Positions 1 to 64,000 of a DNA stretch of 64,000 nucleotides are shown here, piece by piece. Below the pieces are notes generated by a model. That model did no database searches. It was not told the DNA's origin and saw only the letters and a list, made by a program, of their open reading frames with translations. The stretch's first letter is position 1; each line of letters starts with the position of its first letter. A program made the position numbers and the translations under genes. Source of the DNA: Gammaproteobacteria bacterium (lineage in GTDB: Bacteria > Pseudomonadota > Gammaproteobacteria > JASBUN01); assembly GCA_030147845.1 (NCBI GenBank), contig JASBUN010000022.1, positions 70,152-134,151 on the forward strand, read 5' to 3'.

Positions 1-1518
1 ACGTAATAATGAATTGTGGCTGAATACCAATCCACCCGGCGCTTCGTTTGGCAGCGCCGCCTCGATGCCGACCTCGACACGGCTGGGGGCGACCGCCGCG
101 GTCGGATCGACGCGTACCCAGCCGCGCCCGCGTAACCATATTTCGGTCCAGGCATGAGCATCGGACTGACGCACGATCAGATAGCCGCCGATCGGATTGT
201 ATTGGCCGCCTTGATAACCGGTAACGACGCGTGCCGGGATACCGGCATCACGCATGATCAACACGAATGCGGAGGCGTAGTGTTCGCAGAAGCCGCGCCG
301 AGTATTAAACAGAAAAGCGTCGGCGCCATTGTGTGTCGGTAACAGCGGAGGATTGAGCGTGTAGACGAACGGTTGCTGGCGGAACATGCGCAAGACCGCG
401 GCGACCAGTCCGGCGTCGTTGCCGGAGCTGGCGCGCAAGCGCTGTGCCAGTGCGCGGGTGAGTGGATTTTCGCCGGCCGGTAGTTGCAGGGCAACGCGCC
501 GTTCGTAGTGTGACAGGCGGGCGCCCTCGGTGTGTTTTAGATACGACGTTACCGAGTAACGTAAACGCTGTTCTACACGCTGGCGTGCGAGCAGCTGGTA
601 GTCCTGGGTCAGATAGCTGTCGTTTGGGATGCTGCCTGGCACGTCCAGTGCAAACAACCACAAGCGGTTGTGCGGCTCTAACGTAACGGTGTAGTGCACG
701 CCCGGGGGCTGAACGTGGAACTCTGATCTTCGTAATCGGCGCGGCGGCGCCGCCGACCAGGTCTCGCCGTTGTAGTGCGATAACACCGGCCCGCGCCAGT
801 AGAGTTCGGCGTTTGCCGGCGGTTCGCCGTCGAAATCAACGCGAAATGCAACTGCGTCGGAGCGGCTGAGTTGACTGATGGAGCCGGGACTCATCGAGTC
901 GCTGAGCCCGGTGATACCGTGATGAGCGTCCTTGGGTAAATTCCATAGCGGCCCGGAGACGCGCGGGAACAACAGAAACAACAACAATGCCACCGGCAGT
1001 GCTTGTAACAACAGACTGGCCGATTGCCGCAGGCGCGGACGGATGCGTGCTTCGCGGGCCGGATGGCTGACGACCATGAGTGCCGAGGTCAAAATCAGCA
1101 CAACCACTAGCATGTAGCCGGCCAGCGCCATCGATTGAGAATACAGGAAGCTGGTGGTGATCAGAAAATAGCCCAGGAAAAGATACAACATGACGTCGCG
1201 CAGTTGCGTCAGCTCCAATAGCTTGAGCGAGAGCGCGAGTACCAGCAGGGCGACGCCGGCATCGCGGCCGAAAACGGTACCGTAACTGGCCAATACGCCG
1301 GCCAATGCCAGTGCCAGTAACAGGATGCGCGTGACGCGACCGGGAGCGCGCCATTGCCAGCGGCTGGCCAGATAGCGCCAGACCGCGATGGCGATGCTGG
1401 TCAGGGTGATCCACATCGGCAAACGCGGCGCATGCGGAGCGATCACCAGTGCTTGTGCCAGCAGTAACCATAGCGTCTTGGCCGGCGACAATGAAAAATC
1501 GGCGCGGCGCCGAATCAT
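1..1518 (-). CDS. tgpA: TgpA-like membrane transglutaminase, C-terminus cut by window edge
   Basis: Reading the minus strand from the ATG at 1518 gives an open frame to the window edge (506 codons). The first ~180 residues are a run of hydrophobic segments (DUF3488-type). A periplasmic transglutaminase core follows, with the papain-like triad visible: Cys411 in GFCEHYASAF, His455 in SDAHAWTEIW and Asp471 in VRVDPTAAV. The 44- and 16-residue spacings are normal for the fold. TgpA of Pseudomonas is an inner-membrane protein with a periplasmic transglutaminase domain; its physiological substrate is poorly defined. The start codon overlaps the DUF58 stop (ATGA), so the gene is the third of a moxR-DUF58-tgpA operon. 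The C-terminal transmembrane helix expected in this family lies outside the window. Confidence 0.9.
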   Translation of the reverse strand, partial: MIRRRADFSLSPAKTLWLLLAQALVIAPHAPRLPMWITLTSIAIAVWRYLASRWQWRAPGRVTRILLLALALAGVLASYGTVFGRDAGVALLVLALSLKLLELTQLRDVMLYLFLGYFLITTSFLYSQSMALAGYMLVVVLILTSALMVVSHPAREARIRPRLRQSASLLLQALPVALLLFLLFPRVSGPLWNLPKDAHHGITGLSDSMSPGSISQLSRSDAVAFRVDFDGEPPANAELYWRGPVLSHYNGETWSAAPPRRLRRSEFHVQPPGVHYTVTLEPHNRLWLFALDVPGSIPNDSYLTQDYQLLARQRVEQRLRYSVTSYLKHTEGARLSHYERRVALQLPAGENPLTRALAQRLRASSGNDAGLVAAVLRMFRQQPFVYTLNPPLLPTHNGADAFLFNTRRGFCEHYASAFVLIMRDAGIPARVVTGYQGGQYNPIGGYLIVRQSDAHAWTEIWLRGRGWVRVDPTAAVAPSRVEVGIEAALPNEAPGGLVFSHNSLLR

Positions 1519-2495
1519 GCCGCAGCCGTGGTGCGTGAGCGGCGGCTGGAGCCGATTTCGAACAGGGCCAGCATTTCCAGGCACTGGCGCTTATGCATTT
1601 CGCCGCTATCGGCTTCCACAATCCGACCTGGCAGGCGCAGGCCGTAGCGGTAGCCGGCCCGATGGCAGTCCAGCACCCAGCGCGTCAAACGTGACAGGCG
1701 CGCCTCGGCCATTAGCCCATCCAGTTGCTCCCAATCCAGCCACAAACTACGCCCGGCGCCACCGACAAACTGTTTGGTCAGCAAGGCGTCGGAGCGTGCG
1801 GCGTGTTTCCAGGCGATCTGGCGCGGCGAGTCACCTGGGCGATAACTGCGCAGACCATGAAAATCCTCGCATCCGGCGCTAGTCGAACGTAATGCTTCGC
1901 CCGGGTCGGGGCTGAGTAACGTTTGCGGTAGTGTGCTGTCGTCCGGACGCGGGTAGACCAGGCAGCTCATATCGAATTCCACCCAGCTCCACGCATGAAA
2001 CAGACCCAGCGGAAATTCGGAATAGACCTTAAAGCGACCCGGCCGTAGGCGACCGCGCACGGTGGCCGGCACACTCAGCGGCAGGTGCGCGCTGCGACCG
2101 GCTGCGACATCGGTGAAGCGTGCGCCAAAGCCGCGGCTGTCGATGGCGATGGCGTAGCGCGCCGTGCCGGCCGGGGCATCCAGGCAAATGGGGAAGTTTG
2201 CATTTTGACCGGCGAACACGGGGGCGCACGTTTGGCTGTGCAGCACCGTGCCGGCGAGATTATGTTGCGTATGCAACATGGTCACCATACCGAGCGCCGC
2301 AAGCAGAAACGTCAGCGCATAACCGAGGCTGTTGTTGTAATTGATGGCTCCGAACAACATGACTAATAACACCAAAGCGAATAACACGCCGTGCCGGGTC
2401 GGCAGTATGTAGATGCGTCGGGCGGTCAAACGCACGGGCTCGCTTTCGGGACCCTTCAGCTTGCGCGTCGACAAGCGTTCGGATAGTGAGGTCAT
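1515..2495 (-). CDS. DUF58 domain protein
   Basis: This is a 326-residue protein beginning MTSLSERLS. The frame stays open upstream, but that stretch overlaps moxR and does not look like protein, so I placed the start at 2495. Two hydrophobic segments near residues 30-75 are followed by a soluble region containing the DUF58 hallmark (residues like EDFHGLRSYRPGDSPRQIAWK). DUF58 proteins have a von Willebrand A-like fold and almost always sit next to a MoxR ATPase, which is thought to act on them as a chaperone. Here it lies 28 bp downstream of moxR and overlaps the transglutaminase start. The biochemical role is unknown. Confidence 0.9.
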   Translation of the reverse strand: MTSLSERLSTRKLKGPESEPVRLTARRIYILPTRHGVLFALVLLVMLFGAINYNNSLGYALTFLLAALGMVTMLHTQHNLAGTVLHSQTCAPVFAGQNANFPICLDAPAGTARYAIAIDSRGFGARFTDVAAGRSAHLPLSVPATVRGRLRPGRFKVYSEFPLGLFHAWSWVEFDMSCLVYPRPDDSTLPQTLLSPDPGEALRSTSAGCEDFHGLRSYRPGDSPRQIAWKHAARSDALLTKQFVGGAGRSLWLDWEQLDGLMAEARLSRLTRWVLDCHRAGYRYGLRLPGRIVEADSGEMHKRQCLEMLALFEIGSSRRSRTTAAA

Positions 2496-2523
2496 GGTAG
2501 CCGCGGGTAGGGTGCCGTACCGC

Positions 2524-3438
2524 TTAGGGGATAGGCACTTCCTCAAGTAGTTCGGCTGCGATGGTCGCGCCGTCGTCGGCGGCCGTGGTGTCATGGCGCA
2601 GCCGATGCGTGACCACTGCCGGCAAAACGGCCTGCAGGTCTTCGGGTACGATCTGGTGGCGTCCCTCCATGAAAGCCCAGGCACGCGCACTGTGCAGTAG
2701 CGCGAGGCTGGCGCGCGGCGACAGGCCGGTGTTGTAACGTGGGTTGCGCCGCGTGTGTTCCACCAGAGATTGCAGATAGTCGAGTAGGGCGTCCGATGCG
2801 TGTACTTTTTCCACCTCGAGTTGCAACGCAACCAGCTCGGCCGGCTCGGCGCACGGTTCGAGTTCGTCGATTAATAGGCGGCGGTCTTTGCCTTGCAGCA
2901 GCACGCGTTCAGCCCAGCGGTCGGGGTAGCCGAGCTGAATGCGCATCAGAAACCGATCGAGCTGAGACTCAGGTAGCGGAAACGTTCCCGCATGATAAGC
3001 GGGGTTTTGTGTGGCGATAACGAAAAATGGTTCGGGCAGTGTGCGTGTTTCACCCTCAGTGGTGACCTGATGTTCCTCCATGGCTTCGAGCAAAGCGCTT
3101 TGTGTTTTCGGCGTGGTGCGATTGATTTCATCCGCCAACAGCAGTTGGGTGAAGATCGGCCCGGGATGAAACGAAAACGTAGCGCCGGCGCGATCATAAA
3201 TCGCCGCGCCAATGATATCGCTGGGCAACAAGTCGCTGGTGAATTGGATGCGATTGAACTGCAAGCCCAACAGCCGGGCCAGCAAGTGGGCCAGGGTGGT
3301 CTTGCCCATGCCGGGGATGTCTTCGATGAGCAGATGACCGCGGGCCAGCAGACAAGCGAGTGACTGACGGATCTGCTGCTCCTTGCCGACGATGATCTTG
3401 CACGCTTGCTTGACGATGGCTTGAGTCAGTGGATGCAT
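2524..3438 (-). CDS. MoxR-family AAA+ ATPase
   Basis: The 304-residue protein has Walker A at residues 43-48 (GMGKTT), Walker B (LLLADEINR) near residue 107, and the MoxR signature sensor region (VIATQNP). A C-terminal lid follows (GLSPRASLALL). MoxR AAA+ proteins act as chaperones for maturation of complexes or for partner proteins with VWA-like domains. The downstream DUF58 protein is such a likely partner, followed by the membrane transglutaminase. It is the first gene of this three-gene minus-strand operon; its promoter should lie in the AT-rich stretch just upstream (3440-3670). Confidence 0.95.
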   Translation of the reverse strand: MHPLTQAIVKQACKIIVGKEQQIRQSLACLLARGHLLIEDIPGMGKTTLAHLLARLLGLQFNRIQFTSDLLPSDIIGAAIYDRAGATFSFHPGPIFTQLLLADEINRTTPKTQSALLEAMEEHQVTTEGETRTLPEPFFVIATQNPAYHAGTFPLPESQLDRFLMRIQLGYPDRWAERVLLQGKDRRLLIDELEPCAEPAELVALQLEVEKVHASDALLDYLQSLVEHTRRNPRYNTGLSPRASLALLHSARAWAFMEGRHQIVPEDLQAVLPAVVTHRLRHDTTAADDGATIAAELLEEVPIP

Positions 3439-3810
3439 ACGACGGCTTATAAGGTTAATGAATCTTGGGCGCCATGGCCTCTATTGGCTTAACGGCGTCT
3501 GTGCCAGTGTCTTGAGTAGCAAGGATATCGATTGTACGGCTTTTGTCGAACACCGCATCCGCTAAACTTGAAGTCGTCTGACGGGTCGCTAATGTAAGTT
3601 TTATCCATGAAGTAAAATTAATAAAAACAATAAATTATTATATTTTTTTAATGTAAATAATTGATTGATTCGGCGGCGTCGCGCAACAACCACGCGCGAT
3701 TCAACGTGAGCATAAGGGAACCGGTGTGCCGGAACGCTTGGCGGAGCAAATCCGGGCACGGTGTCGATCGGCGGCTATGCCGCGCAAATCGACGCCGTGC
3801 CGGCGCCGGA
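3439..3810. other. Intergenic region, AT-rich patch
   Basis: No gene is supported here. The stretch 3600-3665 is strikingly AT-rich compared with the rest of the window and lies upstream of moxR on the minus strand, so it probably carries that operon's promoter. I could not assign firm -35/-10 boxes. No clear intrinsic terminator for the lipoprotein gene ending at 3811 was seen. Confidence 0.5.
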
Positions 3811-4272
3811 TTATTTGACGATTTTCCAGCTGCCGTCCGCTTGGCGGCAGGCGGTGCCATAGACCTGCTGGGGTCGATCACCGACTTGCGCGTCCATGGT
3901 GAACTCGCGACAAGGAGTGCCCTGGTCGGTTTCGTACGTTTTAGTTGGTGTGACTTCGTAGTGGTTGCCGGTATCGGGATTTTTCCAGCTGGTGGTTTGC
4001 CCGGTGCGGTTGTACTCGAAGGCCTGCGCCGCGCGCATGCGGTCCTGCTGATCCATGTACTTGCCAATTTTGGAGCCGATCATGGAGCCGGCAAGGGCGC
4101 CCAATACGATGGCAGCGGTGTTCCCTCGACCACCGCCGATGGTCGACCCAACGGCCGCACCGGCTACGCCGCCGATGAGTGTGCCGGTGTCCTCGCGGGT
4201 CATGTTTGCGCAGCCGCTCAACAATCCGATAGTCAAGACGGCACTGATAGTCATCGCTAGAAACCTGTTCAT
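3811..4272 (-). CDS. Glycine-zipper outer-membrane lipoprotein
   Basis: I start this 153-residue protein at MNRFLAM because a strong Shine-Dalgarno (AGGAGAAGG) precedes that codon and a lipoprotein signal follows (hydrophobic stretch ending LLSGC, with the Cys as acylation site). After the lipobox comes a Gly-rich segment (LIGGVAGAAVGSTIGGG) typical of the glycine-zipper 2TM domain of Rickettsia 17 kDa antigen-like surface proteins. A small C-terminal domain with two cysteines (PCREFT, GTACRQADGSW) resembles the RT0821/Lpp0805 family. It is predicted to be anchored in the outer membrane; the function is unknown. The gene stands alone. Confidence 0.85.
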   Translation of the reverse strand: MNRFLAMTISAVLTIGLLSGCANMTREDTGTLIGGVAGAAVGSTIGGGRGNTAAIVLGALAGSMIGSKIGKYMDQQDRMRAAQAFEYNRTGQTTSWKNPDTGNHYEVTPTKTYETDQGTPCREFTMDAQVGDRPQQVYGTACRQADGSWKIVK

Positions 4273-4683
4273 ATACCTTCTCCTGACGATGAATGAAGTC
4301 GAGCGGATCTGGTGAAGTTTCGCCAGGCGCGCGCAATACAATACAAATGGTACTGCACCGAAGGCGATTTCGCCGCACCATTACCGGAATTTAATCACGC
4401 TTAATAGGCGCCGCACGCCGCCGTTCCCGCCACTTTGTTCGACGGCGGCTGGCACGATACCGCATTGTTCGAGAACTGTGAAGCGGTTCATGTTTCCGTA
4501 CTTACGGCATCAATGAACCACCGTCGGTGCCGCTATGTTCTGCACGGAAGGGCAACAACGCTAGCGCGGCGGAACAGCATGATCAGTTGGTTAAAGATGT
4601 GATTAAGTTCACGTCAGGCAGGCAGACAATCAGCGTATATATAAACCATCGAACAACAAATTTTTGACGGATAGCGACCCTAT
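4273..4683. other. Intergenic region between divergent genes
   Basis: No gene or structured RNA is supported. The region separates the minus-strand lipoprotein gene from the plus-strand DUF1631 gene and must hold both promoters, but I see no convincing boxes. Confidence 0.4.
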
Positions 4684-7119
4684 ATGAGCGATCATCGCGC
4701 AAAGAATATTATCAGCATGAGCCAGTTCGCCGGCAAATTGGACATCAAGGCGAGCCAGCTCATCCGCAGAGTGCAGCAAACGTCGGCCGACGCGCTCGAC
4801 AAGCTCTTGCGTGGAATGCTGGACAAGGCGGACGACGCGCTGTTCGATCTGGCCAACAAAGCTGATAGTAACGCCGCCCAGCAACTGTATTTTGATGCCA
4901 TGCGCGATATCCGCCTCAAGCGCAGTGTGGTTGAGCACGGCTTCAGCGAAAATATCGGAAAGCTTTTCGAGCAGTTCGTTAACGGCGATCTTCAGACCCG
5001 GCAGCGCGATAGCGTTGGCGACTTGGGCGATGAGGCCGGCATGGAGTTGGTCGAAGTCGAAGAAATGGAGGAATCGATTGCGATACGCAATATGGCCGCC
5101 AAGGCTGAGCGCGAATGCTATTACGATCTTTATGATCTCACCGTCAGGCTCGAGGAGGTCACCCGGCGCCGTGGCTTAAAGGAAGGTGATCATCCGCTGA
5201 ACCCGACTGCCATCGCGCACGTGTTCGGCGACACCGTTATGCCTTTGGAAATGGACATTCAAGTTAAGTTGATTGTCTACAAATTGTTCGACAAGTACGT
5301 CATGAGCGGTATTTGCGCCATTCACAAGGACGTCAATGCCCTGTTGATCAGGGAAGGCGTGTTACCCAAGATCAGGCGTGCGGTACGCAAGGGACGAGGC
5401 GGTACGGCGCGCCGTGCTGCGGTCCCGGGACAGGACTATTCGCCCGGCGGGGATGGCGATGCGGAGGGCGTTGATGTCGGCGCACAGATGGCGGGTCTAT
5501 TTGCACCGGCTGGTTTCGGTGGTGTTCCGTTGCAGGGCGGTAATCTGATTGGTTCGCTATCGGCAATCCAGGGTTACATGGTTGACCATGGCTATACCGA
5601 GAATATGACGCCGGAACAAATCGGCGCGCAGATTCTCGATGTTTCCCGCCGCGTGGGCGCCATCGGCCCGGGTCGCGGCGCCGCGGACGAAAAGACCATC
5701 AACATGGTCTCCATGATTTTCGATTATATCCTCGAAGATGAGAGCGTTCCGGATGCGGTCAAAGCGTTATTGGCGCGTTTGCAAATCCCGATGCTCAAGC
5801 TGGCATTGTTGGATCAAGACTTTTTCAACCGCAAAAAACACCCCGCACGCCAGTTGTTGAATGAAATGGCACGCGCGTCGATCGGTTGGGAAGACGATTC
5901 TGCGCGCGACGGTGATGCGCTGGTGGCCGCTGTCACCAGCGTTGTCGACCGTGTGCTTTCCGAGTTCGAAGACGACCCGAATATTTTTCAAGTGTTGGTG
6001 GACGAATTTCGCGATTTTCTCGAAGTGGAAAACGAGCGCGCGTTGTTATTCGAAGAGCGCACCAAAAAGACCACAGAAGGTAAAGAGCGCGTCGAATTCG
6101 CCAAGCAGCGCACCGAAGCGTGGATCGACATGTGGGCATCGCGTGCCAATATGCCGGACTTCATCGCCGAGTTTCTCCGCACCACCTGGAAAAATACGCT
6201 TTTGATTACCATGCACCGCTACGGCGAGGACAGCCAGGAGTGGGCCAGCCATATCAAGACAGTCAATAATCTGCTGTGGAGCATTACGCCCAAGAAGACG
6301 GCGCAAGGCGGACGGTTATTGGTAAAAATGATTCCCGGCATTATCGAAGATGTACGCAAAGGTATGGAGTTGGCCTCCGCGCACCCGGAAACGATTGACA
6401 CTTTCTTCGAGGAACTCGCCAATCTACACGCCGAGACAGTCAATGGCGGGGTCCATCGCGAGATCGTCTACCCACCGCGGCCGCGCGCGACACTGATCGA
6501 CGCACCGGTCGGTTTGCCGGCGGTATCCGAAGCGCAAGGGCCGATGTATGTTCCGACCCTGTTTGACGTCCATACACCCGGGCAAGATGGCGCCGCGGAC
6601 GTGTCTGCCGACGCACGACCGAGCAGTGGCGAGGTTGACGAGCTGATCGAAAGCGTGCGCGAAGAAGTCAACGACATGGAACAGAGCTTGCGCGGTGACA
6701 ACCAAGCCGAGGAGATAGAACTTCTGCGCTCGGATGTCGAACAGTTGTTTTCCGACAATGTGGAAGAGATCGTGCTGCATGCGCCGGGAGCCGGCGGTGA
6801 TAGCGAAGCCGATGAATTCCGCGATCAGTTCGTCAGCATGGCGGAGTCGTTGAATTGCGGCGAGTGGGTCGAGTTTATCGTCGAGGATCAGGATCCGGTC
6901 CGCGCCAAACTGGCGTGGAAGTCGCCGTTGACGTCATGCTGTCTGTTCGTCAACCGCAAGGGACTCAAGGTGGCGGAGAAGACTGTCCATGGTCTGGCCA
7001 CCGAACTTCGGGCAGGGCGCGCACGCGTTCTGGCGCAGGCGCCGCTACTCGATCGTGCGATCAACGCATTAATGAATCGTAGTGGCGCGGCAGACGCCGA
7101 CGAGCTGCTTCCGGCTTGA
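4684..7119 (+). CDS. DUF1631 family protein
   Basis: This is a soluble 811-residue protein, full length for the DUF1631 family, which is often misannotated as thymidine phosphorylase. No enzymatic motif or signal peptide is visible. The N-terminal half is helical (residues like AAQQLYFDAMRDIRLKR). An acidic, Glu-rich linker lies near residues 630-720. The C-terminal ~100 residues (GEWVEFI..DPVRAKLAWKSP..CLFVNRKG) look like a PilZ-like beta barrel, which is known at the C-terminus of this family and could bind cyclic di-GMP; that is inference. An HDOD gene converges on it 36 bp downstream, and two diguanylate cyclases lie at 20.8-24 kb. Confidence 0.85.
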   Translation: MSDHRAKNIISMSQFAGKLDIKASQLIRRVQQTSADALDKLLRGMLDKADDALFDLANKADSNAAQQLYFDAMRDIRLKRSVVEHGFSENIGKLFEQFVNGDLQTRQRDSVGDLGDEAGMELVEVEEMEESIAIRNMAAKAERECYYDLYDLTVRLEEVTRRRGLKEGDHPLNPTAIAHVFGDTVMPLEMDIQVKLIVYKLFDKYVMSGICAIHKDVNALLIREGVLPKIRRAVRKGRGGTARRAAVPGQDYSPGGDGDAEGVDVGAQMAGLFAPAGFGGVPLQGGNLIGSLSAIQGYMVDHGYTENMTPEQIGAQILDVSRRVGAIGPGRGAADEKTINMVSMIFDYILEDESVPDAVKALLARLQIPMLKLALLDQDFFNRKKHPARQLLNEMARASIGWEDDSARDGDALVAAVTSVVDRVLSEFEDDPNIFQVLVDEFRDFLEVENERALLFEERTKKTTEGKERVEFAKQRTEAWIDMWASRANMPDFIAEFLRTTWKNTLLITMHRYGEDSQEWASHIKTVNNLLWSITPKKTAQGGRLLVKMIPGIIEDVRKGMELASAHPETIDTFFEELANLHAETVNGGVHREIVYPPRPRATLIDAPVGLPAVSEAQGPMYVPTLFDVHTPGQDGAADVSADARPSSGEVDELIESVREEVNDMEQSLRGDNQAEEIELLRSDVEQLFSDNVEEIVLHAPGAGGDSEADEFRDQFVSMAESLNCGEWVEFIVEDQDPVRAKLAWKSPLTSCCLFVNRKGLKVAEKTVHGLATELRAGRARVLAQAPLLDRAINALMNRSGAADADELLPA

Positions 7120-7155
7120 GGGCTTAGTTATCTGATCTGCGCCGTCCGCCAGGCG

Positions 7156-8028
7156 TTAGCGTGAACCGACGTCTTCCGGGAGAAATACCGCAACCGCCGC
7201 ATTGAGCTCTTCCTCCAGACCTTCGACTGCTTGTTCCAGCGCCTGCGCGGGAAGCCCGGTCATGCGCCACACCGCCGGATCGGGTAGCAGCGTGGCGTCA
7301 GCGGAGTGTTCCATGAAGCAGCCATAGTCGAGGCGATTGGCGGCGGTATCGGCGATATGCACCAGCGCGCTGTCAAAGCTGTCGCCAGGCATCTGTGCCG
7401 GGTCATGATGGTATTTGATGGCCTCGACCAATGTCGACGGCAGATTCCATTGGCGCATCAGTTCGGCGCCTATCTGGGCATGGTTGAAGCCGAATATTTC
7501 GCTCTCGAGATGGTATAGCACTTGTTCATCGCCATTGGCGGCCAGTACCGCTTTGGCCGCCTTTTCGGAAAATTTTCGATACAACAATAGACTACCGATG
7601 TCGTGCAGCAGGCCGGCAACGTAGAGGCGCTCCGGGTGCAGCACGTTGCATTGTCGCGCTAATTTTCGCGTCATGATGCCGGTGCAAATACTGTGTCGCC
7701 AGAACGTCGTCGGACGCACCAAGTTGTTGGGGATATTCGCGAATACCTTGGCGGCGGAGATGGCGGTCACGAGCGTGAACAATTCGCTCGTGCCGAGAAT
7801 GGTCACGGCTCGGGAAACGGTGTCGACGCGGGTCGGAAAATTATAAAAGGGACTATTGACGATTTTGAGTAGTTTTACCGTTAGTGCAGGATCACGCGCA
7901 GTAACGTCGGCGACATCTGATGCCGATGAGTGCGGGTTTTGCACCACCTCATTGATGCGGAACCATACTTCGGGCGGCGATACCAGGGCGGCGAAATCAT
8001 CGATGAAGCTATTGAGGGTGTTAGGCAC
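7156..8028 (-). CDS. HDOD domain signalling protein
   Basis: The protein is a single HDOD module (a degenerate HD phosphohydrolase fold) of about 290 residues. Visible signatures are LLKIVNSPFYN, the ILG helix in VTILGTSELFTL, and the remnant HD site GLLHDIGSLLLY with a later YHHDP. HDOD proteins usually act as regulatory scaffolds in signalling, motility or c-di-GMP networks rather than as enzymes. I prefer the GTG start at 8028 because GAGG lies 5 bp upstream; an in-frame TTG at 8067 would add 13 residues. It converges on the DUF1631 gene. Confidence 0.88.
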   Translation of the reverse strand: MPNTLNSFIDDFAALVSPPEVWFRINEVVQNPHSSASDVADVTARDPALTVKLLKIVNSPFYNFPTRVDTVSRAVTILGTSELFTLVTAISAAKVFANIPNNLVRPTTFWRHSICTGIMTRKLARQCNVLHPERLYVAGLLHDIGSLLLYRKFSEKAAKAVLAANGDEQVLYHLESEIFGFNHAQIGAELMRQWNLPSTLVEAIKYHHDPAQMPGDSFDSALVHIADTAANRLDYGCFMEHSADATLLPDPAVWRMTGLPAQALEQAVEGLEEELNAAVAVFLPEDVGSR

Positions 8029-8211
8029 GAGCACCTCTGCGTTATTGGATTCGTACCGCCACGCCAAAACGCCAGCATATGCGGCCTCGATACCCTATAA
8101 AAGCGGCCCGCAGGGCGAAAACTTGAGTCGGTCCGCGGCACAGCGGTGGAAATACCATGCTGGCGTGGACCCAGCTTGGTGCACAGGCGGCGCAGGGTGC
8201 CTCAGGGGCTA

Positions 8212-8658
8212 TCAGGCGACCCGCGGTGTAGGCTGGTGTGCCATGGGGAACTGCGCCAGGGTGTATGTGCGCACGGTCGCGTCGACGTGGCGCAAAATGA
8301 CCTGCTCGCGTTCCGCGTCGATCGAAGCTTGGCAGATTTGCGGGTTGCTGCTATGGCGCAAAATAGCGATAGCCGCCAAGGCGCGCGAGGTGCTGTCCCT
8401 GCGCCGGTTGCGATCGTCGGCAACGTCGAAGGCGCGCGCGACGGTACCGTTGAGGAAGTGTGTCGCCGTGTATAGGGTTACGTTGCGTTGCCGTTTCCAA
8501 CGGCGCGACAGCAGCACGTGATCGGCGTCAAAGTCGATGGCGCAATGGTGGATGCAGGGGGCGGCGAAAAGCTCGTCCAACAGGGCCAAAACGGCATCGA
8601 GATGAGCGTCAAGAATGCTGTTTGCGGGGCTGATCGAGTATGGGGTCAATAGGCCCAT
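8212..8658 (-). CDS. Hypothetical protein, 148 residues
   Basis: I do not recognise this family. The frame starts with ATG preceded by CGGAGA at a 7 bp spacing, which favours a real gene. The N-terminal third is helical and hydrophobic (HLDAVLALLDELF). The rest looks like a mixed alpha/beta domain, with CAIDFDADHVLLSRRW and a C-terminal strand AEREQVILRHVDATVRTY. There is no signal peptide or membrane helix. Open frames also exist on the opposite strand but are less protein-like. Confidence 0.5.
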   Translation of the reverse strand: MGLLTPYSISPANSILDAHLDAVLALLDELFAAPCIHHCAIDFDADHVLLSRRWKRQRNVTLYTATHFLNGTVARAFDVADDRNRRRDSTSRALAAIAILRHSSNPQICQASIDAEREQVILRHVDATVRTYTLAQFPMAHQPTPRVA

Positions 8659-8869
8659 GGGATGGTCTCCGGTTCCGTTCCAAGGTAAGGTCCAGTGTGC
8701 GCTTCAAATGTGAATATGGCGTGAAGGCGGCGCCCGAGCCGCAGATCAGTTGCATCGGATCTATGCCATTGGTAGGACTTGCCGAAGCGCGCCGGATCGA
8801 TAGACTAGGAGATGGGCGGGTGTAGGCGATCGCGGCTGGGCGGAGCTATGACGCTACCTCATTATTACG

Positions 8870-10909
8870 ATGGTGCCGGGGCCGGTAGCGATGACAAATT
8901 CCCAAGTACAGGTGTTGTTGTCGCCGACGTCGGGCAGCGGACCGGAAACCGATGTCACGCCCGTTGGCGCTGTTCGTGGCTATCGCCGCGTGCGGATTTT
9001 TTTGCTGGTGTTCGTGGTCGCGGCGACTATCGGTTTGGTCTACACGTTTGCGCGCCCGGCGGTATACCGCAGCACCGCATTATTGGCGATCGTTCCGGAC
9101 CTGACCGGCGCAACATCCAACGGCGGCGTTTCGGTGCCGGCGACCGACGACAGCGCCATCTTACAAAGTCGAATGATCATCGGCCAATCGATTATCGCCT
9201 CGCTTTTTCATGATCTACGTAAATCCATGCCGCAGTCCACCGGCATGCCAGAGACCTTGCCCGATCTTCAGGCCATGCTCAGTGTGGTGCCGGTCAAGGG
9301 CGCGAACCTGGTGGAGTTGCACGCTGAAGGTTTATCGCCGCCGCTACTGACGGCGATTCTGGCGCGCTGGGTTGATGTCTATCTGCACGCTTACGCGGTA
9401 TCGCGTATACGTGATGCGGATGCCACCGGCGCCGATTTGCTGCGTCGCGCAAAAAGCATCGGGCAGCGGGTAAGCGTGCTTCGTAGCCGCCTCGATCAAT
9501 ATCGCCGCGAGTACGGCATCGTTTCTGCCGAGCGCGCGGAAAACCGCAGTTTGGCGCGACTCAAAGGACTTAGCGCATCGCTCGATAAGGCCGATGAGAT
9601 TCGTGCGATAGCGGCGGCGCGCTTGACCTCATTACGCCAAGCCATCGCCCGCGGTGAACCGCAAGTGCGCGCGCAGGACCAGCCCGGCCTGGATAGTTTG
9701 CGCCAAAGCGCAATTACGCTGCGACAGCAGATATCCGATCTGCGTCAGCGCTTTACACCGGATTATATGGCATTGGACAGCGACGCGGCGTCGATGCGCA
9801 AGCGCCTCGCGGACATCGAACAGGAGCTCAAGCGCGCGCGCCGCAACAGTCAGCTCGCAGCGGTATCCGATGCCAAACAGGCGTTAGTGAGCGCCACGCG
9901 CGTAACCACCCAGTTGCGTGCGCAATATCGGGAGAGCAAAACGCGCGCCGCCGCGTTCAGTGCGCGACTGGCCGAGTATCGGGCCATGCGTGACGAGCTC
10001 GATCAATTGCAGTCGATGCATCGCGCCGTGCAACAGCAGCAAATCCAGGCACAGGCAGGGCATGTCGGTTATTTACCTGCCGTTCGAGTGCTTGAGCCGG
10101 CCTCCGTTCCAGGCCGGCCGATTCGCCCCGACTATGCCGTTGATGCCGGAATCAGCGTTGCCGTGGCGCTGGCACTTGGTTTGGTGGCGATTTGGATATG
10201 GGAGTTTCTTACCGAGCGGCGTAGCGGTCGCGGTCAAACACCGGCGCCGCCAATGCCGTATTTCGTCGCGGGTTCGCGCACGGTCTTGGACGCGGCGCCG
10301 GGCGCGCCACTGTTATCGCCGATGCGGAATCCGCAGGCACTGGTGCAGGCGCGTATGCGCGAGCTGTCGCCGGACGAAGTGGAGACTATGCTGGTGGCGG
10401 CCGATGACGCCAAGCGCGCACTGATTGCAACGTTGCTCAGCGGATTGACTGCCGCGGAAGCGACACGCCTGCGCTGGTCGGATATTGATTTGCAGCATAA
10501 TCGCATCCGCGTCAACGGTAGCCGCGACGTACCGATGGCGCGCCTGCTGCATACGCTGTGGTCCGCGCGCGCCGAAAGCGGCGATGATGACTGCCGACCG
10601 CTGCTGTGGAGCAATGAGCAGGGGCGGACACATAGCCCGAAAGAATTGGACGAAGCAGTTGCGGCGGTGGCGGTGTACGGCGCTGTACCCAGAGCCCGCG
10701 AGGTGGATGCCGCCGCGTTACGCCACACATATCTTGCCTTTTTGGCCCGGCAGGGGCTTCGACTCGCCGACCTGGTTCAGGTCGCCGGCGAATTGTCTGA
10801 TATGGAACTGTATAGCTGCCGCACATTAGCGCCGCCGGGTCCCGGACTGACATCGGATCGGGTACAAATGGTCTACCCGGTGCTGGAGGGCACGGCGTCC
10901 CTGCCGTAA
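8870..10909 (+). CDS. Wzz/GumC-like polysaccharide co-polymerase fused to a tyrosine-recombinase-like domain
   Basis: Residues 1-450 are a polysaccharide chain-length/export protein of the Wzz-GumC type: a first membrane helix at 41-60, a long periplasmic coiled coil (about 195-395), the GNVR-like end (RVLEPASVPGRPIRPD) and a second membrane helix at about 425-447. GumC-type proteins normally end here or continue into a tyrosine kinase. This one instead continues into a cytoplasmic domain (about 495-655) that reads as the catalytic fold of a tyrosine recombinase: LLSGLTAAEATRLRWSDIDL, then ALRHTYLAFLARQGL, then a late Tyr in ELYSC. The box I Arg is Thr, the His of HxxR is Ala and the third His is Glu, so strand cleavage is unlikely. 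No other polysaccharide genes are adjacent. An alternative start is ATG 8891; neither has a strong ribosome site. Confidence 0.85.
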   Translation: MVPGPVAMTNSQVQVLLSPTSGSGPETDVTPVGAVRGYRRVRIFLLVFVVAATIGLVYTFARPAVYRSTALLAIVPDLTGATSNGGVSVPATDDSAILQSRMIIGQSIIASLFHDLRKSMPQSTGMPETLPDLQAMLSVVPVKGANLVELHAEGLSPPLLTAILARWVDVYLHAYAVSRIRDADATGADLLRRAKSIGQRVSVLRSRLDQYRREYGIVSAERAENRSLARLKGLSASLDKADEIRAIAAARLTSLRQAIARGEPQVRAQDQPGLDSLRQSAITLRQQISDLRQRFTPDYMALDSDAASMRKRLADIEQELKRARRNSQLAAVSDAKQALVSATRVTTQLRAQYRESKTRAAAFSARLAEYRAMRDELDQLQSMHRAVQQQQIQAQAGHVGYLPAVRVLEPASVPGRPIRPDYAVDAGISVAVALALGLVAIWIWEFLTERRSGRGQTPAPPMPYFVAGSRTVLDAAPGAPLLSPMRNPQALVQARMRELSPDEVETMLVAADDAKRALIATLLSGLTAAEATRLRWSDIDLQHNRIRVNGSRDVPMARLLHTLWSARAESGDDDCRPLLWSNEQGRTHSPKELDEAVAAVAVYGAVPRAREVDAAALRHTYLAFLARQGLRLADLVQVAGELSDMELYSCRTLAPPGPGLTSDRVQMVYPVLEGTASLP

Positions 10910-10924
10910 TTCACTTCTCCCACA

Positions 10925-11059
10925 TTAGTGGATCAAGCCGGTGATGCCGATGATGATGAGGTAAATGGCGACGATAAAGTTGAGTAGTCGCGGCATCACC
11001 AGGATAAGTACGCCGGCGATCAAGGCGATGATAGGTTGCGGTGCGACGATGTGGGTCAT
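10925..11059 (-). CDS. DUF3096 small membrane protein, 44 residues
   Basis: This short frame encodes a 44-residue peptide starting MTHIVAPQP. It is almost wholly hydrophobic, with two probable helices (IIALIAGVLILVMP and LLNFIVAIYLIIIGITGLI) separated by a short Arg-containing turn. Length and pattern match the DUF3096 family of tiny inner-membrane proteins of unknown function. It lies just upstream (on the minus strand) of the BON-domain gene's 3' end side, in a patch of small envelope and stress genes. Confidence 0.8.
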   Translation of the reverse strand: MTHIVAPQPIIALIAGVLILVMPRLLNFIVAIYLIIIGITGLIH

Positions 11060-11153
11060 GAGTCCGCTCCGTTGGTGTCGAATTCAGTGTGGCCCGCAAC
11101 GCCGATTGACTTAGTTGAGTGAATCGGCGTCGCGTAACCCCTTCGGTCCGTTC

Positions 11154-11732
11154 TTACCGATTTTTCCCGCTAATCACTAGGTCGTTACGTACATCGGTCA
11201 CGCCATCGGTGTTGCGCGTGATCTGTTCGGCAAGCTGGCGCTCGGCATCGCTGCTGACGTTGCCTTTGAGCGTGACTACGCGCCCGGTGGTATCGACCTT
11301 GATGTCCAATCCGTGCGTATTATCGTTTAGCAACAGCTTGCTTTTTACTTTCGCGGTAATGGCGCTATCGCGCACCGTATCCATGACGCCACCGCTGCTA
11401 CTTGCTTTCGCGGCACTGCCGTCGACGGTCAGCTTATTGTGGACGTCATGTACACCCTCGACACCGAGCGCAATTTGTTCGGCCAGATCCTTGTTGATTT
11501 TTTTTGCGACTTTTCCGCGCAGTGTGACCACGCCTTGGTTGACATCGACATCGATCTTGAACGGATTTAGGTGCTTGTTGACCGTGTAACGGGTGACGAT
11601 GGACGCTTTGATCCAAGTGTCGGAATGCTGTTCGCCAGTGGCGTTGTCGTTTGCGAACGCGGGTACCGCGCCAAGGCATAACGCCAGCGCCAGTATGGAA
11701 AACATATTTTTTGTTCGGGAAATAAGTGTCAT
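11154..11732 (-). CDS. Periplasmic protein with two BON domains (OsmY-like)
   Basis: The 192-residue protein starts at MTLISRTK, preceded by AAGGAG at a good distance. It has a cleavable signal peptide (hydrophobic core FSILALALCLGAVPAFA) and two BON domains at about residues 40-104 and 117-189. Each carries the typical strand GVVTLRGKV / RVVTLKGNV and the GV..V.N motif. BON proteins such as OsmY and DolP are periplasmic or outer-membrane-associated, bind phospholipid and are induced by envelope or osmotic stress. It stands alone, with a long upstream region that may carry stress regulation. Confidence 0.92.
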   Translation of the reverse strand: MTLISRTKNMFSILALALCLGAVPAFANDNATGEQHSDTWIKASIVTRYTVNKHLNPFKIDVDVNQGVVTLRGKVAKKINKDLAEQIALGVEGVHDVHNKLTVDGSAAKASSSGGVMDTVRDSAITAKVKSKLLLNDNTHGLDIKVDTTGRVVTLKGNVSSDAERQLAEQITRNTDGVTDVRNDLVISGKNR

Positions 11733-12418
11733 GTTGAACTCCTTAAGTATTGCGTGCGTGAAACACCGAGCGTTGCCATGTTGCGGCGCACACCCTATGC
11801 ATAGGCCAGCGAAGCTAAACATAGTCGAGAGAAGGCAGATTGCGTGCCATGTTATTTTTTTGTTATTTAACTCAATGCGTTGATAGCCTTGTCAGGACGA
11901 GCGAAGGGCGATAACGGTGACTGGCTAGTGGATTTACGTTGCCAATCGGCGACGCGAGATCGCCGAAAGCGCGCTTAGCCCCTTGTTTCAATGGCGAAAA
12001 TGACCGTCTCTATGCGACAACGATTTTCACACCTGTGCGGCGACTTAATCGCGACTAACGCTTACCGACGTACTTTCGATGTGCCGTGTCGGCACATGAG
12101 GTGGGCTGGCGATGTTTGCCCATTGAGGCCGGGTAATCAATGCTTGAACGCGGTTTTAGTGCGACGCCGGCGACATCCGTGCGTGCCAACGCCGATCGCA
12201 TCGCGATGGGTGCACGAGCGCTGATGTGGCCTGCAGAGATGGCGCGGAGTGGTCGCCTGTTCGCGCCGGTCACCGTGCGCCATACCGACTTTGGTCTGTC
12301 AGACGTTAAAATTTTTAACAAAATAATCCACATTGGTGGATCCATTATGCGGTACTGTTGACGCACTGTGGCTAAATGGGTTGCTTCAGGCAGCCTGAAT
12401 CGATAGCGTCCCGACGTC
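11733..12418. other. Long intergenic region upstream of the metal-efflux operon
   Basis: Nearly 700 bp separate the minus-strand BON gene from the plus-strand efflux operon. Short open frames exist on both strands (for example near 12055-12420 minus and 12140-12361 plus), but their composition is not protein-like and they have no convincing ribosome sites. The only clear structure is the inverted repeat at 12305-12319. Confidence 0.45.
12305..12319. promoter_or_regulatory. Perfect inverted repeat upstream of the efflux operon
   Basis: GTTAAAA-T-TTTTAAC is a perfect 15 bp palindrome about 100 bp before the first gene of the efflux operon. It stands out as an AT-rich island. It could be an operator for a metal-responsive repressor; that is inference from position and symmetry only. 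Confidence 0.4.
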
Positions 12419-12811
12419 ATGACGCGAACCTACGCGAGCACATTCTCGAACATTGTTTGGCTGGCTTACTTGGCTTTTGCCTTGGTGTTCGTTCAGGGCG
12501 CGCGTTTGCACGTACATGCCTACAACCATGATTCGTCGATATCGGATCATCAGCACGTGACGCAAGTTCATTTCGAGTTCAGTAATCCGGAAATCGCGTA
12601 TTCCGACGAGGCTGCACAAATCGATTTGTCGCAACACGGACTGGAAAAGAAGCTGAATCTGGGTTCGATCTCGGTTGCCTTGTTCGCGGTGTTGCTGTTA
12701 CTCCTGCCGTTACAGCTGCTGGCGAAAATCTCGTGGCGTCGCTATCGGCTCTTCCTCCCTGTCTTTCTGTTACGTAGCCTTAGACCCCCACTACGCGCAC
12801 AGCCGCGTTAA
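12419..12811 (+). CDS. His-rich small membrane protein heading the efflux operon
   Basis: This is a 130-residue protein with a hydrophobic N-terminal segment (about 12-28, signal anchor or signal peptide), a short extracytoplasmic stretch with six histidines between residues 31 and 51 (LHVHAYNHD, SDHQHV) and a second membrane helix at about 84-102, followed by a basic tail. Genes of this kind often precede HME-RND metal efflux systems. The His cluster suggests periplasmic binding of a metal such as Zn, Co, Ni or Cu. I do not recognise a named family. It lies 129 bp before the CzcC-like gene on the same strand. Confidence 0.7.
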   Translation: MTRTYASTFSNIVWLAYLAFALVFVQGARLHVHAYNHDSSISDHQHVTQVHFEFSNPEIAYSDEAAQIDLSQHGLEKKLNLGSISVALFAVLLLLLPLQLLAKISWRRYRLFLPVFLLRSLRPPLRAQPR

Positions 12812-12940
12812 CTCCACATATCACTGACAGCACCGCGTGTACGCGCCTGCATGGGTTTGTTCGCACGCAGGTGCTGTGCCGTTGCGTCATTGATGAGATT
12901 GCGCGGGGGTGTGCACGGAGGCGTCCCGCGGGGAGTGAAC

Positions 12941-14272
12941 ATGCTAAAAAAATTGACCCTATGGTATTGCCTGTGTCGTCTTATTGGGCTGCGCCGCCGC
13001 CGGCCGATGTTGGCGTCGATGCCTGGTGCACTGCTCGGTTTGCTAATCGGTTTCGGACCCGTCTTGGCCCAAGCCAACGACGTATGGACGTTAGAGCGGA
13101 GTGTTCGGCGAGTTATCGAAAGAGCGCCGGAGGTGCGTGGCGCACAGGCGGCCGTTGACGCCAGACAAGGGGCTTTGCAACAGGCAGGTGTGTGGCCGAA
13201 TCCGCGTATCGAACTACGCGTGGACGATAAGCTGGGCAGAGATGATGGCGCCGGCGGCACGGATTTTAGCCAGTTGTCGGTCAGCCAGCCGTTGCCGTTG
13301 AGCGGCCGCATCGGCTACCAACAGAACGCGGCCGGCGCCGAACTCAATGCCGCTCGCGCCGAACGCCGTTATTTGCTATTACGCGTGGAAACGCAGGTGG
13401 CGCAACGCTATCACGCGTTGCAGCTAAGCGCCGAGCGGCTACAACTGGCGCAACAACGGTTGCAACTTGCCGATGAGCTGCAGCGTATCGGGCGACGGCG
13501 CGAGCGTGCCGGTGAGCTCGCGCGTCTCGAACGGCTACGCCTGGATCTTATCCGGGAGTCTGCGCAGCAGATCCTGGATAAAGCCGAAGGTGCGTACAAC
13601 GAAGCGCTCGGCCGTTTTCGCGCCTATCTGGAACTGCCGGCACAGCGCACACCACAGCTGATACCACTCAAGCCGTTCACCGACTTGCCGTCACTACAAA
13701 GCCTACAGGCGCGCCTGGCGCAGCATGCCGCCTTGCAAGCGGCACGCCAACGGCTGGCGGCGGCGCGCTCCGGCGTGCGTGTAGCGCGCGCCGCACGCCT
13801 GCCGGATCCTGAGCTGCGTCTGTTTCGTGAACGCGACATTCTTGCCGGGCGGCGCCAGCAAGTGACCGGTATCGGCCTGGCAATCACCATTCCCCTATGG
13901 GACCGAAATAACGGCCGCATTGCCGAAGCGCGTTCACAGAGCATCGAGGTGCAGACCCAGTTGCTGGCGTTGGAGCGCGATTTACGCAGCCGTCTGCAAA
14001 AGAGCTTTCTGCATCTACATCACCTGATGCAACTGGGTGATCATTTTCGCACGCGCGTGTTAGTTCCGGCTGACAAGGTCTTTGCGCTGACCCGTAAAGC
14101 GTACGCCATGGGCGAAGTGGAACTACTGGCATTAATCGACGCCAACAACACCTATTTCGATGCCTATGAACGCTATCTGCAATTGCTGCAGCAAGCCTGG
14201 TTGGAGGCGGCGGAGTTGCGTCTTGTCTCCGGACGCCTGCTGGCGACGACAGAACAGGAGCACCGCCAATGA
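12941..14272 (+). CDS. czcC: CzcC-like outer-membrane efflux protein (TolC family)
   Basis: The frame is open further upstream, but MLKKLTLWYC at 12941 is preceded by GGGAG and followed by a signal sequence (ALLGLLIGFGPVLAQA), so I start there (443 residues). The mature part shows two long alpha-helical repeats, with typical OEP features such as APEVRGAQAAVDARQGALQQAG near the N-terminus and TGIGLAITIPLWDRNNG in the second half. It forms the outer-membrane channel of the tripartite pump with the next two gene products. Its stop overlaps the czcB start (ATGA). Confidence 0.92.
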   Translation: MLKKLTLWYCLCRLIGLRRRRPMLASMPGALLGLLIGFGPVLAQANDVWTLERSVRRVIERAPEVRGAQAAVDARQGALQQAGVWPNPRIELRVDDKLGRDDGAGGTDFSQLSVSQPLPLSGRIGYQQNAAGAELNAARAERRYLLLRVETQVAQRYHALQLSAERLQLAQQRLQLADELQRIGRRRERAGELARLERLRLDLIRESAQQILDKAEGAYNEALGRFRAYLELPAQRTPQLIPLKPFTDLPSLQSLQARLAQHAALQAARQRLAAARSGVRVARAARLPDPELRLFRERDILAGRRQQVTGIGLAITIPLWDRNNGRIAEARSQSIEVQTQLLALERDLRSRLQKSFLHLHHLMQLGDHFRTRVLVPADKVFALTRKAYAMGEVELLALIDANNTYFDAYERYLQLLQQAWLEAAELRLVSGRLLATTEQEHRQ

Positions 14273-15381
14273 TTAAGTTTATATTTTTCTACGTCCTTAT
14301 CCCCGTATTTGCGTTGACGTCCATGTCGGTTACAGCGGCTGAAATCGAGTTGACTGCCGCGCAACTTGCCAATGTACGGATTAGCACGACCAGCGTTGCC
14401 ATGCGCAAGGTACAGCCACAATTGGAATTGAACGGTACACTCAGCGCCGATCGACGTAAACGTCACCGTGTCACGCCGGTGGTAGGCGGCATCGTCGTCG
14501 CCTTGATGGCGGTCGAGCATGAAACGGTGCGCAAGGGGCAGGTATTGGCGCGTTTGCGCAGTCATGACCTGGGGCAGGCGCAGGCGGATTATCTGCAGGC
14601 ACTAGCCAGTTTTGAATTAGCGCGTGCCGAGCGCACCCGCATCCAAGGTCTATGGAAAGACGGCATTGTAGCCGAAAGCCGTTGGCTCAACGTCGACAGT
14701 GAATACAAACGCGCGCGCGCCACCCTTGACGCTCGCCGTCGCCTGCTGTCGCTGACGGGCTTATCCGACAGGCAGATCGCAACACTGGCGCGTAAGCCCG
14801 ACCGGCTGGCGGAATTTGCTTTGACCAGCCCCATCGACGGCATGATCACCCGGGTACAAATCGAATCGGGGCAATTGCTCAGCGCCGGGCAGACGGCCTT
14901 CCATGTTGCCGATCTGTCGCGCCTGTGGGCGCAGGTACGCGTTCCGGTGGCGAGCCTGCCGTTGATCAAAGTCGGCGCCGCGGCGGAGGTCCGCGTTAGT
15001 GCGAGTCCGGGGCGTAGCTATAGCGGCGAATTGCAGTCGCTGGGCGGTGAGGTGGAAGCGCAGAGCCAGACTTTGGGCGGGCGCATCGTGGTTGATAATG
15101 CCGACCGCCGCTTGCGTCCGGGTATGTATACGCGCGTCGTTCTCAGTGGAGTAGCCGAACGCGGTCTGATGGTGCCGGCCAGCGCGGTGTTTCGAATCGG
15201 TGACCAGGCATTCGTGTTCCAGGTTTTGAGCGCACGGCGTTTTCTGCCGGTAAAGATCGAGGTCGGCGCGCCGGCGAAAGACTGGATACCCGTGCGCAGT
15301 GGCATCGCCGACGGCACCACGATCGTGAGTGGCGGCGTGGCGGAATTGAAGTCGCACTGGCAATATCAGGGGGGCAAGTAG
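14269..15381 (+). CDS. czcB: CzcB-like periplasmic adaptor of RND efflux
   Basis: The 370-residue membrane-fusion protein has an N-terminal signal peptide ending around TAA, a biotinyl-lipoyl-like hairpin (VGGIVVALMAVEHETVRKGQ), a helical hairpin (QADYLQALASFELARAER), and the second lipoyl half with beta-barrel (ALTSPIDGMITRVQIESG). It bridges CzcA in the inner membrane to CzcC. It lacks the N-terminal His-rich or HMBD extension seen in some CusB/CzcB proteins, so metal delivery may fall to the small upstream His-rich protein. It is translationally coupled to czcC and followed 3 bp later by czcA. Confidence 0.92.
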   Translation: MIKFIFFYVLIPVFALTSMSVTAAEIELTAAQLANVRISTTSVAMRKVQPQLELNGTLSADRRKRHRVTPVVGGIVVALMAVEHETVRKGQVLARLRSHDLGQAQADYLQALASFELARAERTRIQGLWKDGIVAESRWLNVDSEYKRARATLDARRRLLSLTGLSDRQIATLARKPDRLAEFALTSPIDGMITRVQIESGQLLSAGQTAFHVADLSRLWAQVRVPVASLPLIKVGAAAEVRVSASPGRSYSGELQSLGGEVEAQSQTLGGRIVVDNADRRLRPGMYTRVVLSGVAERGLMVPASAVFRIGDQAFVFQVLSARRFLPVKIEVGAPAKDWIPVRSGIADGTTIVSGGVAELKSHWQYQGGK

Positions 15382-15384
15382 GCC

Positions 15385-18473
<3,089 letters not shown>

Positions 18474-18477
<4 letters not shown>

Positions 18478-18797
18478 AGATTCTCACTCTAATCATCCAC
18501 ACGAATGCGCAGCAAGAAGTGGCGGATCGTTTGCGCGCCATGGCGCAAGTCGCCGACTTTAGCTTCAGTCGTGTCGAGGGGCACGGCGTGCAGCTGGAAA
18601 ATGATCCATTGCTGTCGGCGCGTGACAAGGTTGTTGGTTATACTCCGCGTGTACGTGGCGACATCTTGCTGGAAGACGCACACGTGGAACTCGTGTTGAG
18701 TCAGCTTTGTCAGACCGATGGTGACGGTACTCGCGGCTACTTGGCCGGACAGGGTGTGTATTGGGTTACCGCAGTGGAACGCTGCGGACAATTGTGA
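18474..18797 (+). CDS. DUF3240 family protein
   Basis: This 107-residue cytosolic protein belongs to DUF3240, a PII-like small fold commonly encoded just after czcA-type transporters. Signatures are a central EGHGVQLENDPLLSARDKVVGY segment and the C-terminal strand GYLAGQGVYWVTAVERCGQL (both read in part). A regulatory or metal-sensing role for the pump is plausible from context but not shown. The start overlaps the czcA stop, so it is translationally coupled and is the last gene of the operon. Confidence 0.88.
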
Positions 18798-18942
18798 GCG
18801 TGGCAGGCCGCTTGTAACGTTGGCGCGGCGACGATCATATTATGGAATCGCTATGTGCTCGCAGTAGGGTGACGCTTTTACCGTGTGCGTTTTGGTCGTA
18901 GTGTTTCATGCGCCCGCTAATGGATCAGAGGTTTTATCAATC

Positions 18943-20040
18943 ATGATAGGCATCGCGATAATCGGTGGCGGACTGTCCGGGTTGTCACTCGCGCAACGCC
19001 TGCAAGCTGATCAACACGACGTTGCCGTGTTCGAATCGCGCGGCCGTTTCGGCGGCCGTATCGCTACTCAACCGGCCGAGGGCGAGTTTCGTCACGATTT
19101 GGGACCAAGCTGGATGTGGCCGGAATTCCAGCCTTTTCTGGCTCATTTTATTGACCAATACGGTCTTGAAGCCTATCCGCAATGGAACAGCGGCAAATCC
19201 CTCTATCAACACAGTAAAGGGCAGCCGCCGGAAGCCTACACCGATTATGACACCTATGCTCCAGCGCGGCGTATCACCGGCGGCATGTGCCGCTTGATCG
19301 AGGTCTTGCTGCCACATCTGCCGCCGCAATCGTTGAAAACGAATTGCACCTTACGACGTGTGATTGACCACTCGGCGTACGTCGAGCTGTGCTTTGACGG
19401 TGAATCGTCTGCGTTCAACGTCAAGGCGCAACAGGTGATCGTGACAATACCGCCGCGCCTGTTAGCCGCAACGGTGGATTTCGAACCGGCGCTCGACAGT
19501 TCACTGTGCGAATTAATGTCGAGCATGGCCACCTGGATGGCGGGGCAGGCCAAGGCCGTGGTGCGTTATCGGCGTGCGTTCTGGCGCGATGCCGGCTTCT
19601 CCGGCAATGCCATGGCTGTTTATCCAGGCGCTGCATTAGGGCAAATATACGATGCCAGCTCGGCGGATGGCACGCAGGCGGCGTTATCTGGCTTTTTCGC
19701 CTTGCCGGCGGCCGTTCGCGACCAAAGGCGCGGTGAACTCAAAACCCTCGTTGTCGAGCAGTTGGTTCATCTCTTGGGCAAGGATGCGGCGCAACCGGAA
19801 GAAATTATTTTGATGGACTGGTCACAAGAACCGTCGACTGCAACAGCGGAGGATCAAATTCCCGCGCCGGGGCATCCACAATACGGTCACGCGTACCTGC
19901 GGCAAGCCTACTGGGATGACAAACTATACTTCGGTGGCACCGAGACTGCGGCTGGGTTCGGTGGCTACCTGGAAGGGGCGCTGGAGGCGACGGAGCGCGT
20001 GGTGCAATCGCTTTCAACGCTCCCTCGAACGCCGCGGTGA
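18943..20040 (+). CDS. FAD-dependent amine-oxidase-like oxidoreductase
   Basis: I start this 365-residue protein at MIGIAIIGGG, since the dinucleotide-binding motif (GGGLSGLSLAQRL, then an acidic residue after 20 residues) should be near the N-terminus. A second flavin signature is GRFGGRI. The C-terminal motif LYFGGTETAAGFGGYLEGAL is typical of the monoamine oxidase/protoporphyrinogen oxidase superfamily, where it contacts FAD. Substrate-binding residues are not recognisable. It is a single gene after the efflux operon, 145 bp downstream; I see no functional link. Confidence 0.85.
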   Translation: MIGIAIIGGGLSGLSLAQRLQADQHDVAVFESRGRFGGRIATQPAEGEFRHDLGPSWMWPEFQPFLAHFIDQYGLEAYPQWNSGKSLYQHSKGQPPEAYTDYDTYAPARRITGGMCRLIEVLLPHLPPQSLKTNCTLRRVIDHSAYVELCFDGESSAFNVKAQQVIVTIPPRLLAATVDFEPALDSSLCELMSSMATWMAGQAKAVVRYRRAFWRDAGFSGNAMAVYPGAALGQIYDASSADGTQAALSGFFALPAAVRDQRRGELKTLVVEQLVHLLGKDAAQPEEIILMDWSQEPSTATAEDQIPAPGHPQYGHAYLRQAYWDDKLYFGGTETAAGFGGYLEGALEATERVVQSLSTLPRTPR

Positions 20041-20141
20041 GATGCTGATCGCAGCCGATGATGAAATGGATATACGCGGCGCGTTGATGACTTCGCCGAA
20101 ACGGATATGCCTTGTTATGATCGCCGAAGTCCGAGAGGGGC

Positions 20142-20636
20142 CTAGTGTTTACGAATTACGCTGACACTTCCATCGCGTTCCATATAGGCAGCCGCGACGC
20201 GCTGCAATTGCGTAATTCCTTTTTCGCGTAAGGCTTCGGCCAAATCACCTTCGCTGAATCCATGACGCTGCATTGCCTGCCAATTCACTTTGCCGTTGCT
20301 TACCAGCCGCTCGGCCCGGCCTTTGACCAGCCAGCCGACGACGCTAGACCGGTACGCTAGTTCAGTAATAACCCAATACAGCAGTACAATGGCCGTTGTA
20401 GCCGCTAAGGTCGGGCCGAAGCTCGCGTTACCCGTCAGCGCACGGCTCAGGTTGGAGCCGACCAGAATAGCCAAGATAATATCGACGGATGAGGACTTGT
20501 TGAACGCGCGTCGATCGAAGATGCGCAGTAGCGCCAGTCCAAATAGAAAAATCAGCACCGCGCGAATAGTCATCTGCCACCACAGAATAGCGGCGCCTTT
20601 CTGCCCTATATATGCGTGCAGGCTGATCCAGTTCAT
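20142..20636 (-). CDS. DUF421 (YetF-like) membrane protein
   Basis: The 164-residue protein is started at MNWISLH. Three N-terminal membrane helices are visible (AVLIFLFGLALLRIF, VDIILAILVGSNLSRAL and LAATTAIVLLYWVITEL). A small cytoplasmic DUF421 domain follows (RLVSNGKVNWQAMQRHGFSEGDLAEALREKG). YetF-type proteins contribute to spore or envelope traits in Bacillus, but the molecular role is unknown. It is shorter than YetF, lacking the second half of the cytoplasmic region, as is common in Proteobacteria. Confidence 0.85.
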   Translation of the reverse strand: MNWISLHAYIGQKGAAILWWQMTIRAVLIFLFGLALLRIFDRRAFNKSSSVDIILAILVGSNLSRALTGNASFGPTLAATTAIVLLYWVITELAYRSSVVGWLVKGRAERLVSNGKVNWQAMQRHGFSEGDLAEALREKGITQLQRVAAAYMERDGSVSVIRKH

Positions 20637-20831
20637 GTGCACGGAATCGCTTCGCTTGGCTCCCACCAAGCGCGCAGTACAATGGCCTCTTTCATTAAGT
20701 CTAGAACAAATTCGGCCAACGGTTGGCGCCAAAAACCTCACTCGTCTTAGGTGGTTCACAGCGCCTTTGGGAGTTCCCTTACCGTTGTGATCATCGTGAC
20801 GGAATGGCCCGATGCTACGGTGACGCAAGGT

Positions 20832-22529
20832 TTACGCGTAGCTGACTTTATTGCGGCCAACGTCTTTGGATTGATAGAGATAGTCGTCGGCGCTGGAAAT
20901 AAGCGCATCCAAACTCGCATGGTGTTGCTGCCGCTGTGCCACGCCGAAGCTCGCCGTTAACTTAATTTCAACGCCGGCGTGATACAAGCGGATGTCGGCG
21001 ACTGTTTCGCGCAACCGTTCGGCGAGCGCGGCAGCCTCGTGGAGATCGGTTTCGGGTAGTAGTAGGATGAACTCTTCGCCACCCCAGCGGGCCACGATAT
21101 CCTGCCCGCGCATGGTCTGCGCCAGTACGTTGGCGGTTTCCACCAATACGCTATCACCGTAGGCATGGCCGTAAGCATCATTGATGCGTTTGAAATGATC
21201 GATATCCACTAGGATGACGGACACACTTCGCCCGTGACGCAGCGCCAGGTTCCATATCGGCCCGGCGATATCGTAGAACGCCCGCCGGTTGTTGATCCTG
21301 GTGAGCGGGTCCAGTGTGGCTAGCCGTTCGGCGCGCTGCTTTTGCTCTTGGCCAACCCGAAACTGGTAGGTGAGCGCCAGCGCCAACAGCGTCGCATCGA
21401 GCAGCATGCCGATGTCGACGGCATGGAACGTCCAGGTGTTGTAGGGGATGAAGCCCCAGACCGAGAACTCGGTCAGCAGGGCGCCGATCATCGAGGCGAT
21501 GGCGGCCAGCAGAAAATAGCGCGCCGGGCGTTGGCCGCTGCGCACGGAGATGATGCCAATGGTCAGCATGATCATGGTGAACAGAAAGATGAAAACGAAG
21601 GCAAGCAATAATGCATAGTGTTGCGAGTCGAACGCGGCGGTCGACAGCATGAGACCGGCAGATACGCCGATAAAGGCCAGAATGCTTTTGTATATGCGAG
21701 GAAAGTGCTTGCGTACATTCAGAAAGCGCACGGCGAAGGCCAGGCCACTGATGCCGTAGAGCAGCATCAAGATCGGATTGGACCACTGCGCCCAGCCGGG
21801 TTGATCGGGCCAAAACCATGCGAAGCCGTGCCCGGTGTATGACATGTTGGTCAGCACAAACATGCCCAAGTAGGTTGAGTAGAGAATATAGCGGCGTCTG
21901 CGCAGACCGACGTATAACATGGCGTTGTAGCCGAGCAAAGCGATCAAAAAGCCGTACAGAAACCCATAACCGTAACTCTGTCGTGTTTCCCGTGCTTCCG
22001 CCTGTGCAGGCGACGTTAGGAACAGGGGTAAAACCATCGGATCGGGCGTCTGCACGCGTAGGAATACGTCGCTGATGCCGACGTCAAAGCGGTGAGAAAA
22101 CGCGAAATAGCGGCTGTCGACGGCGCGTGTACTAAATGGTTTGCTGTCACCGACGTGGTAAGTCGCCTGCGTCTGGCCGTTATGCAGGAAATAGATGTCG
22201 ACGTGGTCGAGCCACGGTGTTTCGACGGACAGTCGTAGGGGTACCGCATGCGGGCGGTCATTCTTTACTTGGAGATGCAACCAGACCGGCCGTGCGCCGA
22301 TGCCGAAATCCAGCACCGCGCGCCGGCTGATCTTAAACGCGCCGTTGCGGTAGGCTGCCATGGCGTCGTCGAGCGACAACCTGTCATGTGTCTCGCGCAG
22401 ATAGCCGATATATTGTCCGATTGGACGATCGGAGCTGTGGCTGACCGAGATGGCGGCACGGGTTTCCGCCGCCACATCCAACGCGCCCAACAACAACAGC
22501 AATATACACAGTAGACGGTTAGGAATCAT
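20832..22529 (-). CDS. 7TMR-DISM diguanylate cyclase
   Basis: The 565-residue protein has a signal peptide, a periplasmic 7TMR-DISM extracellular 2 domain (about 25-180, beta-rich, with RPVWLHLQVKND), seven membrane helices (about 190-385) and a C-terminal GGDEF domain. The active site is GGEEF at 483-487, and the product-inhibition I-site is intact (RGQD at 474-477, five residues before it). It should therefore be an active, feedback-controlled maker of cyclic di-GMP that responds to a periplasmic ligand, possibly a carbohydrate. It may be transcribed apart from the PAS-GGDEF gene, as 420 bp separate them. Confidence 0.93.
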   Translation of the reverse strand: MIPNRLLCILLLLLGALDVAAETRAAISVSHSSDRPIGQYIGYLRETHDRLSLDDAMAAYRNGAFKISRRAVLDFGIGARPVWLHLQVKNDRPHAVPLRLSVETPWLDHVDIYFLHNGQTQATYHVGDSKPFSTRAVDSRYFAFSHRFDVGISDVFLRVQTPDPMVLPLFLTSPAQAEARETRQSYGYGFLYGFLIALLGYNAMLYVGLRRRRYILYSTYLGMFVLTNMSYTGHGFAWFWPDQPGWAQWSNPILMLLYGISGLAFAVRFLNVRKHFPRIYKSILAFIGVSAGLMLSTAAFDSQHYALLLAFVFIFLFTMIMLTIGIISVRSGQRPARYFLLAAIASMIGALLTEFSVWGFIPYNTWTFHAVDIGMLLDATLLALALTYQFRVGQEQKQRAERLATLDPLTRINNRRAFYDIAGPIWNLALRHGRSVSVILVDIDHFKRINDAYGHAYGDSVLVETANVLAQTMRGQDIVARWGGEEFILLLPETDLHEAAALAERLRETVADIRLYHAGVEIKLTASFGVAQRQQHHASLDALISSADDYLYQSKDVGRNKVSYA

Positions 22530-22949
22530 GTTTAGGTCACGTGGTGTTGGCCAACGTGATACGCAGATCCAATCGAAATGACGTGGGAAGTTTCACCGGC
22601 GTCAAACCCCGTGCGGCGCAACTTGGGTCGCCGGAGCGGCTAGCAGCGGTCGCTCGCTGGGCACGCCCAATATGTCCTAGTCTGTCGACTTCAGCGGCGG
22701 TTTCTTTAGCCCGAAATGCTCTTCGGTCAGTCGACATGGGCGTGCGAAGCCGTCGCCTGGCGCGCTTCGGCGCTCGTGCCGAATGTACTTTAGCCCCTGA
22801 TTTGGCCCCAAAATTTCCCCTTGTTGTAACACCGAGGCTAGTCGGACACGAGCGCGATGCGCGGTCGCGTGGCAGCATAGATTTAGATGGCCCAGGCGTA
22901 CAAAAACTCGCCGTGAACGAATGAACTTGGCGGCGTAGCGCGGCGAGCG
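22530..22949. other. Intergenic region between two cyclase genes
   Basis: No gene is supported; the open frames on either strand here are not protein-like. The region lies downstream of the PAS-GGDEF gene and upstream of the 7TMR cyclase (both minus strand), so it should hold the latter's promoter. Confidence 0.4.
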
Positions 22950-23963
22950 CTAGCCGGCTTGGTCGGTGTAATTTCGCTCGACAGACGGTGCTTGCATCGA
23001 ATTAACGGTCCGATTGCGGCCCGCAGCTTTGGCCTGATAGACCGCAATGTCTGACAGTTCGAGGAGTTGTTGCATGAGCGCTGAGCCGGCGCAATTGCCG
23101 AGCGTCGCTGTGCCAATGCTGACCGTGATCGGCATGCCCTCGATCGACACTTTTTGCACGCCGTCGTGTACGCGTTCAGCGATTATGCCGGCTTGCGTCC
23201 GATCGGCCGAGGGTAACCACAAGGCAAATTCTTCACCACCGTAGCGTACCGCGAGATCGTTGGGGCCGAGGCTCGCTTCCAACATGCGCGCCAAAGCCAC
23301 CAAGACGCGATCGCCTTCGTCATGGCCATGCTGATCGTTCACGGCTTTGAAATGATCAACGTCGATGAGCAAGACCGAAGCCAGCGCGTCGCTGTCAGAT
23401 CGTGATTGCCAGCGCTTAATGGCGGTAGACAACGCGCGCCGGTTGCCGAGCCCGGTGAGCGGATCGCTGCGGCTCAAGACGGCAAGTTCACGGTTGGCGA
23501 TCTCAATGTTATAGGCGCGTTGCTCGAGTTGTGAGTGCACCGCTTCCAGCTCGGCATTGGCTTGCGTCAGGCGGTCCGCGGAACGTTGTGCCTCGGCGCG
23601 TGCTTTCAAAAGCTCGGCTTCGAAACGGCTGCGTTCCTGCGCGACGAAAAATACCCAATAGTAACAAGGCTGGTGTTCGTATTCGCCGGCTCGGCAATTT
23701 ACCAGCACCGGCGTGCGCTCGCCCTGAGCGTTACTGATGTAAAGATAAATTTCGCGAACACTATTTTCACGAAGCAGCATGGGCCATACGTGCGTTTGTA
23801 AAAATATACGGCCGGCGGGTGGGAATAAATCTTCCATGGACTTTTGTCGCCAGTGCGCGGCGTCGTGCCCAACCAAGGTCAGCATGTCGGTATTGGGTAA
23901 TAGCACTCGCCCGACCGCGTCGGTGACGAGAATCGGACACGGTAGCCGATTTAACTCATCCAT
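22950..23963 (-). CDS. PAS-GGDEF diguanylate cyclase, partner of the RsbQ-like hydrolase
   Basis: In this 337-residue cytosolic protein, residues 1-110 form a PAS domain (CPILVTDAVGRVLLPN), 112-160 a coiled coil, and 165-325 a GGDEF domain with GGEEF at 242-246. The I-site position reads GPND (233-236) instead of RxxD, so normal product inhibition is probably lost. The gene overlaps the upstream alpha/beta hydrolase gene by 13 bp. In Bacillus, RsbQ activates the PAS domain of the RsbP phosphatase; here the same layout (hydrolase, PAS, coiled coil) ends in GGDEF instead of a phosphatase. This suggests a hydrolase-derived signal that sets cyclic di-GMP output. Confidence 0.92.
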   Translation of the reverse strand: MDELNRLPCPILVTDAVGRVLLPNTDMLTLVGHDAAHWRQKSMEDLFPPAGRIFLQTHVWPMLLRENSVREIYLYISNAQGERTPVLVNCRAGEYEHQPCYYWVFFVAQERSRFEAELLKARAEAQRSADRLTQANAELEAVHSQLEQRAYNIEIANRELAVLSRSDPLTGLGNRRALSTAIKRWQSRSDSDALASVLLIDVDHFKAVNDQHGHDEGDRVLVALARMLEASLGPNDLAVRYGGEEFALWLPSADRTQAGIIAERVHDGVQKVSIEGMPITVSIGTATLGNCAGSALMQQLLELSDIAVYQAKAAGRNRTVNSMQAPSVERNYTDQAG

Positions 23964-24808
23964 ACGGCGCGGGTTTCGTGGCCAGGAGAAGCAGAATCGG
24001 CAATGTAGGCTTTTATTGCCTCGACGACCAGGCCGGGATGACTTATGTGGGCGCAGTGACCACCGGCCTCCAAAATTTTCAGCGTACTGCCCTTTAAGTG
24101 TGTATGCAGATATTCGCCGACACTCAATGGCGCCAAGGTATCCTTACTGTGTTGGAGAATTAAGCACGGGCGCGAGACCAGCGGCAGCTCGGCGCGGTTA
24201 TCGGCGTAGAAAGTTGCTTCGGCGAACGTGCGCGCCACCAGTGGGTCGGTGGAGCAAAAGCTGTCAGAGAGTTCGCCGGCGACCGCACTATCCAGCGACT
24301 CGCCCGCAACCACCGGCGCGAGATAATGCGCCCAGCCGATGTAATTCTGGTCCATTAAAGACAGCAGGTCATCGAGGTCGGTGCGTTCGAAACCGCCGAA
24401 ATAATCCGGCGGGTGGTTAAGAAAGCAGGGATTGGGTCCGATCAACACCAGGCGTTGGAACAGCTGTGGGCGGCTAATGGACGCCAGTAGGCCGATACTG
24501 CTGCTGACTGAATGACACACCAACGTGACGCCGCTGCTGATTTCAAGCGCATCGCAGATTTCCATAATATCATCGGCATAGCCTTGCAGATGCGAGTAGC
24601 GCTTGACGTTGAACGCCGAAAGATCCGACTGGCCGCTGCCGACGTAATCAAACAGCACTTGACGGTGCGTGGTTTCGAATGCAGGGGTAACGCGAGTCCA
24701 CATCTTTTGGTTGCAGCCGAAGCCGTGTGCGTACATCAATACGGGACCGGAATCGCCCACGATATGCACATTATTGCGTTTGATAATGTCCAAACCAGAG
24801 TGCCCCAT
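23951..24808 (-). CDS. RsbQ/KAI2-type alpha/beta hydrolase
   Basis: Starting at MGHSGLDIIKRNNVHI aligns the protein with RsbQ; an in-frame ATG 20 codons upstream is possible. The triad is Ser100 (CHSVS), Asp223 (HSKDTLAP) and His251 (GGHCAHIS). The intervals of 123 and 28 residues are those I know for RsbQ (Ser96, Asp219, His247). The oxyanion region HGFGCNQKMW is also RsbQ-like. Family members hydrolyse or bind a small hydrophobic ligand and pass it, or a conformational signal, to a PAS partner. Here the partner is the overlapping PAS-GGDEF gene. Confidence 0.92.
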   Translation of the reverse strand: MGHSGLDIIKRNNVHIVGDSGPVLMYAHGFGCNQKMWTRVTPAFETTHRQVLFDYVGSGQSDLSAFNVKRYSHLQGYADDIMEICDALEISSGVTLVCHSVSSSIGLLASISRPQLFQRLVLIGPNPCFLNHPPDYFGGFERTDLDDLLSLMDQNYIGWAHYLAPVVAGESLDSAVAGELSDSFCSTDPLVARTFAEATFYADNRAELPLVSRPCLILQHSKDTLAPLSVGEYLHTHLKGSTLKILEAGGHCAHISHPGLVVEAIKAYIADSASPGHETRAVWMS

Positions 24809-25111
24809 GTCGTTTTGCGGTGAGTACACGCAATCAATTATTTTGTCAGCGTACCAAATTGGTAACAAATGTTAACCCAATATCCTTTCCATGTGGGTGG
24901 CTTTTTACCGTTTTTCCCAATGCGCGCATCAGGGTAAACACCTATATATGCATTCGGCATCGAGCGCATGAAGTGGTGTTTGCGCTCGATGCCGGCGCTG
25001 GCGCGCCCACGCGATGATGCGTTGCGGCCGCAACGTAGATGCTTTTCGCTATGGTGCTACACAGAACGTTGGCGGTGTCGCGGCGTGCACGCGTACCCGG
25101 CTACAGAACAC
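24809..25111. other. Intergenic region
   Basis: This stretch lies between the RsbQ-like gene (upstream side) and the ssrA terminator. It probably contains the promoter of the hydrolase/PAS-GGDEF pair in the AT-rich part near 24830-24915. No gene or RNA is evident. Confidence 0.4.
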
Positions 25112-25143
25112 AAAAAAGCCCCAACTGATATCAGTTGGGGCTT
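25112..25143 (-). terminator. Intrinsic terminator of ssrA
   Basis: On the minus strand, a perfect 28-nt palindrome (25116-25143; arm AAGCCCCAACTGAT) is followed by a run of six U. This is a textbook rho-independent terminator 7 nt after the tmRNA CCA end. Confidence 0.9.
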
Positions 25144-25149
25144 CGCTAT

Positions 25150-25511
25150 TGGTGGAGGCGGCGGGAATCGAACCCGCGTCCGCAAGTACTCCGCCGTTGG
25201 TTCTACATGCTTATCCGGTCTATTAGTTTAACCGCAAGCTACCCGACAGGCAGGGAAAACGAGCGGCGATCCCAGTAAAGATTTAACGGTTCGGCCCCGG
25301 GAGAGCTTCATCGCGATCTTGTGAGAGTCGACGCCTGATGACGGACGCACAAGCACGGCTCCGGTCAGACGGCACCCTACCGGGTTTTAAGCGGCGAGTG
25401 CGTAGTTGTCGTCGTTGGCAACTATATGGTTTGCAGCTAGATTAACGAGGTGATCTGCCCCTCGGCATGCCCCTCAGGTTTCGCGACCCACGTCGAATCC
25501 AAGTCGCCCCC
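25150..25511 (-). ncRNA. ssrA: tmRNA
   Basis: The minus strand reads GGGGGCGACTTGGATTCGACG at the 5' end and ends with a T-loop (GGTTCGATTCCCGCC) and CCTCCACCA. The 5' GGGGGCG and 3' CGCCTCC pair over seven positions (one G-U) to form the acceptor stem with encoded CCA. The tag reading frame starts at the GCA resume codon (25434) and ends with TAA at 25387: ANHIVANDDNYALAA, a typical proteobacterial degradation tag with the C-terminal ALAA. tmRNA with SmpB rescues stalled ribosomes. smpB lies 116 bp upstream on the same strand. Confidence 0.97.
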
Positions 25512-25524
25512 ATTGGTTACAGTC

Positions 25525-25553
25525 AATATGGTACCACAATTGCGCTCGTTCAA
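25525..25553 (-). promoter_or_regulatory. Candidate sigma-70 promoter of ssrA
   Basis: Read on the minus strand, TTGAAC (25553-25548) and CATATT (25530-25525) are 17 bp apart, and the -10 box ends about 13 nt before the mature 5' end. A short leader removed by RNase P would be expected. Confidence 0.5.
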
Positions 25554-25627
25554 GCCCGTACGTGATCGGCGCGCGTCGGTGGCACGCTTTGGGTGGGCGG
25601 GGAAAAGTGGCCGGCTGGGTTGTGTGC

Positions 25628-26098
25628 TTAGCCGTGTTTGAGCACGCGCTGTTTTTCGCGTTGCCAGTCGCGTTCTTTCAAGGTGGCGCGTTTGTCATGC
25701 GCCTTTTTACCGACCGCCAGCGTCACTTCTAATTTAGCGCGGCCTTTTTTCCAGTACATCGACGTCGGGATCAGCGCATAACCCTTGCGCTCGACGGCGC
25801 CGATCAGGCGGCTGAGTTCGTCGCGGTGTAATAGCAGTTTACGCGTGCGCGTAGGGTCCGGTTGAATATGGGTCGAGGCGGTTGGCAGAGGCGTGACGAT
25901 GGCGCCAAGCAGGAAGGCTTCGCCATCCTTGACGATGACGTAGCTGTCGCGCAATTGCACGCGGCCTGCGCGCAGACTTTTTACTTCCCAGCCCTGCAAT
26001 ACCAGCCCGGCTTCGAGGCGGTCCTCCATGAAGAAGTCGTGACGCGCCTTTTTATTCAGCGCGATGGTGTTGGATGGCTTGGAATTGGCTTTACTCAT
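25628..26098 (-). CDS. smpB: SsrA-binding protein SmpB
   Basis: The 156-residue protein has the full SmpB fold: [31 protein letters not shown] at the N-terminus (partly quoted), the oligonucleotide-binding beta barrel, and the basic C-terminal tail ([19 protein letters not shown]) that inserts into the empty mRNA channel. It binds tmRNA and brings it to stalled ribosomes. Its position just upstream of ssrA, on the same strand, is common in Gammaproteobacteria. Confidence 0.97.
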
Positions 26099-26364
26099 TG
26101 GGGGATTATACAGCCTTGTTGGTGGACCGGCAGGGACCAGGGCCTGCTCGGACGTGGGACGGATCGATTACGGGAAAGCTCATATGGCTGAAATGTCCGT
26201 TCCTTCCCGCCCAATAGCGACGGTTATCGTCCCCGGACGACCGAACATTTCGCCGCAAACCCGCGTGTCCTCGTCAGGATTGCCAAGTCCGGCAGACGCC
26301 TCAGTTGTATGCACGCGCGAATTGCCTCAAAATGGCGCAAAAGTATAACAAATCCGGAGGTTAG

Positions 26365-27810
26365 ATGCCCGTTCGACGCACTTCCATGCACGGCCAATGG
26401 TCCAGTCGCATGGCCTTCGTGTTGGCCGCTACCGGCTCGGCGGTGGGGCTCGGTAATATTTGGAAGTTCCCCTATATTACCGGTGAAAACGGCGGTGGCG
26501 CCTTTGTGCTGGTGTATCTGATTTGTATTGCCGTGATCGGCATTCCGATCATGATGGCGGAGGTCATGCTCGGACGGCGCGGGCGCCAAAGCCCGATCAA
26601 TACCATGCGCGCCTTGATTGCCGACGAGCGTGCGCACGGCGCTTGGCGATTATTAGGTTGGGCCGGAGTCGCCGCCGGTTTTCTGATCATGTCCTACTAC
26701 AGCGTGATCGCGGGCGAGGCCCTGGCCTATGTATTTCGTACCGCCGGCGGCATGTTCGACGGCGCCACCGCCGACGGCGTGCGCAGCATATTCGCAGCGT
26801 TTACCTCCGACGCCGAGGCGTTGTTGGCGTGGCACACGATTTTCACGGCACTGACTATGGTGGTGGTCGCGCGCGGTGTGCGCGGCGGCTTGGAAATGGC
26901 CACCAAGATCATGATGCCGGCCTTGTTCGTGATCCTGCTGCTGTTGGTCGGCTACGCGCTCGACCTGGGTAAGTTTGACCAGGCCGTGACCTTCCTGTTT
27001 TGGCCGGATTTTTCCAAAATCTCCGCCAACGGAATTCTGATCGCCATGGGTCATGCCTTCTTTACCCTGAGCTTGGGTATGGGTGCGATCATGGTGTACG
27101 GCTCCTATATGCGCCAGGATACTTCCATCGCCAAGACCTCAATTTTGATCTCGCTGGCGGATACCACGGTGGCGTTATTGGCGGGTTTGGCGATTTTCCC
27201 GATCGTATTTACCAACGGTCTGGAACCGGCCGCCGGACCGGGTCTAATTTTTCAGACACTGCCGTTGGCGTTTGGGCACATGCCGGGCGGAAGTTTCTTC
27301 GGCACGCTATTTTTTATCTTATTGGTATTCGCGGCTTGGAGTTCGGCCATTTCGCTGATCGAGCCGGCAGTGGCGTGGTTGGTGGAAAATCGCGGTCTGT
27401 CGCGTGTCGACGCCACCGTACGGGTTGGCAGCTTGACTTGGCTGCTCGGTTTGGCCACCGTGTTTTCCGCTACCGGCGTTACCGTAGGCGATATCGCGCA
27501 CAAGATAGCGGGCAGCGTGGGCTTGTCGACATTCGCGTTTAACGGTCGTTTCTTCCAGATGACGGCATTCGGATTGATCGATTATCTCACAGCCAATATC
27601 ATGCTGCCGCTGGGCGGACTGTTTATTGCTATTTTTGCCGGTTGGGTAATGGCGAAGCGTTCCGTGCAGGATGAGATGGACGTTGGCAATCGTTTCGCAT
27701 TTGGTTTGTGGTATATCGTTATCCGTTTCGTCACGCCGTTTGCGGTCATCGTCGTGTTCCTGGATGCCATTGGTGTTGTTCCCTGGTTGCGGGCGCTGAT
27801 ACAACGTTAA
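26365..27810 (+). CDS. Sodium-dependent NSS (SNF) family transporter
   Basis: The 481-residue protein has about 12 membrane helices and the NSS signature in TM1 (SRMAFVLAATGSAVGLGNIW, then KFPY), which contains the unwound sodium- and substrate-binding segment. A clear GGAGG lies 5 bp before the ATG. LeuT-like proteins of this family import amino acids or related solutes with sodium. The substrate cannot be read from sequence. The gene is monocistronic, upstream of ratA on the same strand (42 bp gap). Confidence 0.93.
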   Translation: MPVRRTSMHGQWSSRMAFVLAATGSAVGLGNIWKFPYITGENGGGAFVLVYLICIAVIGIPIMMAEVMLGRRGRQSPINTMRALIADERAHGAWRLLGWAGVAAGFLIMSYYSVIAGEALAYVFRTAGGMFDGATADGVRSIFAAFTSDAEALLAWHTIFTALTMVVVARGVRGGLEMATKIMMPALFVILLLLVGYALDLGKFDQAVTFLFWPDFSKISANGILIAMGHAFFTLSLGMGAIMVYGSYMRQDTSIAKTSILISLADTTVALLAGLAIFPIVFTNGLEPAAGPGLIFQTLPLAFGHMPGGSFFGTLFFILLVFAAWSSAISLIEPAVAWLVENRGLSRVDATVRVGSLTWLLGLATVFSATGVTVGDIAHKIAGSVGLSTFAFNGRFFQMTAFGLIDYLTANIMLPLGGLFIAIFAGWVMAKRSVQDEMDVGNRFAFGLWYIVIRFVTPFAVIVVFLDAIGVVPWLRALIQR

Positions 27811-27852
27811 TGTGGTGTTGGCGGCTTGTGCCGATCAAAACGTAAGTGATCC

Positions 27853-28290
27853 ATGACTACAATCCATAAAAGTGCGCTAGTGCCTTTTCGCGCCGCGCAG
27901 ATGTTTGCGCTGGTAGACGATATTGAGTCCTATCCGCAGTTCCTGCCGTGGTGCAAGTCGTCGCGCGTGCTGGCGCGTGATGCCGATGAGGTGCGCGCCA
28001 CCATCGAATTGGCCAAGGGCGCGTTGAACAAATCATTCACGACCGTGAATCGCCTGCAGTGCGGCAAAATGATCGGCATCCGCCTGGTCGAAGGGCCGTT
28101 TCGGCGATTGGAGGGGTTTTGGCGTTTCGACGCGCTCGAAGATGCCGGTTGCAAGGTATCGTTGGACCTCGATTTTGACTTCTCCAGTCGTGTGCTTGGC
28201 ATGGTGATCGGGCCGGTGTTTACGCAGATCGCCAATAGTTTGGTGGATGCGTTTTGCAAACGCGCATACGAGCTTTATGGCAACGACTGA
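27853..28290 (+). CDS. ratA: RatA / COQ10-type START domain protein
   Basis: The 145-residue single-domain protein starts MTTIHKSALVPFRAAQMFALVDDIESYPQFLPWC (partly quoted), a typical polyketide-cyclase/START fold of the COQ10 family. In yeast and mitochondria Coq10 binds ubiquinone; in E. coli RatA was described as a ribosome-association toxin. The residues VEGPFRRLEGFWRF are conserved. It overlaps rnfH by 14 bp, the standard ratA-rnfH arrangement. Confidence 0.94.
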   Translation: MTTIHKSALVPFRAAQMFALVDDIESYPQFLPWCKSSRVLARDADEVRATIELAKGALNKSFTTVNRLQCGKMIGIRLVEGPFRRLEGFWRFDALEDAGCKVSLDLDFDFSSRVLGMVIGPVFTQIANSLVDAFCKRAYELYGND

Positions 28291-28603
28291 CGTTATCGCC
28301 GTCGAGGTCGCCTACGCGTTGCCGAAGGAACAGGTGATTTTGTCGCTGGAAGTCGCCGCCGGTGCAACGCTGCGCGATGCGATCGAGCAATGCGGTCTGC
28401 TCGAACGCTTCCCGGAAATTGATCTGCAGGTCAACAAGGTCGGCATATTCGGCAAACTCAGCGGCCTGGATGTGCATCTGCGCGCCGGTGATCGAGTCGA
28501 AATCTACCGCGCATTGATTGCCGACCCGAAGCAGGTGCGCCGCCAGCGCGCCGCGCAGGGCAAGGTCACGCGCAAAGGTGGCGGTGACCGACAGGATGGC
28601 TGA
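28277..28603 (+). CDS. rnfH: RnfH (UPF0125) ubiquitin-like protein
   Basis: The start MATTDVIAVEVAYALPKEQ at 28277 lies inside the ratA 3' end. The 108-residue protein has a beta-grasp fold with the family motif VGIFGKLSGLDVHLRAGDRVEIYRAL (partly quoted) and a basic tail. Its function is not established despite the name; it is often encoded with ratA. It converges on bamE with a 9 bp gap. Confidence 0.93.
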   Translation: MATTDVIAVEVAYALPKEQVILSLEVAAGATLRDAIEQCGLLERFPEIDLQVNKVGIFGKLSGLDVHLRAGDRVEIYRALIADPKQVRRQRAAQGKVTRKGGGDRQDG

Positions 28604-28612
28604 GGCGGGTGC

Positions 28613-29047
28613 TCAGCCGAAACCGAAGAAGCTGAACAGGCGGTGGAAGAAGCCTTTATTTTCTTTGGTGGTCGGGTTGACGGTCACCGTCTCGGACTTC
28701 GGCCGGCTGGGTTTCGCGCCCGGCTGCGGGCGCATGTCGCCTTCTATACTGGCCAGCTTATCGTGCTCGAAATACATGGTGACTTTCTTTTCAGTGCGTT
28801 TTTCACCGCCGGGCCGCATGGTATAGACGTAATCCCAGCGATCTCGGTGAAATGGGTCCTGCACCAACGGCGTACCCATCAAAAACTGCACTTGTTTCTT
28901 GGTCATGCCCGGTTTGACCTTATTAAGCTGGTCTTGGCTGATGACATTGCCCTGCTGGATGTCGATTTTGTACACCCAGGGGAAGCTTGCGCAACCGGTG
29001 ACAGCGACGCTGACAAGACATAGAATAGGAATGAGAAGCTTTTTCAT
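28613..29047 (-). CDS. bamE: Outer-membrane assembly lipoprotein BamE
   Basis: The 144-residue lipoprotein has its lipobox at VTGC (Cys19). The BamE core follows, with VYKIDIQQGNVISQDQLNKV, KPGMTKKQVQFLMGTP and WDYVYTMRPGG, the residues that contact BamD and phosphatidylglycerol. A basic, proline-rich C-terminal tail extends beyond the E. coli length. It is part of the BAM complex that inserts beta-barrel proteins. Divergent from fur. Confidence 0.96.
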   Translation of the reverse strand: MKKLLIPILCLVSVAVTGCASFPWVYKIDIQQGNVISQDQLNKVKPGMTKKQVQFLMGTPLVQDPFHRDRWDYVYTMRPGGEKRTEKKVTMYFEHDKLASIEGDMRPQPGAKPSRPKSETVTVNPTTKENKGFFHRLFSFFGFG

Positions 29048-29138
29048 CTGATCGGAGTGCCCGCCTCGATTTTCGGCGATGATAATAACCGATGCACCCG
29101 GTGAATCCTATAGGAGAGGCTGGAAGGGGAGTAGAGGC

Positions 29139-29558
29139 ATGGAATCCAAAGATCTCAGAAAGGCCGGCTTGAAGGTCACGCTGCCGCGCATGAAGATTCT
29201 CGAGATCCTCGAGGCCGCCGACGACCAACGGCACTTCAGTGCCGAGGATGTCTACAAGCAGTTGCTCGAGGCCGGCGAAGATATCGGACTGGCCACGGTC
29301 TATCGTGTTTTGACGCAGTTCGAAACCGCTGATCTGGTCATGCGGCATCACTTTGAGAGCGGGCACTCCGTGTTCGAGCTCAATCGCGGACCGCATCATG
29401 ACCATATTTTGTGCGTGCGCTGCGGTAAGGTCGATGAGTTCGTGGATGAGACCATCGAACGGCGCCAGCGCGAGATCGCCGAGAATTCCGGTTACCGCAT
29501 GACCGACCATAGCCTGTATATCTATGGCATCTGCGAGGCATGCCAGTCCAAGGAATGA
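29139..29558 (+). CDS. fur: Ferric uptake regulator Fur
   Basis: I start this 139-residue protein at MESKDLRKAG (29139), as the winged-helix domain begins directly after. Metal sites are visible: HHFESGHSVFE, the HHDHILCVRCGKVDEF segment with the CxxC zinc pair, and the C-terminal CEACQ pair. Fur with Fe(II) represses iron uptake genes. Purine-rich sequence (GGAAGGGGAG) precedes the start. It is divergent from bamE, as in many Gammaproteobacteria, and converges on recN. Confidence 0.96.
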   Translation: MESKDLRKAGLKVTLPRMKILEILEAADDQRHFSAEDVYKQLLEAGEDIGLATVYRVLTQFETADLVMRHHFESGHSVFELNRGPHHDHILCVRCGKVDEFVDETIERRQREIAENSGYRMTDHSLYIYGICEACQSKE

Positions 29559-29565
29559 ATCCGGT

Positions 29566-31302
29566 TCAGGCGCGCGCCTTGCGTTGACGCCCGCCACGTC
29601 CACGTTGACCGGATTGGCCGGGCTGATCGGAATGTTGACCGCGATCGATCATCTCGCGCGCGTGCGCACGGCTTTGTGCGCTGATCTCGATGCCGCCCAA
29701 CATGCGCGCGATCTCTTCGACGCGCGCCTCGTCATCCAGTGCCTGTATGCCGGTTCGTGTGCTGTCTTTGCCCGCTTGTTTGCTTACCTGCAAATGGCGG
29801 TGCGCCTGCGCCGCGACCTGCGGTAGATGCGTCACGCACAGTACTTGCCGCACGTCGCCGAGGTGGCGCAAGCGTCGCCCAACCACTTCCGCTACCGCAC
29901 CGCCGATTCCGGTGTCCACTTCGTCGTAAATCAGAGTGGGGATGCGGCTGGTGTTGGCTAGTACCACCTGAATGGCCAGACTGATGCGCGACAATTCGCC
30001 GCCGGAGGCGATTTTGGCCAAGGCACCGAATGGCTGTCCAGGGTTGGTGCTGACCGTAAAGTCGATGTTCTCCAAACCGTGCGCGCTCGGGCGTGGCGGT
30101 TCGCTCACTTCGACCGCGATCTCAAAGCGCGCCCCGGCCATGCCGAGCTCCTGCAAGATGCTGGTGACCTCGGCGTTGAGCCGCTTGGCCGCTGCGCGGC
30201 GCTTCTTGCCGACGGTTTTCGCACAGGCATCGTAGTCCTCGCGCAGACGCTCGATGTCGGTCTCGAGTTGGCCGAGACGTTCATCGGCGTGTACCAAACC
30301 GTCGAGCTCGTCGCGCAGCGTTTGCAGCAGGCCGGGCAATTCATGCGCGCCGAGGCGATGTTTGCGCGATAGATCGTGGATGGTGCCGAGGCGTTCCTCG
30401 ATCCACTGCAGACGGCCGGGATCGAGTTCGAGCCGGTCGGTATAGCGGCGCAGCGAGTCGGCGGCTTCATGGACCTGGATCACTGCCTCCGCGAGTATGT
30501 CGCGAACGGGCGCCAGTGCGGGATCGAGATCGGCCAAATGCTGCAGTTCCGCGCTGATGTGGCTAAGGCGGTCGTGGGCGGTGTTGTCATCGCCGTCGTA
30601 CAACGCGGTCAAGGCCGATTGGCAGGACTCGAGCAGTTCTCCGGCGTTGGCCAAGCGGCGGTGTTCTTCGTCGATGCTATCGATTTCGCCGGCCGCCAGA
30701 TCGAGTTGTTCCAACTCCTCGACCTGGAAACGCAATAGCTCGCTGCGCGCAACACGGTCGTCGGCGGCGTCGCGCAGTCGTTGCAGTTGCGCCGATTGTT
30801 GTTTCCAATCTCGATACAGCGACGCCAGCCGCGCGACTTCGGCGCTATTACCGCCGTAGTCATCGAGCAGTTGGCGTTGTATGTCGCGGCGCAACAGCGA
30901 TTGATGCTCATGTTGACCGTGGATATCGACCAGTAATTCGCCAAGTTCCTGCAGTGACTGCATTGGTACCGGCCGGCCGTTGATGAAGCCGCGCGAACGT
31001 CCCTGAGTATTGACGACGCGCCGGATGAGGCATTCACGGTCGTCACTCAGCTCCTGCTGTTCGAGCCACGCCAGGGCCGCCGGGCAGTCGTTCAGATCGA
31101 AGCCGACGCTGATTTCGGCGCGCTCACTGCCGGCGCGGATAACGCCGACGTCGGCGCGATCGCCTAAGGCGAGGCCCAAGGCATCCACCAAGATGGATTT
31201 GCCGGCGCCGGTCTCGCCGGTCATGGCGGTCATGCGGTCAGCAAGTTCCACCTCGAGTTGATCGATGATGGCGAAGTCACGGATATGGATATGCGTCAAC
31301 AT
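29566..31302 (-). CDS. recN: DNA repair protein RecN
   Basis: The 578-residue SMC-like ATPase has Walker A near residue 29 (GETGAGKS), a long central coiled coil, the signature IASGGELSRI and Walker B (TLIYDEVDTGIGG). RecN acts in recombinational double-strand-break repair and is usually LexA-regulated; I did not find a clear LexA box. The C-terminal ~30 residues are basic and Gly/Gln-rich (GQRGRGGRQRKARA). nadK lies 79 bp upstream on the same strand. Confidence 0.96.
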   Translation of the reverse strand: MLTHIHIRDFAIIDQLEVELADRMTAMTGETGAGKSILVDALGLALGDRADVGVIRAGSERAEISVGFDLNDCPAALAWLEQQELSDDRECLIRRVVNTQGRSRGFINGRPVPMQSLQELGELLVDIHGQHEHQSLLRRDIQRQLLDDYGGNSAEVARLASLYRDWKQQSAQLQRLRDAADDRVARSELLRFQVEELEQLDLAAGEIDSIDEEHRRLANAGELLESCQSALTALYDGDDNTAHDRLSHISAELQHLADLDPALAPVRDILAEAVIQVHEAADSLRRYTDRLELDPGRLQWIEERLGTIHDLSRKHRLGAHELPGLLQTLRDELDGLVHADERLGQLETDIERLREDYDACAKTVGKKRRAAAKRLNAEVTSILQELGMAGARFEIAVEVSEPPRPSAHGLENIDFTVSTNPGQPFGALAKIASGGELSRISLAIQVVLANTSRIPTLIYDEVDTGIGGAVAEVVGRRLRHLGDVRQVLCVTHLPQVAAQAHRHLQVSKQAGKDSTRTGIQALDDEARVEEIARMLGGIEISAQSRAHAREMIDRGQHSDQPGQSGQRGRGGRQRKARA

Positions 31303-31381
31303 GCAGCGCTAAAGATAAAAGAGGGCGAGGCAAAGGGGAATAGCCAACGGTGTTGTTTTCTCGTACGTCGACCTGCAGCGT

Positions 31382-32260
31382 TCACGGATTCTCCGCCCAG
31401 TGCAGCTTGCTGCGCAGGATGCCGAAGTATTCGTAACCAACCGGATGTAGCAGGCGCAGTTTGCGCGGTTTGGCGCAAATGATGACGCGGTCGCCGGTCT
31501 CGACGCGTTCGGTGACTTGGCCGTCGCAGGTGATTTGGCTGGCGTTTTGACCGATTTGTCCAACCACGATTTCGATACGGCTGGCGGAACTGACCACGAT
31601 CGGCCGGTTGGTGAGCGTGTGCGGGCAAACCGGCACCAGCACGACGGCGTCCAGGCCCGGGTGCACGATCGGTCCGCCGCCGGACAGCGCATATGCGGTC
31701 GAGCCGGTTGGCGTCGACACGATCATGCCGTCGGAGCGGTGCGTGTGCACGAACATGCCGTCGACATAGGTTTGGAATTCGATCATGCGCGCCACTTGCC
31801 ACTTGTGGATGACGACATCGTTGAGCGCCGCGCTTTCCATTACCGTGCTGCCGTTGCGTTCGACACGCGCCTGTAGCAGTAGACGGTCCTCTTCCGTGTA
31901 CTGCCCGGACAGCACTTGATCCAGGCGCGTCGCGATTTCGTCGGGCCACACGTCGACGAGGAAACCGAGCCGACCCAGGTTGACGCCCAGCACCGGAATT
32001 CCGGTATCGCTGAGCGAGCGCGCCGCGGCCAGCAATGTGCCGTCGCCGCCGACCACGATGGCGAGATCGCATTGCCGGGCGATCTGCTCACGGCTGGCAC
32101 TGGGTATGTCCAGGCCGTTAATGCTCGCGGCCGTATCGGCGTCGATGATTACCGCACAATTGCGCGCACGCAGCTGCTGATGCAGCGTCTTGAGGGTATC
32201 GCCGATATTGGGATCAGCGTATTTGCCGATGATCGCCACGGTTTTGAAGCTTCGGTTCAT
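31382..32260 (-). CDS. nadK: NAD kinase
   Basis: I start this 292-residue protein at MNRSFKTVAIIGK (32260), which matches the family length. The signature motifs are VGGDGTLL (ATP/NAD binding), LNDVVIHK, and the glycine-rich SDGMIVSTPTGSTAYALSGGG (partly quoted). It phosphorylates NAD to NADP in the cytosol. The gene is divergent from hrcA and upstream of recN, the usual gammaproteobacterial order. Confidence 0.96.
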   Translation of the reverse strand: MNRSFKTVAIIGKYADPNIGDTLKTLHQQLRARNCAVIIDADTAASINGLDIPSASREQIARQCDLAIVVGGDGTLLAAARSLSDTGIPVLGVNLGRLGFLVDVWPDEIATRLDQVLSGQYTEEDRLLLQARVERNGSTVMESAALNDVVIHKWQVARMIEFQTYVDGMFVHTHRSDGMIVSTPTGSTAYALSGGGPIVHPGLDAVVLVPVCPHTLTNRPIVVSSASRIEIVVGQIGQNASQITCDGQVTERVETGDRVIICAKPRKLRLLHPVGYEYFGILRSKLHWAENP

Positions 32261-32358
32261 GCTGACTCGGTTTTTATTTGATTTTCGCGAAACTATCATG
32301 CCCATACGGTCGCGCCAACTAGCATCGGTGCGGCTTGCGGAATAGCGGCGTCCGATTG

Positions 32359-32387
32359 TTGACGAGGCGAGATTAGCACTCTACGAT
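32359..32387 (+). promoter_or_regulatory. Sigma-70-type promoter of the hrcA operon
   Basis: TTGACG (32359-32364) and TACGAT (32382-32387) are separated by 17 bp. The -10 box lies inside the CIRCE spacer, so HrcA bound there would directly block RNA polymerase. Confidence 0.65.
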
Positions 32388-32399
32388 AGCGAGTGCTAA
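32373..32399. promoter_or_regulatory. CIRCE operator
   Basis: TTAGCACTC-N9-GAGTGCTAA is a perfect copy of the CIRCE consensus (inverted repeat, 9 bp spacer), 40 bp before hrcA. HrcA represses from this site and is released when GroEL is titrated by unfolded protein. Confidence 0.97.
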
Positions 32400-32438
32400 T
32401 ACAACCAATTTTTTGTTGTCGGGTGAGTGCGGGTAATT

Positions 32439-33488
32439 ATGGTGAAGGGGAACCCAGGCGGACTGAATGAGCGTGCCCAACACGTCCTGCGTGTATTGGT
32501 GCAACAGTATATCGACAACGGTCAACCGGTCGGCTCGAAGGCACTGGTGAAAGTCGCTGGACTGGATCTCAGTCCGGCTACCATCCGCAACATCATGGCC
32601 GACCTGGAGGAGCTGGGCTTTCTGCGTTCGCCGCATACATCGGCGGGTAGGGTGCCAACCGTACAAGGGTACCGTTTCTTTGTCGATGGCCTGGTAGCGG
32701 TGAAACCGTTTGAGGATCAGCGCGTCGAGGATTTGCGTGCGCAGTTGGGATTGGAGACGGATACCCAGGGCGTGTTGGCCAGCGTGTCCGAATTCTTGTC
32801 CGGCATTACGCGCTTGGCCGGGCTGGTGACCGTGCCAAAACTACAGCAGATGGAACTCAGTCATCTCGAATTCGTACCATTGTCGGAAAACCGTGTGTTG
32901 GTGATCATGGTGACCAACGACCGTGAGGTGCAGAACCGTATCGTGCAGTTGCCGCGTCGGTTCGCGACCGACGAACTGCATCAGATCGCGGCATTTCTCA
33001 ATAGTCAGTTCCGTGGTAAGCAGATCGCGCAACTGCGCCAGGATCTTTTGCGCGACATGAAGAATGCGCGTGAAAGCATGAATCAGATGATGCGGGCAGC
33101 GGTGGAAATGGCCGAGCGGGTGTTTGAACAGGATGCCGACGGCGATGGTTATGTGATGGTCGGGCAGACGAATTTGATGACCTTCGAGGAGCTTTCCAAC
33201 GTCCACCAGCTGCGCCAATTATTCGAAGCATTCAACAAGAAGCGTGATATTTTGCATATGTTGGATCAATGTCTGCATGGCCAGGGCGTACAGATTTTTA
33301 TCGGCGAAGAATCCGGCTATCAGGCCTTTGGTGATTGCAGTCTGGTGACTTCGTCGTACGCAGTTGACGGTAAGATCCTGGGTGTGTTGGGCGTGCTGGG
33401 ACCGACGCGCATGGCTTATGACAAAGTCATCTCGGTGGTCGATATCACCGCAAAAGTGCTCGGTGCGGCCTTGAATTCCAAAGCTTGA
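32439..33488 (+). CDS. hrcA: Heat-inducible repressor HrcA
   Basis: The 349-residue protein has an N-terminal winged helix (LNERAQHVLRVLVQQYIDNGQPVGSKAL, partly quoted; LSPATIRNIMADLEELG as the recognition helix) and a GAF-like/dimerisation C-terminal domain ending PTRMAYDKVISVVDITAKVL. It represses class I heat-shock genes through CIRCE; a perfect site lies just upstream, so it is autoregulated. A GTG at 32427 is an alternative start. It is first in the order hrcA-grpE-dnaK-dnaJ. Confidence 0.95.
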   Translation: MVKGNPGGLNERAQHVLRVLVQQYIDNGQPVGSKALVKVAGLDLSPATIRNIMADLEELGFLRSPHTSAGRVPTVQGYRFFVDGLVAVKPFEDQRVEDLRAQLGLETDTQGVLASVSEFLSGITRLAGLVTVPKLQQMELSHLEFVPLSENRVLVIMVTNDREVQNRIVQLPRRFATDELHQIAAFLNSQFRGKQIAQLRQDLLRDMKNARESMNQMMRAAVEMAERVFEQDADGDGYVMVGQTNLMTFEELSNVHQLRQLFEAFNKKRDILHMLDQCLHGQGVQIFIGEESGYQAFGDCSLVTSSYAVDGKILGVLGVLGPTRMAYDKVISVVDITAKVLGAALNSKA

Positions 33489-33587
33489 ACCTCAACTGTT
33501 TGCATAGTCGCCCGGTGGTGTTGGCATCCGCCTTTCCATTCATGCGCGAAAAATCAAGAGTTGACATTAAGTATGTGGAGAAAGTTA

Positions 33588-34238
33588 ATGAGTAAAAAGG
33601 AAAAACTTCCGGAGGATCAAGATCAGGATGTGTCCACGGACGAGCCGACAGAGGACGCGCCGGCGGCTGAATCCGAAGGTGAATTGGGGTTGCTGCTCGA
33701 AGATGCGCGCGCCAAGGCGGACGAACACTACAACCAGGTGCTGCGCACGCAGGCGGAGCTGGAGAATTTGCGCAAACGCAGCGCACGTGACCTGGAGAAT
33801 GCGCATAAGTACGCGTTAGAAAAATTCATGCTCGAATTGTTGCCGGTACGCGACAGCCTGGAGCTGGGGCTCGCCGCGCTCAGCGACTCCGATAACGTCG
33901 ACCCGGCCAAGCTCAAGGAAGGCGTGGAATTGACGCTCAAGATGCTCGGCGATGCCATGAATAAGTTCGGCTTGTCCGCGGTCGACCCGCAAGGCGAGAA
34001 ATTCAATCCCGAGTTACATCAAGCCATGTCCATGCAACACATGACCGATGTGGCGCCGAATACGGTCGTCAACGTGGTGCAGAAGGGTTATCAGCTCAAC
34101 GAGCGTCTGGTGCGCCCGGCGCTGGTGATCGTTTCCACCGGCGGTCCCGCGGCCGACGAGTCGAAGGCGGCCAAGGCGGCGCGCGAGTACGGTGAGCCGG
34201 GCACCGAGGCGGGCGGCGAGTTCGATCAGCAGGCTTGA
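33588..34238 (+). CDS. grpE: Nucleotide exchange factor GrpE
   Basis: I start this 216-residue protein at MSKKEKLPED because GGAGAAAG precedes it. An acidic disordered N-terminus leads into the long GrpE helix (ALEKFMLELLPVRDSLELGL) and the beta domain (FNPELHQAMSMQ, NTVVNVVQKGYQLNERLVRPALV). It exchanges nucleotide on DnaK. The C-terminus carries an unusual charged tail (KAAKAAREYGEPGTEAGGE). Its stop codon lies inside the -35 box of the proposed dnaK promoter. Confidence 0.95.
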   Translation: MSKKEKLPEDQDQDVSTDEPTEDAPAAESEGELGLLLEDARAKADEHYNQVLRTQAELENLRKRSARDLENAHKYALEKFMLELLPVRDSLELGLAALSDSDNVDPAKLKEGVELTLKMLGDAMNKFGLSAVDPQGEKFNPELHQAMSMQHMTDVAPNTVVNVVQKGYQLNERLVRPALVIVSTGGPAADESKAAKAAREYGEPGTEAGGEFDQQA

Positions 34239-34261
34239 ATTGGCGTAAAACAGCCCAATCT
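34234..34261 (+). promoter_or_regulatory. Candidate sigma-32 promoter before dnaK
   Basis: CTTGAA (34234-34239), 14 bp, then CCCAATCT (34254-34261). The sigma-32 consensus is CTTGAA with a 13-15 bp gap and CCCCATNT, so the -35 is exact and the -10 has one mismatch. It would transcribe dnaK with a leader of about 85 nt. Confidence 0.55.
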
Positions 34262-34352
34262 TAGGCGGTAATGGCAAGAAATTGCGGGCAGGCCCACGCC
34301 TGACGCATGAATCGCACTCGGATTAGAGACATACAGACGGAGAATTCGGACT

Positions 34353-36293
<1,941 letters not shown>

Positions 36294-36351
36294 AGGCTCG
36301 GGCCGCGTTAAGTCGGCAGTCGATGAGCGAATTTTTGTCGCGACAAAACGG

Positions 36352-36382
36352 GGCCGCGCCGCACTGTGATGGTGGCGCGGCC
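36352..36382 (+). terminator. GC-rich hairpin after dnaK
   Basis: GGCCGCGCC and GGCGCGGCC form a 9 bp stem around a 13-nt loop, followed by TTGCGTT with few U. A perfect 16 bp palindrome (TTTTGTCGCGACAAAA, 36333-36348) lies just before it. It may attenuate or stabilise the message rather than stop it fully; dnaJ has its own TATAAT at 36506-36511. Confidence 0.4.
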
Positions 36383-36572
36383 TTGCGTTATGTGCCGATT
36401 TTGTTTGCTGTACGCGGCGCCCGTTTGTGGCTGACCGGTTGGTGACATTGCCGATCTTTAGTGGTTCGAAAAGCGATTTTGTTTAGCCGACGTTGGTGTC
36501 GGCGCTATAATCCGGCCCGCGTGCGGATACGATTTTTCCGCCCTTTGGGCGCTTAGCTATTTGAAACCGATT

Positions 36573-37715
36573 ATGTCGAAACGTGATTATTATGAAGTGC
36601 TCGGGGTTGCCCGCAATGCCAGCGAAGCCGATGTCAAAAAGGCCTTTAAACGTCTGGCGATGAAGTGCCACCCGGATCGCAATCCGGGCGATAGCGAAGC
36701 CGAGAACAAATTCAAGGAAGGCAAGGAAGCCTACGACGTACTGGCCAACGCGCAGAAACGGGCGGCCTACGATCAATTTGGCCATGCCGGTGTCGACGGC
36801 GGCGCCGGTTTTGCTGCCGGTGCCGGCGCGGCCGGCGGTTTCAGCTTTTCTGATATCTTCGGTGATGTTTTTAGCGATATCTTCAGCGGCGGTGGCGGTA
36901 GTCGCGGCGCTGGGCGAGCCTATCGCGGTGCTGATTTACGCTACAACCTCGAACTGAATTTAGAAGAAGCGGTGTCTGGCACGACGGTGAAAATTCGTGT
37001 GCCGACGCTGGTCGTCTGTGCCGAATGCGGCGGCAGCGGCGCACGTAAGGGTAGTGGGCCGACTACATGCAGCACCTGTGGTGGCCACGGCCAGGTGCGC
37101 ATGCAGCAGGGATTTTTCTCTGTGCAGCAGACCTGCCCGCGTTGTCGTGGCACCGGGCAGATGATCGACGATCCCTGCACCAGTTGTGCCGGTCAAGGTC
37201 GGGTGCAGGAGTACAAGACGCTGTCGGTGAAGGTGCCGTCGGGTGTCGATACCGGGGATCGCATACGTCTTTCAGGCGAGGGCGAAGCCGGTGAGCAGGG
37301 CGGGCCGGCGGGTGATCTGTATGTTCAGATCCACGTGCAGACACATGAAATTTTTGTGCGGGAAGAAAGCAATCTACACTGCGAGGTACCGATCGATTTC
37401 GTTACCGCGGCGCTGGGTGGCGAACTGGAAGTGCCGACCCTGGATGGCAAAGTCATGCTCAAGATTCCGCCGGAAACCCAGAGCGGCAAGTTGTTCCGCC
37501 TGCGCGGCAAAGGCGTCAAGCCGGTGCGCGGCGGTGCGGTTGGCGATTTGTTGTGCCGTGTGGCGGTGGAGACGCCGGTCAAGCTCAGCGCACGCCAAAA
37601 AGAATTGCTGGAAGAGTTTCGCGCCACCTTGTCCGAAGGCGGCAAGCGGCATAACCCGCGTGCCGCGACTTGGCTTGCCGGGGTGAAGAAGTTTTTCGAG
37701 AATATGAAGTTCTGA
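36573..37715 (+). CDS. dnaJ: Co-chaperone DnaJ
   Basis: The 380-residue protein has the J domain at the N-terminus with HPD in [10 protein letters not shown], a Gly/Phe-rich linker ([18 protein letters not shown]), four zinc-binding CxxCxGxG repeats ([32 protein letters not shown]) and two C-terminal substrate-binding domains. It delivers substrates to DnaK. The 279 bp gap from dnaK contains a perfect -10 box TATAAT at 36506-36511 with only a weak -35, suggesting partly separate expression. Confidence 0.97.
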
Positions 37716-37726
37716 CCGAGCCGTAT

Positions 37727-37748
37727 ACCCGGCCCTCCCTGGCCGGGT
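37727..37748 (+). terminator. Hairpin after dnaJ
   Basis: ACCCGGCC-CTCCCT-GGCCGGGT is a perfect 8 bp stem 12 nt after the dnaJ stop, followed by a mildly T-rich stretch. It is the likely end of the heat-shock transcript. Confidence 0.55.
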
Positions 37749-37823
37749 TCTCGCTGTGTTTACGCCCTTCCGTGCCAGGCCGCTGCGGCGACACAGCCAT
37801 GGCGCGTCAATTGCGCTCTCGGT

Positions 37824-38939
37824 TCAATCCCAGTTCAGCGCGCCGCCGGTCTGGTATTCCGTCACCCGAGTTTCAAAAAAATTCTTTTCCTTGCGCAGAT
37901 TGGCTTGTTCGTCGAGCCAAGGCAGTGCGTTTTCCGCCCCTGGGAAAGGTTCATCCAAGCCGAGCTGGCGCGCACGCCGATTGGCGACGAAGCGGTACTG
38001 TTCGATGTGCTGCTCGGCGGAGTAGCCGAGGATTGGGTCCGGCAGGATGAAGTGTGCGTAGGCGGCTTCGACCGCTTCCGCTTCATTCCACATCAGCCGC
38101 AAAGCGCGGGCGTCGGGTTGGATGTTTTCTTCGAGCATGATCTGTCGTACCACGCGGATGCCGAAACCGGCGTGCATGACCTCGTCGCGCATGATGTACT
38201 GCAACTGTTCGGCAGTACCCTTCATCAGCCCGCGACGCTGCAGCGCGAAAATCGGGCTGAAGCCGTTATAGAACCAGACGCCTTCGAATAGCGCCGCAAA
38301 GAAAATATAAGCCAAGACGAAATTGTGCAATTCGTCGCGGTCGCGTAAATCGATGTCCGGGCGCAGCACGGAGCTGAGCCGTTCGTTGCTCATCTGTATC
38401 TTGGCGTGAATCTCGGGTACGACGCGATAGCGATTGTAGATTTCACCCTGGTCGAGGCCGAGTGTTTCGATGCAATGCTGATAGGTCCAGGTATGTACCG
38501 ATTCTTCATAGACCTGGCGCGCCTGGTAGATCTGTAGTTCAGGCGCTGACATCTTTTCCATTACCGCCAAGCCGATGTTGCGCATGGCGAGGATGTCGGA
38601 GGTGGTGAGATAGGCCAATACATTTTCATACACATGGCGTTCTTCCAACGTCAGCCGGTGGTGATAGTCGTGGACGTCTTGGGTCATGTTGATATCGAGC
38701 GGAGTCCAGTGATTCTTGTTGGCGTTGAGGAAATAATTCCAGGCCCACGGATACTTGAACGGCGCGAGTTGGTTGATGTCAGTCTGGCCATTGACGACGC
38801 GTTTGTCGCGCGGATCGACTGGTTTCAACGCCGCTTCGGCACGACCGCGGTCGGCGCCGCGCGGTGGCGCGGCGTCGGCGGTGGGTGCGGGCCGGTGTTC
38901 GCGGTTTGATGCGATGAGCGGATCATCCCAAGTCAGCAT
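37824..38939 (-). CDS. nrdB: Class Ia ribonucleotide reductase, small subunit
   Basis: The 371-residue R2 protein supplies the tyrosyl radical. Visible diiron ligands and radical site: Asp114 (LTTSD), Glu146 and His149 (YEESVHTW), with the radical Tyr at 153 (TWTYQH). The later pair EGVWF and RDEVMHAGF gives Glu/Glu/His. AAAGGAG precedes the start, and the nrdA stop is 31 bp upstream, so it is co-transcribed with nrdA under the cobalamin riboswitch. It needs oxygen, unlike B12-dependent class II enzymes. Confidence 0.95.
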   Translation of the reverse strand: MLTWDDPLIASNREHRPAPTADAAPPRGADRGRAEAALKPVDPRDKRVVNGQTDINQLAPFKYPWAWNYFLNANKNHWTPLDINMTQDVHDYHHRLTLEERHVYENVLAYLTTSDILAMRNIGLAVMEKMSAPELQIYQARQVYEESVHTWTYQHCIETLGLDQGEIYNRYRVVPEIHAKIQMSNERLSSVLRPDIDLRDRDELHNFVLAYIFFAALFEGVWFYNGFSPIFALQRRGLMKGTAEQLQYIMRDEVMHAGFGIRVVRQIMLEENIQPDARALRLMWNEAEAVEAAYAHFILPDPILGYSAEQHIEQYRFVANRRARQLGLDEPFPGAENALPWLDEQANLRKEKNFFETRVTEYQTGGALNWD

Positions 38940-38970
38940 GATTACAATTCTCCTTTAGGCATTCGTGGTG

Positions 38971-41832
38971 TTATTGGCAGGCTTCGCAGTCGGGATCCAG
39001 TACCGAGCAGGCCGGCGCCGCGTCGTCATCTTCGACCGAACCGACGGTCGTTTTCTCGACATGAGTAGCACCGAGCGTGCGCAGGTAGTAGGTCGTCTTC
39101 AGTCCACGCAGCCACACCAGTTTGTAGAGTGAGTCAAGCTTGCGCCCGGACGGTTCGGCCAGATAGAGATTGAGCGATTGCGCCTGATCGATCCATTTCT
39201 GCCGCCGCGCACCCGCTTCCACCAGCCAGCGGGGGTCGATCTCGAAGGCGGTGGCATAGAGCGCCTTCAGCGTTGCCGGCACGCGATCGATGGACTGCAC
39301 CGAGCCGTCATAGTATTTGAGGTCATTGATCATCACCGCATCCCAGAGACCATGCGTCTTCAGATCGCGTACCAGATGGCTATTGACGACGGTAAATTCG
39401 CCGGACAGATTCGATTTCACGAACAGATTTTGATAGGTCGGTTCGATCGACTGTGCCACGCCGCAGATATTGGAAATGGTGGCGGTCGGCGCGATGGCGA
39501 GACAATTCGAATTACGCATGCCCACTTCGACCACACGTTTACGCAACTCGTCCCAGTCCAAGCGCTGACTAAGATCCACATCCAGATACGAACCACGTTG
39601 TTCGGCTAACAGACCCAGCGAATCGATGGGCAGTATGCCTCGACTCCAAAGTGAGCCTTCGTAGCTGGGGTAGCGGCCACGTTCGCCGGCCAACGTGGTC
39701 GAACTATGGATGGCGAAATAACTCAGCGCCTCCATGCTCTGGTCGGCAAACTCGACCGCTTTTTCGCTCGCATATGGGATGCGTAAGCGGTGTAAGGCGT
39801 CCTGAAATCCCATCAAACCGAGACCGACCGGTCGATGGCGTAGATTGGAACGGCGCGCCTGCAGTACCGAATAGAAATTGATGTCGATGACATTGTCGAG
39901 CATGCGCATGGCGGTGCTTACGGTATGTCGGAGTTTCTTCCGATCCAGGCCGTCGGCACTGATATGTTGTGCGAGATTGATGGAGCCGAGATTGCATACG
40001 GCAATCTCGTCATCCGTCGTGTTGAGTGTGATTTCGGTGCACAAATTGGAAGAATGCACCACACCCACGTGTTGTTGCGGCGAACGCAGGTTACACGGGT
40101 CCTTGAAGGCCAGCCACGGGTGGCCGGTCTCGAACAACATGCCGAGCATCTTGCGCCACAGATCAATCGCCCGAACGCGTTTGTGCACATGCAGTTCGCC
40201 GCGCTCGGCTTTGGCCTCGTATTCCTGATAGCGGGTCTCGAACGCAGCGCCATAGAGGTCATGCAGATCAGCGGTTTCGTCCGGCGAAAACAGACTCCAA
40301 TGACCATCTTCGGCCACGCGTTTCATGAACAGGTCGGGCACCCAATTGGCGGTATTCATATCGTGCGTGCGGCGGCGCTCGTCGCCGGTGTTTTTACGTA
40401 GTTCGAGAAACTCCTCGATGTCGACGTGCCAGGTCTCGAGATAAGCGCATACGGCGCCTTTGCGTTTGCCGCCCTGATTTACGGCCACGGCGGTGTCGCT
40501 GGCGACTTTCATGAACGGCACTACGCCCTGCGAGGTGCCGTTGGTGCCTTTGATATACGCGCCTAAGCCGCGTACGCGTGTCCAATCGTTACCCAGGCCA
40601 CCGGCGAATTTCGACAGCAAGGCGTTGTCGCGTATAGCTCCGTAGATGCCACCGAGGTCATCCGGGACCGTGGTCAGGTAGCAGCTCGACAATTGTGGGC
40701 GCAAGGTGCCGGCGTTGAACAAAGTCGGCGTCGAACTCATGAAATCAAAGCTAGACAGCAGCTCATAGAACTCAATGGCGCGCGCCTCGCGATCGATCTC
40801 ATTGACCGCGAGCCCCATGGCTACACGCATGAAAAAGGCCTGCGGCAACTCGAAGCGGACGCCATCCTGATGCAGAAAATAGCGGTCGTAGAGTGTCTGC
40901 AGACCCAAGTAAGTGAACTGCTGGTCACGCTCGGGACGGAGTGCATCGGCTAACGTCGCCAGATCAAAACGGCCCAGCTCGGCGTCGAGCAGGCCGACGT
41001 CGATGGCGCCGGTGATATAGCGCGGGAAATAGTCTGAGTAGGGATCGCTCGGCGGCGCGGCATCGATGCCAATATGGTCATCGAGCACCCAGCCGCGTGC
41101 ATCGTCGATCAGATGATCAAGTAGCAAGCGCGCCGCTGCCAAGCTGTAATCGGGGTCTTGCTCGATCAGCCCGCGTGCCGCCAGGATCAGCGATTGCATG
41201 ACATCCGATTCGCTCATGCCGTCATACAACTGCCGGCCTACCTCCCGCAGTACAGTGCCGTGATCAGCTCCGTCCAGACCGGCGCAAGCGCGTTCGATGC
41301 GTCTTTCCAGTGCGCCCACCGACAGCGGCCGACGGCTGCCATCGGTACGTTGTATGGCCGGCGCCGCGGTTTCCGCTGCGCTCGCGGGCGCAGGCTGCGC
41401 ATGGGCGCGCTCGTGCGCACGCGCGTCACGATAGAGCACGTAGGCACGCGCGACCTTGTGATGGCCGGCGCGCATCAGCGCGAGTTCGACTTGGTCTTGA
41501 ATGTCTTCAATGTGTACGGCGCCGCCGCTAGGTTGACGGCGCAACACTGCGCCGACCACTTCGCGGGTCAGTTGTGCGACGCTGTCGTGGATGCGTCGCG
41601 AGGTCGCGCCCTGGCTGCCCTCGACGGCGAGGAAGGCCTTGGACAGCGCGATGGCGATCTTGGTTGGGTCGAATCTGGTTTGGCTGCCGTTACGTCGAAT
41701 GACGGCATGGTCGACGCTCGCGCCGATGTCGAGGTCAAGTTCAGCGACCGTCGCGCGGTCGATGTCGTGTGGCGGTGGATTGTTGCGATCCGCCGCGCGG
41801 GCGCTGATTGGATGATGGGTTTGACTGTGCAT
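38971..41832 (-). CDS. nrdA: Class Ia ribonucleotide reductase, large subunit with two ATP cones
   Basis: I start this 953-residue protein at MHSQTHHPIS because GGAGGAG precedes that ATG. Two ATP-cone domains lie in the first ~260 residues (VIRRNGSQTRFDPTKIAIAL, partly; then SRRPLSVGALERRIERAC), a duplication known in Pseudomonas NrdA, where the outer cone sets allosteric oligomerisation. The catalytic barrel shows LSSCYLT and IAVCNLG (disulfide cysteines), SNLCTEI (radical Cys and Glu), KTTYYLRTL (radical transfer tyrosines) and a C-terminal CEACQ shuttle. It makes deoxynucleotides from NDPs. Confidence 0.96.
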   Translation of the reverse strand: MHSQTHHPISARAADRNNPPPHDIDRATVAELDLDIGASVDHAVIRRNGSQTRFDPTKIAIALSKAFLAVEGSQGATSRRIHDSVAQLTREVVGAVLRRQPSGGAVHIEDIQDQVELALMRAGHHKVARAYVLYRDARAHERAHAQPAPASAAETAAPAIQRTDGSRRPLSVGALERRIERACAGLDGADHGTVLREVGRQLYDGMSESDVMQSLILAARGLIEQDPDYSLAAARLLLDHLIDDARGWVLDDHIGIDAAPPSDPYSDYFPRYITGAIDVGLLDAELGRFDLATLADALRPERDQQFTYLGLQTLYDRYFLHQDGVRFELPQAFFMRVAMGLAVNEIDREARAIEFYELLSSFDFMSSTPTLFNAGTLRPQLSSCYLTTVPDDLGGIYGAIRDNALLSKFAGGLGNDWTRVRGLGAYIKGTNGTSQGVVPFMKVASDTAVAVNQGGKRKGAVCAYLETWHVDIEEFLELRKNTGDERRRTHDMNTANWVPDLFMKRVAEDGHWSLFSPDETADLHDLYGAAFETRYQEYEAKAERGELHVHKRVRAIDLWRKMLGMLFETGHPWLAFKDPCNLRSPQQHVGVVHSSNLCTEITLNTTDDEIAVCNLGSINLAQHISADGLDRKKLRHTVSTAMRMLDNVIDINFYSVLQARRSNLRHRPVGLGLMGFQDALHRLRIPYASEKAVEFADQSMEALSYFAIHSSTTLAGERGRYPSYEGSLWSRGILPIDSLGLLAEQRGSYLDVDLSQRLDWDELRKRVVEVGMRNSNCLAIAPTATISNICGVAQSIEPTYQNLFVKSNLSGEFTVVNSHLVRDLKTHGLWDAVMINDLKYYDGSVQSIDRVPATLKALYATAFEIDPRWLVEAGARRQKWIDQAQSLNLYLAEPSGRKLDSLYKLVWLRGLKTTYYLRTLGATHVEKTTVGSVEDDDAAPACSVLDPDCEACQ

Positions 41833-41837
41833 GGCTC

Positions 41838-41926
41838 CTCCGGTTTTCGTAGTCGAGGGCCTGCGCGGACAGAGGGGGATATGCGGTATCGGCGCATCGG
41901 AAATAAGCTGCGGCGGTCCACCGGAG
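41838..41926 (-). promoter_or_regulatory. Possible ribosome-site-sequestering pairing before nrdA
   Basis: In the nrdA leader, CTCCGGT (minus strand, 41926-41920) is complementary to ACCGGAG (41844-41838), which contains part of the GGAGGAG ribosome site. Pairing would hide the site. This fits an expression platform controlling translation, but no folding was computed. Confidence 0.45.
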
Positions 41927-41997
41927 CCTGCACAAAGGCAGGTATCCGTCCCCGACGCCTGTTGCGCGAAGGCGAGGGTACAGGCGGCCTTGGCCAC

Positions 41998-42202
41998 CAT
42001 CTCCGGCAGGTTTTCGGACTTGGGGGCGAACTTGATGTCGGCCTCGGGTCGCGGCTTCCCGTCCGTTTATGGACAGTGCCTGACACCGTGGTGTCGGTGT
42101 CGTGCGACCTTTGTTCCCCTTTACCGCTGCGCGTCAGTCCCGGATTTGCACCGGGTTCCCTCTTACGGATGACCCCAAGGGATTGGGGTCACACCGGAGA
42201 TG
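41998..42202 (-). promoter_or_regulatory. Cobalamin riboswitch controlling nrdAB
   Basis: The minus-strand leader contains the conserved cobalamin-riboswitch core GGGAACCCGGTGCAAATCCG (42160-42141), then a GACTGACGCGCAGCGGTAA segment. Near the 3' end is the B12 box AGTCCGAAAACCTGCC (from 42020). The outer P1 helix is exact: CATCTCCGG (42202-42194) pairs with CCGGAGATG (42006-41998) over 9 bp. It lies between metR and nrdA on the same strand. In other bacteria such elements switch off oxygen-dependent or B12-independent enzymes when cobalamin is present. Confidence 0.93.
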
Positions 42203-42240
42203 AGGCACAACATAGTGGGTTTGGCCGTCCAACGCAAGTG

Positions 42241-43167
42241 TCATCCGTCGACTACATGCGGGCGAATGTCGGGCAGCAGCGCAAGACAGGTTTGGCGAGC
42301 ATGTTGCAGGAAGCCGGCCATGTGTGGCAACTCCGCCTCGCCGTCGCGCACGGCCGTATAGAGCGTCGACCAAAGGCCGTCACGGCCGAGCGCGCAGGCC
42401 CGCACACTGCCTTGCTCGAGGGTTTGGCGCAGTGCCCAGTTCGGTAGTGCGGCGACGCCGCGGCGGCTGGCGACCAGCTGCAGCATAAGTGGTGTCAGCT
42501 CGCAGGTGCGGACTTCGTGCGGGGCAATAGCGGCGGGCGTCAGAAAGCGCCGGAAAATGTCCAGACGCTCGCGTTCGACCGGGTAGGTCAATAGAGTTTC
42601 TTCGGCAATGTCGGCCGGGCGCACGAAACGGCGGCGGCCGAGCCGATGGTCGGGCGCGACCGCCAATAGCTGTTGATAGGCGAACAACGGCTGATAGGCG
42701 ATATCCGGGCGATCGGTCGGGTCCGAGGTAATGACCAGGTCGATATCGCCGCGCAGCAGCGCCGGCAGCGGTTGGAACGGGAAGGCCAGGGTCAGATCCA
42801 GTTCCACCTGCGGCCAAGCTTCGCGGTAGTGGTCTAGTGTCGGCAGCAGCCAATCGAAGCAACTGTGACATTCGATGGCGATGTGCAGGCGGCCGGATTC
42901 GCCGCGCGCGAGTCGCTGTAGATCGCGTTCCAAACGGTCCAGGCGCGGTAGCACGTCGTCGGCGACCGCCAGTATCCGCCGTCCGGCATCGGTGACGCGC
43001 AACGGCCGACTCTTGCGCGCAAACAGCGACAGCCCCAACAGCTCTTCGATTTGCCGAATCTGGTGCGATAGCGCCGATTGCGTGAGATGCAGGCGTTGGG
43101 AGGCGGCGACCAGGCTGCCGGCGTCGCGCAAAGCGCGCAAGGTACGCATATGTCTTAGCTCGAGCAT
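42241..43167 (-). CDS. metR: LysR-type regulator MetR
   Basis: The 308-residue protein (start MLELRHMRTL; a GTG five codons upstream is possible) has the LysR helix-turn-helix (SLVAASQRLHLTQSALSHQI, partly) and a co-inducer domain. That domain matches MetR in the stretches IAIECHSCFDWLLP, DLVITSDP, LLTYPVERERLDIFRRFL and GLWSTLYTAVRDGE. MetR activates metE with homocysteine as co-inducer. It is divergent from metE with palindromic sites between them. Confidence 0.93.
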   Translation of the reverse strand: MLELRHMRTLRALRDAGSLVAASQRLHLTQSALSHQIRQIEELLGLSLFARKSRPLRVTDAGRRILAVADDVLPRLDRLERDLQRLARGESGRLHIAIECHSCFDWLLPTLDHYREAWPQVELDLTLAFPFQPLPALLRGDIDLVITSDPTDRPDIAYQPLFAYQQLLAVAPDHRLGRRRFVRPADIAEETLLTYPVERERLDIFRRFLTPAAIAPHEVRTCELTPLMLQLVASRRGVAALPNWALRQTLEQGSVRACALGRDGLWSTLYTAVRDGEAELPHMAGFLQHARQTCLALLPDIRPHVVDG

Positions 43168-43192
43168 ACTGGCGAAGGACACTATCCTGATT

Positions 43193-43246
43193 ATTCATGA
43201 ATATTTTTCACTATATCATGAAAATTTAGAAATAGTATTCATGAAT
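43193..43246. promoter_or_regulatory. MetR-type operators between metR and metE
   Basis: An exact TGAA-N5-TTCA (43198-43210) matches the MetR consensus; a weaker half-matching site follows at 43219-43231. Two identical palindromes ATTCATGAAT lie at 43193-43202 and 43237-43246, 44 bp apart, so dimers could bind on one face of the helix. Confidence 0.7.
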
Positions 43247-43319
43247 AGTCCAGTTCACACTTATTGCGTGGATTTCGGACGCATGGTGCGCCGAACACGC
43301 AATAGCGAAGGAACTGGTG

Positions 43320-45629
43320 ATGACGCAGGTAACCACCCACAATCTCGGCTTCCCGCGCATCGGCGCGCGGCGCGAATTAAAGCAGGCCCTGGAAGCGTAC
43401 TGGCGCGGTGAATCGGAACGTGCCGAGCTGGAAGCGGTCGGTGCGCATTTACGCCAACGGCATTGGGCGCTGCAAGCCGACGCCGGCATCGACCTGCTGC
43501 CGGTCGGCGACTTCTCCTGGTACGACCACGTTCTGGACTTGAGTTTGATGCTGGGCGTGATCCCAGAGCGCTTCGGCGTGGGCGCCGATGCCGATGACCT
43601 CGATCTGGCTTTTCGTATGGCGCGCGGACGCGCGCATCCGGACGACCCATTGGCGGCGCGCGCCTGCGAAATGACCAAGTGGTTCGACACCAATTACCAC
43701 TATCTGGTGCCCGAGTTTGAAACCGACCAGCGTTTTACCCTGCAGGCCGAGCGTTTGTGCGCGCAAGTCCGGCAAGCGTGCGACTTGGGTCATCGAGTCA
43801 AGGCAGTGGTGGTCGGTCCCTTGAGCTTTCTGTGGCTGGGTAAAACGAACAGCGGCGGTGAGCGCTTGGCGCTGCTCGAAAATTTGCTGCCGATCTATCG
43901 CGAGTTGTTGTTGCAGTTACGCGACGCCGGTGCGGAATGGGTGCAAATCGATGAACCGATTTTGGCCCTGGATTTGCCTCTGGAGTGGCGATCGGCTTTC
44001 GAGCGTGCTTATTTCAGCCTGCAGGTGAGCGGGCTCAAACGTATGGTGGCGATCTATTTCGATACTGCAGGCGACAATCTCGCGCTCGCCTGCGCGTTGC
44101 CGGTGGAGGGTTTGCATTTGGATCTGGTGCGTGCGCCACAAATGCTGCTGGCAGCGCTCGATCGCTTGCCGCCCTATAAAGTTTTGTCGCTGGGTGTGGT
44201 CGACGGGCGCAATGTATGGCGCACCGATCTGGCGGCGACATTGGATATGCTCGGCCCGGTGCATGAACGGCTTGGTGAACGTCTGTGGTTGGCGCCATCT
44301 TGTTCCCTGTTGCACGTGCCGGTCGATCTGGAGCAGGAGAACGATCTCGATCCGGAACTGAAAACGTGGCTGGCCTTTGCGCGTCAGAAACTCGATGAGA
44401 TTGCCGTACTGGCGCGCGCATTGTCGCACGGCCGTCAAACCGTCGCGGCGGCCTTATCGGCGTCCGGCAACGCGATTCAAAGCCGCTTGACATCGGCATA
44501 TGTACATCGCGCCGAGGTGCGTGCGCGCTGTGAGCAGTTACCGCGGGAATTTGACCGCCGCCAGCCTGATTATGCGGCGCGCGCGCCATTACAGCACGAA
44601 CGATTGCGTTTGCCGCTGTTGCCGAGCACGACCATCGGTTCGTTTCCGCAAACCGCCGAAATCCGTGCTGCCCGCCATGCCTGGCGGCGCGGTGATCTGG
44701 ATGACGCCACCTACCGCCGACATATGGAGGCGGCCGTGGCCGATAGCATCGAACGGCAACTCGAATGGGGCCTGGATGTGCTGGTGCACGGCGAGCCGGA
44801 ACGCAACGACATGGTCGAGTACTTCGCCGAGCAGATCGACGGCTTTGCCTTTACTAGGCACGGGTGGGTGCAATCGTATGGTTCGCGTTATGTCAAACCG
44901 CCGATCTTGTTCGGTGATGTGCGGCGCGCGCAGCCGATGACCGTGAGCTGGAGTCAGTACGCGCAGTCGCTCACCGACCGGCCGGTGAAAGGCATGTTGA
45001 CCGGTCCGGTAACGGTGTTGCAATGGTCGTTTGTGCGCGATGATCAAACGCGCGCGGAAACTTGTCTGCAACTGGCCTTGGCCCTGCGCGAAGAGGTATT
45101 GGATCTTGAACGCGCCGGTCTGGCGATTATCCAGATCGACGAGCCGGCCCTGCGTGAGGGTCTGCCGCTCCGGCAGCAAGAATGGAAGAATTATCTTGAT
45201 TGGGCGGTGCGTTGTTTCCGTATCACCACCTCGGGCGTGCGCGCCGAGACGCAGATTCACACGCACATGTGTTATGCAGAATTCAATGACATCATTGAAG
45301 CGGTGGCAGCGATGGACGCCGATGTGGTGACGCTCGAGGCATCGCGGTCGAATATGGAACTGCTCGAAGCGTTCCGCGAGTTCGATTACCCCGCCGAAGT
45401 CGGTCCCGGCCTGTACGACATCCATTCGCCCAATGCGCCGACCGTTGAAGCGCTCACAGCACGCCTTGAGAAGGCGCTCGAGTACCTTCCCGCGGAACGC
45501 TTGTGGGTGAATCCGGACTGCGGTTTGAAAACGCGGACGTGGGCCGAGGTCGGTACGGCGTTGCGGGCCATGACGGCCGCCGCACGTCGTGCGCGCGCCG
45601 GTTTGAAGATCGATGCGACGGTCGCGTGA
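43320..45629 (+). CDS. metE: Cobalamin-independent methionine synthase
   Basis: The 769-residue enzyme transfers a methyl group from methyltetrahydrofolate to homocysteine without B12. The start is ATG 43320 (GTG at 43317 is adjacent), preceded by AAGGAA. It has two homologous barrels: the N-terminal one begins [15 protein letters not shown], and the C-terminal one carries the zinc ligands in [11 protein letters not shown] (His, Cys), an upstream Glu and NPDCGLKTR (Cys), plus [10 protein letters not shown]. No cobalamin riboswitch is seen in its short leader; control appears to be by MetR. Confidence 0.96.
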
Positions 45630-45647
45630 ACGACGATTTTCGGGTAG

Positions 45648-46496
<849 letters not shown>

Positions 46497-46606
46497 CCCC
46501 GCGTCCGGCGGCGCATATCGGCTTCACTCGTCGCCGTGCGCGCGATGGATCACGGCATAAGGTCGGTCGATATCGGCGCCGCGCGAACGTCGCCCGCTGC
46601 GGCGGT

Positions 46607-47989
46607 TCAGCCCAAACGTCCAAGCAGTGGTTGGGCGGCCAAGCCGATCGCCAGCGTCAGCAGCAGCGCGATCAGCCAGACTGCGGTCGTCAGCGACGCG
46701 GCCGGTGATGACCCGGATGTCGGCGCGACTGCCGTTTCGGCACGTTGGTACATCGGCACGACGATGCGCAGATAGACGGCTAATGCGAGCACGCTATTGA
46801 TGATGGCGACCACCGCCAGCGCGGTGAAGTGGGCGTCGATGGCGGCACCGAATAACAAAAATTTGCCAACGAAGCCGGCCAGCGGTGGGATACCGACCAG
46901 CGATAGCAGAAATACGACCATGGCGACGCCTTTGAGCGGTGCGCTGCGACCGACACCACGGTAGGTATGCAGCGTTCGGCCGGTGGTCGCGACCACGGCG
47001 AACGCGCCGATATTCATGGCCGCGTAGGCGGCAGCGAACACGATCAGCGATGGCAGCGCCAGCGGACTGCGTCCGAGCGCGACGATAGCGAGCAAAAAAT
47101 AGCCGGACTGAGCGATCGATGAATAGGCCAACAGTCGTATCACATCATTTTGTACCAATGCGGCCAGGTATGCGTAGGTCATGGTCAAAATCGACAGGCC
47201 GGCAATGATGGCCGGCCAAGCGCTGGCCATCGGCACATCCCTCAACACCTGCGCGAGCGCAAAGATAGCACCGATTTTGGTGACTACCGACAGATAGGCC
47301 GCTACCGACACTGGCGCGCCCTGGTAAGCATCGGGCGCCCAAAAATGGAACGGCACCAGCGACGCTTTATAACCGAGGCCGACGATGACCGCCACCAAAC
47401 CGACTGCGGTCGCCAGCGAGGTCGGGTCGAGACGCGCCAAATCATTGAGGAAAGTCGAACCGGTCGCGCCAAACCAATAGGTGAGGCCGAAGATCATGAT
47501 GGCGCCGCTGACCGACCCGAACACGAACAATTTCATAGCGCCTTCGGTGGCGGCATCATTACGCGGATAGGCGACCAGCGCCACCGCACCGAGCGTCGAT
47601 AGCAGCACGCCCAGGACCAGGAACAGCATGTCGCCGGCGGCGGCCAGCAATAACGCGCCCAAGGTGGTGAAGCTGATCAGACTATAGAACGTGCCTTCGC
47701 GATCGCTGTGGCGCAGTTCAGCGCGTGCCAATAATACGCATAACGCGCTCGCCGGCAGCAAAACCAGCTTTGACCAGACACTCAGCGTATCGATCCGATA
47801 GGTCGCGCTGAATGCGGTTGCATGCATACCGATAAAGGCAAAGCTTTGTGTAGCGGCGAGTAACAGTCCAGCCAGCGTCACCAGCAGCGCCAGCCGCGGC
47901 GAACGCAACATTTCTGCGATCAAAGCGCCGACGGCGGCCAGCAGAACGATGATCTCGGGCAATATCAGATAGAGGTCATGCGCCGTCAC
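46607..47989 (-). CDS. nuoN: NuoN-like antiporter subunit of a complex I-like system
   Basis: The 460-residue protein has about 14 membrane helices of the Mrp-antiporter family. The TM7 Lys208 is present (GYKASLVPFHFWAPDAYQG). At the TM5 position, where NuoN normally has Glu (GxELxSL), this protein reads LVLGVLLSTLG, so the paired carboxylate appears lost. The start is GTG 47989 and overlaps the nuoM stop (GTGA). It is the last gene of the operon; it converges on dapB. Confidence 0.93.
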   Translation of the reverse strand: MTAHDLYLILPEIIVLLAAVGALIAEMLRSPRLALLVTLAGLLLAATQSFAFIGMHATAFSATYRIDTLSVWSKLVLLPASALCVLLARAELRHSDREGTFYSLISFTTLGALLLAAAGDMLFLVLGVLLSTLGAVALVAYPRNDAATEGAMKLFVFGSVSGAIMIFGLTYWFGATGSTFLNDLARLDPTSLATAVGLVAVIVGLGYKASLVPFHFWAPDAYQGAPVSVAAYLSVVTKIGAIFALAQVLRDVPMASAWPAIIAGLSILTMTYAYLAALVQNDVIRLLAYSSIAQSGYFLLAIVALGRSPLALPSLIVFAAAYAAMNIGAFAVVATTGRTLHTYRGVGRSAPLKGVAMVVFLLSLVGIPPLAGFVGKFLLFGAAIDAHFTALAVVAIINSVLALAVYLRIVVPMYQRAETAVAPTSGSSPAASLTTAVWLIALLLTLAIGLAAQPLLGRLG

Positions 47990-49455
47990 GGCTGCAGCGC
48001 CATTGTGGTGAGATGGATCACGTTCAACAACCAGGCCGGCGCAATACCGACCAGCACCGTCAAAATCAGCAGCGGGCCTATGGTGAGTAGCTCGCTCGTG
48101 CGCAGGTCACGCAGGCCGCGCCACTGCGCCGGGGTCTCGCCCAGAAACGCTTGGCCGATGGCTTTCAGATACAGGCCGGCCGTAATCACGATGCCGATGA
48201 TCATGACCACTGCGCCCGGCTCGACGCGTAATGTGGCGAGAAAAATCTGGAATTCGGCCGGAAAGTGCGCTAATCCGGGCAAGCCGAGTGAAGCGAAGGC
48301 GGCGATCACGAACGACCAGCCGAGCACCGGCACGACACGCAACAAGCCGCCAAGCTTGCCGAGTTCACGTGTGTCGGTGCGATCTTGAAGCATTCCGACC
48401 AGGAAGAACAGCGCGCCGGTCACCAGTCCATGGCTGATCATTTGCAGTACGGCGCCGTCCAGCGCCAGCGCGCGCAGCCGGGGGTTGAGCGCCAGTGAGG
48501 CGATGGCGACGGCGGCGATGATATAGCCCATATGATTGATCGAAGTGTAGGCGATCAGGCGTTTGAGATCGGTTTGGCCAAGCGCGGCAAAGGCGCCGTA
48601 GATGGCGCTGAACACACCGAATATGAGCACCACCACGGCGGCGTCATGGAAGGCCACAGGCGTCATTTGCAAGGCGAAGCGAATCAATCCATAGGTGCCG
48701 AATTTCAGCATTACGCCGGCTAGCAGGACGCTGCCGGCGGCTGGTGCTTGCACGTGCGCTGCCGGTAACCATGTGTGTAACGGAAACACGGGGGTTTTGA
48801 CCGCGAACGTTATCAGCATGGCGATCATGGCTAACATCGCCGCCGTGCCGGCCAGTGGTGGATGAGCGATCCAGGTGCGCATGTCGAACGTATGCGGCGT
48901 ACTGCCGAGATAGAGGCCGAGTATGGCCAGCAGTAGTGGCAAACTGCCGAGCAGCGTATAGAGAAAAAACATTAATGCGGCGCGACGCCGGTCTTCGTGC
49001 CCCCAACCGGCAATCATGAAATACATCGATACCAGCGATAGTTCGAAAAAGACGTAGAACAAAATCGCGTCCAGGGCGGTGAACACACCGATCGATGCGG
49101 TCTCGAGCAATAAGGCGAGGACGACGAAGGCGTGCGCGCGCTGCTTGAGTTTGGTGGAGTAGATAAAGGTCAGCAAGAACAGCAGCGCGGTCAACAGCAC
49201 CAGCGGCAAGCTGATGCCGTCTACGCCGACGCGATAGGCGGCGCCGATCGAGGGCATCCAGGTGAAGTGCTCCAATTGCGAAAATCCGCCCGCTTGCACA
49301 CCTCGCGACCACATCCACAAGGCTCCGCCCAAGGTCAGCGCACTGGTGATGAGTGCGATCGTATGTGCGACGCGCGCCGGCGCCGAGCGTGATAACAGAA
49401 CCAGAACGGCGCCGACCAGCGGCAGGAATAATGTGATCGTCACTAGGGGAAACAC
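47986..49455 (-). CDS. nuoM: NuoM-like antiporter subunit of a complex I-like system
   Basis: The gene starts at GTG 49455, with AAAGGAG 9-10 bp before it; an upstream extension of the frame overlaps nuoL and is not protein-like. The 489-residue protein keeps the proton-channel pair: Glu138 in TM5 (FYVFFELSLVSMYFMI) and Lys220 in TM7 (FAVKTPVFPLHTWLP). A further Lys lies in the LKRLIAYTSINHMGY segment. It should pump protons or another cation as part of the membrane arm. Confidence 0.95.
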   Translation of the reverse strand: MFPLVTITLFLPLVGAVLVLLSRSAPARVAHTIALITSALTLGGALWMWSRGVQAGGFSQLEHFTWMPSIGAAYRVGVDGISLPLVLLTALLFLLTFIYSTKLKQRAHAFVVLALLLETASIGVFTALDAILFYVFFELSLVSMYFMIAGWGHEDRRRAALMFFLYTLLGSLPLLLAILGLYLGSTPHTFDMRTWIAHPPLAGTAAMLAMIAMLITFAVKTPVFPLHTWLPAAHVQAPAAGSVLLAGVMLKFGTYGLIRFALQMTPVAFHDAAVVVLIFGVFSAIYGAFAALGQTDLKRLIAYTSINHMGYIIAAVAIASLALNPRLRALALDGAVLQMISHGLVTGALFFLVGMLQDRTDTRELGKLGGLLRVVPVLGWSFVIAAFASLGLPGLAHFPAEFQIFLATLRVEPGAVVMIIGIVITAGLYLKAIGQAFLGETPAQWRGLRDLRTSELLTIGPLLILTVLVGIAPAWLLNVIHLTTMALQP

Positions 49456-49469
49456 GCCAGGCGCTCCTT

Positions 49470-51287
49470 TCAGAAATACAGGACGCCGGCGAGCAGCGCC
49501 GCCAGCATGAGGGCCGTGCCGATGACGGCCAGGGCCAGTTCGTGGTGCACCAGACCGTCTTGCAATGCCGCTACTCGGGCGCCGAGACGGCGGCTGCCAT
49601 GCGCCAAGGCGAAGATGGCGCGATCGATACCTTGTTCGTCGCCGCATCGTGCGGCGCGCGCGATGGTCATGCCGAGTCGACCGATGGCAAGTACGCCGGT
49701 ATAGAGACTTAGCTCGAAGCGCGCGCAGAGACGGGCGATGAACAGGACTGGGCGCACGATCAGGGCATCGATGCCGCCGGCGATGGTGAAGCCCTGCTGT
49801 GCCCAGCGATATAACGGTCCGAATAGCCTCGGTGCCGGCACCAACCAGCCGAGTGCCAAACCGATCAACGCGGCGCTGAGCCCCGACACCTGCGCCAAGA
49901 TGGTGGTCGGCAGCGCCGCACCAAGCCATTCTTCCAGCGCTCCGAAGGTAGCGCCGAGCACCGCCGCCAACAACACCACGCCGGCGATACCGGCGCCCAT
50001 CCAGCGCAGCCCGACTACGTGGCCGGCGTGTGTGTCGCCGCGCCACAAGATGCGCAGCGCGCGCGCCATGTAGGCGCCGGTCAACAGTGTACCGGCCAGC
50101 GCCAATGGCGCCAGCAGGTAGGCATGCTCGGCGGCCAGCGCGGCGCCGATAACCGCGTCCTTAGAGAAAAAACCGCTCAGTGGCGGTATGCCCGCCAACG
50201 CCAACGCGGCGACGACGAAGCCCGAAAACACCCAAGCATGGTCGCGACCGACGCCGCGCAAGTTGGTGAATGCAGTATCCTCACGGCTATGCTGAAATAC
50301 GCCGGCGCCAAGGAACAGCGAACTTTTGATGGCGGCATGCGCGATCAGGTGCAACAGGGCCGCCAGTGGTACACCGGCGCCAACGGCCACCAACATGAGA
50401 CCGTATTGGCTCGACGTTGATGCCGCCAGCATACGTTTTAGATCCGCCTCCGCCAGTGCGATCAAGCCGGTAACTACGGTCGTTACGCCACCGACCAAGC
50501 CGACCGCGAGGCGCGCCTCAGGCGGTAGAACGGGGACTACCCGGATCATGAGAATGGCGCCGGCCGCCACCAGGGTGGCCGAATGCAGTAGCGCGGAAAC
50601 CGGGGTCGGTCCGACCATGGCGCGCTGCAACCAGTCGTGCAGCGGCGTCTGTGCCGACTTACCCATGGCGGCGATCAACAACAGCAGGCCGGCCAGCACC
50701 GTGGTCGGGTTGTTGCCGGCGAGGGTGGTGGCGATTGCCGTATCGGCGTGTTGTGCAACGAGCAAAAACACCGCTACATACAAACCCAGATCGGCAGTGC
50801 GCGTGTATAAGAACGCACGGCTGGCCGATGCACCAACGCCAGGTCGTTGGAACCAGAAGCCGATCAACAAATAACTGCTGAAACCGATCAGCTCCCAGGC
50901 CGATAGAAACAGCAGCCAATCGCCCGCCAGCACCAGCGTCTGCATGGCGGCGACAAAAAAGGATAGCAGGGCGAAGAAACGGACTTTTTCCGCGTCCTCT
51001 TTCATGTAGCCGATCGCGTAGACGAACACCAACGCGCCGATGCCGGCGACCACGACCGCCAGCACGGCGGTCAACCGCCCAGCCAGCAGCAGCAGCGGCA
51101 TGCCCGGCAATCCCGGCATGATGACTTGGTATGATGAACCATGCATAACGGCCATCAGCAACCCTGCACTGCTGAGCAGGCTGGCGACGACACCGGCTAA
51201 GGCGAATACCGTGCTCGCACGTCGCAGCAACAAAATGACGGCCGCGGCCGCCAAGGGCGCCAATATGATTGGTGCGATCAAGTTCAT
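49470..51287 (-). CDS. nuoL: NuoL-like antiporter subunit of a complex I-like system
   Basis: This 605-residue protein is near the usual NuoL length, so the C-terminal lateral helix is probably present. Key residues are in place: Glu132 in TM5 (SAWELIGFSSYLL), Lys210 in TM7 (AAMGKSAQTPLHDWL) and the ADLKRMLAASTSSQ segment. I start it at MNLIAPIILAP, whose ATG overlaps the nuoK stop (ATGA). nuoM starts 14 bp after its stop. Confidence 0.95.
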   Translation of the reverse strand: MNLIAPIILAPLAAAAVILLLRRASTVFALAGVVASLLSSAGLLMAVMHGSSYQVIMPGLPGMPLLLLAGRLTAVLAVVVAGIGALVFVYAIGYMKEDAEKVRFFALLSFFVAAMQTLVLAGDWLLFLSAWELIGFSSYLLIGFWFQRPGVGASASRAFLYTRTADLGLYVAVFLLVAQHADTAIATTLAGNNPTTVLAGLLLLIAAMGKSAQTPLHDWLQRAMVGPTPVSALLHSATLVAAGAILMIRVVPVLPPEARLAVGLVGGVTTVVTGLIALAEADLKRMLAASTSSQYGLMLVAVGAGVPLAALLHLIAHAAIKSSLFLGAGVFQHSREDTAFTNLRGVGRDHAWVFSGFVVAALALAGIPPLSGFFSKDAVIGAALAAEHAYLLAPLALAGTLLTGAYMARALRILWRGDTHAGHVVGLRWMGAGIAGVVLLAAVLGATFGALEEWLGAALPTTILAQVSGLSAALIGLALGWLVPAPRLFGPLYRWAQQGFTIAGGIDALIVRPVLFIARLCARFELSLYTGVLAIGRLGMTIARAARCGDEQGIDRAIFALAHGSRRLGARVAALQDGLVHHELALAVIGTALMLAALLAGVLYF

Positions 51288-51595
51288 CCGTTCAAATCCC
51301 GCGCTTCCTCCATCTCCACTGATCCACGGCTGCGGAAACGCGCCACGGCAATGCCGAAGCCTACGGCCATTTCCAAGGCCATGACGGTCATGATGATCAG
51401 CACGAACATTTGCCCGGCATACACGTGCGGATGCAAAAAGCGCCAGAAGGCGACCAGGTTCACCAGTGCACCGGCCAATATCAGTTCCACTCCCATCATG
51501 ATCATGACCAGATTGGTTTGCGACAGCGCACCATATAAACCAATGCCGAACAACAGGGCGCCGGTGACGAGTGCGACGATTAGAACCGCGGTCAT
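51284..51595 (-). CDS. nuoK: NuoK-like subunit
   Basis: The 103-residue protein has three membrane helices. Both conserved carboxylates of NuoK are present: Glu37 (MMGVELILAG) and Glu75 (VMALEMAVGF). They form part of the central ion pathway linking the Q-cavity side to the antiporter subunits. ATGA overlaps occur with nuoJ before it and nuoL after it. Confidence 0.94.
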   Translation of the reverse strand: MTAVLIVALVTGALLFGIGLYGALSQTNLVMIMMGVELILAGALVNLVAFWRFLHPHVYAGQMFVLIIMTVMALEMAVGFGIAVARFRSRGSVEMEEARDLNG

Positions 51596-52173
51596 GACTG
51601 TGCCTCTTCATCCAGTGGCGGTTTGTGTTGTTGGTTCATTGCGGCGGCGGCTGGTTTCTGTTTGCCATACGGACGTCCGTCGACGGCGATCGCGGTGGCC
51701 GCGATCATGGCCGTCAAGATGGTCACGCCGGCGGTTTCAAACAACATCATTGAGCGCCCTAACAGCTCCGTGCCAAGCTCACGCACTTGTTGCGCCGCGC
51801 CCGGTGGAACCGCCGTTGGTTTGCCCCAATCGACCAATATTACGACCGCAATGCTAAGGGTCGTCGCGACCAGCGCAGCGGCGATGGCCAGTCGTTTCTG
51901 ATGGCTCATGTCCATTTCGCCCAAGCCGCCCGGATCCATCATAAACATGACCATGAATATGGCCATGATGCTCATCTCCGTGGCCATCATCATGATTTGC
52001 AGGACGCCGAGAAATTCGGTCTGCATGGCCAGGAACATCGCGCCGAGCGCGGTTTGCGAAAACAACAGCGCCAAGGCCGATCGCATCATCGACGAGGTCC
52101 GAAACACCCATACGCCGAAGGCGACTGCGGCGGCGCCAAAGAAACCGACCAGTAATGACTGCGCCAGGATCAT
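51592..52173 (-). CDS. nuoJ: NuoJ-like subunit with a methionine-rich third helix
   Basis: The 193-residue protein starts at [10 protein letters not shown] (52173), inside the nuoH stop. The layout is NuoJ-like (SALALLFSQTALGAMFLAM..TEFLGVLQI), but the third helix is aberrant. Instead of the conserved Tyr-Ala-Gly-Ala pi-bulge, it reads MMMATEMSIMAIFMVMFMM, and residues 61-89 contain 11 methionines plus Glu66 in the middle of the membrane. In complex I this helix takes part in coupling and in the active/deactive change. Confidence 0.88.
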   Translation of the reverse strand: MILAQSLLVGFFGAAAVAFGVWVFRTSSMMRSALALLFSQTALGAMFLAMQTEFLGVLQIMMMATEMSIMAIFMVMFMMDPGGLGEMDMSHQKRLAIAAALVATTLSIAVVILVDWGKPTAVPPGAAQQVRELGTELLGRSMMLFETAGVTILTAMIAATAIAVDGRPYGKQKPAAAAMNQQHKPPLDEEAQS

Positions 52174-53066
52174 GACAACACCAATACAAGTACGCCGACC
52201 AAGAAGATATTGAGCAACGCCAGCGGGATTCCGAATTTCCACGCCCATGCCAATAGTTGCGCTTCCCGAATGCGCGGCAGATAGTGCCCGGCGACTAACA
52301 TGGCGCTGGCAACGCCGAGTAGTTTCAGCGTGCTCCACGCCCATGCCGGCAACCATGGTCCGTACCAACCACCGAGATACAATACAGTCGTGGCCGCCGC
52401 CAGCGCGGTGATCAGCGCCAGGCGGCCAAAGCGGAATACTGCCAGACGCACGCCGCTGTACTCGGCTTCAACGCCGCCGGCTAACTCGCCCTGCGCGGTC
52501 GGCAGGTCGAAGGGCGGCAAGAACGCCAGCGCCATGGCAGCGATGAAAAACAATACGAACCCCAACGGCTGATAAACGATGTTCCAAAGTTCGGCTTGCG
52601 AGGTAACGATATCGGTGGTCAGCAATGAGCTGGCGCGCATGGCCACGGCCGTGATGGGCATGACGATGAGCATGGAATAGGCCAGCAACTGGCCGAGGAA
52701 ACGCCAACCGCCGATCAAGGCATAGGCGCCGTCCGGCCCCCAGCCGGCCATCAGCAAGGCCACCAATACGTAAGCCAGCGCGGCGTTGATGAACAGCGCG
52801 CCGGTGGCGAGATCGGTGATCATCAGGCCCGGCGCCAAGGGTAGTACGGCGGCGGCCAGGAGCGCCGACAGTAGCAGCAGGATCGGTGCGGTTTCGAAAA
52901 ATATGCGATCGCACTTGCGCGGTACGATCGATTCTCGACCGAGCAACGCCAAGGCTGCGAATAATGGCAAGGCCGCATTTACGCGGCCTGTGCGCAGCGA
53001 TGCCTCGATCACCGCGATGACGTAGATGTACAGCAGCATTGACACCAAGGCAAGAAACACCGTCAT
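52170..53066 (-). CDS. nuoH: NuoH-like subunit lacking the quinone-cavity loop
   Basis: This is a 298-residue homologue of NuoH, shorter than usual. Recognisable are [19 protein letters not shown] and [20 protein letters not shown]. Differences from canonical NuoH: the loop after TM1 with GPNRVGP that lines the quinone chamber is missing; the Glu of the SYE motif is Ser131; and the PEAE carboxylates read PTAQ. Glu194, Glu200 and Glu202 remain. GGAGGTGAT precedes the start, which overlaps the fusion gene's stop. Confidence 0.9.
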
Positions 53067-54877
53067 TGCATCACCTCCCAGGGTGATAAATCCAACGACG
53101 CGACCGCAGTCAGTGCATCACCCAACTCGCATTGCTCAATCAACGATGCCACGCGCGGCAGGTGGCGCGTCGACGGTGTATCCAGCCGCGCGCTGATAAC
53201 ACGCCCCTGATCCAGCGTCATTTGCAGACTTGCGGCGCCGCGCGGCGTTTCTATACTGGCCTGGCCGCTGCCGGATAGATGGTGAAACGCTTCCATATGT
53301 GCAAACGTACTGGACGCGTCGATAACGCCTACGGCGTCGATCAACATGGCGCTGTTGGTTAACTCGGCGAGACGAATACGGAGCCGTTCGAGTGCATCGC
53401 CGTGCGGACGCACCACCGTCTCGAAGTTGAGATCCTGATACGCCGGTTCTTGCAGACGAAGGTCATCATAGGCGCCGGCGGCGCGTGCAACCGGGCCGCG
53501 CAAGCCGCCGTCATCCATCAGCACACCGATGCCGCGGAGCCGTTGCTTTAACAGTGGAGTGCGTTGCAGCCGTTGTGTCAGGGCGACGAGTTGTGGACGT
53601 AGCTGTTGCAGCTTCCGTACGTCGGCGTTGCGTGCCGCAAGCTGCAGCACGGCGGCACGACGCGCCAGCCAGCCGAAACCGATTTGTTGACCGAATTGCG
53701 CCAGCCAACCGAGATGACTACAAATGCGTTCCCGTTCCAGCGCGCCGACGCGACCGCGGATGCTATTGGCGTCTAACACTGCATTGGCGGCATTTTCCAA
53801 CGCGCGATAGACCAGCAGCCGGTATGCCAGCGGCGCCAAACGATCGGTTTGACTGATACGTTCGACGAACGTTGCGACCTCATCAGGCTCGGTTAGCCGT
53901 GCCTGCTCGATGCCGACCGGGGCGCTGGCCTGCGCTCGCGCTACGTTGTCACCATCGAGCGTGAGTGTCAGCGTCAAGCCGCCGGGCAGTCCGGGGAATA
54001 GGGGGCCGAACGGTACCTCGAGCCAATCCATTTGCAGGCCATCGCTGCCGCGTGGTAAATCGCGAGTGACCTCCACCATCGACATAAAGTCCATATCCAT
54101 ATCGTCGTGATTCATTTGCCCATGGTCATCGCTATGATCGTCGCCATGTTGCTTGTCGGCATGCGCGTGCTCTGCGCTGTCCTTGTGCTCGGGTTGACCA
54201 TGACTCATGGCAGCGTGGTCCATGCCAGCATGATCTTCGTCCGTGCTCTCAGGTCGCACGTGCGCTTCGGCATGCGCGTGGTCTGTGCTTTCTTTGTGCT
54301 CGGGTTGACCATGACCCATGGCAGCGTGGTCCATGCCGGTATGATCGTCGTGTTGGGCTTCTCGGGGGATCAGCGTCATGCCGCAGCGTGGGCAGGTACC
54401 GGGTTCGTCCCGTATTACGTCCGCATGCATAGGACAGGTGTATTCGGTGCGCGTACTCAGTATCGCCGGTTCAAAATCGATCGCTGTGGTCTGAAATGCG
54501 CCGTCGGCCAAGAGCACGCGCAACTGACGCACGCCTTCGAGTAGTTCGCGTTGCGACAGTCCGAGGCGGATGTCGGCCGATGGCAGGGGAGACAGTGGTT
54601 CGTCGCCGAGCGCCAAGACGATGCGCGGGCGCATCATTTGTGCATATAAAACAGCGGCTGCTTGGCACAGCGCCGGCGGCAATGCGCCGACCACCAACAA
54701 CACGCTGGCGTGGCGTGGCGAGGCCACCGAGCGTAATCCAGCGGCGCCGACGTCCAGCCCATGCAGGCGCGCAATTTCCAAACCGGGAACGACGAGGGTG
54801 CCGAGATCGCGCGCCATAGCGCGCGCAAGCCATCGGCGCACACCGTTGTCAGTGTATGCGCGGGCGCCCGAAATCAC
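53063..54877 (-). CDS. NuoB-like / heavy-metal-binding / NuoD-like fusion protein
   Basis: The 604-residue protein starts at GTG 54877, directly after the nuoA stop. Residues ~25-125 follow the NuoB fold ([20 protein letters not shown], then [11 protein letters not shown], then [12 protein letters not shown]), but all four N2-cluster cysteines are gone. Residues 145-175 are a heavy-metal-binding domain (CPMH at 148, CPRCGM at 162). Residues 176-268 are His/Met/Asp/Glu-rich with a duplicated block. Residues ~285-515 resemble NuoD/group 4 hydrogenase large subunit ([37 protein letters not shown]). The GPQHPSxHG segment reads [10 protein letters not shown], and the quinone Tyr is replaced (DRLAPLAYR). 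I know of no named protein of this design. Confidence 0.88.
54155..54345 (-). repeat. Tandem His/Met-coding repeat inside the fusion gene
   Basis: Two ~80 bp copies (54155-54234 and 54266-54345) recur with a 111 bp (37-codon) period. Both encode [16 protein letters not shown] followed by an acidic, His-rich segment. DNA identity is high, suggesting recent duplication within the metal-binding linker. Confidence 0.85.
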
Positions 54878-55255
54878 TCATTGTCTCCGCAACGCGCCCT
54901 GACTCCAGCCGTACAATAGCCCCAGGAACAGAATGCCGAGGAAGACGCCCATGTCGAGCAGCGCGACCACGCCTTCCTGCTTGTAGACCACGGCCCACGG
55001 ATACATGAACGCCATTTCCATGTCGAAGGCCAAAAACAGGAGTGCATAGCCGAGATAGCGCGCGTGGTAGCGAACCCACACCGGATCGCGTGACATTTGC
55101 CCGGCGCTGGCCGGCACGTCCTTGCCCGGTTCCGGCCGCGTGCGGCCGATGGCGCGCGCAAATCCGTATAGGCCGGCGACGACGCCGACGCAAGCCAGCG
55201 ACAGAATCAGCAGTACGATGCCGTTATCGGAGGTGGTCATGGTTGGATGCTTCAT
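54878..55255 (-). CDS. nuoA: NuoA-like subunit without the ECG loop motif
   Basis: The 125-residue protein has three membrane helices. I start it at MKHPTMTTSD (55255); MTTSD at 55240 is an alternative. The second helix is canonical (FDMEMAFMYPWAVVYK). The loop before it, which in NuoA/ND3 carries YECG and contacts the quinone site, instead reads PGKDVPASAGQMSRD with no cysteine. It is the first gene of the operon, immediately followed (no gap) by the fusion gene. Confidence 0.92.
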   Translation of the reverse strand: MKHPTMTTSDNGIVLLILSLACVGVVAGLYGFARAIGRTRPEPGKDVPASAGQMSRDPVWVRYHARYLGYALLFLAFDMEMAFMYPWAVVYKQEGVVALLDMGVFLGILFLGLLYGWSQGALRRQ

Positions 55256-55815
55256 TCCTGCTCTTCTGTATTCTCCTGTGACCTTAGACGATATCGCCGC
55301 TATTCGCCATGCTAACGCGCCGACCATGCGCGCTGCTCAATGGCTGCGCATCAACGTCGCTCGGCGGGGGCATGGTGGATGCGCCCGGATTGCCGTCGCC
55401 GTCACGCGGCGTGGCGGCCTAGGGGATGGGCCGCTTGCGCTGGCGCTCATCGTTGCTTACAACGATACAGCATACCATTGACGCGTGTATACGGCTGAGC
55501 TGCGGGGACGTGCCGTCGAAAAACGCGCAATGTTCCCGCTACACGGGCTATCCTATATGGCGCGTAGGAGTACATTGCATAGGGCGACGCGAAGCTCGGC
55601 GCGAACGTCATTTTTCCCACTAAGAGGTGAATCGGTCTGCGGAAAATCATAAGCTTGCCACGTCCTACCGAATGGTGCGCCTTTCATCGCCGGCAGGGAT
55701 CGCGTAAAATACCATTCCAGCCTTAAACATACTCCCGCATGTGGCGGATCAACCGAAGCACCGGGATGAACTGCGTGTTCCTCCCGGTTTTTGTGCATCT
55801 AATACGGAGGTTCTT
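55256..55815. other. Divergent promoter region between nuoA and carA
   Basis: No gene is supported in these 560 bp. A possible carA -10 box TAAAAT lies at 55705-55710, about 105 bp before the start, with only a weak -35. Short open frames, including one starting ATG 55739 that overlaps carA, lack support. Confidence 0.4.
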
Positions 55816-56982
55816 TTGCGTAACCCAGCTCTTCTGGCGCTCGAAGACGGTACGGTGTTTCGTGGCAAATCCATTGGGTTGGACGGCCAAACCGTCGGCG
55901 AGGTGGTGTTTAATACCGCCATGACCGGTTACCAGGAGATCCTCACCGATCCGTCCTATTGTCGACAAATTGTCACCTTGACCTATCCCCATATTGGCAA
56001 CGTCGGCGCCAACCCGGACGATGAGGAGTCTTCCGCAGTCATGTCGGCGGGCCTGGTCGTGCGCGATCTGCCGCGCCTCTATAGTAATTTTCGAGGCAAA
56101 CAGTCACTGGGCGATTATTTGGTTGCCAACAAGGTGGTTGCGATCAGTGATATCGATACCCGGCGCCTGACGCGTATTCTGCGCGAAAAAGGTGCGCAGA
56201 ACGGCTGTATCGTCGCCGGCGAACAGATTGACGAGAATGCCGCTCTTGCCGCGGCGCGTGCATTCCCGGGTCTTATGGGCATGGATCTGGCCAAGGTAGT
56301 GAGTACCCGTCAGCCGTACGAATGGGTGCAGGGGTCGTGGACCCTGGCGGGTGGCATGCCGTCTGCGCGCCACCCGATCGACGCACAACTGCCGTATCGA
56401 GTGGTGGCCTACGATTATGGTATCAAGCGTAACATTTTACGCATGCTGGTCGATCGTGGTTGCCAGGTGCATGTTGTGCCGGCGCAGACACCCGCTGCCG
56501 AGGTGTTGGCCATGAAGCCAAACGGGGTATTCCTCTCCAACGGACCCGGCGATCCGGAACCATGTGACTACGCGGTCACCGCCATCGGCGAAATCGTCGA
56601 AGCCGGCATGCCCGTGTTCGGCATATGTCTGGGCCATCAGTTGCTCGGTTTGGCGGCCGGGGCGCGCACCGTAAAGATGAAATTCGGCCATCACGGCGCC
56701 AATCACCCGGTGCAGGATCTGCGCTCCAAGCGCGTCATGATCAGCAGCCAAAATCATGGCTTTGCGCTCGACGAAGCCACGCTGCCGGCGAACCTTGCGC
56801 CCACGCATCGTTCGCTGTTCGATGGCACGCTGCAGGGTATCGAGCGCACGGATCGGCCGGCGTTCAGTTTTCAGGGGCACCCGGAAGCGAGCCCGGGACC
56901 ACACGATATGGCTCCACTTTTTGATCATTTCATTGAGCTTATGCAAACGCCAGACAATGGCGCGGCGGTGCGTAACGCATAA
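55816..56982 (+). CDS. carA: Carbamoyl-phosphate synthase small subunit
   Basis: The 388-residue glutaminase starts at TTG 55816: GGAGG ends 5 bp before it, and the protein then begins (M)[14 protein letters not shown], matching the family. The frame is open upstream without homology. The catalytic Cys is in [12 protein letters not shown] and His/Glu in GHPEASPGP. It supplies ammonia through a tunnel to CarB for arginine and pyrimidine synthesis. carB follows after 67 bp. Confidence 0.95.
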
Positions 56983-57049
56983 CGTTGTGAACCTTCATCA
57001 CCGTGCGGTTGCTCGAGCTTGCGCGGCGCCGCAGCGCTAGAGACCCTTC

Positions 57050-60000
57050 ATGCCTAAAAGAACCGACATAAAAAGTATCCTGATCATCGGCGCCGGCCCC
57101 ATTGTCATCGGCCAGGCGTGTGAATTCGACTACTCCGGCGCGCAAGCTTGTAAGGCGCTGCGCGAGGAGGGTTATCGCGTCGTGCTGGTGAACTCGAACC
57201 CGGCCACCATCATGACCGATCCGGAAATGGCGGATGCGGTGTATATCGAGCCGATTCGCTGGCAGACCATCGAACATATCATTGCCAAGGAGCGCCCGGA
57301 CGCACTGCTGCCGACCATGGGCGGACAAACGGCGCTCAATTGCGCACTGGATCTGGCGCGCGAGGGCGTGCTGGAAAAATACTCGGTGGAAATGATCGGC
57401 GCCAGCCGCGACGCCATCGACAAGGCCGAGGACCGCGACCGCTTCCGCCAGGCCATGCGCAAAATCGGTCTGTCGATGCCACGTTCCGAAATTGCTCACA
57501 GCATGGAAGAGGCGATACAGGTTCAGGCTGAAATCGGCTTTCCGACCATCATTCGTCCGTCGTTCACACTCGGTGGCAGCGGTGGAGGCATTGCCTACAA
57601 TCGGGAAGAATTTGTTGAGATTTGTGAGCGCGGCCTCGATTTGTCGCCGACCAACGAGCTGTTGATTGAAGAATCGGCGTTGGGTTGGAAAGAGTACGAG
57701 ATGGAGGTGGTGCGTGACCACCAGGACAACTGCATCATTGTGTGCTCGATCGAGAACTTCGACCCGATGGGTGTGCACACCGGAGACTCCATTACGGTGG
57801 CGCCGGCGCAGACGCTGACGGATAAAGAATACCAGATCATGCGTGACGCTTCGTTAGCGGTGCTACGCGAAATCGGCGTCGATACCGGCGGCTCGAATGT
57901 ACAGTTCGCCGTTAATCCCGCCGACGGCCGTATGATCATCATCGAGATGAATCCGCGTGTGTCACGCTCCTCGGCGCTGGCCTCCAAGGCGACCGGGTTT
58001 CCGATCGCGAAGGTCGCCGCCAAGCTTGCGGTCGGCTATACGCTCGATGAGCTACGTAACGACATTACCAGCGGCATCACACCGGTTTCGTTCGAGCCCA
58101 GCATCGACTACGTGGTGACTAAGATCCCGCGCTTTACGTTCGAGAAATTCCCCAAGGCCGATGCGCGCCTGACCACACAAATGAAATCGGTGGGCGAGGT
58201 AATGGCTATTGGCCGGACTTTCCAGGAGTCACTGCAAAAGGCTTTGCGTGGACTCGAAACGGGCGCAGACGGATTTAACGAGAAGACTAGGCTCACCGAT
58301 GAAGGCGCATTGGATACCATCCGGCGCGGATTGCGTGTGGCCGGCCCGGACCGCATTTGGCATGTCGGTGACGCCTTCCGTGCCGAGCTTTCGGTCGACG
58401 AGGTGCATGCGCTTACCAGTATCGATCCGTGGTTCCTGGTACAGATCGAGGAACTGATACAGGCGGAACGTGAATTGCTGGGCCAGTCGCTCGACGCCTT
58501 GGATGGCGAGCGCATGTTCGCGCTCAAGCGTGTGGGATTTTCCGACCGTCGCCTGGCGCAATTGCTCGAACTCGACGAAGGCGTGCTGCGCCGACATCGG
58601 CATGCGCTCGGTGTGCGTCCGGTGTATAAGCGCGTCGATACATGCGCGGCGGAATTCGCTACCGGCACCGCGTACATGTACTCGACCTACGAAGAAGAAT
58701 GCGAGTCCAATCCCAGCGACCGAGACAAGATCATGGTGCTTGGCGGCGGTCCTAATCGTATCGGTCAGGGTATCGAATTCGATTACTGCTGTGTCCATGC
58801 ATCGTTGGCTATGCACGAAGATGGTTACGAAACCATCATGGTCAATTGCAATCCGGAAACCGTGTCAACCGACTACGATACCTCTGATCGCTTATATTTC
58901 GAATCGCTGACGCTGGAAGATGTATTGGAAATTATCGCCAAGGAGCAACCGAAGGGCGTGATCGTACAGTACGGTGGTCAAACGCCGCTGAAGCTGGCGC
59001 GTGACCTCGAGGCCGCCGGAGCGCCGATCATTGGCACCACGCCGGATTCCATCGATTTGGCGGAAGACCGTGAACGCTTTCAGAAAATGCTGAACAAGCT
59101 CAATCTGCGCCAGCCACCCAATCGTACCGCCCGTACCGAAATAGACGCGGTAAAGCTGGCCGCGGAAATTGGTTATCCTTTAGTTGTACGGCCTTCTTAT
59201 GTACTCGGCGGTCGGGCGATGGAGATCGTCTATAACGAGGACGATCTCAACCGTTATATGCGCGAGGCAGTCTCGGTGTCCAATGAGTCCCCGGTACTGT
59301 TGGATCGGTTTCTGGATGACGCGGTTGAGGTCGACGTCGATGCAGTATCAGACGGCACGGACGTCGTGATCGGCGGTATTATGGAACATATCGAGCAGGC
59401 TGGCGTACACTCAGGGGATTCGGCATGTTCGTTGCCGCCTTATACACTGTCCAAAGCGGTGCAAGATGAACTGCGCGACCAAGTCCGGAAGATGGCGCGC
59501 GAACTCAAGGTCATTGGTCTGATGAATACACAGTTCGCGATCCAGGACGAAAAAGTCTACATCCTCGAGGTGAATCCGCGCGCATCGCGTACCGTGCCGT
59601 TCGTCTCGAAGGCTATTGGCGCGCCGTTGGCAAAAATTGCCGCGCGCTGCATGGTCGGCCAGACGTTGGCGCAGCAGAAGTTTACCGAAGAGCGCATACC
59701 GCCGTATTTTGCGGTCAAGGAAGCCGTCTTCCCGTTCATCAAGTTTCCGGGCGTGGATACCATTTTGGGTCCGGAGATGAAATCCACCGGCGAGGTCATG
59801 GGCGCCGGGCGTAGTTTCGGCGAAGCCTTTGCCAAGGCTTTGCTGGGCGCCGGCGTACAATTGCCGATTCGAGGACGAGTGTTCATTAGCGTGCGCGACC
59901 GTGACAAAGAGGATGCTGTGGCCATCGCCCGTGATCTACACGAACTGGGATTTGAAATTATCGCGACGCGCGGCACTGCCACCGCGCTGTATCAGGCGGG

Positions 60001-60274
60001 AGTGGAATGCATGGTGGTCAATAAGGTTAACGAGGGCCGCCCGCACATCGTTGATATGCTCAAAAACGACGAAATCAGTTTTATCATCAACACTACCGAG
60101 GGCAAGCAAGCGGTAGCCGATTCGTATACCATTCGCCGCACTGCGCTGCAGCATAAGGTCACGTACGCGACAACGCTGGCCGGTGGCGAGGCGACTTGTA
60201 TGGCGCTCAAGCACCTGCATGCGCTTGATAGTATTAATCGGCTGCAGGATCTGCATAAGGAGATCTCCGCATGA
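57050..60274 (+). CDS. carB: Carbamoyl-phosphate synthase large subunit
   Basis: The 1074-residue protein has two homologous ATP-grasp halves: the first begins [20 protein letters not shown], and the second repeats as [22 protein letters not shown]-terminal allosteric domain ([18 protein letters not shown], then [15 protein letters not shown]) binds UMP/ornithine-type effectors. It makes carbamoyl phosphate from bicarbonate, ATP and the ammonia from CarA. Its stop overlaps the greA start (ATGA). Confidence 0.97.
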
Positions 60275-60747
60275 ACAAGGTACCCCTTACGGCCCGCGGT
60301 GCCGAGAAGTTGCGCGAAGAGCTGAAACAGCTAAAGGGTGTAGAGCGTCCGCGCGTCATCAATGCCATTGCCGAGGCGCGTGCGCACGGGGATCTGAAGG
60401 AAAACGCCGAATACCACGCTGCGCGTGAACAACAAGGGTTTATTGAAGGGCGTATAAAAGATATCGAAGGTAAATTGTCCAACGCGCAGGTGATCGATGT
60501 CACCAAGCTCAATCGCGATGGCAAAGTCGTGTTTGGCGTAACCGTCGATTTGGTGGATGAGGACAATGGCGCGGAAGTCACCTATCAGATCGTCGGTGAA
60601 GACGAGGCCGATATCAAAGAAGGCCGCATTTCGGTTAGTTCGCCGATCGCACGCGCGTTGATCGGGAAGTCGGAAGGCGACATCGCCGTGGTGCGCGCGC
60701 CGGGCGGCGAAAAGGAATATGAAATTACTGCGGTGCGTTATCTCTGA
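60271..60747 (+). CDS. greA: Transcription elongation factor GreA
   Basis: The 158-residue protein has the N-terminal coiled coil ([37 protein letters not shown]) with the acidic tip that enters the RNA polymerase secondary channel, and the FKBP-like C-terminal domain ending [20 protein letters not shown]. It induces transcript cleavage in backtracked complexes. It is translationally coupled to carB. Confidence 0.97.
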
Positions 60748-60803
60748 ACGCTTAAAATCGGCTCGACGCGGCGTTCTGCGGGCGAGCGGTCGAGGGTTGA
60801 TGC

Positions 60804-61262
60804 ATGTCCGGTTTTAGCCACGTCGGCGAGCGTATTTTGCTGACTTTGTGGATCGGTGGCATGTGGACGGTCGGCTTTTTGGTCGCGCCGACTTTGTTTC
60901 AGATGCTGGGCGATAATCGCATGTTGGCCGGTAACATCGCCGGTCGCCTGTTCACCTTATCGAGCTATTTGGGACTGATTTGCGGCGGTTTGCTGTTATT
61001 TGGCGCCGTGCTACGGACCGGCCGGGATTGGTGGCGCACGACGCGTGTATGGGTTTTGCTGACCATGTTGATCATTATCGTCATCGGCGAGTTTATATTC
61101 GCGCCAATGATGATTCAGCTGAAGCTTAGTGGCCTGCCTGCAGGAAGTTCGCAAGCGTTGCAGTTCGGCCGCTTGCATGGCATCACTTCGACTCTGTTTC
61201 TGATCAATAGTCTATTGGGCTTGGGTTTGGTGGCGTATGGCTATCGCGAACAGGATCGCTGA
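60804..61262 (+). CDS. DUF4149 membrane protein
   Basis: This 152-residue protein with four predicted helices belongs to DUF4149. Motifs are LTLWIGGMWTVGFLVAPTLF and the final ..FGRLHGITSTLFLINSLLGLG (quoted in parts). Such genes commonly sit between greA and yhbY in Gammaproteobacteria. Its function is unknown. Confidence 0.85.
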   Translation: MSGFSHVGERILLTLWIGGMWTVGFLVAPTLFQMLGDNRMLAGNIAGRLFTLSSYLGLICGGLLLFGAVLRTGRDWWRTTRVWVLLTMLIIIVIGEFIFAPMMIQLKLSGLPAGSSQALQFGRLHGITSTLFLINSLLGLGLVAYGYREQDR

Positions 61263-61400
61263 CCTGAGGCAGTGCATCGGTCAGCCGGATTTCGTGCTCT
61301 CGGCGCACGCACGACCGGATTTAATGGCTAACCGCTCCGACTGAGGTCTGCCGATGTCTGCGGCGGGGTCACATCCCTATGGACCTGCGTCGCGCGTGGT

Positions 61401-61697
61401 CTAGCACCTGGGTAGCGGGATCTGAGTGTGTTTGGCCGGACGATAGAGTACGGCGACGTGGCCGATGCCCTGAATCAGTGTCGATTGGGTTTCCGCACAC
61501 ATGCGCTCGATGATGGCTTTGCGCGCTTCGCGGTCGCCGGCATTGACACGTACTTTAAGCAGTTCGTGGTGAGCCAGAGATAGATCGAGTTCGCGGATCA
61601 CGGCCGGCGTCAGACCGGCGCTGCCGATCATGACGATCGATTTGATCGAGTGGGCGCGGCTGCGAAGAAAGCGTTTCTGCGGTTGCGTGAGCGGCAT
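61401..61697 (-). CDS. yhbY: YhbY-type RNA-binding protein
   Basis: The 98-residue CRM-domain protein has QKRFLRSRAHSIKSIVMIGS with the GxxG-like loop (GSAGLT). YhbY associates with pre-50S ribosomal particles. It is on the opposite strand to its neighbours and divergent from rlmE, as in many relatives. Confidence 0.94.
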   Translation of the reverse strand: MPLTQPQKRFLRSRAHSIKSIVMIGSAGLTPAVIRELDLSLAHHELLKVRVNAGDREARKAIIERMCAETQSTLIQGIGHVAVLYRPAKHTQIPLPRC

Positions 61698-61863
61698 GCT
61701 ATATCCTGATGCTGGGTGTCTGGTTACGATGCGGCGGCAAGTGTAGCACGGCTAGCGATAAGTGGCGCCGTCGGGCCAGAGTGATCATTCATATGGCGTT
61801 GCGACGCCGACTGTAGTCCGGACCGGGTCAAGTCGGCGGGATATCTGCCGAGAGAGTGAAATA

Positions 61864-62484
61864 GTGGCGCGAACCAAGAGTAGCCGCCGTTGGCTGAAGG
61901 AACATTTTGACGATCCCTATGTCAAACGGGCGCAGCAGGAAGGTTTGCGCTCGCGCGCCGTCTACAAACTGATGGAGCTGCAGCAGCGCGATCGTTTGCT
62001 ACGTCCCGGGGCGACTGTGGTCGACCTCGGCGCGGCGCCGGGAGGCTGGTCCGAATATGCGCGGCAATGCGTAGGTAGCGCAGGCAGCGTCTGGGCTCTG
62101 GATATTTTACCCATGGAGCCGATCGAGGGGGTCGAATTCATTCAGGGCGATTTCCGCGAAGCGGAGATCGCCGACCAATTGGGAGCCGCCATCGGCGAAC
62201 GCAAAATCGACCTTGTAATGTCGGATATGGCACCCAATATAAGTGGGGTGAGTGTTGTTGATCAGTCGCGTGCGATGTACCTGTGCGAACTGGCTTTGGA
62301 TTTGGCACGTCAATACCTTGCGCATGAGGGGGATTTAGTGCTCAAAGCGTTTCAAGGTGAAGGCTTCGATGCGTTCGCTAAGCTACTGCGAGCCGACTTC
62401 GGCAAGGTACTGTTTCGCAAGCCAAAGGCATCGCGTCCGCGCAGCCGGGAGGTTTACGTGCTGGCACGCCAATGTAAACTGTAG
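61864..62484 (+). CDS. rlmE: 23S rRNA (uridine-2'-O-) methyltransferase RlmE (FtsJ)
   Basis: I start this 206-residue enzyme at GTG 61864 ([19 protein letters not shown]), since the frame upstream has no homology. The SAM motif is [14 protein letters not shown]; the catalytic K-D-K-E set is visible around [25 protein letters not shown] and REVYVLA. It methylates U2552 of 23S rRNA in the 50S subunit. ftsH follows, as usual. Confidence 0.95.
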
Positions 62485-62595
62485 TAATGTCGCAGCATAA
62501 CCTAAGCGGTTGTCCAGCCGGACTTTTCGCCGGGCAAATGGCGTTCCCCGGCACGGCTGAGGCGGAATTTTATCGAGGATACCGATTTGAATGAC

Positions 62596-64000
62596 ATGGC
62601 TAAAAATCTAATCTTGTGGGTGATCATTGCGGTCATCCTAATGTCGGTATTCAACAGTTTTGGACCGGCGTCCAAACCGTCGCAGACCGTTACCTATTCG
62701 CAATTCATATCCGATGTGCGCAACGGACGCGTCAAATCGGTGAAAATTGATGCCGATGGGCGCACCCTTTATGGCCAGGAGTCGTCCGGACAACGTTTTA
62801 TTACGTATGCCCCATTGGGCGATTCTGCCGGCATGATGAAGGACTTGCTGAATCATAACGTCGACGTTTCGGCGTCGGCGCCCGAGAAGCAGTCGATCTG
62901 GGCGCAAATCTTCATTTCCTGGTTCCCGATGTTGTTGCTGATTGGTGTGTGGATTTTCTTCATGCGCCAGATGCAAGGCGGAGCGGGCGGTCGTGGCGCC
63001 ATGTCTTTTGGCAAGAGTCGCGCGCGCATGCTGGGCGAGGATCAGGTCAAGATCACCTTCAGCGATGTCGCCGGTGTCGAAGAGGCCAAGGAAGAAGTCG
63101 CTGAATTGGTGGAATTTCTGCGTGATCCGGGCAAGTTCCAGAAGCTTGGCGGCAAAATTCCGCGCGGCGTGCTTATGGTCGGTTCGCCCGGCACCGGTAA
63201 GACGCTGCTGGCCAAGGCCATTGCCGGCGAAGCCAAAGTGCCTTTCTTTACTATTTCCGGTTCCGATTTCGTCGAAATGTTTGTCGGCGTCGGTGCGTCA
63301 CGTGTGCGCGATATGTTTGATCAAGCCAAAAAACACGCGCCATGCATCATATTCATCGACGAGATCGATGCGGTCGGCCGTCACCGCGGCGCCGGTTTGG
63401 GCGGTGGTCACGACGAGCGCGAACAGACGTTGAATCAATTGCTGGTCGAGATGGACGGATTTGAGGGCAACGAGGGCGTAATCGTCATTGCCGCCACCAA
63501 CCGTCCCGATGTGCTCGACCCAGCGCTGTTGCGCCCTGGGCGCTTCGATCGCCAGGTCGTGGTGCCACTGCCGGATGTGCGCGGCCGCGAGCAAATTCTG
63601 CGCGTGCATATGCGTAAAGTGCCGTTGGCGGACAACGTCAAGCCGAGCTTTATTGCGCGCGGTACACCAGGTTTCTCGGGCGCCGATTTGGCCAACCTCG
63701 TCAATGAGGCCGCCTTATTCGCTGCGCGTGCCAATAAGCGCTTAGTAACGCAGGACGATTTTGAGCGCGCCAAGGACAAGATCATGATGGGCGCCGAGCG
63801 CAAATCCATGGTCATGAGCGAAGAAGAGAAAAAGCTCACCGCGTATCACGAAGCGGGGCACGCCATCGTCGGTTTGAGTGTGCCGTCCCATGATCCGGTA
63901 TATAAGGTGACGATCATCCCGCGTGGGCGGGCATTGGGCGTAACGATGTTTCTGCCCGAAGCCGATCGCTATAGCTACAGCAAACAGAGGCTCGAAAGCC
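62596..64000 (+). CDS. ftsH: ATP-dependent zinc metalloprotease FtsH, C-terminus cut by window edge
   Basis: About 468 codons are present from ATG 62596 (a TTG three codons upstream is possible). Two membrane helices ([15 protein letters not shown] and [16 protein letters not shown]) flank a periplasmic domain. The AAA module has Walker A GSPGTGKT (the second residue is Ser where Pro is usual), pore motif [14 protein letters not shown], Walker B IIFIDEID and SRH residues. The protease zinc motif HEAGH is in [11 protein letters not shown]; the third zinc ligand lies beyond the window. It degrades membrane and regulatory proteins, including the heat-shock sigma factor. Confidence 0.97.

Follow-up and report, generated by a model that had tools for sequence, protein, structure and literature searches.

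A non-redox relative of complex I as a candidate proton-coupled carrier of soft metal ions

What might a complex I-like machine do when its redox parts are gone and its pump is kept? How complex I links the reaction of its soluble arm to the pumping of protons in a distant membrane arm is still debated. The question is raised by an operon in a 64,000-nucleotide stretch of DNA (the window), in which the minus strand carries eight coupled and intact ORFs, each matched to its subunit family with Pfam and NCBIfam. They encode a NuoA-like protein (54878–55255; PF00507, E = 8e-24, and alignment), a B/D fusion (53063–54877), a NuoH-like protein (52170–53066; PF00146, E = 9.8e-57), a Met-rich NuoJ-like protein (51592–52173; PF00499 and alignment), a NuoK-like protein (51284–51595; PF00420 and alignment), and the antiporter subunits NuoL (49470–51287; PF00361 and alignment), NuoM (47986–49455; NCBIfam TIGR01972, 473.8 bits, and alignment), and NuoN (46607–47989; PF00361 and alignment). 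The fusion, NuoM, and NuoN start with GTG. As the first-pass annotation had stated, genes for NuoC, E, F, G, and I were absent from the operon; NuoC and NuoI were also absent from annotated relatives carrying it. A canonical nuo operon of 14 genes (A–N) was found elsewhere in the same genome (C55, approximately 139.0–153.5 kb), approximately 14 kb off. An 11-subunit form of complex I without NuoEFG has also been described in the accessible part of one report (PMC11238625).

The iron-sulfur and quinone sites had been annotated as degraded in NuoA (ECG), the B-like domain (cysteines), the D-like domain (His/Tyr pair), and NuoH (GPNRVGP loop), and alignments across the family bore out these four losses. 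NuoA showed PASAG at the site of the complex I motif [YF]E[CS]G. The two late N2 cysteines of the B-like domain were replaced by another residue or a gap in 33/33 fusions; the early CC pair was not located by motif search, and its loss was judged from the Cys count alone, the window domain containing a single Cys (C71). The quinone His and the preceding His (HPxxHG) were likewise absent from all 33 fusions. The quinone Tyr of NuoD was absent from 19/19 type I fusions (the group with a heavy-metal-binding domain, HMBD) and two type III fusions, the remaining 12 being gapped there. The fusions of loci L005, L014, L015, L016, L017, L065, L086, L132, L143, L145, L148, and L149 were left out of these residue counts. 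The GPNRVG loop of NuoH was missing from 12/12 aligned family proteins and present in both complex I rows. Relative to E. coli, NuoH of the window has S, T, and Q at E157, E216, and E218 and R at E241, and keeps E228; across the family, E216 was Asp in 13/45 proteins, and E218 was mostly replaced (Glu in 3/28 type I proteins, gapped in types II and III). The TM5 glutamate of NuoN, E133, was lost in 44/44 rows. No family member examined was found to hold the missing cysteines or quinone residues, whose presence in close homologues with normal nuo operons had been named in the first-pass annotation as speaking against its reading.

The pumping residues that had been reported for NuoL, NuoM, and NuoK were nearly complete throughout the 44–45 rows compared for each subunit. 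These included E144 (Glu or Asp), D178, K229, H254, K342, and K399 of NuoL; K234, K265, and E407 of NuoM (one row being gapped at E407); and E36 and E72 of NuoK in E. coli numbering (one Asp), corresponding to E37 and E75 in the window. NuoN also retained K247 and K395, with Glu at K217 in two rows.

Identical gene order was observed on plasmids and chromosomes of Alphaproteobacteria, Gammaproteobacteria, and Actinomycetota. Both order and losses recurred in 45 compared operons, the rows of which are related and in part near-identical (e.g., L004/L012/L016, L013/L014/L017, L065/L066, and L088/L131/L132), and the counts are not of independent events. Excluded before counting were a remnant (L007), two broken copies (L081 and L087), a near copy of L005 (L010), L009 and L150 (same contig stretch as L135 and same place as L063, respectively), and NuoM of L131 (split frame); at contig ends, NuoA was missing from L145 and L149 and NuoN from L140. 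In trees without hydrogenase rows, the family formed one clade separate from complex I, and a NuoJ profile split it sharply from other proteins (at least 211 vs. at most 75 bits). This profile identified carriers in 9/398 genomes of the phylum and 16/369 of the class. A contig search with a single sequence, rather than an alignment, as the query returned one locus, and viral contigs scanned with the fusion and NuoJ profiles yielded no relative. The dN/dS ratio was <0.23 in 24/24 gene comparisons, drawn from three of six pairs.

These data bear on whether the operon is a complex I copy decaying toward loss, as the many missing catalytic residues and the occurrence of broken or remnant copies might suggest. 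Interruption in relatives, the other outcome that the first-pass annotation had named as adverse, was indeed found in some loci (L007, L081, and L087; within the fusion, L017, L086, and L143; within NuoM, L131; perhaps within NuoH, L006), whereas the majority were uninterrupted. The retained residues were alike in 45 operons, the clade was clean, plasmids had spread it across phyla, and dN/dS was well below 1 where dS was adequate. The retained residues, the clade, and purifying selection ruled out decay or pseudogene formation as a general account, and we give this reading almost no credence. The earlier view of a repurposed ion pump is well supported by the same data.

The family resembles complex I in its A, H, J, K, L, M, and N subunits, gene order, pumping Glu/Lys residues, and B- and D-like domain sequences. 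It differs in the missing subunits and residues described above, and adds HMBD, His-, and Met-rich segments and a Met-rich NuoJ/K pair. Mrp cation/proton antiporters use NuoL/M/N/K/J-type subunits without redox chemistry; they are defined by an MrpA–G set that has no NuoA, NuoH, or B/D-like proteins. Membership in Mrp was ruled out, as Pfam and NCBIfam assigned A, H, and a NuoD-like domain; unlike Mrp, the family has NuoA, NuoH, a B/D arm, and L, M, and N as individual subunits, and we know of no comparable metal module in Mrp. With group 4 membrane-bound hydrogenases and Ehr/Mbx complexes, the similarity lies in the fusion, for whose profile MbhL (6cfw_L) was the best-scoring solved structure; in contrast to them, the D domain of the window has no CxxC, NuoA is present, the gene order is that of complex I, and there is no FeS subunit. 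Hydrogenase membership was rejected because the [NiFe]-site cysteines were absent (C386 and C583 are the only cysteines of the window D domain), which does not exclude Ehr, since Ehr enzymes likewise lack these cysteines. DAB/DabAB inorganic-carbon pumps also reuse the complex I antiporter module without redox chemistry; they are defined by a DabA-type zinc protein adjacent to a NuoL-like subunit. No DabA-type family was found among the eight proteins, DAB membership was rejected, and the family differs from DAB in having seven membrane subunits.

The fusion of the window consists of a NuoB-like domain without N2 cysteines (aa 1–145, 54443–54877, minus strand; NCBIfam NuoB, E = 2.5e-5, with profile matches to MbhJ and NDUFS7), an HMBD (aa 146–171, 54365–54442; PF19335, E = 1.4e-12), a His/Met-rich linker with two GMDHAAM(G/S)HGQPEHK-type repeats read directly from the sequence (aa 172–263, 54089–54364), and a NuoD-like domain (aa 264–604, 53063–54088; PF00346, E = 1e-18), which has lost the quinone His and Tyr and retained a 16-residue element and an SLDL element. 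The HMBD was present in 19/19 type I fusions, in one to seven copies among type I relatives, and the HMBD portion of the fusion profile matched Legionella CopA (3rfu). Other branches had a Met motif together with a His-rich NuoJ tail, the tail being His-rich in 10/10 type III proteins. A seven-gene relative without B/D had a NuoJ loop rich in His and Met. AlphaFold models of the fusion and NuoJ, built from two input sequences (the window and L009), gave pLDDT values of 46.4 and 47.1, too poor for side-chain placement. The HMBD, His-rich, and Met-rich segments could also bind metals other than copper.

The membrane subunits differed from complex I by a gain of Met that was concentrated in three of them. 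Family-specific Met occupied 16/431 columns in NuoA/J/K vs. 2/1932 in NuoH/L/M/N (p = 1.3e-10), and Met accounted for 16/42 vs. 2/74 of the fixed family-specific changes (p = 8e-7), columns being treated as independent in both tests. Most of these changes fell on the stem of one clade, which points to one evolutionary episode. In NuoJ, aa 61–91 (51901–51993, minus strand; alignment) form a Met stripe on TMH3 (M63, M67, M70, M74, and M78, with E66), followed by the loop M87-x-M89-x-H91. M62, M63, E66, M67, M70, M74, M78, M79, M87, M89, and H91 were invariant in 15/15 sequences, the change A62→E was present in 44/44 readable rows, and column 87 was His in 45/45. Taken jointly, the seven Met residues of TMH3 were weakly one-sided (p of about 0.05). 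NuoA gained two family-specific Met residues, at E. coli A82 and L85 (FDMEMAFMYPW), and NuoK gained M72 and M76 flanking E75, as well as M31 (window numbering). For E. coli complex I, the available part of one study describes a cavity lined by H-Glu157, A-Asp79, and J-Gly61 (of the π-bulge of J-TM3) and a chain made up of J-Glu55, K-Glu36, K-Glu72, and N-Glu133 (PMC8357420); ND6 TM3 has been described as the gate (PMC7613608, likewise in the part available).

Based on these features, the chance seems about even that the family is a non-redox complex I relative transporting a soft metal, with Cu(I) as the likeliest ion, through the inner membrane, proton-coupled via the three antiporter subunits. 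A new class of metal transporter may thus be represented, a proposal that we put forward with slightly less assurance: the E-channel region (NuoA/J/K) would carry Cu(I) or a similar soft metal, NuoL/M/N would couple it to the proton gradient, and the system would have spread on plasmids among distant bacteria, its metal-collecting part having been swapped several times (HMBD repeats, His/Met linker, His-rich NuoJ tail, or NuoJ loop) and the whole peripheral arm being missing from one lineage. The eight products would presumably assemble as one complex, and we infer the metal, its path, its coupling, and its direction from sequence patterns. The cytoplasmic B/D arm would collect metal via the HMBD and His/Met segments, a task perhaps performed by the NuoJ tail or loop in other branches, and hand it to the invariant M-x-M-x-H of the TMH3–4 loop of NuoJ. 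The ion might then run along the TMH3 Met stripe and the new Glu, close to the NuoK Glu with its flanking Met residues and to the Met/Asp/Glu of NuoA, and exit to the periplasm, with the proton side supplied by L, M, and N. CusA/CTR-type Cu(I) transporters and LpCopA use Met ladders for Cu(I); their membrane scaffolds are unrelated to the family, and no P-type ATPase or RND family was detected among the eight proteins. Cu(I) export is already performed by P-type ATPases, which counts against a transporter.

The retained antiporter residues, the placement of the metal-binding domains in the soluble arm, as expected of a regulator, and the copper-gene neighborhoods of many copies are also what a metal-gated antiporter would show, i.e., an Mrp-like H+/Na+(K+) exchanger in which copper bound to B/D is only an on/off switch that protects the proton gradient under metal stress and no metal crosses. 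However, such a switch leaves the Met gain at invariant positions inside J, K, and A unexplained, and the seven-gene relative, armless as it is, still holds 6/11 of the NuoJ Met residues (secure columns), 2/3 of those of NuoK, and 2/2 of those of NuoA. We consider the gated antiporter unlikely. The same relative also counts against the proposed transporter, as its NuoJ keeps no more than these 6/11 Met residues and lacks M63/M67 as well as the new Glu.

A metal link had been offered in the first-pass annotation as speculation; the HMBD/His/Met modules and the Met gain support it, as do genomic contexts. Copper markers were found near 9/24 chromosomal family loci vs. 2/20 controls (p = 0.044) and 0/11 nuo loci, with just 2/16 among type I chromosomal copies. 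Plasmid loci had such markers in 19/23 cases, a partly circular count as 11 of these loci supplied the probes; the other 12 gave 8/12. Without a preset list, CopB and the CopA oxidase were the top two recurrent neighbors. In Rubrobacter tropicus, genes for a P1B ATPase, a CsoR-type regulator, and a copper-binding protein run into nuoA, as do a metal-binding gene and a P1B ATPase gene in Curtobacterium. CopB was encoded in 14/16 carriers vs. 103/353 non-carriers, and the association was weaker within the same families (14/16 vs. 8/12 listed relatives, p = 0.35; the 12 were hand-picked among the genomes listed, and further ones may exist). For the window copy, no copper marker was found from 18.5 kb to 64 kb or in the next stretch (L061), the nearest copper genes being CusAB-like (14269–18477).

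Recurrent multicopper oxidases, complex I ancestry, and the suitability of Met/His sites for copper would also fit a redox machine in which copper sites replace the FeS/quinone centers and proton pumping is still driven by Cu(I)/Cu(II) electron transfer, located in the B/D arm and the Met/His chain. Nevertheless, no ninth gene accompanied all copies in the flanks compared, the B/D arm varies in length (302–851 aa) and is lacking on a Methylobacterium plasmid, and NuoN E133 and mostly NuoH E218 are gone, making this reading very doubtful. Hardly less improbable is an inward-running importer that supplies soft metal and loads copper into cuproproteins. Its anatomy would be identical to that of an exporter, as sequence does not encode direction, but resistance genes lie nearby, together with regulators that would be expected to answer excess copper (CsoR-type, CueR, CopA/CopB, and P1B ATPase). 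For the proposed transporter, outward movement is the likelier direction because its partners include the periplasmic copper-detoxification genes for the multicopper oxidase CopA and for CopB.

Among the literature matches listed, there was no paper on the non-redox complex I relative; earlier mention is possible in Degli Esposti 2016 and Spero 2015. The main-text portion available for the pMAH135 plasmid paper does not mention NADH, copper, or heavy metal, and the accessible part of a Cupriavidus paper covers ordinary nuo genes only. With its pump retained and a different input, this naturally occurring relative could permit studies of coupling in which neither electrons nor quinone take part, and it would offer a test of the NuoJ TMH3 gate as a general port of input. 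Should the metal interpretation hold, the family would be an unrecognized metal-handling system that marine, soil, and some clinical bacteria carry on plasmids, and respiration calls based on its largely 'NADH-quinone oxidoreductase' annotation would be wrong.

A promoter scan gave no signal above chance. Terminator-like sites numbered 26 vs. 9.4 in shuffled sequences, the majority of them inside genes.

The eight coupled genes lay on the minus strand, from 55255 down to 46607 of the window, in the order A, B/D fusion, H, J, K, L, M, and N. All eight products matched their respective subunit families (Pfam and NCBIfam); among the models listed, the curated NCBIfam cut-off was passed by M (TIGR01972) and K (NF004320) alone. 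The fusion (604 aa) carried a heavy-metal-binding domain (HMBD; PF19335) at residues 146–171, followed by a His/Met-rich linker and the NuoD-like domain. The HMBD/linker slot between the B and D parts is NuoC's place in known B/C/D fusions (model PRK13292). The first-pass annotation had proposed looking for a canonical nuo operon elsewhere in the genome, and the assembly (93.8% complete, 68 contigs) contained a complete A–N operon on contig C55, beginning ~14 kb from the eight-gene operon; Pfam confirmed its C, E, F, and G genes. The eight-gene operon is therefore an additional system beside the cell's complex I. Contig C52 of this genome (55000-73000) carried a second cluster related to complex I. 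It encoded a pair of antiporter-like subunits, a protein weakly matching NuoH, a NuoD-like frame of 612 aa lacking CxxC motifs, and a NuoB-like protein containing seven Cys residues, and it resembles a complex related to group 4 hydrogenases (Ehr-like).

Querying 72,556 plasmid records with the fusion protein returned 14 matching records. Of these, 12 had the operon, one was a Xanthobacter remnant that retained A and a portion of the fusion, and one, from Pontibacter, matched the HMBD stretch alone. The same gene order, A-fusion-H-J-K-L-M-N, was annotated in Sulfitobacter, Paracoccus, Roseovarius, Thioclava, Nitratireductor, and Rubrobacter, so that the recurrence the first-pass annotation had asked about was found. 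NuoH identity in this group was 65–72%, and ~39% or less to ordinary NuoH. Further branches occurred on Actinomycetota plasmids (Pseudonocardia, Arthrobacter FB24, Mycobacterium, Rhodococcus, Curtobacterium, and Pseudarthrobacter) and in Roseivivax, Halomonas, and several other genomes. Searching plasmids with NuoJ gave 28 records: 25 from family branches, two of which were broken copies, plus three from a seven-gene relative without B/D; a NuoH search added six Mycobacterium records. The operon region was viewed in 24 of these 34 records, and the other ten were assigned by similarity. A NuoJ profile of the family separated family members (at least 211 bits) from ordinary NuoJ (at most 75 bits) with no overlap. 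Among 398 genomes sampled from the phylum (taken as Pseudomonadota), 9 were positive, and among 369 sampled from the class (taken as Gammaproteobacteria), 16 were, one with two copies; the window's own genome is counted in both sets. Two type III copies, each with CopB nearby, were seen in a single genome (G556; loci L147 and L148).

Trees of NuoH and of NuoL+M+N (45 rows: 30 family, 15 complex I; FastTree, SH-like support, midpoint rooting for display) both separated the family from every complex I row with support 1.0, and in both the HMBD-bearing type I, including the window operon, and type II each formed a single clade. The dN/dS ratios were 0–0.23 in 24/24 gene comparisons of the pairs L139/L142, L139/L141, and L136/L137, and 0.06–0.31 in 8/8 for L146/L147; in the very close pairs L131/L132 and L065/L066, the 14 values scattered from 0 to 1.35, five exceeding 0.35. 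Interruption in relatives, which the first-pass annotation had named as evidence against a repurposed pump, was present in L007, L081, L087, and some single genes, and most copies were intact. The single-gene cases were fusions split over two frames (L017), carrying an IS3 insertion (L086), or lacking a detected intact frame (L143), an interrupted NuoM (L131), and a NuoH interrupted as annotated (L006). The family is thus mostly intact, with some interrupted copies. On Halomonas sulfidaeris plasmid pBAA-803-A (L081), the operon was in many short frames; its near relative in Halomonas sp. KO116 (L088) was intact.

We compared residues (E. coli numbering) between 45 operons (28 type I, 7 type II, 10 type III) and 12–16 complex I rows. 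The pumping residues reported as retained in NuoL, M, and K were indeed kept, and key positions in these three subunits and in NuoN were largely conserved across the 45 operons; NuoM E144 was Asp in types II and III, and NuoN K217 was Glu in 2/7 type II operons. Losses included NuoN E133 (44/44 family rows), NuoJ Y59 and NuoH E241 (45/45 each), and NuoH E157, which was lost in 28/28 type I and kept in 7/7 type II and 1/10 type III rows. NuoH E216 was Asp in 13/45 and E218 was kept in 3/28 type I rows, in a stretch gapped in the other types and therefore uncertainly aligned. Both quinone-site His residues and the late NuoB Cys were absent from 33/33 fusions, in agreement with the earlier reading of the B- and D-like domains. 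The described loss of ECG from NuoA extended through type I, where E[CS]G was lost in the 17/17 rows shown; L067 has PFESG, like E. coli. With the FeS, quinone, and N-module functions gone, electrons are unlikely to be the input.

A column counted as gained Met when Met filled at least 90% of the family rows and no more than 20% of those of complex I. NuoJ had 11 such columns, NuoK 3, NuoA and NuoM 2 each, and H, L, and N none, giving 16/431 in A/J/K versus 2/1932 in H/L/M/N (p=1.3e-10); among fixed family-specific changes, Met accounted for 16/42 versus 2/74. Each of the 11 NuoJ columns was Met in 45/45 rows. Total Met content of L, M, and N was below that of complex I (27 family rows), so the gain is not due to general composition. 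On NuoJ TMH3, Met at positions 59, 63, 66, 70, and 74, picked after inspection, formed a stripe within ~80 degrees of helix turn, and all seven gained TMH3 Met together were only weakly one-sided (p about 0.05 versus random picks). TMH3 also bore a new Glu at position 62, and the following loop an invariant Met-x-Met-x-His. Passages of a study of E. coli complex I place H-Glu157, A-Asp79, and the carbonyl of J-Gly61 (the J-TM3 pi-bulge) around one cavity and describe a chain of J-Glu55, K-Glu36, K-Glu72, and N-Glu133 (PMC8357420); passages of a review present ND6 TM3 rotation as a gate linking the quinone site and antiporters, and assign the ND3 and ND6 loops to the arm interface (PMC7613608). 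Set beside these residues, the gained Met would therefore lie at, or close to, complex I's coupling site, an adjacency by sequence rather than from a modelled structure.

The metal-binding segments varied among types. Type I fusions (19 examined) had 1–7 HMBD copies, one in the window, and the segment separating their B and D parts contained 11–56 His. In type II (6 examined), linkers had His/Met runs of differing length without HMBD, and type III linkers (8 examined) were short, with the motif GMMGG(V/T)PYGR(P/M)M(A/P)M. A His-rich NuoJ tail (at least 4 His) occurred in 10/10 type III, 2/7 type II, 0/28 type I, and 0/15 complex I rows. The seven-gene relative, on a Methylobacterium fujisawaense plasmid (A-H-J-K-L-M-N, A and H overlapping), had no B/D gene, and the soluble arm thus appears dispensable. 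It branched outside types I–III, and the whole family including it split from complex I with support 0.999. Its NuoJ retained Y59 and G61, lacked the new Glu, had 6 of the 11 family Met in secure columns (25, 58, 66, 70, 74, and 138), and carried a His- and Met-rich loop of ~120 residues after TMH3; 2/3 gained Met were present in K and 2/2 in A, and L K399 and N K217 were both Glu. NuoH of two more plasmids was 82–85% identical to its NuoH; among 396 genomes of the phylum, none reached this level (best, 38%). A protein of 469 aa whose C-terminal part is very rich in Met was encoded upstream of the seven-gene cluster (L171:6769-8178).

The intact members examined thus had in common a stretch rich in His and/or Met near the A/J/K end, together with Met in J, K, and A. 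Recurring features were a metal-binding stretch on or beside the arm, Met in NuoJ, NuoK, and NuoA (joined by Glu and His in types I–III), and a proton-antiporter arm that is intact. Their simplest account would be a complex that moves metal coupled to protons, the metal probably being Cu(I) and the direction probably outward, a proposal about equally likely to hold or to fail. Its live rivals are an antiporter gated by metal, which is unlikely, and an importer and a pump driven by copper redox chemistry, each less likely still.

Genomic contexts bear on the metal of the proposed transport. Copper-gene markers occurred at 9/24 chromosomal family loci versus 2/20 control stretches of the same genomes (p=0.044), with flanking DNA about half that of the controls and L147 and L148 from one genome, and at 0/11 ordinary nuo loci. 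By type, these were 7/8 type III and 2/16 type I loci; type I chromosomal copies, including the window's, mostly stood alone, which counts against a copper link. Among plasmid loci, 19/23 had a marker; 11 of the 23 supplied marker proteins, and the other 12 gave 8/12. Without a preset list, the most recurrent flanking groups were CopB (6 loci) and CopA-type multicopper oxidase (5 loci). Genes leading co-directionally into nuoA encoded a P1B ATPase, a CsoR-type regulator, and a copper-binding protein in Rubrobacter tropicus (gaps ~40–100 bp) and a metal-binding protein and P1B ATPase in Curtobacterium; a multicopper oxidase led into nuoA in Arthrobacter FB24, and an ArsR/SmtB regulator and P1B ATPase followed nuoN in M. 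paragordonae. With such neighbors, metal import is the less likely direction. CopB was present in 14/16 carriers versus 103/353 non-carriers of the class (p=4e-6), but also in 8/12 listed non-carrier relatives (p=0.35 versus carriers), so much of this co-occurrence may stem from habitat or ancestry. In the window's genome, CopB lay on another contig; the window itself had CusAB-like genes at 14269-18477.

Mrp and DAB are known non-redox relatives of complex I, and we file the eight-gene system as a further variant among them; if metal transport were shown, it would be a new kind of complex I relative. The full text of 5.39 million open papers yielded no paper on it among the matches listed.

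Other neighbors also recurred. The genes egtB and egtD (annotated as ergothioneine synthesis) directly followed nuoN in KO116; EgtB frames 84–99% identical followed nuoN in L131–L133, with EgtD intact in L131 and L132. In three alphaproteobacterial plasmids (L014, L015, and L017), an extra nuoN fragment (141–393 aa) lay upstream of the operon on the opposite strand, adjoining DUF6629 and sigma-70 genes, and DUF6629 was also upstream of the operon in L005, L010, and L012.
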